Virus record (IMG/VR): IMGVR_UViG_3300021963_000573
Location: 1-26,138 of that record
Strand: one strand, 5' to 3'
From: a virus
DNA length: 26,138 nt
In this document: piece by piece, positions 1 to 26,138 of the stretch
Numbering within the stretch: position 1 is the stretch's first letter
Layout: the number at the start of each line of letters is the position of its first letter
Program-made: the position numbers and the translations under genes
The notes under the pieces: model-generated
What the model was told of the DNA's origin: nothing
The model's input: only the letters and a program-made list of their open reading frames with translations
Databases searched by the model: none

Positions 1-31
1 GGCCCTTATTTACCTGGTCTTCGTTTGTCAC
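1..31 (-). CDS. possible start of next head gene (partial, GTG start)
   Basis: Directly after the portal stop codon, in the same direction, a GTG codon opens a frame that stays open to the window edge (start of product: MTNEDQVNKG). In podoviruses the gene after the portal is often the scaffold, and an acidic, polar N-terminus would fit. Only about ten codons are visible, no clear ribosome-binding site precedes the GTG, and the real start could lie outside the window. Confidence 0.25.
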   Translation of the reverse strand, partial: MTNEDQVNKG

Positions 32-2245
32 TTACTGTGCCATTCCTTGAAAGGTTGATGGGGGCATCATCTCAGGCGCTGGTGGCTGCGGCTGGGACAC
101 AAACTGTGCCGCCTGCTGCTGGGCCAACAATGCCTGCTGACGCATTGCTTCACGATCAATATTCTGGGCCGCATCAATTTCGGCTGTACTGATCTGTGAT
201 TTGTACTTTAACTCAATTTCATACTTTTTGAGATACAAATCTTGAGCCATCTTGTCGCGGTTTAAATCATCATCCATGATCATCTGCTGGCGCTTTAGCT
301 CCAGCTCTGCCGCTTTCTTCTGGATATCTGCCTTGATACTTTCAGCCTGCACTTGGGCCAACACCTCTTCGGGTGATGGTTTTGGTGTGGGCGTGGGCGG
401 GACATAGTCGGCAGGGATATTCTGGAAAAAGCTCGTTGAATCTTTGAAACCAGATAACTCTACGATTTTTCGCAGGGTATTACTAAACTGCTGGGGCGTG
501 ACCAAGGGATTAGTCGGGCCAAGCTGCTGCAAGATTTGCTCTTGCTTGGACATGATCATCATCAGCGCTTGCAGTTTCTCGTTGGTGTCGCCATTGCCCA
601 GGGCAATATTGATGTTTGCATCCATGCTGGTGTCCCAGAACCTTGGATCGATCTGCACCCACTCATTGCGCATTCGCACCATTCGGGCTTTGTCCTGGTG
701 CGTTGTGGCCAAGAACAAAATGCCCTTGAATAGCTTTTTCATGCCTTCAGCCAGAATTCGAGCTGTCAGCTCAATGCGGCCTTGGCTGGCGTTGATCGTT
801 GCATTGACCGCGGCCTTGGTGCTTGACTGCAATGCATCAGCATTCAAGCCCATGGCGGCCTTGCTCATGCCGGTGCGATCTTCTTTGATCTGGTCCATGT
901 ATTCCATCATCGGGAATGCGGCCTGACCCACAAATGGGGTTGTCAGGGGCTGGACCATGCCAGGCGCTCTCATGCGAATGATCGCGCCCGTCTCGTTGTT
1001 CAAGACATCATCGATGTTGACTTGGCCTTCGACCACCGCAGTTCTTGGGTGGATTGACTGGGCCAGACTGTCCAATGTGTTGCGGAGTATTTCCGACTTG
1101 ATCTCTTGCAAGTCGCGGGTGATGTCAAAAATCGACATCGCCTCAAGTGGGCTTGTGTGTGGCTCTGGGTCGCAGGGAAAGTCAGCAAAGGGAATGTAGC
1201 TGGCTGGCAGATTACGCACCACCTTATAGCCACCACCCATGCAGCAGACCTTGCGCAGTTCTGCAATGCCATCGCCATCAAAGTCCACACGGGAATATGC
1301 CTCGATGTACAGCACCCTGCGCATCATCGGATTGGCAGCGTCATTAGTGCCAAATGTCGTGGACAGTGGCTGCCGCGCCAAATACTCGTCATTGCTGTCT
1401 AGGTCTGTCGTTGACAGATTCTCTTCGATCTCATCTTGGTCATAACCCATGGCGAGCAAGTCAGCCACAGTGGCCATTTGCCGATGGGCAATGATGGTTG
1501 AATCGTCAAACGATCTGGCGCGTCTGTCCAGTAGCAGTTCCTCTGGTGGCACGGCCATGATCCTGATCCGGCCATCCTTTGTGATGCGCTTGATCTGCAC
1601 ATCATGGATCATTGGTGCAGGCATCACCATTGGAGCGCCAGTCATCGGGTCCACAGTTGTGAGCTGCGCCTCGTCAATGCTTGGGTCTGGGTAAGACGTA
1701 ATGATCTTGACCTCACCACCAGGCTCTTGCATCAGCATTTCTAGGGTCTGGTCGTCTAGGCCCGTGTACTCTTCAATTCGGACCTTCTCCTCATCCTCCC
1801 ACCAGAATTTGGCAATGCCGCATTTGCGAACCAGCGCATCCTTAAAAATCGCATAGGTCGTTAAAAATCCAGAATTGTCGTTCTGGTAAATGAAGTTGCA
1901 ATAGTCGGTGGCCTGTTGGGCCATCTTGGTGTCTTCGGGTCCCCTGGGCGCAAATTCCACCACATTCTCAGAACTAAAGAAAACGCGCATCAGGCTTGGC
2001 AGCATGGCCGAGACAGTGTCTCGCACTTCCATGGCCACCACCTTGCTGTTGCCTTCGACCTCATTGCCGAATAAATCCCCGCGATAGTATTCAGTCCCCC
2101 TGGCGCGTGTGGGTGACAGATCACTGTCAACATAGCTCACCGCATCGGTCAGGTCTTGGGTGATGATCGCTTGCAGTTCTGCATCATCCATTGGCTCTTG
2201 AGCTGCAATGTCGGTGGATAAATTTTCGGTGATGTTTTCAATCAT
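32..2245 (-). CDS. Portal protein (P22-like podoviral portal)
   Basis: The portal forms the dodecameric ring at one capsid vertex through which DNA is packaged and ejected. At 737 residues it is close to the 725-residue P22 portal. The N-terminal half has the usual podoviral portal pattern: VRDTVSAMLPSLMRVFF near residues 74-90, followed by a conserved YAIFKDALVRKCGIAKFWW segment near 131-149. The last 95 residues or so are Gln/Ala/Lys-rich and helical, then proline-rich, as expected for the C-terminal barrel that projects into the capsid. An AAGG Shine-Dalgarno sequence precedes the ATG by 8 bases. The ATG overlaps the methyltransferase stop by 4 bases. Family assignment rests on recognised sequence pattern and length, not a search. 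Confidence 0.9.
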   Translation of the reverse strand: MIENITENLSTDIAAQEPMDDAELQAIITQDLTDAVSYVDSDLSPTRARGTEYYRGDLFGNEVEGNSKVVAMEVRDTVSAMLPSLMRVFFSSENVVEFAPRGPEDTKMAQQATDYCNFIYQNDNSGFLTTYAIFKDALVRKCGIAKFWWEDEEKVRIEEYTGLDDQTLEMLMQEPGGEVKIITSYPDPSIDEAQLTTVDPMTGAPMVMPAPMIHDVQIKRITKDGRIRIMAVPPEELLLDRRARSFDDSTIIAHRQMATVADLLAMGYDQDEIEENLSTTDLDSNDEYLARQPLSTTFGTNDAANPMMRRVLYIEAYSRVDFDGDGIAELRKVCCMGGGYKVVRNLPASYIPFADFPCDPEPHTSPLEAMSIFDITRDLQEIKSEILRNTLDSLAQSIHPRTAVVEGQVNIDDVLNNETGAIIRMRAPGMVQPLTTPFVGQAAFPMMEYMDQIKEDRTGMSKAAMGLNADALQSSTKAAVNATINASQGRIELTARILAEGMKKLFKGILFLATTHQDKARMVRMRNEWVQIDPRFWDTSMDANINIALGNGDTNEKLQALMMIMSKQEQILQQLGPTNPLVTPQQFSNTLRKIVELSGFKDSTSFFQNIPADYVPPTPTPKPSPEEVLAQVQAESIKADIQKKAAELELKRQQMIMDDDLNRDKMAQDLYLKKYEIELKYKSQISTAEIDAAQNIDREAMRQQALLAQQQAAQFVSQPQPPAPEMMPPSTFQGMAQ

Positions 2246-2775
2246 GGCTTGACCTTTGTAAGAACCACATACATGGAGTCCACAGCCCGTGGGGTGCGGA
2301 TAATTTCGTCTTGTGGCAATTCTAGTGCTTCTCCCACCTTTGAGAGACGCATTTCCAGTGTTGTCAGCTCAAACCGATCTGGCCAGCCCAAGTACCAGTG
2401 CCACTCGGTGTAATACTTCCAAGAATTTTCGTTGAATGCCCTGACATGGGTTGGGTCTTGCCAAGCGCCAAGGCTCAAGTCATAAGGCACATGGATGCGC
2501 ATCTCACCGCCCACCCTCAAAAGCTCTTTGCAGTTGGTCATGGCATCGACCAGATCGTGGATATGTTCCAGCACATCATTGGCCAAAATGGTTTCAAACA
2601 TACCTGGCACGATCTCCAGCTGCCCAAAACGGGTTTGCAGGGTATCGCCCCACTTGATCTTGCTGATATCGACCAGCCAGTCAGGATTCTTGCTGGCCTG
2701 AATATCTGCATTGAGATACTCAGCGCACCAGTCTTTGCCGGAGCCTAGATTAAGAATCAAACCAGGCACTCGCAT
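2242..2775 (-). CDS. Class I SAM-dependent methyltransferase
   Basis: The 177-residue product has a short Rossmann methyltransferase core. Motif I is LNLGSGKDW (8-16), an acidic residue follows in NADI (22-25), ANDVLEHIHD lies at 65-74, and LRVGGEMRIHVP at 86-97 forms the post-motif strand. The segment DPTHVRAFNENSW (107-119) is typical of small methyltransferases found with sugar-modifying genes. The substrate cannot be read from the sequence. The start overlaps the end of the glycosyltransferase-like gene by 26 bases and the stop overlaps the portal ATG, so all three are probably translated together. Modification of a glycan made by its neighbour is one inference; action on a virion or host component is equally possible. 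Confidence 0.85.
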   Translation of the reverse strand: MRVPGLILNLGSGKDWCAEYLNADIQASKNPDWLVDISKIKWGDTLQTRFGQLEIVPGMFETILANDVLEHIHDLVDAMTNCKELLRVGGEMRIHVPYDLSLGAWQDPTHVRAFNENSWKYYTEWHWYLGWPDRFELTTLEMRLSKVGEALELPQDEIIRTPRAVDSMYVVLTKVKP

Positions 2776-3445
2776 AACTTGGCCTGTTCTCTCTTAGCCA
2801 TGGCAGCGCATCCTCATGCAGTTTTTGCGCATTAAAGCCAATGGTGTTTGAGCCAATATGGTGGACATAACTGGCTGACACATAGTGACCATAGCCTTTT
2901 TGAATTAAGTCCATACAATGCACATCGTCACTGTACCAATTCAGAGGGGGAAACTTTGCCTCTTCAAATGCATCACTTGATATCCATGCAAATATTGGGC
3001 TGACCTCTTGGACCAATTTAATGTGGGCCTCAGACGGGAATTTGTAGAAGTTCAGCTTCTCAGGCTGGTCAGTGATCCGCACATTCTGACAAGGTCTGGC
3101 AGCGTCACACCTTGCCGCCACCCACCCCGCTTTGTAGCTGTTCATGGTCCTGACAATGGCCACATCTTCCATCAGCACCTTCACGCTGGTGGGGGTCAGC
3201 ACAATGTCGTCATTGGCCACAATGCATGATGACCAGTCTTTCATGGCCGCCTCGATGATCTCGTTGTAATCCTCGCCAAAGCTCCTTGGCTGGCCATAGA
3301 TTTTGAAGTCAGCTTGAAAGTTCTCAATCACCGACTCTGGGCCGCGCAGATAAACCGGACACTCTGGCGCGTATTGCTTGATGGACTCTAGCAATACGGC
3401 CAACCCGTGGCCCTTGACAGTGGCAATGACAATCGGACAAATCAT
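2750..3445 (-). CDS. GT-A fold glycosyltransferase-like protein
   Basis: The 231-residue protein starts with a strand typical of family-2-like glycosyltransferases (CPIVIATVKGHG, residues 3-14). ANDDIVL (77-83) resembles the metal-binding DxD motif, SDD (172-174) is placed like the catalytic acidic pair, and HHIGS (195-199) resembles the late His metal ligand. Together these support a sugar-nucleotide-dependent transferase. The acceptor is unknown; virion protein glycosylation or altering host surface sugars are inferences. It overlaps the methyltransferase by 26 bases and joins the upstream basic-protein gene by an ATGA overlap at 3442-3445, so it belongs to the structural operon. Confidence 0.78.
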   Translation of the reverse strand: MICPIVIATVKGHGLAVLLESIKQYAPECPVYLRGPESVIENFQADFKIYGQPRSFGEDYNEIIEAAMKDWSSCIVANDDIVLTPTSVKVLMEDVAIVRTMNSYKAGWVAARCDAARPCQNVRITDQPEKLNFYKFPSEAHIKLVQEVSPIFAWISSDAFEEAKFPPLNWYSDDVHCMDLIQKGYGHYVSASYVHHIGSNTIGFNAQKLHEDALPWLRENRPSYASAWFDS

Positions 3446-3738
3446 TTCTTCGCCTTGTTTCTTGCAGATATTGCAGCCGCCTTCGCCTTGGCATCGGCCT
3501 TAGAGCTTGCGCCCCATGCCTTCAATGACAGCAGCAGTCTGGTCGGCTCACCGCCCTTCATCTCAGGACCAGGCATGTTTCCCATTCGCGCCAAGAAGCT
3601 GGCACGCCTTGGGTTGTCGCCTGATTTGACTGGCGCTTTAAGGTCCATGCCCTCGGCCTTGGCACTGGCACGGCCCTTGGCGTTTAAGCCGCCAGACGGG
3701 CTTTTGCCCTCTTTACGCTGCCAAGCTGGGGTCTTCAT
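3442..3738 (-). CDS. Small basic phage protein (DUF6321-like)
   Basis: The 98-residue protein is Lys/Ala/Gly-rich, with a conserved-looking core KSGDNPRRASFLARMGNMPG (38-57) and LLLSLKAWGASSKADA near 68-83, ending in RNKAKK. I recognise it as a small conserved protein common in environmental phage genomes, probably the DUF6321 family, whose function is not established. Its charge suggests binding to DNA or to an acidic protein. Both ends have ATGA overlaps: its start with the 50-residue gene and its stop with the glycosyltransferase gene. Confidence 0.75.
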   Translation of the reverse strand: MKTPAWQRKEGKSPSGGLNAKGRASAKAEGMDLKAPVKSGDNPRRASFLARMGNMPGPEMKGGEPTRLLLSLKAWGASSKADAKAKAAAISARNKAKK

Positions 3739-3887
3739 TTCTTTTTCACTGGCTTGGCGGTTTTAGCCGCTGCTTTAAAGTCAGCAGCGCTTGGAGCGCC
3801 CTTTGCCCCAGGCTTGCGCATTTTCTCTTTGCTGCCAGCAGCAATTCTTTCGCGTTTTCGATGAATATTTTCATACAAACCTTTCAT
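3735..3887 (-). CDS. 50-residue basic phage protein
   Basis: This short gene begins at the ATG on 3887 and encodes MKGLYENIHRKRERIAAG... ending in KPVKKK. It has 13 Lys and 4 Arg among 50 residues. The MKGLYxNIHxKRxRIAAGS opening and the RKPGxKGAP motif belong to a mini-protein seen repeatedly in phage genomes near terminase and portal genes; its function is unknown. The start lies in an ATGA overlap with the acidic Cys protein (3884-3887) and the stop in an ATGA overlap with the 98-residue gene (3735-3738). That double coupling is strong support that it is a real gene. Confidence 0.85.
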   Translation of the reverse strand: MKGLYENIHRKRERIAAGSKEKMRKPGAKGAPSAADFKAAAKTAKPVKKK

Positions 3888-4363
3888 TCCTCTTCTCCCT
3901 CTTCATAGTCCTCGCCCTCTTCACCCTCTTGCTCGCCAGTGTTCGGGCCACCGACTACCCATGCATCGCACGTTCTGCTGGCGGCACACTTGAAGTCGAA
4001 AATCTCGCAGTAGCCAAGGTCGGCCAACTTAATTGTTCCCCAAGGGTCAGCTTCCATGCCAATACCCTGCGCGATGCACTGCTTGATGTTGTCGGACACA
4101 TTGAATGCTGCGCAGTTACCGCATCGGCTCTGCTTTGCGTCATCCATGCTCACATCCCACTGGTCAGCCTTCTTGCGCCAAAAAGCCTCATTAGGCAGCT
4201 TGGGATTCTCAGGACCATAGGCCGCGCTGGTGATTGCCTTGGCGCGGTTCTTTAGGTTGAGGGTAATGTCTTGCGTGGGCATGGGGCAGTTCTCGCCACT
4301 TTCCATGTCCTCGCCCTCTTCTCGGTCCATGACCTGATCCATGGTGCGTTTTAAAGTAGCCAT
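3884..4363 (-). CDS. Acidic Cys-rich protein, possible metal or Fe-S binding
   Basis: The 159-residue protein has seven cysteines, at 26, 81, 84, 96, 119, 126 and 132. Six cluster in a domain of about 55 residues: QSRCGNCAAFNVSDN, then GYCEIFDFKC and RTCDAW. The CxxC followed by GYC resembles high-potential iron-sulfur protein folds, but spacing differs and there are extra cysteines, so zinc binding or disulfides remain possible. The tail from about 143 is almost entirely Glu/Gly/Asp, and residues 14-21 are also acidic. It sits between very basic small proteins, which suggests a charge-based partner, as an inference. It joins the 62-residue gene by a TAATG overlap and the 50-residue gene by ATGA. 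Confidence 0.8.
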   Translation of the reverse strand: MATLKRTMDQVMDREEGEDMESGENCPMPTQDITLNLKNRAKAITSAAYGPENPKLPNEAFWRKKADQWDVSMDDAKQSRCGNCAAFNVSDNIKQCIAQGIGMEADPWGTIKLADLGYCEIFDFKCAASRTCDAWVVGGPNTGEQEGEEGEDYEEGEEE

Positions 4364-4551
4364 TATTTTTTCGCCTTGTTCTTTGCTGTGCGCTGACCGC
4401 GCATGGGCATCTTCGCTTCTGACATTGCAATAGCCACCGCTTGGCGCGGGTTGGTCACAACCTTGCCAGTTCCACCGCTGTGGAGCTTGCCGGCTTTGTA
4501 CTCACCCATCACCTTGCCGACCTTCTTTTGCGCTTTAGTCATTGCCTTCAT
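4363..4551 (-). CDS. Small basic phage protein (DUF6496-like)
   Basis: The 62-residue protein contains KVMGEYKAGKLHSGGTGKVV then NPRQAVAIAMSEAKMPMRG, the signature I know for the DUF6496 family of small phage and bacterial proteins with no assigned function. It ends in KNKAKK, nearly the same C-terminus as the 98-residue protein. An ideal AGGAGG ribosome-binding site stands 6 bases before the ATG, the strongest in this region, so it may be made in large amount and feed the coupled genes after it. Its stop overlaps the next ATG as TAATG. Confidence 0.85.
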   Translation of the reverse strand: MKAMTKAQKKVGKVMGEYKAGKLHSGGTGKVVTNPRQAVAIAMSEAKMPMRGQRTAKNKAKK

Positions 4552-4578
4552 GGATTCCTCCTGGTTGAAAAAATAGTT

Positions 4579-4597
4579 GGGCGGAATTTTTTCGCCC
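4579..4597 (-). other. Short GC hairpin after the large terminase gene
   Basis: In the gap between the TerL stop and the 62-residue gene, a 5-bp GGGCG/CGCCC stem closes a 9-base loop. On the minus strand it is followed, after four bases, by TTTTTT. It could be a weak or leaky terminator separating terminase expression from the strong ribosome-binding site that follows, or an mRNA processing point. The stem is short and the U-run is offset, so termination is not certain. Confidence 0.3.
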
Positions 4598-4614
4598 AGC
4601 TTTTATGGCATCAA

Positions 4615-6021
4615 TTATGCTACCCGAACAAGGTTTCTGCGCAGGGGTTGGGACCATTTGCTTGAGCCGGTGCTGCCGTACATCCCCATCACCGCATCAC
4701 TGGCAAATGTCAGGACAAAGGCATCGGCCTTGTCAGGGCTTGGCAACCCCCGCCTCTTGATCTCGTCTTTCCCCTCGATGGCGATCTTGCCGTTACTGGT
4801 GAATGAGTACCGCACTGTGGCCAGTTCAGCGATCAGCACCTCATCCTTTGGCATCTTGCAGTCCCGTGCCTCAAGCCACGCCCTTGCCTTGTACCAAAGC
4901 TCTGCCTTCAGATTCCTGTAGGTGTTGCCCATGGCTGGGCTTTCAGACACATTGATCCCTCTGGCCGGCAGGCCCAGCTCTCTGAGTCGGTCCACCACGC
5001 CAGCGCCTAATCCAATCGAATCGACCAAAATCTCTTTCGGCTGCTGGCTTGGTGGCAGCGCCTGGTACTCGGCCACCACCGCACCAGTCAATTGCATCAG
5101 GTCTAAATTCTTCCATGTCCGGATGTTCTCAGTCACCGCATTCCCTTGGCGCTTGCACAGCGCTGACCTGTCACTTCCAAACCGCGCCACATCCAAGCCC
5201 CAAAGCATGGGCGCATAGTCACTGGGCGCGACATCCCGATTCACCGCGCTTTCGAGCAAGTCCATGGCAATGACAGTGTCGTCATCGCCCTTGGGGAATT
5301 CACCGATCACCCTGATCCGGTAGACGTTACTTTCCTCGCCATAGCGCATGGCCATTTCTTTGACGTACTCATCTGAGACACGCGGAGAGTCAGTGCAGGC
5401 CACTTGAAACGTGGTCCACTCATCGGCCAGGCGCGTGTGGGTGTCGTAAAAGAACCCACTGCTTCGCACGGGATTGCCCAGTAACAGCGTCACCGCGTTG
5501 TGGCCAGACATACTTCCAGCCGCAGCCTCAAACACTTGCTCTGGCACACCAGAAGCCTCATCGGCCACCAGCATGACATTCTCTGAGTGAATTCCCTGCA
5601 AAGCCTCTGGCTGCTCGGCCCGTGATGTCCTGGCTGAAATAAACATCTCAGTCGGGGCAGCATTGAACTCAATCCTCTCTTGCTTGACAGTCAAGAGACC
5701 TTGAAGTGGGAGTGGCATCGCATTGATCCACCTCTTCAGCTCTGCAAACATCGCGTCATAAAGCTGAGAGCTTGTCGGTGCAGTCACCACCACCTTGACG
5801 GGCGATCTGGTCATAAAGTACCAGAGCATGGCCCAGCTGCTTGCCGTACTCTTTCCCACCCCGTGGCCACTCCTGACACTTATCTTCCGGTCCCCACGGG
5901 CAATCGCACCAAGAAACTTCACTTGCCACGGGTCAGGGTCCACCCCCAAAACCTCCCGCACAAACAAAACGGGGTCCGGCTGATACCGGTCCACCCACTG
6001 AGCAAAGACATTTTCTTTCAT
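4615..6021 (-). CDS. terL: Terminase large subunit (TerL)
   Basis: This 468-residue motor-nuclease pumps DNA into the prohead and cuts it. The ATPase domain has Walker A SGHGVGKST (51-59), Walker B VMLVADEA (149-156, with Asp154-Glu155) and the coupling motif LLLGNP (179-184). The nuclease domain has an RNase H-like set of acidic residues: Asp277 in GLDVARFG, Asp334 in LVDSIGLG, and Asp430/Asp433 in SPDKADAF. The length is normal for a compact TerL. The ATG overlaps the stop of the 67-residue gene (6018-6021). TerL is separated from the TerS candidate by a chain of tiny genes and a non-coding block, which is less usual than adjacent terminase genes. Confidence 0.95.
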   Translation of the reverse strand: MKENVFAQWVDRYQPDPVLFVREVLGVDPDPWQVKFLGAIARGDRKISVRSGHGVGKSTASSWAMLWYFMTRSPVKVVVTAPTSSQLYDAMFAELKRWINAMPLPLQGLLTVKQERIEFNAAPTEMFISARTSRAEQPEALQGIHSENVMLVADEASGVPEQVFEAAAGSMSGHNAVTLLLGNPVRSSGFFYDTHTRLADEWTTFQVACTDSPRVSDEYVKEMAMRYGEESNVYRIRVIGEFPKGDDDTVIAMDLLESAVNRDVAPSDYAPMLWGLDVARFGSDRSALCKRQGNAVTENIRTWKNLDLMQLTGAVVAEYQALPPSQQPKEILVDSIGLGAGVVDRLRELGLPARGINVSESPAMGNTYRNLKAELWYKARAWLEARDCKMPKDEVLIAELATVRYSFTSNGKIAIEGKDEIKRRGLPSPDKADAFVLTFASDAVMGMYGSTGSSKWSQPLRRNLVRVA

Positions 6022-6221
6022 GGGTGGATCGTCTCATAGATGGCCCACGCCTTGGGACTCATCGCCCACTTATGTGCTTGAAGCTCATCAGTCCTGACCA
6101 AGATCAGTAAGTGATACGTCATCGCTAGGTCAAACCGATCCTCATTGATAGCTTCCATCATCCTAATCTTTAGGTCCAGCAACATCACACTAAGATGCAG
6201 CGCTGTCAACAAATCAGTCAT
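6018..6221 (-). CDS. Hypothetical 67-residue protein
   Basis: I do not recognise this product. It is mainly helical and hydrophobic, beginning MTDLLTALHLSVMLLDLK, with Met- and Leu-rich stretches but no clear membrane segment because charged residues interrupt. Support for a real gene is positional: it has 4-base ATGA overlaps both with the zinc-ribbon gene before it and with TerL after it. A small helical partner of terminase is a possible role, by context only. Confidence 0.65.
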   Translation of the reverse strand: MTDLLTALHLSVMLLDLKIRMMEAINEDRFDLAMTYHLLILVRTDELQAHKWAMSPKAWAIYETIHP

Positions 6222-6418
6222 TTGGCCATCCTCGCCTGTTTTAAGTTCTGGCCCGTGATCCTATCGGTCCAGCACGATGCACACACCCACTTGGTCGCAC
6301 TCATCTCCACCCCACCCTCGGGCGGCTTTTGCCGATTGCACTTATTACACAACTGCAATTTGTGGCCATGCACATTGCCATTCAACCGAATGTGATTATT
6401 TACAAAATTACTCTTCAT
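6218..6418 (-). CDS. Small zinc-ribbon protein
   Basis: The 66-residue protein has two CxxC pairs, CNKC (24-27) and CASC (46-49), separated by 18 residues, with KPPEGGVEMSATKWVCASCW between. This is a typical zinc ribbon and resembles small phage zinc-ribbon proteins with a similar GGV-x-SxxKWxCxxCW core. Metal binding is predicted; nucleic-acid or protein binding is inferred from the fold. It is coupled by ATGA overlaps to the genes on both sides. Confidence 0.75.
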   Translation of the reverse strand: MKSNFVNNHIRLNGNVHGHKLQLCNKCNRQKPPEGGVEMSATKWVCASCWTDRITGQNLKQARMAK

Positions 6419-6525
6419 TTTCTGGCCGGACAGTTTCTGCCCTCATTGCAATTTCCATTACATGGTGGGCACTTATTCCGATTTACTGGATTCTCTGGAT
6501 TCGGTTGTTTTGGTGTATTAGCCAT
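6415..6525 (-). CDS. 36-residue Cys-rich mini-protein
   Basis: A 36-codon gene starts at the ATG on 6525. Its product ends CPPCNGNCNEGRNCPARK, giving Cys spacing CxxCxxxCxxxxxC. The CxxxCxxGRxCPxRK ending matches a tiny conserved protein seen in many phages and some bacteria, with no settled function; zinc binding is likely. The stop overlaps the zinc-ribbon gene as ATGA. Its 5' part overlaps the end of the 53-residue gene by 43 bases in another frame. Confidence 0.7.
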   Translation of the reverse strand: MANTPKQPNPENPVNRNKCPPCNGNCNEGRNCPARK

Positions 6526-6644
6526 TTATCACCTAATAATCTAATCGCTTTAATATATTGTTTCTGATTATGTCGATTAGTGCTATTAGGCACATAATCA
6601 ACATTAAATAATCGCCTCACCTTAGTTAATAACGTGATATTCAT
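6483..6644 (-). CDS. 53-residue conserved phage mini-protein
   Basis: The gene starts at the ATG on 6644 in an ATGA overlap with the 54-residue gene. The core NRHNQKQYIKAIRLLGDKWL matches a small phage protein I have seen repeatedly (pattern NRxNxxxWxxSVRxLGDKWLL); the function is unknown. The Arg/Lys-rich, amphipathic pattern suggests nucleic-acid or protein binding, as an inference. Its last 43 bases are shared, in a different frame, with the 36-residue Cys-rich gene. Confidence 0.7.
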   Translation of the reverse strand: MNITLLTKVRRLFNVDYVPNSTNRHNQKQYIKAIRLLGDKWLIHQNNRIQRIQ

Positions 6645-6805
6645 ATTATCCCCACGATCTGGTTAATGTCGACCCAAGTGTGCCAGATGATGGTGCTGTC
6701 TGGCTTGCCAAGTGCGCAAAACACTTTGTTCTCTTTAGACTCATCAGTGTCTAAGACGATCCACTCCTGGTCATCAATTGTGACTGTCGCTTGCTTCGTT
6801 TGCAT
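6641..6805 (-). CDS. 54-residue hypothetical protein, first gene of the terminase operon
   Basis: The product starts MQTKQATVTIDDQEWIVLD and reads as a small beta-rich acidic protein containing CALGKPDSTIIWHTWVD. I do not recognise a family. It is the first gene after a good promoter candidate at 6837-6866. Its stop overlaps the ATG of the 53-residue gene. No clear Shine-Dalgarno sequence precedes the ATG, so translation initiation may be weak or use the A-rich leader. Confidence 0.6.
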   Translation of the reverse strand: MQTKQATVTIDDQEWIVLDTDESKENKVFCALGKPDSTIIWHTWVDINQIVGII

Positions 6806-6836
6806 GGTTTGTTAGTTGTGAGTTGATGGAGATTAG

Positions 6837-6866
6837 ATTGTGATCGGTTTTTGCGTTTTATGTCAA
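6837..6866 (-). promoter_or_regulatory. Sigma70-type promoter of the terminase/head operon
   Basis: On the minus strand a perfect TTGACA -35 hexamer (6861-6866) is followed after 18 bases by CACAAT (6837-6842, 4 of 6 to consensus). The A/T-rich sequence upstream (6871-6899) could act as an UP element. Start would fall about 25 bases before the first gene's ATG at 6805. This is the only promoter candidate seen between the TerS candidate and the left edge. Confidence 0.5.
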
Positions 6867-6870
6867 CTAC

Positions 6871-7073
6871 CTCAAAAGTTTTTTAAAAAATTTTTTTTGT
6901 AGGTGTTTAGTGCCGCCACAGTCGCCCCCGCCAAACCGGCCAAGGGGGGGTCGCGGCCACCGACCGCCAGCCGGCCACCGCTGGGTTATCCACGGAATTT
7001 GGCCAATCTTATCCACAGATTCCTGTTCATAAGTAAGTCTGTAATACTTTGATGCACTTAATTCTGTGGATAA
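6871..7073. other. Candidate replication origin or packaging (pac/cos) region
   Basis: This non-coding block has an almost pure A/T tract (6871-6899), a GC-rich repeat block (6911-6985) with two CCGGCCA copies (6936 and 6971), two GGCCACCG copies 18 bases apart (6955 and 6973) and a run of seven G (6944-6950), then DnaA-box-like 9-mers: TTATCCACG at 6986, TTATCCACA at 7009 and TGTGGATAA at 7065. An unwinding tract beside DnaA boxes is the usual origin design. Location between TerS and TerL and the GC-rich repeats would also suit a terminase recognition site. The rest of the gap, 7074-7133, shows nothing clear. Confidence 0.5.
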
Positions 7074-7133
7074 CTCAATGTCAACTTAACATAATGGACA
7101 CTGTATAAAGTGACTGCAATCTTTGGTATTCAT

Positions 7134-7649
7134 TTATGCAGAATCGTCTAGTGATACGACAGTGCGCTTGCGCAAGGCATCGAGCGCCATGCTTCCCAGG
7201 TCAATGTTGACCAATGGAGCCTGCTTGTCACCATACTCGTCTGGAGCCTGCTTTGAGGCCAGCCAGCGCCTCGTATCGACCCGTAGCTTGGCCACTTGCG
7301 CCTCTTGAGGGCTTGCGCTGTCTGCAATTTCGAGGGTCTGCTCTGCTAAACTTCTCCCACCTCGCGTGCGTGCGCGTGCGAGGAGTTCTCCCCGCTTCGC
7401 ATCTTTTTCGATCCATTTGTAGAAACCGCCAATGCTTATGTCCAGAGACTTAATCACTGAATCGGTTGTTTTCCCTTGTGAGATATGGTCAAAGAGCATA
7501 GCCTCACCACCGAATGCGTGAATTTTCTTATTGATTCCTGACATCTCTTTGCGATCAATTGCAGCCTGGTCACGCAATGTGAGCTGGCGCTCGACAATGT
7601 TGTCGGCAAGTTCACTCAATGTGTTTGCACTCTTCTTTGGTTTTGCCAT
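7134..7649 (-). CDS. terS: Terminase small subunit-like DNA-binding protein (TerS)
   Basis: The 171-residue protein has a helix-turn-helix-like stretch around residues 55-85 (QGKTTDSVIKSLDISIGGFY, then KWI), a basic RARTRGGRSLAEQTLEIAD segment near 92-110, and AKLRVDTRRWLASK before PDEYGDK near 118-142. The RA-R...LAEQxLEIAD...LRxDTRRWLASKxxPxxYGDK pattern is one I associate with small-terminase-like proteins, which recognise the packaging site and load TerL. The ATG lies 38 bases inside the end of the VRR-NUC gene and has GAGG 9 bases before it. Sequence after the gene is the non-coding block proposed as origin or packaging site. Confidence 0.75.
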   Translation of the reverse strand: MAKPKKSANTLSELADNIVERQLTLRDQAAIDRKEMSGINKKIHAFGGEAMLFDHISQGKTTDSVIKSLDISIGGFYKWIEKDAKRGELLARARTRGGRSLAEQTLEIADSASPQEAQVAKLRVDTRRWLASKQAPDEYGDKQAPLVNIDLGSMALDALRKRTVVSLDDSA

Positions 7650-8010
7650 TCAGATATTCCTCGATTGATTTAATTGCTTCAGCAGCTGATCTGGCGACCA
7701 CTGCTCGATACCCTTTTGCATTTAACTGCAAATTTACAGCACTTTGTTTGCTTGAGACCACACCGGCCTTGGTCTTCATTTCCACAAATAACGCATGAAA
7801 GCCGTTTTTAGGCTCCAAGACGCATAAATCTGGCATCCCTGCCAATACCCCTTCACTGTGCAGCCTAACGCGCTCTTGAGGGCTTCTATCGCCTCCATTG
7901 GGTATTGCTGCAATGATGATGTCCGGATAGAACGCTCGAAAGTGCTGGACCACCTTGACTTGGTCAATGTGTTCAATGCTTTTTCGTTTGCGTTTTAAGT
8001 CAACCACCAT
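7612..8010 (-). CDS. VRR-NUC domain nuclease
   Basis: With the ATG at 8010 the product is 132 residues, the normal size of phage stand-alone VRR-NUC (PD-(D/E)XK superfamily) nucleases. PNGG (37-40), GMPD (58-61), FVEMKT (76-81) and SKQ (87-89) give the catalytic set Asp61, Glu77, Lys79 and Gln89. The family cuts branched or structured DNA and usually sits in replication/recombination modules. An in-frame ATG at 8133 would add 41 residues fully overlapping the upstream Cys protein gene, so the internal start, a 16-base overlap, is preferred. The N-terminus KRKRKSIEHIDQVKVVQHF matches the family's usual beginning. Confidence 0.88.
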   Translation of the reverse strand: MVVDLKRKRKSIEHIDQVKVVQHFRAFYPDIIIAAIPNGGDRSPQERVRLHSEGVLAGMPDLCVLEPKNGFHALFVEMKTKAGVVSSKQSAVNLQLNAKGYRAVVARSAAEAIKSIEEYLNGKTKEECKHIE

Positions 8011-8339
8011 TCCTCGGATTCTACTGCCGAGGGTTTGGTCTGGAACATGTGGCATCGGTGCTTGATGTCGGTCGGGAATGCGGCCAGTCCTGTTTGGCCG
8101 CACTGGTGTTCGGACCATGTGACTGTTGCCCATCCATTGCGAACCTTTGCCTGGTCAAACATCCACTGCAATGGCTTTGAGTTGACCTTTCGGTGTCTTT
8201 CCATCTGCTCGGCTGGCATGGACTGCTTCATTTCCACTTCTACCGCTTTACTGCACTGGTGGCAGAAAACGCGCTCATCTTCGACCAATTTGTCGGAATG
8301 TGCATAACCTGTGGATAACTGCGTAACTTGTTGGACCAT
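7995..8339 (-). CDS. Hypothetical 114-residue Cys/His protein
   Basis: I do not recognise the family. A CHQC pair lies at 26-29, and CGQ at 80 and HRC at 94-96 provide further possible metal ligands, so zinc binding is plausible. It is polar, Met- and Trp-containing, and has no membrane segment. A clear GGAG ribosome-binding site 7 bases before the ATG and its position between the primase-helicase and VRR-NUC genes support it as real. Its first codons overlap a TGTGGATAA 9-mer (8310-8318). Confidence 0.7.
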   Translation of the reverse strand: MVQQVTQLSTGYAHSDKLVEDERVFCHQCSKAVEVEMKQSMPAEQMERHRKVNSKPLQWMFDQAKVRNGWATVTWSEHQCGQTGLAAFPTDIKHRCHMFQTKPSAVESEEWWLT

Positions 8340-8360
8340 TGCTTTTCTCCAAAAAGGGTC

Positions 8361-8544
8361 AAAAGTAAACCGGTATGACCAAAGGAAATCTACCGGTTTA
8401 CCTGTTTACTTTTCACTATCCCAAAACTGACCAGATTGGCCTGTGGATAAGTGGGTCTACGACCCCCACTTATACCAACAGACCTGCCATTATCTAAACC
8501 GGTATACCTGTTTACTACCGGTTTACTACCGGTTTACCGGTTTA
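8361..8544. repeat. Iteron-like TACCGGTTTAC repeats with DnaA-box 9-mer and hairpin
   Basis: The gap between the primase-helicase gene and the 114-residue gene holds at least five copies or part-copies of GTAAACCGGTA or its complement TACCGGTTTAC. Two face each other (8365-8375 and 8391-8401), one partial copy is at 8495-8504, and two to three overlap in tandem at 8517-8544, reaching the primase stop codon. Between the groups lies an exact TGTGGATAA (8442-8450) leading into a 9-bp hairpin (8447-8473). Iterons with a DnaA box are typical of replication origins; operator sites for a phage regulator are the alternative. Confidence 0.65.
8447..8473. other. 9-bp perfect hairpin beside a DnaA-box 9-mer
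   Basis: ATAAGTGGG (8447-8455) pairs exactly with CCCACTTAT (8465-8473) around a 9-base loop. The left arm shares ATAA with the DnaA-box-like 9-mer at 8442-8450. Neither side has a following T-run, so it is not a standard terminator. A single-strand initiation or primase loading structure is an inference from its place among the iterons. Confidence 0.5.
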
Positions 8545-10713
8545 CTTTATTTGAACCCATCCGCTGCTTGCTTGGTCCATTGCAAAGCGCTGAAAGATGG
8601 CCGCGCTGACGGCCTTTCTTGCGTAGCTTTGGTCGGCCATTGGCACTGCTTGGTAGATGTCAGCCCACTCCAGCTGGTGCATTGATTGCAGTTCTTTTGG
8701 CACGGCTGGCCTGCCAGAGCCTCTGCGCATAATGACCGCGCCTTTGGCATTGATGATGGACTGGACAAAGTTGCAGGCAGCGTCTGCGGCATCTTGGACT
8801 TGTTGCTGGCGCTTGTCATTCATTCGGTCATTGGCTGCCTGTCTTCGGTCTTCTTCTGAAGATACTTGTGGGACCACCAGCAGCACCATCTGCTCTTGGA
8901 TATCCCCGTCTTCATCCAGCACAGTATCGGCAAAGACATCTGACTGGAATTTGATTTCTCTGAAGTTGGGCTGGTAGCGCGTTTTTACTAAGCGCATATA
9001 ACGGGTCTTGGATTCGTCTTCAAACAGAATGCCGGTGAGGGTTGCATCGCCTGTGAATGCAGAGGCTCCACGGGCTGTGGCATCTGAGTCTGACTTGGAT
9101 ATGGTCTTGTTGGTGTGGGTAATGATGCAGACTGGCGTGTCCAGTTGGATATAGATGGTCTGCTTTAGGGCTGCAATATAACTACCCACTTCTGAGTTGT
9201 CATTCTCATTATCAATATCCATTGTGGCGTTTGCAGTATCTAATACCAATAATGGCCGGACATTATCTATTGTGTGGTGAATCACATTATGTGCAAGCAT
9301 AAGTAAATCTTTCACATTAGACCTCTTGGCATCGATGATGACAAACCATTGGGATAATGCTTCAGCGCTGATTCCATAATGCCGTGCATACCCAGTCAGG
9401 GTTCTTTCGACCTGGTCCGAGTCTTCAGTCACGATGATTGTTTTGCGTTTCTTGGTGGCAGTAAGTTCGCAGTCCTTGGCCTGCAAGCCGGCCATGACCA
9501 TGCACAAAGATATGACCGCTGTGGTCTTACCTATGCCAGGCTGACCGGCCAGCACCATAAAGCTGTGCGCCCAGAAACCTTTGACCATATAGCGAATGGG
9601 CCTGATCTGGCCAATGGTCAATGTGCGCTCTGGCCAGCCTTGTGGGGCTTGGTCCAGAGCTGGCATGGTCACAGACTGGATCACCGCAGCAAAGTCTTCC
9701 ACCGCTGATTTGCGCTCGGCCTGCTTGGTTGGAGCTTCCCACCCATTGTCCTTGGCGTGTTTAAAGAGTGTGCCAATGCCAACACCTTTGCCCTGATGAA
9801 AGCTCTTCCAGTGGACTTCAATGTCTTTCGTGCCTGCAAACTTGTTGCCAGCCATGGACCATGTCATCCATGGGCCGAGACCAGCCTCTCCGAATTCGGT
9901 GTGCAGCGCTTGGCCCAGCTCAATCCACTGGTCGTAATCGCAGTCTGGGCTGATATGGTGCAAAGCCTTGACCGCACGATCAAGATCGCTGTCATCCAGT
10001 CTTGAGCCTAATTGGGTGAAGTCAAATGATTGTGTAGGTGGTGCGACTGGCTTTGGCTCTTGGAGCTGGTGCTGCTCAATGATGCCCCACTCTTGGAGCA
10101 AATCGTAGAGGTCCACGGCCTCTTGGAATTCACCGGCCACTTGGTTGCCACTGAGTAACACTGACTTGCCGGCACTGTTTGGCAGGCCAAATACTTCAAG
10201 CTCTTGGCCACCACCCAGCTTGTACTTGGGCAGCACCTGGTCTTTGACTGCTGGCGCTTTGACCCATAGGAACACATGGCGGCCACGGCCAGAGACAGAG
10301 ACCTCGGTCAGCATGTTGTTGGTCTTGACATACTTGGCCATGCGCTGAATGGCCACGTTGGTCGGGCCAGAGGCGTGCTTCATGTCCACATCAAGGCAAA
10401 CCAGAAAGTTTCCTGATGCGCTGATGATGGGGCGCTGCTGCACTAAACCCAGATACTGGCCATGAGGGGCTTGCTCCATGGCCCAAATGTCTTCAGCGTT
10501 GTAGAGATCGTTTGGGTCTGTATCACGGGCCACGCCTTGGCCAGATCGCTTGTAGGGGATTTTCTTTGAGCCTTGCAGGGCAAAGGTACAGAACACCGCA
10601 TCGGGGGCCACAGCGCCTATTTTGCAGGCAATGCTTTGGGACTGTTGAAACGTGTTGTTTTGGGGTGTTTCAGTTATGATTGACACTGAAATTCCTTTAG
10701 GTTGGGGTTTCAT
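8542..10713 (-). CDS. Primase (AEP/prim-pol-like) fused to RecA-like helicase
   Basis: The 723-residue protein combines priming and unwinding. The N-terminal domain has archaeo-eukaryotic primase-like motifs: CLDVDMK (107-112), SGRGRHVFLW (141-150) and ELEVFG (171-176). A PriCT-type helical domain follows at about 240-325 (LDRAVKALHHISPDCDYDQW, then IELGQAL). The C-terminal RepA/KaiC-like ATPase has Walker A GQPGIGKTT (390-398), IIVTEDS (426-432), Walker B PLLVLDTANA (487-496) and IITHTNK (530-536). AAGG stands 9 bases before the ATG. The gene ends inside the iteron block. Whether the N-terminal domain also polymerises DNA cannot be told; no separate DNA polymerase is visible in this window. 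Confidence 0.9.
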   Translation of the reverse strand: MKPQPKGISVSIITETPQNNTFQQSQSIACKIGAVAPDAVFCTFALQGSKKIPYKRSGQGVARDTDPNDLYNAEDIWAMEQAPHGQYLGLVQQRPIISASGNFLVCLDVDMKHASGPTNVAIQRMAKYVKTNNMLTEVSVSGRGRHVFLWVKAPAVKDQVLPKYKLGGGQELEVFGLPNSAGKSVLLSGNQVAGEFQEAVDLYDLLQEWGIIEQHQLQEPKPVAPPTQSFDFTQLGSRLDDSDLDRAVKALHHISPDCDYDQWIELGQALHTEFGEAGLGPWMTWSMAGNKFAGTKDIEVHWKSFHQGKGVGIGTLFKHAKDNGWEAPTKQAERKSAVEDFAAVIQSVTMPALDQAPQGWPERTLTIGQIRPIRYMVKGFWAHSFMVLAGQPGIGKTTAVISLCMVMAGLQAKDCELTATKKRKTIIVTEDSDQVERTLTGYARHYGISAEALSQWFVIIDAKRSNVKDLLMLAHNVIHHTIDNVRPLLVLDTANATMDIDNENDNSEVGSYIAALKQTIYIQLDTPVCIITHTNKTISKSDSDATARGASAFTGDATLTGILFEDESKTRYMRLVKTRYQPNFREIKFQSDVFADTVLDEDGDIQEQMVLLVVPQVSSEEDRRQAANDRMNDKRQQQVQDAADAACNFVQSIINAKGAVIMRRGSGRPAVPKELQSMHQLEWADIYQAVPMADQSYARKAVSAAIFQRFAMDQASSGWVQIK

Positions 10714-10737
10714 TGTGAGTTGCCTTGAGTTGAATTT

Positions 10738-10778
10738 GCCCTGGTCAGAGTTTGCGCTTGGACCAGGGCTTTCTTTTT
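10738..10778 (+). terminator. Rho-independent terminator, oriented plus
   Basis: A 9-bp GC-rich stem, GCCCTGGTC (10738-10746) with GACCAGGGC (10761-10769), closes a 14-base loop and is followed on the plus strand by TTTCTTTTT (10770-10778). The minus strand has no U-run after the stem, yet both adjacent genes are on the minus strand. It would stop plus-strand antisense transcription; in the minus-strand mRNA it would be a stem between two cistrons that may protect or process the transcript. Confidence 0.7.
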
Positions 10779-10795
10779 GGGGCAGGGATTGGATT

Positions 10796-11809
10796 CTATT
10801 CCTTGGATTTTTCTTTGACTAGGGATGGTGCAGCCACCTTCTCACCGACTAGGTCTTCGCTCACCTCGACCCCGAGTTTTAAGACAGCACTGGGCGACTT
10901 CAGCTCCCACACTTTCAAGTTGTCTTTGAATGCTTCCATGACCAGCGCCTCATCCTTCCAGAATTTGGTCTTGCGGCCTGCGCGCATGGTCCAGCCTTGG
11001 ATGGACTTGCCACTGGCCAGTTGTTCTTTGGCAGCAGACTGCACTGCATCGGCCCATACGGCCACCAGAGCCGCGTCATCGAGCATCTCAGGGGTAACAG
11101 TGGTGTCAGGCTTGAAATCGTTTCTAGCGACCTCTTGGACCTTCTGGCGCATGGATGGGCAAATGGTCTTGGCTTTGCAGTACCGGCAGGCATCAGGGCT
11201 TGGGTTTGTAGGTGCATCGCCTGAGAGCGCCAGCTCGGCAGCGGCCTTGAGTCTTTCGCCATGCTCGACAAGCTCTTGGCCAGACACTGTCCACTTGCTG
11301 TGGCCCACACGGGGCTGGAATATGTGCATGGTGCAAGTGATGTGGCTGGGCGCTTTGAATTGCCTCATGGCTCCCAGTGCATAGGTCAGTAGCTGCTTGT
11401 TGTCTGTGGCATCCACCGCCACTCGGCCAGTCTTTAGGTCAACGACATGAAGATGGTCCCCATCGACCAGGACTGCATCGGCAGTCCCACCAAGCGCTGG
11501 GTGCAGAGACTTCAGACCTTCATCTAGGTTGACCTCGATCAGCTTCTTGCGTGGATTTTCGACCAGCGTATTGACAAAGTCGGCATAGGCTTGGGCCATG
11601 GCCACATGGTCCTGATCAGTCCCAGTTGGGACTTCTTTGCCAGACAGAATGATCTCTGACAGCTCATGGATGGCAGTGCCAATGGCAGCGGCCTCACCGG
11701 CTGGCTCATAGGGCATGAGGGATTCAAGCCGGTATGAGCCAGGGCAAGACATGAATCTGTCTGTGCGGGATGCTGACAGTCGGGCGTGTTTACGGGTTTC
11801 GTGTTGCAT
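10796..11809 (-). CDS. DUF2800 / Cas4-like PD-(D/E)XK nuclease with Fe-S cysteines
   Basis: The 337-residue product has the RecB/Cas4-type nuclease core: GTAIH (44-48), GGTADAVL with Asp111, VDLKTG with Asp124 and Lys126, and a following Gln in NKQLLTYALG (137-146). Cysteines at 22, 208, 211 and 217 (SCPGSYRL; CRYCKAKTICP) match the split four-Cys iron-sulfur cluster of Cas4 and AddB nucleases. Phage DUF2800 proteins have this arrangement and are thought to act as exonucleases in replication or recombination. A GGAG site stands before the ATG, and the gene follows the SNF2 helicase by 12 bases. The hairpin at 10738 separates it from the primase-helicase gene. Confidence 0.9.
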   Translation of the reverse strand: MQHETRKHARLSASRTDRFMSCPGSYRLESLMPYEPAGEAAAIGTAIHELSEIILSGKEVPTGTDQDHVAMAQAYADFVNTLVENPRKKLIEVNLDEGLKSLHPALGGTADAVLVDGDHLHVVDLKTGRVAVDATDNKQLLTYALGAMRQFKAPSHITCTMHIFQPRVGHSKWTVSGQELVEHGERLKAAAELALSGDAPTNPSPDACRYCKAKTICPSMRQKVQEVARNDFKPDTTVTPEMLDDAALVAVWADAVQSAAKEQLASGKSIQGWTMRAGRKTKFWKDEALVMEAFKDNLKVWELKSPSAVLKLGVEVSEDLVGEKVAAPSLVKEKSKE

Positions 11810-11821
11810 GGTTTCTCCTGG

Positions 11822-13048
11822 TTAAATAATCTGATTGACGACATTGAGCTTCTTTAAAACCTTGGCCAGCACATTGTGGTCTAGTGATGCCTTGATGGTC
11901 AGAATGTAGATGACGGGTGGAATGCCGGACTTGTTGATGTTCTCGACTCGGCTTGATGCCTGCTCCAGTGCCGAGGTGGACCATGTGCATTCGACAAAGA
12001 CAATCGTGTCGGCAGCCGATAGGTCCACACCTTCAGACATGGCGGCAATGTTGCCAATGATGCATTTGGTCTGGCCAGACTGAAAGTCTGCAATGGCTTT
12101 GTCGCGCTTGGCACGTGACGTTTCACCCGTAATAACTACGGGTTTGTGGATAAATAGCAGTTTTTCCAGCTCGGCCACCACATCTTTGTGGTGCGCAAAG
12201 ACCACCACCGGCTCGTTGGCCTGAAGCAAGTCATCGATGAATTCACTGGCAGCCTTGACCTTGCGCATACCGGCCTCACGCATGATCTCGGCCAAGCCCT
12301 CAAAGGCCATGAGCGCGTTGGGGTTGGCCATCAAGGCATCGGCATCAAAGGTCTGCTCTCGCTTGTCATTGGGCAGATCAAAGGTGATCAGAGACACTTG
12401 TGGGTCTTTGTAATCTTTGAAGATGGCTTCCTTCTTTCTGCGCAGCACATGGGGCTTCATCAGCTCTTTGAGTTCGACCAGGTTAGACGCGCCACTGGTG
12501 TCTAGGCCCCATGGCGCCAAAAACATCTTTGCATATCTGGCTGCAAAGTCGTACCAGCCGCCTCGGTAGATGCCAAGGCCGTGCAAGATGGGCCACAGCT
12601 CGATGGGCCGATTTGGAATTGGCGTGCCCGAGCAGGCATAAACATAATCAATCTTCTTCATGGCCAGCATTGCAGCCTTGGTCCTTTGGGCCTTTGGATT
12701 CTTAATTCTGTGGCACTCATCCAAAACTAGGGTCTTATATCTGTCAACGTGTGTTACACCATACTGCAAGACATCGTAGTTGATGATAGTCACATCTGCA
12801 CTATTTACCTCTGAAGCCTCGCGTTTTCCATTGATGACATGGACCGATACATTGGGCGCGAGCTTGCTGAAAGCCGCTTCCCAGACTGTCTTGGCAATGG
12901 CTGGGCAGACGATGAGGGCCGGTAGGTTTTCTAGGGCAGCAGCTGCTGTGGGTAGCGTCTTACCAACCCGTGGCTGGTCGGCCAGTATGGCCCTGCGCCT
13001 AGACAGCAAGAAGAGCTTGGCCTCTTGCTGATGGGGGAATAACTGCAT
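11822..13048 (-). CDS. SNF2-type superfamily 2 helicase/translocase
   Basis: The 408-residue protein is a short phage SNF2-like ATPase. Motif I is ADQPRVGKT (23-31), motif II is VLDECHRIKNP with DECH at 110-113, motif III is CSGTPIPN (139-146). The second lobe has VVVFAHHKDV (281-290), VITGET (305-310), MSEGVDLSAAD (337-347) and an arginine-finger motif QASSRVENIN (363-372). The usual RIGQ after motif VI is replaced by NKSG. Phage members are thought to remodel or translocate on DNA in replication or recombination. GAGG 8 bases before the ATG and a TATGAT -10 element upstream suggest it is the first gene of the leftward replication operon. Confidence 0.9.
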   Translation of the reverse strand: MQLFPHQQEAKLFLLSRRRAILADQPRVGKTLPTAAAALENLPALIVCPAIAKTVWEAAFSKLAPNVSVHVINGKREASEVNSADVTIINYDVLQYGVTHVDRYKTLVLDECHRIKNPKAQRTKAAMLAMKKIDYVYACSGTPIPNRPIELWPILHGLGIYRGGWYDFAARYAKMFLAPWGLDTSGASNLVELKELMKPHVLRRKKEAIFKDYKDPQVSLITFDLPNDKREQTFDADALMANPNALMAFEGLAEIMREAGMRKVKAASEFIDDLLQANEPVVVFAHHKDVVAELEKLLFIHKPVVITGETSRAKRDKAIADFQSGQTKCIIGNIAAMSEGVDLSAADTIVFVECTWSTSALEQASSRVENINKSGIPPVIYILTIKASLDHNVLAKVLKKLNVVNQII

Positions 13049-13072
13049 GATCGTTTCCTCGTTTTAAGTTGT

Positions 13073-13104
13073 TTGCATCATATCCGATTTGTGCTAAAGT
13101 GCAA
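13073..13104. promoter_or_regulatory. Overlapping divergent promoters with TTGCA inverted symmetry
   Basis: Rightward: TTGCAT (13073-13078), 16 bases, TAAAGT (13095-13100) preceded by TG, an extended -10. Leftward on the minus strand: TTGCAC (13099-13104), 16 bases, TATGAT (13077-13082, 5 of 6 to consensus). Each -35 overlaps the other's -10, so only one polymerase could bind at a time. The block begins TTGCA and ends TGCAA, an inverted repeat. It would drive the helicase operon one way and the DUF2815 gene the other. Confidence 0.45.
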
Positions 13105-13124
13105 TTTCTGTTTGACGACAGAAA
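13105..13124. other. TTTCTGT/ACAGAAA inverted repeat in DUF2815 leader
   Basis: A perfect 7-bp inverted repeat with a 6-base spacer lies right after the rightward -10, around the expected transcription start. It may be an operator or a 5' hairpin in the ssDNA-binding protein mRNA. TTTCTGT also occurs at 13974-13980 in the other divergent control region. Confidence 0.4.
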
Positions 13125-13156
13125 CGTAAAAACCTAAACCCTTAAAAGGATCAAAA

Positions 13157-13726
13157 ATGTCTACACGTGTAACAACCGGAAAAGTTCGCTTCTCATACTT
13201 CAGCGCCTTGACAGCTCGTAAAAACGAAATGAATGGCAAAGAAGAGTTTTCTACTCAAGTGCTTGTGCCTAAGACAGACCTTGACACTGTGGCCCAGTTA
13301 AAGACCGCAGCCAAAGAAGCGCTTGTCGCTAAATTCGGGGACAAAATCCCAAAGACTGTGCGCAATCCACTTCGTGATGGCGACACTGAGACCAAGTCCG
13401 ATGGCTCACCTCTTGGCCCAGAGTACGCTGGCCATTACTTCTTCAACACCAAAAGCACAAATAAGCCAGGCGCAATTGATGCCCATGGCCACGACATCAT
13501 TGGCAATACTGACATTGTCTCTGGCGACTATGGCCGCGTATCTTTGAATGCCTATGCCTATGACCAAGCGGGTAATCGAGGCGTGTCGTATGGTTTGAAC
13601 AACATCATGCTTTTGGCCAAGGGTGACTCGCTAGGTGGTGCAAAGCCATCAGCGGCCAGTGACTTTGGCGTGGTGGCCGGTAGAGACTCTGCGCCAGCTG
13701 CTGCTTCAGTCGCAGTGGACTGGTGA
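13157..13726 (+). CDS. DUF2815 ssDNA-binding protein
   Basis: The 189-residue protein begins MSTRVTTGKVRFSYFSALTA and continues with an FSTQVLVPKTD strand, a helical segment near 42-60, and GHYFFNTKSTNKPGAIDAHG near 94-113, ending with a low-complexity Ala-rich tail. This is the pattern of DUF2815, predicted OB-fold single-stranded DNA-binding proteins found with DUF2800 nucleases in phage replication modules. Unlike classic SSB or T7 gp2.5 its tail is not strongly acidic. AGGA stands 6-7 bases before the ATG. It is transcribed away from the other replication genes. The last 21 bases overlap the HTH gene on the opposite strand. Confidence 0.88.
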   Translation: MSTRVTTGKVRFSYFSALTARKNEMNGKEEFSTQVLVPKTDLDTVAQLKTAAKEALVAKFGDKIPKTVRNPLRDGDTETKSDGSPLGPEYAGHYFFNTKSTNKPGAIDAHGHDIIGNTDIVSGDYGRVSLNAYAYDQAGNRGVSYGLNNIMLLAKGDSLGGAKPSAASDFGVVAGRDSAPAAASVAVDW

Positions 13727-13906
13727 TTGGTCGATCAGTTTCTCAAGCGCCAAGTGCAATTGATTGACTGATGTCCACAATGGCTCCACAGTCCCAGACA
13801 GCCACCGGCTCACCTGGGACTGCTGGATGCCAGCCTCTTCGCACACGGCAGCCATGGTGATCTTGTGAGCCTTGGCCCTTGCGCGTATTGTGTGAATTGA
13901 TTCCAT
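13706..13906 (-). CDS. Cro/CI-like (XRE family) HTH regulator
   Basis: The 66-residue protein is a single helix-turn-helix domain: TIRARAKAHKITMAAVCEEA (6-25) then GIQQSQVSRWLSG (26-38), with Gln29, Gln31 and Ser33-Arg34 in the recognition helix. Such minimal XRE proteins act as dimeric Cro-like repressors or antitoxin-like regulators; no toxin gene is adjacent. It lies between two divergent control regions, 13049-13156 and 13907-14020, and may act on either or both. It is convergent with the DUF2815 gene, with a 21-base overlap. Confidence 0.85.
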   Translation of the reverse strand: MESIHTIRARAKAHKITMAAVCEEAGIQQSQVSRWLSGTVEPLWTSVNQLHLALEKLIDQSPVHCD

Positions 13907-13956
13907 GGCCGCATTCTAATTGCGGAATATGTATAAAAACAACACATAAAAATAAT

Positions 13957-13986
13957 TGTTGCAACATATTTGTTTTCTGTCATACT
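13957..13986 (+). promoter_or_regulatory. Promoter with TGTTGCAACA palindrome (possible operator)
   Basis: A perfect 10-base palindrome TGTTGCAACA (13957-13966) contains the TTGCAA -35 candidate (13959-13964); 16 bases later CATACT (13981-13986) gives 4 of 6 to the -10 consensus. The start would lie about 30 bases before the ATG at 14021. A repressor on the palindrome would block the -35. The same TTGCA core is found in the symmetric promoter block at 13073-13104. The minus-strand promoter for the HTH gene should also lie in 13907-13960, which is very A/T-rich, but I cannot pick one. Confidence 0.4.
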
Positions 13987-14020
13987 TCGTTACTCCTATT
14001 ACTTAAACGAAAGAAACGAA

Positions 14021-14404
14021 ATGAAAACGACAACTTTTATAGCCTCAGTAGCCTCTGATCTTTATAACGCTGGCTTCGCTTGTGATGGTCATCCATTCAT
14101 TGCAGAGCAGTTTTATGTGGTCATCGAGAATGCAGCTGGTAAGCGCTTTCGTCATCAAGCCACTTTTAATGGCACTCAGCAAGTTATTTGTGAAGAGACT
14201 GGTGACGCTTGCTTTCCTGATTTACGCGCAGAAGCATCAGCCAAAGCAGATCGTTTAGCCGCCCGTGTTAATGCAGCGCTTGAGGCTGGTAAGTTTATTT
14301 CTCCTACATTTTGGGATGAAGTTGATCCAGCTTATGGCTCTGATGAGTATTTCGATCAAGGCACAGAAGCCAAGCGCTTATTTGCCGAGAAAGCCGCAGC
14401 CTAA
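14021..14404 (+). CDS. Hypothetical 127-residue early protein
   Basis: I do not recognise a named family. The product is soluble and mixed alpha/beta, with IAEQFYVVIENAAGKRFRHQ, an acidic middle (CFPDLRAEASAKADR) and an Ala-rich end. The start at 14021 is chosen because it follows the leader AACGAAAGAAAC, which also precedes the next gene; an in-frame ATG at 13970 would overlap the candidate promoter. It is the first gene of the rightward cluster of small genes, whose position beside the regulator suggests early expression and a role in host takeover, by context only. Confidence 0.7.
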   Translation: MKTTTFIASVASDLYNAGFACDGHPFIAEQFYVVIENAAGKRFRHQATFNGTQQVICEETGDACFPDLRAEASAKADRLAARVNAALEAGKFISPTFWDEVDPAYGSDEYFDQGTEAKRLFAEKAAA

Positions 14405-14414
14405 TTAAACCCAC

Positions 14415-14428
14415 GGGGCTTCGGCCCC
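14415..14428 (+). other. UUCG-tetraloop hairpin between early genes
   Basis: GGGGC-TTCG-GCCCC forms a very stable 5-bp stem with a UUCG tetraloop just after the stop at 14404. Only ATT follows, so intrinsic termination is doubtful. It may protect the 3' end of the upstream message or act as a weak terminator setting the level of the small genes that follow. Confidence 0.5.
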
Positions 14429-14445
14429 ATTAACGAAAGAAACCG

Positions 14446-14541
14446 ATGAAACCGCAAACCGAATCCCTTTTGGACTATTTGACCGCCATTGCCATTGGCG
14501 TTGGCTTGGCCGCACTCTTGGTGGCATGGTGGTCAGCATGA
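14446..14541 (+). CDS. 31-residue single-pass membrane mini-protein
   Basis: The product has a short polar start (MKPQTESLLDY) and then about 18 hydrophobic residues, LTAIAIGVGLAALLVAWW, a good single membrane helix. The ATG follows the same AACGAAAGAAAC leader as the previous gene. The stop overlaps the next ATG as ATGA (14538-14541). Function is unknown; a small inner-membrane protein acting on host envelope or lysis timing is possible but unsupported. Confidence 0.6.
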   Translation: MKPQTESLLDYLTAIAIGVGLAALLVAWWSA

Positions 14542-14807
14542 ACAGAGACGAAATCATTGAGCTGATTGAGGCCAACGGCTTGACCCTGCATGGTGACATT
14601 GAGCACTTTGCAGCCCTTGTCGCTGATCTTGTTTACGCTAAATACCTGGAACAACCCACACCCAACCAGACTGGCGTGATCTCAATAACAATTTCAGAGC
14701 CAGTTGCATACCTTTGTGAGAACGCAGTTGGCCACAAATATTTCCGGTGGAAAAAACCTTCAAGCGTATATAAGCCAATTGCACTTTACACAAAGGATCA
14801 AGCATGA
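14538..14807 (+). CDS. Hypothetical 89-residue phage protein
   Basis: The N-terminus (MNRDEIIELIEANGL ... EHFAALVADLV) is a helical pattern common in small uncharacterised phage proteins, often written MTRDEIIxxAxEAG...ERFAALVA. The second half, SEPVAYLCENAVGHKYFRW to PIALYT, resembles the PVAY...PLYT segment that often follows it. No function is known to me. The ATG at 14538 is chosen over an in-frame upstream ATG at 14526 because it gives an exact ATGA overlap. The stop overlaps the next gene's ATG. Confidence 0.75.
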   Translation: MNRDEIIELIEANGLTLHGDIEHFAALVADLVYAKYLEQPTPNQTGVISITISEPVAYLCENAVGHKYFRWKKPSSVYKPIALYTKDQA

Positions 14808-15079
14808 ACTACGGCCCCACACCCCCATGCCCCAAAGACTTATTCCAGTTTGAATGTGCCGTTGAAGATGTGGACCTTGTCTGCTTCCTGGAATACATCC
14901 CAGAAGAAAAAGGCTCGACAGATTCCCTTGGCTCACCATATGAGCCTGACTTTGAAGAGTGCATGGCCCTTAATAACGCGTACATCGCTGGCAGTAATGT
15001 GGACATTGCCCACTTGCTTTTGCAAGAGTTTGTGGACCATATTGAGGTCTCTGCGCTGAAAAAATACTATGACCGATAA
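14804..15079 (+). CDS. Hypothetical 91-residue acidic phage protein
   Basis: The product is strongly acidic, begins MNYGPTPPCPKDLFQFECAV, and contains LEYIPEEKGSTDSLGSPYEP and a helical end. I have an impression of similar short proteins in environmental phages, with no function assigned. It is coupled to the previous gene by an ATGA overlap and overlaps the next by 11 bases, consistent with one polycistronic message. Confidence 0.7.
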   Translation: MNYGPTPPCPKDLFQFECAVEDVDLVCFLEYIPEEKGSTDSLGSPYEPDFEECMALNNAYIAGSNVDIAHLLLQEFVDHIEVSALKKYYDR

Positions 15080-15251
15080 AGAATTGCCTTTGGCCCTTGA
15101 TGCCTGCCTCGACCTGGTCAAAGACTTACTCCACCCAGAAGTCTTTGGCCATGCCATACCGAATGAGGTTAAAAGCCGTGCATACGTTGTCAGGACCATG
15201 CTGGAGCGCTTGAAAGCCCGAATGGAGACCAGCACATGGCCAGAGGCTTAA
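15069..15251 (+). CDS. Hypothetical 60-residue helical protein
   Basis: The 60-residue product is predicted to be mostly helical (ALDACLDLVKDLLHPEVFGH; KSRAYVVRTMLERLKARMET). No recognised domain. It overlaps the gene before by 11 bases and the one after by 16 bases; such tight packing and a run of small genes in one direction support it being real. Confidence 0.6.
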   Translation: MTDKELPLALDACLDLVKDLLHPEVFGHAIPNEVKSRAYVVRTMLERLKARMETSTWPEA

Positions 15252-15622
15252 AACCCCGTGTAGAGCCTGCCATCGAGGCAGCGCTACAAAAGAAAAGCAA
15301 TCTTTCAGACCTTGACTTGGCCAAGCTGTGTTTCTGTGCCAGGCGCAGTGCTGCGAGGATTCTGTTTGACTTGCACCGCCATGACTTGGTCTACATCTCT
15401 GGCTATACCAGAGTAAGCGCCAATGGCCAGTGGCGGCCACTGTGGTCATGGGGTGATGGGGATGATGCTGAAGCGCCTGGGCCAGTGCCAGGGTCTGAGC
15501 GCATCAAAAAATACAGAGAGAAAATGTCAGCAGATGACAAAGACTTTGGCTTGGCCAGACGTAGACAGAAAAGACGGGTTGTCAAACGCGACCCTCTAGT
15601 GGCCGCGTTTTTTGGGAGTTGA
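15236..15622 (+). CDS. Hypothetical 128-residue protein with winged-helix-like core
   Basis: Residues about 11-60 (VEPAIEAALQKKSNLSDLDL, then AKLCFCARRSAARILFDLHR and HDLVYISGY) read like a winged helix-turn-helix with a following strand pair (ANGQWRPLWSWGDGDD). The C-terminus is very basic (ARRRQKRRVVKRD). DNA binding is inferred. It could regulate or organise phage DNA; no specific family is claimed. It overlaps the previous gene by 16 bases. Confidence 0.7.
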   Translation: MARGLKPRVEPAIEAALQKKSNLSDLDLAKLCFCARRSAARILFDLHRHDLVYISGYTRVSANGQWRPLWSWGDGDDAEAPGPVPGSERIKKYREKMSADDKDFGLARRRQKRRVVKRDPLVAAFFGS

Positions 15623-15623
15623 T

Positions 15624-15854
15624 ATGCCTGTTCAATACTTTTCTAAATTAACTAATGCGCAGCTTGATGTTTACTATTCAAAACATCAGGCTGCAATACC
15701 TTTGCCGTTTTCTGGTATTAAAAACAAAAATTACAAAGTTATTAAAAACCTGAATAGTCCTCATAATCCCCAAGCAGGCCAAGAGGAACAACTGCCGGCA
15801 AACCCTTCGGGCCATATTCCTCAAGATACTTCAAAAATCCCTGATAGCCTTTAG
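15624..15854 (+). CDS. Possible 76-residue protein overlapping a virion gene end
   Basis: An ATG two bases after the previous stop follows GGAG at good spacing and opens MPVQYFSKLTNAQLDVYYSK. The first 40 residues or so look gene-like, but the last 37 codons run antisense to the 3' end of the 797-residue virion gene, a 113-base convergent overlap. A 10-bp imperfect stem (15663-15672 with 15681-15690) lies inside the first half and could be a transcription boundary instead. The family is unknown. Confidence 0.45.
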   Translation: MPVQYFSKLTNAQLDVYYSKHQAAIPLPFSGIKNKNYKVIKNLNSPHNPQAGQEEQLPANPSGHIPQDTSKIPDSL

Positions 15855-18135
15855 TCCCAATGATGTCTCGCATTTTCATTACGTCAGCTCTTGGAGTCAT
15901 ATTGTTTTGCTCTAAAAACTGCTGCATAAATTGAGTTTGCTGTGCGTTAACTTGTGGGACACCGGCTGTATCTAAACGCTGTGCAAAATTTTGAATGTCT
16001 GGTCGTGTTAGTTGGCCTTGTAAATACTGCGCTACTTGGCCACTTCCCTCTGCACCCCATGGTGGCATTTGAAGATTTGATTCAAATCTTCCAGCAATCA
16101 ATTGGCCATCTTGAATATTTGCTTTTGCATTTTTAACAGCTTCTTGAATTGCTTTGCCGTTCATAGAGTTGTCAAATTTTCCAGCGTGTAAAGCACCACC
16201 TACATCAACAACATCTAAACCTTGCGCTTCTAATGCCGCTTTTGCCTGTGCCATTTGTCTAGGCAATTGACTTGCATCTTGAGCGCCAGACAACATTGGC
16301 TGAAATCTTATTCCAGTTTTTTCTACTGTTTTCATACTCGAGTTGGCTGGCGTAAATTTGTTCCAGCCAACACCTTCTTGCAAATCCATTACAGCGCGCA
16401 CAGCAGAAGTTGCGTCAAGTAAACTGCGCCCAGGCTGGTCCAACATGGGGCCACCGCGGGCAAGTTTCCCTGTCGATGTTTCTAATGTTGATCCAACAAG
16501 GCCAACTAATGGCTGGGCCACAAATGCTGGGTTTCTTTCAACAACACCAGCAGTATTAAGATATTCACCCATGACTGGCTTAACTGGCAATTGGTATACT
16601 TGCAATGCGCCAATGTAAGGGTCACGATTACCCATTGGGGCTTGCATTCCCTGCGAATAAGCAGCTCGAACACCTTCTTCAGCAGTGTTAATTCCTGGCA
16701 TAACATTTTGACCAGGAATAAATTCATAGGTCTGTGAAGCAATTTGGCGCTGCATTGCATCGTCAATGCCGGCCCTAGCTCTTGCTCGAATAGATTCGTC
16801 AGATTCTTTTCCAATGTCTTTTAAAGATGGTTTTTTTGGCTTTTGGCCTTTTCCAGTTTGTTCCCACCTTGCTAATTGTTTTTCATATTTTTCAGATGAT
16901 TTTCTAAATCTATTAATTTCAGCATCTCTGGCAGCCTTGTATGAAATTTCTCGTTCAGCACCCCATGTGGCTGCTTGCGCAGCTCTTGGATCAAAAATAA
17001 ATTCTGCTGATGTGTTTGGCACATCTAACTGCCCAGCAAGTCTTTTTTGTTCTGCTCTGTTTGCAAGCAATAAATTCTCACCAGTTAAAAATCCATGCTC
17101 TTGTGGAGTAAAACCTCGACTAAATGTTTTGCCACCTGGGTCGCTGTAACCCATTACACGGCCATGCCAAATGTCGCTGGCTGTTTTGTACAAGTCAGTG
17201 GATGGAATAGTCGGGTCTTTTGCGTCAGCGTAAGGGCCAGTCTTTTTGCCCAGCTTAATTGCTTCGGGATTAAATACATACATCCCAGTGGCCGGATCGA
17301 TGTCATATGCTTTGGCTACATTTCTAGCCTGTGATCCAGTCCTTGGAATAATTTGTTGGCCACCAACGACCTGGGCATTGTGTTGACGAATAAAAGAATT
17401 CATCTCAGTTGGTGGTGTAGCTTGTGGGCTGTAAGCAGACCCACCACGCGAAAATAAAGATGCCATTTGTCCTTGCGGAGGCATTCCCGCGGTCATGTTG
17501 GTGGGGTTGTATCCAGAAGCGCTCTCGGCTGCCTGTCTGGCCCTGTCATACCAAGACGCATTAAATGCACCGGCTTCAACTTTTTTATCTGCCCTTTGGC
17601 GCATATTTGATAAAGCACCAGGACTGTCCACAGTTAACCCGACAGGCCCAGTTGATCTTGGCCCACCAATGTACTGACCTGATGGGTCTTGTTTTAAATG
17701 AGCGCCCTTTTGGGCCAGCTTCATTGCTTCGTTGTAATCTGTGACGTTGTCAAATACTGTGGCAACAGAACCTTTTTTGACATTTCTTGCAGATGCCTTA
17801 GATGCATTTTGAGCAGCAGTTACTGGTTGAATGCTCGCACCTACTGGCAGGCCCTTAGTGAATGGAGCCAAGACTGGTGCAAGTTGTGCAGCAAGACCTA
17901 ATCCATACGCTGGATTTGCAACATCCATAATTTGCTGATACTCAGGATGAAGAACACTGAATCCCATTTCATCAGGACGCGCTCCAAGTAATCCCTGCAT
18001 GGCAGCATAGGTTCTTGGATCAGGCAATGTATTGACATCACGCTTTGCAGCTAATGCCCTTCCTTTAGCCGTCTGACGTTTTAAATTTGGATTGCCAAAA
18101 AATGCGTCTAGTTCGTCATCTAATAAGCCTGCCAT
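15742..18135 (-). CDS. Large virion-associated protein (candidate internal/ejection protein), 797 aa
   Basis: I do not recognise a defined enzyme domain. The protein is polar, Gln/Ala/Gly-rich, with a hydrophobic stretch near residues 73-93 (PAYGLGLAAQLAPVLAPFTK) and a charged helical part near 405-460 (RFRKSSEKYEKQLARWEQTG, KDIGKESDESIRARARAGID). It follows other large low-complexity proteins in the tail block, where podoviruses encode ejected internal proteins such as P22 gp7/16/20 or T7 gp14-16. That role is inferred from place and composition. AAGGGG precedes the ATG. Its sequence is more A/T-rich than the replication genes. Its 3' end is convergent with the plus-strand cluster. Confidence 0.65.
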   Translation of the reverse strand: MAGLLDDELDAFFGNPNLKRQTAKGRALAAKRDVNTLPDPRTYAAMQGLLGARPDEMGFSVLHPEYQQIMDVANPAYGLGLAAQLAPVLAPFTKGLPVGASIQPVTAAQNASKASARNVKKGSVATVFDNVTDYNEAMKLAQKGAHLKQDPSGQYIGGPRSTGPVGLTVDSPGALSNMRQRADKKVEAGAFNASWYDRARQAAESASGYNPTNMTAGMPPQGQMASLFSRGGSAYSPQATPPTEMNSFIRQHNAQVVGGQQIIPRTGSQARNVAKAYDIDPATGMYVFNPEAIKLGKKTGPYADAKDPTIPSTDLYKTASDIWHGRVMGYSDPGGKTFSRGFTPQEHGFLTGENLLLANRAEQKRLAGQLDVPNTSAEFIFDPRAAQAATWGAEREISYKAARDAEINRFRKSSEKYEKQLARWEQTGKGQKPKKPSLKDIGKESDESIRARARAGIDDAMQRQIASQTYEFIPGQNVMPGINTAEEGVRAAYSQGMQAPMGNRDPYIGALQVYQLPVKPVMGEYLNTAGVVERNPAFVAQPLVGLVGSTLETSTGKLARGGPMLDQPGRSLLDATSAVRAVMDLQEGVGWNKFTPANSSMKTVEKTGIRFQPMLSGAQDASQLPRQMAQAKAALEAQGLDVVDVGGALHAGKFDNSMNGKAIQEAVKNAKANIQDGQLIAGRFESNLQMPPWGAEGSGQVAQYLQGQLTRPDIQNFAQRLDTAGVPQVNAQQTQFMQQFLEQNNMTPRADVMKMRDIIGTKGYQGFLKYLEEYGPKGLPAVVPLGLLGDYEDYSGF

Positions 18136-18144
18136 GATTACCCC

Positions 18145-20187
18145 TTATTGGCCCAATAAACCAGGTCTTGGCATTGTCTCGCCAATGTAACTTGCACCAT
18201 AAGGCACAGTCTTACTAAGCATTCTCGCGCCAGCTGCCACGGCCTGCTGCAATCTGGCCATGCCACTCTCATCACGCAATGCTTTGCGCACAATCTCTGG
18301 GTCTTGTGAAATCAGAATCTGAGCCACTCGTTCGCGGTCTTTCTCCGACATTGCTTTGTTGGACTCGCCTAGCATCTTGTTGACAATTCTGAGTCCAGCC
18401 ATGGGGTTGCCACTGACAGCATTGGCCACCTCATCAGCAGTAATGGTCGAGCCAATTTTTGCAGCCTGCATTACTGATGATGCTGTGTCAGACCCACCAA
18501 GAACCCTATTTTTAGCAACTTGTGACTGGGCCGCTGTGCCAATACGGGTCAAGATGCCATCAAGCTCATCACTAGGATAAATGGTGCGCAAGATAGCGCC
18601 TTCTTTTGTTTCTGGATTATTAAAAACACCCATCATGCTTTTGGCGCGACCAGTCCCCATCTTGGATCGTATAGCATCCATAGCGCCAGCCCTAAATGCA
18701 TTGGCAGCGCCAGGGTTATCAACCATTTTTTCCATCATTATTTGGACTTCGTCTGCACTCTTGTTAAAGATGGTACGGCCTTCTTCAAATGCAGTTTTAG
18801 CAGTTCTAAGTTGTGAGGCTTCAGCACGGGTTGCAGCCAGCTTGGGTGAAGACGCATCAATTGCTGCTCTTAAATCAGACTCAACGGGTTTTAAGGCCAT
18901 TCCAACTTCAGGCTTGCCGCCTGTATAGGCTGAATCAATTGAAGTCTTGATGCCTCGTCTAATAATCTCAGCATCTTTAAGATTTGGCGTTCTAGAAAAT
19001 AAAATATTTCCATCTTTATCAAAAGAGAAAAATGGCTTTTTGCCTGTAGCAGCTGTGTAGATCGTATTGATATCATTAGCCGCCCCTGGCGATCTTTGCA
19101 GTGCATCTTTAAGACTGACCAATAAATCTTCGCCAATGATGCCGCCAGTTTTCCATACGTCTTCATAGGCTTTGTTTTCTAACGCTTGGGCCTCATCCTT
19201 GGTTGCTCTGTAAAAACGCAAAACATTTTCATTGTTTGGTCGTGGTCCAACAAAATTGGGGTTAAGGCCGCTGACCAGCTTCTGCTGCATATCTGTCAAG
19301 GCTTCTTTGCGCAATGTGTCTGGGCGTGTAGACAAAGCGTTTTGAATTGTTGTTGATGCCTTACCGCCTTGGGTGTACATAGCACGCACAGCTTGCAGTA
19401 GTGTTTGGTTTTCGGCCAAAATTTCACCACGGGCAATGCGCTCCACAAGCTCGTCTGTAGTCAGACCAGTCTGTTCAGCCAGACGCTGAATCTCAGCCTC
19501 TGCTGCCTTACCACCACGGCCACCGGACAAGCGCCTGGCAGTGTCTAGGACCATGTCTGTGAGCTTACCAGCGCCCATGAATGCAGCCTGCACCACTGGG
19601 GCAATAGATGCACCCATCATCGTGGAGCCTGGCACTCTGGCAGCACGGGCCGCAAAGTCTCCCTCGCCAGTCATAAATCCGGTGATGCCACCTTGAGCGC
19701 CACCAAGCGCTGATGTGCCGGCCAATGCCCTGACCAATGGAGCAACACTTGCCGCCACTCTTGGGCCAGTCAATGGCGCTGCCGTGCCACCAGTGGCCGC
19801 AGTGATTGCAGCCGCTGATCCAATACCGCCCAGTGCCTCATAGCCCAATGCCTCATAAGGTGACTGGGCCTGATAAGCCTTCAACTTGCCTTGAATTTCT
19901 GAAAGCACTTTGCCGTAGTCTTCACCAGTGACAGAGGCGCGCAAACGCGCTTCCATTTCGTCAGCAGAGCCAAGGGTCACGCCCTGCAAAGTAGAGCGTA
20001 TGCGTTGAGTTGGAGCTTCTGGCAGTGGTTGGGACAATGCTGGCGCTGGCGCAGGGCGATCAATATCCAGACTCTGGGACAAAATGCCTTTAAGAATTTG
20101 CAGTTTTTCAGTAGATAAGCCAGAGACATCTCCAGCTTTAATCTTTAACAACTCTTCGGTTGTGAAACCTTCTAGTCCAGTGGTCAT
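18145..20187 (-). CDS. Candidate DNA-ejection/internal virion protein, 680 aa
   Basis: The N-terminus has an Ala/Pro-rich linker, then two or three hydrophobic Gly/Ala helices near 115-205 (EALGGIGSAAAITAATGGTA, VAASVAPLVRALAG, ALGGAQGGITGFMTG), followed by about 450 polar helical residues containing LTTDELVERIARGEILAENQ. Glycine-rich hydrophobic helices followed by long helical regions are typical of phage ejection proteins that insert in the host envelope to make a DNA channel. This is inference from pattern. GGAG stands 7 bases before the ATG, which overlaps the previous gene's stop as ATGA. Confidence 0.65.
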   Translation of the reverse strand: MTTGLEGFTTEELLKIKAGDVSGLSTEKLQILKGILSQSLDIDRPAPAPALSQPLPEAPTQRIRSTLQGVTLGSADEMEARLRASVTGEDYGKVLSEIQGKLKAYQAQSPYEALGYEALGGIGSAAAITAATGGTAAPLTGPRVAASVAPLVRALAGTSALGGAQGGITGFMTGEGDFAARAARVPGSTMMGASIAPVVQAAFMGAGKLTDMVLDTARRLSGGRGGKAAEAEIQRLAEQTGLTTDELVERIARGEILAENQTLLQAVRAMYTQGGKASTTIQNALSTRPDTLRKEALTDMQQKLVSGLNPNFVGPRPNNENVLRFYRATKDEAQALENKAYEDVWKTGGIIGEDLLVSLKDALQRSPGAANDINTIYTAATGKKPFFSFDKDGNILFSRTPNLKDAEIIRRGIKTSIDSAYTGGKPEVGMALKPVESDLRAAIDASSPKLAATRAEASQLRTAKTAFEEGRTIFNKSADEVQIMMEKMVDNPGAANAFRAGAMDAIRSKMGTGRAKSMMGVFNNPETKEGAILRTIYPSDELDGILTRIGTAAQSQVAKNRVLGGSDTASSVMQAAKIGSTITADEVANAVSGNPMAGLRIVNKMLGESNKAMSEKDRERVAQILISQDPEIVRKALRDESGMARLQQAVAAGARMLSKTVPYGASYIGETMPRPGLLGQ

Positions 20188-21581
20188 TTTTTGACTCCAG
20201 AATTTATTTGAAGTTGTTGGTCAATTGCATTTAACAATGGATTGCCACCACCGCCACCGCCACTGCTGTAAGGCGTGACTTTATACATAGGTGCAAACTG
20301 TGAAAAGCCTGGCAAATTACTTGCACGTTGCAAATAATCTTCTTGCGTGGCCAGGCGATATTTAGCAACACGTTGAGCCGTTGACAGTGCCTGCTTAATT
20401 TCAGCAGCGGTTAATGTTTGATCACCAGCAGCTGCGCGTCTGAGAATTCCGCGCTCACCTTCAGTCAATGAACCTTGGCCACGCATTTGCCCTGCTTCAT
20501 CAAGTTCTCGTTGTGCAAGTCCTTGGACTACAATTCTAGTGTTTGCAAGTTGTTCATTTGCGTCAGCACCAGCAACACCTAATTGTTGACCAATTCGCAA
20601 CATTGATGTTCTGTAGTCTGCGCCTGGTCCGACAATAGCCTTATCAAGTGCAGGCAACATTAGTTCAATATTTCTTAATGTCTCATTTGCAGACCTTGCG
20701 CCCATGGTCAATTCATTGAGTGTTTTTGATACATCACCACCAACACCAGCCAAGAATTGCTGGTTGCCAGGCATTTTCACTTCGACTTGTGTTTTTGGCG
20801 CAATCTGTGAACGATATTCACCAATTGCTTTAATGCCTCGTGGTCCAGTTCCAGCCAGATTCTCCCCGCTTATATATTCAACTGTGCGTAAATCTTGAGA
20901 TGGTGCTTCGTATGGTTTAGCGCCTGTATATTCTTTTGATTGACCAAGTTTATTGAATTGCATCATTTTCACTTGGCCATTAACCATCATTGGCTCTGGC
21001 TTGCCAAATTCAGCTTGAGCTGCTGCTGCTTTTAAAACTTCTGGCATTCCTTCTTTTCTTGGCATTCCACCAATTAAAGTGCGTTGTATAGGATTTAAAA
21101 ATGCTAATGGGTCTGTGGAAACAGCTGATGGAACAGGCATTTGTTCTGCTAATTGAGCGCGTGCCATTGTTGGTCCAACTGGCCCAGCAGCAGAAACTGG
21201 AGCTGCCAAAGCCGCTTGAGTTGGTGTCAATGGAGGTGGTTGTCCCTCTCCTTTTAAGTATTTTTGCCAAGCCTCATTGCCAGCAGCTTCGCGTTGCATT
21301 TCTTTAATTTTTTCACCAAGCATTAACTGATTAAAAGCATTAGTTGTGCCTTTTTCATAAGCACCTTGGCCGGCTTCAAGTGCTGATCCAAGCGCTTGGC
21401 CAAGACCAATGCGTTGTGGGCCACGGCCACTTGCTTTAAGTAATTGAGCTGCTGCCGACAATGTCGATTGCAAACCCAATTGCTCTCGCTGTTTGGCGCT
21501 CAATAGTTTCTCAAGCTCACTGCCTGATTCACCACCACCAAACATATTGCCCAAGAGACCTTGGAAATTAAATTCAGCCAT
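20184..21581 (-). CDS. Candidate internal/ejection virion protein, 465 aa
   Basis: The product begins MAEFNFQGLLGNMFGGG and has Gln/Leu-rich helices (KQREQLGLQSTLSAAAQLLK), the segment GLGQALGSALEAGQGAYEKG common in phage internal proteins, a Pro/Ala-rich linker near 115-150, a helical C-terminal half with RGILRRAAAGDQTLTAAEIK, and a Gly run near the end. No enzymatic motif is seen. AAGGA before the ATG and ATGA coupling with the 680-residue gene suggest both are made in matched amounts. Confidence 0.65.
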   Translation of the reverse strand: MAEFNFQGLLGNMFGGGESGSELEKLLSAKQREQLGLQSTLSAAAQLLKASGRGPQRIGLGQALGSALEAGQGAYEKGTTNAFNQLMLGEKIKEMQREAAGNEAWQKYLKGEGQPPPLTPTQAALAAPVSAAGPVGPTMARAQLAEQMPVPSAVSTDPLAFLNPIQRTLIGGMPRKEGMPEVLKAAAAQAEFGKPEPMMVNGQVKMMQFNKLGQSKEYTGAKPYEAPSQDLRTVEYISGENLAGTGPRGIKAIGEYRSQIAPKTQVEVKMPGNQQFLAGVGGDVSKTLNELTMGARSANETLRNIELMLPALDKAIVGPGADYRTSMLRIGQQLGVAGADANEQLANTRIVVQGLAQRELDEAGQMRGQGSLTEGERGILRRAAAGDQTLTAAEIKQALSTAQRVAKYRLATQEDYLQRASNLPGFSQFAPMYKVTPYSSGGGGGGNPLLNAIDQQLQINSGVKK

Positions 21582-21591
21582 TTTGTCTTCC

Positions 21592-22536
21592 TTATCTGCC
21601 GCTTAGTAGGCCAAGAATTCCACCACCAATTGCACCAGGCACTCCAAACAATTTACCGCCAGCCAATGCACCGCCTAAAGCGCCAGCTGCTGGGTTTGAA
21701 TACTCTGGAGTCGTTGCCACCATGCCAAGATTGGCAGGTTGCGCACCAAGTGAAGACTGGACCACGCCCAGACGCTGCAAGCCAATATTTCGGATTGCAT
21801 CCATTTGTTGCTGGTCCAAAGCCTGACGCGCACCGCCAGCACCCATGACCGCTTGAGCGCCACCAAGACGCAATGCTTGTTGCTGTGCAGCCAAATTGCC
21901 TAGCTGGCTTGCACCACCCAAACGCAATTGCGCACCTTGCAAGCCTGCTTGCTGATTGGCCAGGTCAGCTTGTTGCTGACGCGCAATGTCGGCCTGCTGC
22001 ATAGCCATGGCCTGGTTGAATGCCTGCTCGTTTAATGTTGTGCCAAGTGTGGCAGCCTGCTTGGCAAACCCTTGGTTAGTCAAAGCCTCGGCCACACCTT
22101 GGCGTGATCCACCGAATGCACGGGCTTGTGTGGCGCGTTCACCAGTCTGCTGAATAGCGTTTCTACGCGCTGATTCCAAATCAGACAATGCGTTTTCACG
22201 CACCATGCTTGTGTAAGGATTCATGTAGCTGCCAATTGAGCCTGGGCCTTGCCCCATGCTCAAATTAGTCTGCTGTGCTGTAAGTTGTGCAGGCTGATAG
22301 ACACCACCATACGCGGCCATTTGGGCGGCCAAGTCTGTGCCAGATATGCCTGGGCCAGCGAGGGCCGTGTTAACCAAAGCCTCCTCGCCTGCCTGGTACA
22401 TTGGGTTATAGCCAGCAAACTGCTGAACCGGCAATGCACCAGCGACCCCTTGGGCCTGCTGAAAGTTGGCCAAGAATGCTTCTTTGATCTGAGGATCAAT
22501 CGAGCTTGTCGATGTAGTTGTTCCACCTTTTGACAT
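21592..22536 (-). CDS. Gln/Ala-rich virion protein with hydrophobic C-terminus, 314 aa
   Basis: Long Gln/Ala/Arg helices dominate (for example QQADIARQQQADLANQQAGL), likely a coiled coil or stacked bundle. The last 35 residues, AAGALGGALAGGKLFGVPGA then IGGGILGLL, form a glycine-zipper-type hydrophobic tail that could enter a membrane. The conserved-looking YMNPYTSMVRENALSDLESA is a motif I associate with phage internal or tail-tip proteins. Assignment as a DNA-transfer protein is inferred. AAGGTGG precedes the ATG. Confidence 0.65.
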   Translation of the reverse strand: MSKGGTTTSTSSIDPQIKEAFLANFQQAQGVAGALPVQQFAGYNPMYQAGEEALVNTALAGPGISGTDLAAQMAAYGGVYQPAQLTAQQTNLSMGQGPGSIGSYMNPYTSMVRENALSDLESARRNAIQQTGERATQARAFGGSRQGVAEALTNQGFAKQAATLGTTLNEQAFNQAMAMQQADIARQQQADLANQQAGLQGAQLRLGGASQLGNLAAQQQALRLGGAQAVMGAGGARQALDQQQMDAIRNIGLQRLGVVQSSLGAQPANLGMVATTPEYSNPAAGALGGALAGGKLFGVPGAIGGGILGLLSGR

Positions 22537-22545
22537 ATTGCCACC

Positions 22546-23541
22546 TTATCCGAGTAAAGACTTTAATTTCTTGGCAGGCACTTTGCCTTCATTGATCATG
22601 TCCAGAAGTCCACGGCCATACTTATCGACTGAAGATTTCTTGATCACATATTCGCCAAGGTCAAGGTTGACAGCGCCATCATCTGGACCTGGAGGGTTTG
22701 CACCAAACATCAGACCACCATGGACCATGCCACCTTGGGCCAAGCCTGTTGATTCTTGCTGATAACTTGGCGTTGCAGCCGCAGTCTCTGCCGCAGTCTT
22801 GGCCACATTGGCCGCTGCGATCTGGTCATATAGAGCTGGGTTATAGCCACCCATTGCTTGGCCTGCGACCACGCCAGCGTATGGATTGCCCATGGGTTGC
22901 ATCTGGCCTCTGATCAGGCTGTAAGGGGATGCGCCACCAGCCATCACGGCTGGGTTGTATTGCGCACCTGGTGCAATGGATTGGTAATTCTGAAAGTTCT
23001 GCGCAAAGCCTTGGGTCGCATTGGCAAATGGCATTGTGCCTGCACTGGTCTGAAAGCCAGTGGTCTTTGATGCCTGCTCTGCTGCCAGCTTTGCCTGATT
23101 GGCCAAGTAGGCTTCATAAGCCTTTTGGTTAGCCGCAATCTGCTGCTGATTCTTCAAAGCATTCAGGCGCTGCTGCTCTGCCCATGCAGCCTCATTGGCT
23201 TTTTGCTGGGCAGCCCAGTTGGTCGTGTTGGTCTGCTGCTGCTTGGCCCACTGTGCTTCACGCCCAGCCAACTCTGCCATGGCCGCTTTGTCATAAGCAA
23301 TCTCAGCGGCCGTTGTGGGCGTTGCCGCCTCCATACGGGCTTGAATATTTGCCGCAGTTGACTGAGTGGCACGGGCCACATCAGCAGCGCTGATCTGGTA
23401 TTGATTCATCAAGCTCTCAAACTGGGCATCGCTCAAGCCTTGAGCCTCGCCCTGTTTGATTGCGTCAACAATGTTTTTGTCAAACTGTTGTTGACTGATG
23501 CCGTTAGCCAGTGACCATGCTAGTGCCGGTGAAGTTGCCAT
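22546..23541 (-). CDS. Gln/Ala-rich virion protein with conserved C-terminal box, 331 aa
   Basis: Residues 60-160 form a long charged/Gln-rich helix with Trp at intervals (QWAKQQQTNTTNWAAQQKAN). Gly/Ala/Tyr-rich sequence follows. The C-terminus, from PGPDDGAVNLDLGEYVIKKS to KKLKSLLG, is a compact box (GPDDG...LGEYVIKKS.V.KYG...L..IN.G) that recurs at the ends of otherwise unlike phage structural proteins. It may be a shared assembly or packaging tag. GGGG stands 7 bases before the ATG. Confidence 0.65.
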   Translation of the reverse strand: MATSPALAWSLANGISQQQFDKNIVDAIKQGEAQGLSDAQFESLMNQYQISAADVARATQSTAANIQARMEAATPTTAAEIAYDKAAMAELAGREAQWAKQQQTNTTNWAAQQKANEAAWAEQQRLNALKNQQQIAANQKAYEAYLANQAKLAAEQASKTTGFQTSAGTMPFANATQGFAQNFQNYQSIAPGAQYNPAVMAGGASPYSLIRGQMQPMGNPYAGVVAGQAMGGYNPALYDQIAAANVAKTAAETAAATPSYQQESTGLAQGGMVHGGLMFGANPPGPDDGAVNLDLGEYVIKKSSVDKYGRGLLDMINEGKVPAKKLKSLLG

Positions 23542-23550
23542 ATTTATCCC

Positions 23551-23919
23551 CTAAAGTTCCTTTGCCAGTACAGACCACTGTGGGCTGTAACCTTCGTCTT
23601 TCAAAAATGTCTTTGCCCAGCCTCTTCGGCCTGCCAAGGTCACTCTGGTGCAGCCAATAGACTTGCCCCAGGATTCGATCAATGGTCGCATCCGTGAGAG
23701 TTCATCTAGGTCGCCACCAGCCAAGAAGTAATGCAAATTCTTTAGCCTTGGGTAATCGATGATCTCTGTCAAAACCACCGAATCCTTGGCCGGCCACAGC
23801 TGTAATCTGTGACCTTCGACCATCTGCACAACATCTTCAAAATCATGCGTTCCACCACTGTATTCTAAAGCCGCCTCCACATGGTGGCGCAGCCTGTCCA
23901 AATGTTCTTGGTCACTCAT
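23551..23919 (-). CDS. GNAT-fold-like phage protein, 122 aa
   Basis: The protein has the strand-helix order of a small GNAT acetyltransferase: DVVQMVEGHRLQLWP, SVVLTEIIDYPRLKNLHYFL, AGGDLDELSRM, and CTRVTLAGRRGWAKTFLKDE. I recognise it as a phage family with the AGGDLxEL and GRRGW motifs found in podovirus tail regions. The usual acetyl-CoA Q/RxxGxG/A loop is not clear, so catalysis is doubtful. Its stop is 9 bases before the next ATG, and its start overlaps the propeller gene's stop as ATGA. Confidence 0.7.
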   Translation of the reverse strand: MSDQEHLDRLRHHVEAALEYSGGTHDFEDVVQMVEGHRLQLWPAKDSVVLTEIIDYPRLKNLHYFLAGGDLDELSRMRPLIESWGKSIGCTRVTLAGRRGWAKTFLKDEGYSPQWSVLAKEL

Positions 23920-25394
23920 CGCTTGCCAGCTGGGATGGCCTCTAGCCTCATCACCCCAATGCGCCAGTCGGCCAAAGTGTTGCCAGTCACCTTCACATTG
24001 ACTTGCCGGCCAGAAAACCTCACTGAAGTTGGGTTTGCTGCCGTGTATGGTCCAAATGTCGATTGTGTGCCAGTTGGATAATTTCGGGTTTTAAATGAAA
24101 CCACAGCCTCTCCGAGCGTCTGCTCATCTGGAATGACTTGGCGCACCGACATGATATTGTCGCCATTGCCCAATTGCACTGGTCCAGACTCAGCATAAAC
24201 GCTGGCGCTGTCATAAGAAAAACCGACTTCATGCTCGTAAACATAGCCATCAGTTGAAACCATCAAAGGATTGGCAAACACCCCAGAATCAGCGCCAGCA
24301 GTTCTGGCCAATAATCCTACATTCCAATGGTTTTCGCGATAGTTGAAAGTGACATAGCTGTCGTTTTCAGTGCTTCCATTGCTTGGGTAATACCACCAGA
24401 TTTCGCCAAACTTACTATTGTGGACAGCGTAAACCTTGGATGCTTGGTTAAAGTTCAAATTGTCAAAGACATAGTCAGACACATCACTTGGCAGTGGCTT
24501 GACGTAGCCGTCATAAATCCAAAAGCCTGCCTTACTCATCCAAATGGCTGCCGTATCAATGGCCGCCACTGCTTGGGCTGAAATGAGACCGCAGCCTGAT
24601 CCGGCCTTTTCAAAACCATAGACAAATGGTGCGCCAACATACTGGGCCGTGTGGACATCTACATCTGTAAACAGTAGGTTTACACCCTTGACCCGCTTGC
24701 CGGCAATGAGTGAGCCAGGCGTGGCTAGCTCATAGTCACCGGCCAGATTGTCGCCTGCCGGTGTCCAAAGGGTATTGTTCTCTTGGTCGCACCACTGCAC
24801 CTTGCGGGGATTACCACCAGCGCCAAGGGCAAAGAGAATGCGCTCTTGCGTGACCAGTAATGCTTTGTTTCCAGTAGGCGCATTGGTAATGGCCGCTGCA
24901 AGGGTTGGCGTTGTAAAGCCTAGTTGCCACTCATAGAGCTTGCCATCAGAGCTTGAACAAGCCACCAAATACTCGCCCCAAGTATCCATGGACCATGTGG
25001 TGGCTGGAGTGACTGCCCCCGTGTCTGGCCGTGCTGTGCCATAGGCTAATGAGCCATAAGTGCTGTAGCCATAGCCAGTCTTTGATACCGCATCTGCAAT
25101 GCCGGCTGTAAAGCCAGTTGGCGTGATTTCTTTGAGTGTCCCAGCCTCATTCATTGCATACAGCTTGGTATGCGTACCGGCTGCAATAAATCGATTGGCA
25201 CTGTTATCACGCCAAGTGATAAATCCTCGGCATAGACCAGACATCTGGCCAGTGGCGCGTTTTCTCCAGCCACCCATGGGCCGCAGAGTGTTCTCATACC
25301 AGCGCACCAGATTTGCGTCATACCACCGGCCTGCTGACTGGTACTCAGTGCCGTTTCTGTAAATGCCTGGTGGTAATTTGAGTGGTATGTACAT
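23916..25394 (-). CDS. Beta-propeller-like virion protein (P22 gp10-type hub candidate)
   Basis: The 492-residue protein is rich in short beta repeats with Trp/Tyr/Gly turns (WRDNSANRFIAAGTHTKLYA; WSMDTWGEYLVACSSSDGKL; WMSKAGFWIYDGYVKPLP), a propeller-like pattern. The opening MYIPLKLPPGIYRNGTEYQS and LVRWYENTLRPMGGWRK is frequent in environmental podovirus structural proteins. Its size is close to the 472-residue P22 gp10, the propeller that plugs the portal/tail channel. Assignment to that role is inference. No ribosome-binding site is evident before the ATG; translation may depend on the upstream gene. Confidence 0.65.
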   Translation of the reverse strand: MYIPLKLPPGIYRNGTEYQSAGRWYDANLVRWYENTLRPMGGWRKRATGQMSGLCRGFITWRDNSANRFIAAGTHTKLYAMNEAGTLKEITPTGFTAGIADAVSKTGYGYSTYGSLAYGTARPDTGAVTPATTWSMDTWGEYLVACSSSDGKLYEWQLGFTTPTLAAAITNAPTGNKALLVTQERILFALGAGGNPRKVQWCDQENNTLWTPAGDNLAGDYELATPGSLIAGKRVKGVNLLFTDVDVHTAQYVGAPFVYGFEKAGSGCGLISAQAVAAIDTAAIWMSKAGFWIYDGYVKPLPSDVSDYVFDNLNFNQASKVYAVHNSKFGEIWWYYPSNGSTENDSYVTFNYRENHWNVGLLARTAGADSGVFANPLMVSTDGYVYEHEVGFSYDSASVYAESGPVQLGNGDNIMSVRQVIPDEQTLGEAVVSFKTRNYPTGTQSTFGPYTAANPTSVRFSGRQVNVKVTGNTLADWRIGVMRLEAIPAGKR

Positions 25395-25402
25395 GGCAGT
25401 AT

Positions 25403-26044
25403 TTAGGTAATGTTTGAGACAAAGCTCATTGTCGCAATAAGTGATGCCGTTGAGGGGTAATTTCCTGATGCAGCATAGGCTTGAATGCTCACCTGAGTGC
25501 TGTCAGTCTCCCACCAAAGCTCCACATAATTGGTTGCGTTTAAGCTCAAAAAGTAATTCCAGCCGACCAGGGCATGGCCATTGACCGCACCATGCTTGCT
25601 TGGCACTGCAAAAAATCCAGTTGAGCCAGTCACCACAGTCCCATTGATCTTGAGCCAGACCCTGACATCATGGTCCTGAGAGTCTGGGTTTTCAAACTGG
25701 CCAGACCACTGCAAATTCCAAATACCAGCGTCTGCCACTGTGATGCGTGAATTGCTTGCGATAGTCACGCCATTGGCGTAATCGGTGGTGTTGAATGTCA
25801 TGGCATAGGCCGTGTTGGCCGCTGCCGCTGTTTGGTCCACAGTGCTTTGAAAAGCCCCAAGTGGCGCATTCATAAATCGGCTGCCTCTTGGTCCAAACAA
25901 AGACCCCAAGACAGTCGTTAGCTTTCTGAAGTAAACATTCAGTGAGCTGTTGTTTTCGTTGAAATGCCTGCGCTCATAGACCTCGGTCGGATAACCAAGG
26001 GCTGGTGGTGGTGGATTCTCAAGTTGTTGTGTTTGGCTGGCCAT
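25403..26044 (-). CDS. C1q/TNF-like jelly-roll virion protein, 213 aa
   Basis: The N-terminus (NPPPPALGYPTEVYERRHFN) is a Pro-rich arm common in phage capsid- or tail-attached proteins. Residues about 65-213 form a beta-jelly-roll pattern, with FNTTDYANGVTIASNSRITV, GIWNLQWSGQFENPDSQDHD and WLKINGTVV, as in C1q-like phage domains. Such domains trimerise on the virion surface and may bind glycans. It could be a decoration or tail-fibre-like protein. The gene lies 17 bases after the incomplete gene at the right edge. Confidence 0.7.
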   Translation of the reverse strand: MASQTQQLENPPPPALGYPTEVYERRHFNENNSSLNVYFRKLTTVLGSLFGPRGSRFMNAPLGAFQSTVDQTAAAANTAYAMTFNTTDYANGVTIASNSRITVADAGIWNLQWSGQFENPDSQDHDVRVWLKINGTVVTGSTGFFAVPSKHGAVNGHALVGWNYFLSLNATNYVELWWETDSTQVSIQAYAASGNYPSTASLIATMSFVSNIT

Positions 26045-26061
26045 GGCTCAATTTTGCCACC

Positions 26062-26138
26062 TTATGCCATGTCTAAACCAGCGGCCTTGACTTCTGCGAC
26101 CCGTCTTGCCCATCCCTTGCCAAAGGTTGGCCAAGTGG
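26062..26138 (-). CDS. C-terminus of an incomplete phage gene
   Basis: Reading from the right edge, the frame gives TWPTFGKGWARRVAEVKAAG and then LDMA before a TAA stop. The pattern T.FxKGWAxRVAEVKAAGL matches the ends of small conserved proteins that sit in podovirus head-tail regions; the rest lies outside the window. Its stop is 17 bases before the jelly-roll ATG. Confidence 0.6.
   Translation of the reverse strand, partial: TWPTFGKGWARRVAEVKAAGLDMA

Follow-up and report, generated by a model that had tools for sequence, protein, structure and literature searches.

To our knowledge, dependence on host DnaA has been described for only a few phages. Phage P4 has two separated replication sites, ori and crr, both of which bind the phage initiator. 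SPP1 likewise has two, oriL and oriR, which also bind the phage initiator (PMC3485210). In the lambda ori region, host DnaA sites lie within the phage replication region and possibly act via transcription; two box-like sites are situated near pO (PMC3985674). Iteron plasmid origins commonly carry DnaA boxes, and RK2 oriV, P1 oriR and pSC101 share Rep-specific direct repeats, DnaA boxes and A/T-rich DNA (PMC4980987). The pRN1 origin is located just 3' of the primase-helicase gene and contains an essential stem-loop, and RSF1010 oriV combines iterons with primase-recognised hairpins; RSF1010 is described as priming at its hairpins, and the same has been proposed for pRN1 (PMC4234260).

The window discussed here (the whole stretch of DNA analysed) is a 26,138-base virus fragment from IMG/VR. 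Its annotated genes lie mostly on the minus strand, where the SNF2-type helicase, exonuclease, primase-helicase, small ORF, VRR-NUC nuclease, Sf6-type TerS, a gap, small ORFs, TerL and SU10-type portal are listed. A first-pass annotation proposed a replication origin or packaging site in the gap (region B); a second element, region A, is found beside the primase-helicase gene (Table 1).

As in pRN1, region A is placed just 3' of a primase-helicase gene and has a stem-loop, and as in RSF1010 it has iterons and a hairpin; unlike in both, DnaA boxes are added, and the helicase domain is of the AAA_25 type instead of the SF3 type of pRN1. In contrast to the iteron plasmids, the carrier is a phage without integrase, ParA or resolvase matches, its Rep is a primase-helicase, and most DnaA boxes belong either to the start of a coding sequence or to an array at a distance of 1.2 kb. 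The two separated sites recall P4 and SPP1, but no A-type iterons were found in region B, whereas in those two phages both sites bind the phage initiator. Lambda has two box-like sites; here several conserved boxes form two clusters.

Relatives of the phage are plentiful in metagenomes (IMG/VR). The closest named record, MW202879, stems from Manatee Spring, for which reason the group is taken to be mainly freshwater. DNA searches of the gap against named phages and plasmids gave no match, and an Rfam search returned nothing. When genome contigs were searched for prophages and hosts, just two MAG contigs came up, and a B-like array was present in neither of them. In one Gammaproteobacteria MAG contig with TerL 76% identical (L171), tandem AACTGCACC-type repeats occupy positions 95-135, just upstream of TerS. 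A phage-plasmid lifestyle is unsupported: profiles for integrase, partition and resolution (PF00589, PF13614, PF00239) had no match in 23 records, some of them fragments.

Table 1. Positions in the window of the features of regions A and B and of the neighbouring genes
Feature	Position	Strand	Remarks
Region B, non-coding gap separating TerS from the small ORFs that precede TerL	6806-7133	-	conserved in 119 loci holding TerS and TerL
Motif CCATTATGTTAAGT	7084-7097	-	near-invariant in all relatives; directly follows TerS, upstream of the boxes
DnaA box B1, TTATCCACA	7065-7073	-	
DnaA box B2, decayed, TTATGAACA	7024-7032	-	TTAT[G/C]CACA in almost every one of 88 distinct gaps
DnaA box B3, TTATCCACA	7009-7017	+	inverted partner of B2 within conserved TTATSCACAGGAATCTGTGGATAA
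DnaA-box-like B4, TTATCCACG	6986-6994	+	one change; CTGTGGACAA in some relatives
GC-rich block with C7 run	6899-6980	-	C7/G5 inverted repeat at 6925-6950
A/T tract CAAAAAAAATTTTTTAAAAAACTTTT	6874-6899	-	possible unwinding element or UP element
Promoter-like TTGACA-18-CACAAT towards TerL	6837-6866	-	10/12; equally frequent in shuffles; kept in one main allele of the two
Region A, candidate iteron origin at the 3' side of the primase-helicase gene	8241-8544	-	divergence follows that of the primase (r = 0.92)
Region A iterons, 10 bp	8535-8544, 8527-8536, 8516-8525, 8505-8514, 8495-8504 (+), 8399-8408, 8391-8400, 8366-8375 (+), 8241-8250		
Hairpin AAGTGGGGGTC-GTA-GACCCACTT in region A	8449-8471	-	compensated changes in relatives
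DnaA box TTATCCACA in region A	8442-8450	-	overlaps hairpin foot
Tandem DnaA boxes TTATCCACAGGTTATGCACA	8299-8318	-	within first codons of ORF 7995-8339
Primase-helicase (PriCT_2 + AAA_25)	8542-10713	-	domain matches; presumed Rep reading the iterons
Small ORF	7995-8339	-	tandem DnaA boxes in its first codons
VRR-NUC nuclease	7612-8133	-	
Terminase small subunit TerS (Sf6 type)	7134-7649	-	
Terminase large subunit TerL	4615-6021	-	

The origin candidate beside the primase-helicase gene

Region A adjoins the primase-helicase stop, about 1.2 kb from region B. Multiple short direct repeats next to the presumed Rep gene are the arrangement of an iteron-type origin: directly after the stop come four to five iterons of the form TAAACCGGTA, with some variation, at intervals of 8-11 bp, and a further pair with an inverted copy lies beyond the hairpin. 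The Leu-Ser-Thr codons that form the tandem boxes at the start of the small ORF are exactly TTATCCACA in 70 of 70 regex matches; the use of one codon set throughout therefore points to constraint on the DNA. The first-pass annotation listed neither the iteron array (8241-8544) nor the boxes at 8299-8318 and 8442-8450, and it lacked the weaker boxes of the array in region B.

The iterons change allele type with the primase (CCGGTA/GCGGTA, CGGAA, GGGACG and GACCGGAC), and in other lineages an unrelated hairpin is found at the same place. Distances between copies of region A correlate with those of the primase (r = 0.92, 0/300 permutations) and not with those of TerS, 1.2 kb away (r = 0.03), in tests based on permutation only, which do not model shared ancestry. 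Such covariation is what one would expect if Rep and iterons form a cognate origin, and it suggests that each primase reads its own repeats. The correlation is partly linkage, since region A and the primase C-terminus are adjacent. In a PDB search with the primase, nothing beyond a short stretch (residues 177-213) matched, and it did so to repeat proteins, which is taken as uninformative. The loci L128, L135, L066 and L138 have another type of origin after the primase stop, in which GGGACG or GACCGGAC repeats stand around a perfect hairpin (e.g., TATGCACACTTTTGTGTGCATT) without DnaA boxes.

The DnaA-box array in the gap

The gap is non-coding, as the varying length of its C-run among relatives shows. 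Its position between TerS and TerL had been given correctly, but small ORFs separate it from TerL. The three DnaA-box-like 9-mers reported there (two exact, one with one change) were recovered at their places, as were the G7 run (6945-6951) and the paired CGGCCACCG and CCGGCCA repeats. The A/T tract reaches the reported length of about 29 bases if single G interruptions are allowed, but only 20 A/T bases are uninterrupted.

A box cluster this dense (at least three boxes with at most one mismatch, at least two of them exact, within 100 bp) occurred in none of 1500 simulated Markov-1 sequences of the same length, and five exact boxes are present in the window against 0.19 expected. Several 9-mers that fit TTWTNCACA and cluster more than chance allows are the arrangement of a DnaA-box array; such 9-mers recur in the 88 distinct gaps of relatives from IMG/VR. 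Across ten near-complete relatives, 36 of the 39 exact TTATCCACA sites fall in region A or B. An isolated exact box in the SNF2-type helicase gene of the window (12145-12153) has no counterpart position in ten relatives with listed boxes.

Across 119 loci whose contig carries both TerS and TerL, most boxes keep fixed offsets past the TerS stop (60/116/139 or 45/101/124), also where TerS identity is 46-65%. The aligned gaps follow one order, namely CCATTATGTTAAGT, TTATCCACAGA, TTATSCACAGGAATCTGTGGATAA, weaker GTGGACAA-type boxes, the GC block and CAAAAAAAATTTTTTAAAAAA. The 88 distinct gaps show hardly any variation in the central pair, TTAT[G/C]CACAGGAATCTGTGGATAA; conservation of the gap in relatives is thereby confirmed, and the original observation comes out stronger than it was put. 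Frequent changes in the pair are only G/C at box position 5 and A/G at the outermost (last) base of the other box. Position 5 is the N of the DnaA consensus TTWTNCACA, where variation is tolerated by DnaA. The B2 copy of the window itself is decayed relative to the other gaps.

The boxes could merely resemble DnaA boxes and serve as operators of a phage-encoded regulator, for which the central pair, a near-perfect palindrome, and a small HTH protein of the phage (13706-13906) provide some grounds. This reading is very unlikely: single and tandem direct copies also occur, the commonest substitution falls at the DnaA-tolerant position, and the nine bases exactly match the classical DnaA box. DnaA fits as a monomer binder because the boxes occur singly, in tandem and inverted. 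Titration of host DnaA by region B, in the manner of datA, would slow host replication as phage copies rise and agrees with the presence of boxes of exact consensus sequence in a genome that reaches many copies. It is equally improbable, since there is only a handful of sites per genome, and it accounts neither for the conserved order nor for the GC block and A/T tract.

The GC block is about 80 nt long in relatives, with a C-run of mostly C7-C10. Its hairpin folds better than column-shuffled alignments (-12.8 vs -2.7) without covariation and is only suggestive. In the gap of one locus (L033), an insertion of about 35 nt separates the last DnaA box from the GC block.

Among the viral loci listed with the palindromic pair, all carry TerS or TerL of this phage group. 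Region B keeps its boxes in four distinct genomes whose region A has an iteron type without DnaA boxes. The more distant MW202879 has region A without region B; region B is therefore not required for this replicon type in general.

Packaging, transcription and unwinding at the gap

A terminase pac or cos recognition site, the second function proposed by the first-pass annotation, would suit a gap situated between TerS and TerL, with GC-rich inverted repeats and an A/T tract. The TerS genes of the group allow this to be assessed. Between phages with TerL 98% identical, the N-terminal half of TerS is swapped or highly diverged and the C-terminus is kept. This half is presumed to bind DNA as in Sf6, and the swap suggests an exchange of the packaging-specificity domain. 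The N-terminal half varies most (down to 27/78 identical) while region B is unchanged, and distances of the boxes, GC block and promoter part do not follow TerS (r = 0.00, 0.08 and 0.01), as against r = 0.53-0.68 for TerL, in tests that would miss a TerS recognising structure only. Contig ends form no sharp pile-up in the gap (assembled contigs, not raw reads), and near-complete contigs end all round the map. The packaging proposal is thus not supported, and a pac or cos site is the least probable of the functions considered, with very little chance of being correct.

The relation to TerL bears on the main rival, which is a serious one. Bound DnaA could repress or activate a late promoter for the small ORFs, TerL, the portal and the structural genes, with the A/T tract as its UP element. 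A promoter-like match faces TerL directly downstream of the A/T tract and is conserved in one main allele, a second promoter-like allele being present in others; the divergence of region B follows TerL (r 0.5-0.7), and lambda offers a precedent in the DnaA footprints near the pO promoter (PMC3985674). Linkage alone could explain the tracking of TerL, however, and promoter matches number 4 against 3.7 in shuffles. More than 100 bp, including the GC block, lies between the boxes and the promoter, and a third lineage (L052/L138) has no clear promoter there. DnaA-responsive control of the late operon is accordingly regarded as possible but doubtful.

Region B could also be a complete oriC-like second origin, working without the origin in region A: DnaA by itself would open the A/T tract there and load the host helicase. 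The order of boxes, GC block and A/T tract, the retention of region B where region A has no DnaA boxes, and a skew jump between the two regions are in line with this. The A/T tract, however, is about 85 bp from the last box, compared with a maximum spacer of 16 bp in the basal unwinding system (PMC8287927). Trio-like repeats stand beside a box in only 27 of 88 gaps, which is above the shuffle rate (13/440) but not conserved, and the basal unwinding arrangement of oriC (at least three trios within 16 bp of a box) is not a feature of region B in these gaps. Among 369 genomes sampled from one class, that of the MAG, none had the palindromic pair at a likely oriC. A self-sufficient origin of this kind is improbable. 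Capture of a host oriC was rejected, as these 369 genomes gave a single near match to the pair, at an ordinary locus.

The skew itself was followed at third codon positions in addition, as a net trend dominates the simple cumulative GC skew. In genes on the TerS strand the third-position skew stays between about -0.12 and -0.21 over the interval -7 to -1 kb. Across regions A and B its successive values are -0.21 (-2 kb), 0.00, 0.06 and +0.31 (+1 kb); it is near 0 over TerS and +0.31 at TerL. The jump spans A-B, where gene direction is unchanged. The skew change looked for at the gap is thus present, but its support for a nearby origin is only moderate because the pattern is not a clean two-phase one, other switches exist, and the composition of TerL may contribute to the jump.

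A proposed two-part replication region

The best reading of these patterns, all of them comparative, is that region A represents an exchangeable Rep/iteron origin and region B a constant host-DnaA array. The gap would then contribute the host-DnaA sites to a phage replication region made up of two parts, with core initiation most likely at region A, a tentative proposal whose probability falls a little short of even. The origin that had been placed in the gap is upheld as far as the boxes are conserved and confined to A and B at a skew transition, but the iterons, hairpin and DnaA boxes of region A make the better core-origin candidate. The distance of 1.2 kb between the regions, which exceeds the usual spacing of DnaA boxes and iterons in plasmids, speaks against the two-part arrangement, as do the lack of region B in MW202879 and the roughly 85 bp between the A/T tract and the last box.

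In the proposed mechanism, the phage primase-helicase would bind its cognate iterons at region A, open the DNA, load, and prime at the adjacent hairpin with the local DnaA boxes. Host DnaA would assemble on region B in an ordered array (the inverted pair with flanking and weaker boxes) facing the GC block and A/T tract. There it could help opening or replisome loading, or set the timing or direction of replication. Involvement of host DnaA, as had been suggested, gains indirect support: the boxes show conservation, with most of their variation at positions that DnaA tolerates, and they are near-exclusive to two spots at the skew transition. From this we infer that DnaA is the binder of region B and that region B acts in replication; the phage probably recruits the host initiator.

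It is conceivable, though unlikely, that this is a lytic group in which initiation can proceed from either of two systems: a Rep/iteron/hairpin origin that can be swapped and, at 1.2 kb from it, an oriC-like DnaA origin that stays constant and is fired by the host initiator. If so, lineages could exchange initiators and yet keep a host-driven start. With a widespread freshwater phage group that has near-base-perfect DnaA arrays and primase-matched origin repeats, one could test directly how phage and host initiators share the work, and its natural variants, with and without DnaA boxes in region A, provide a ready comparison.
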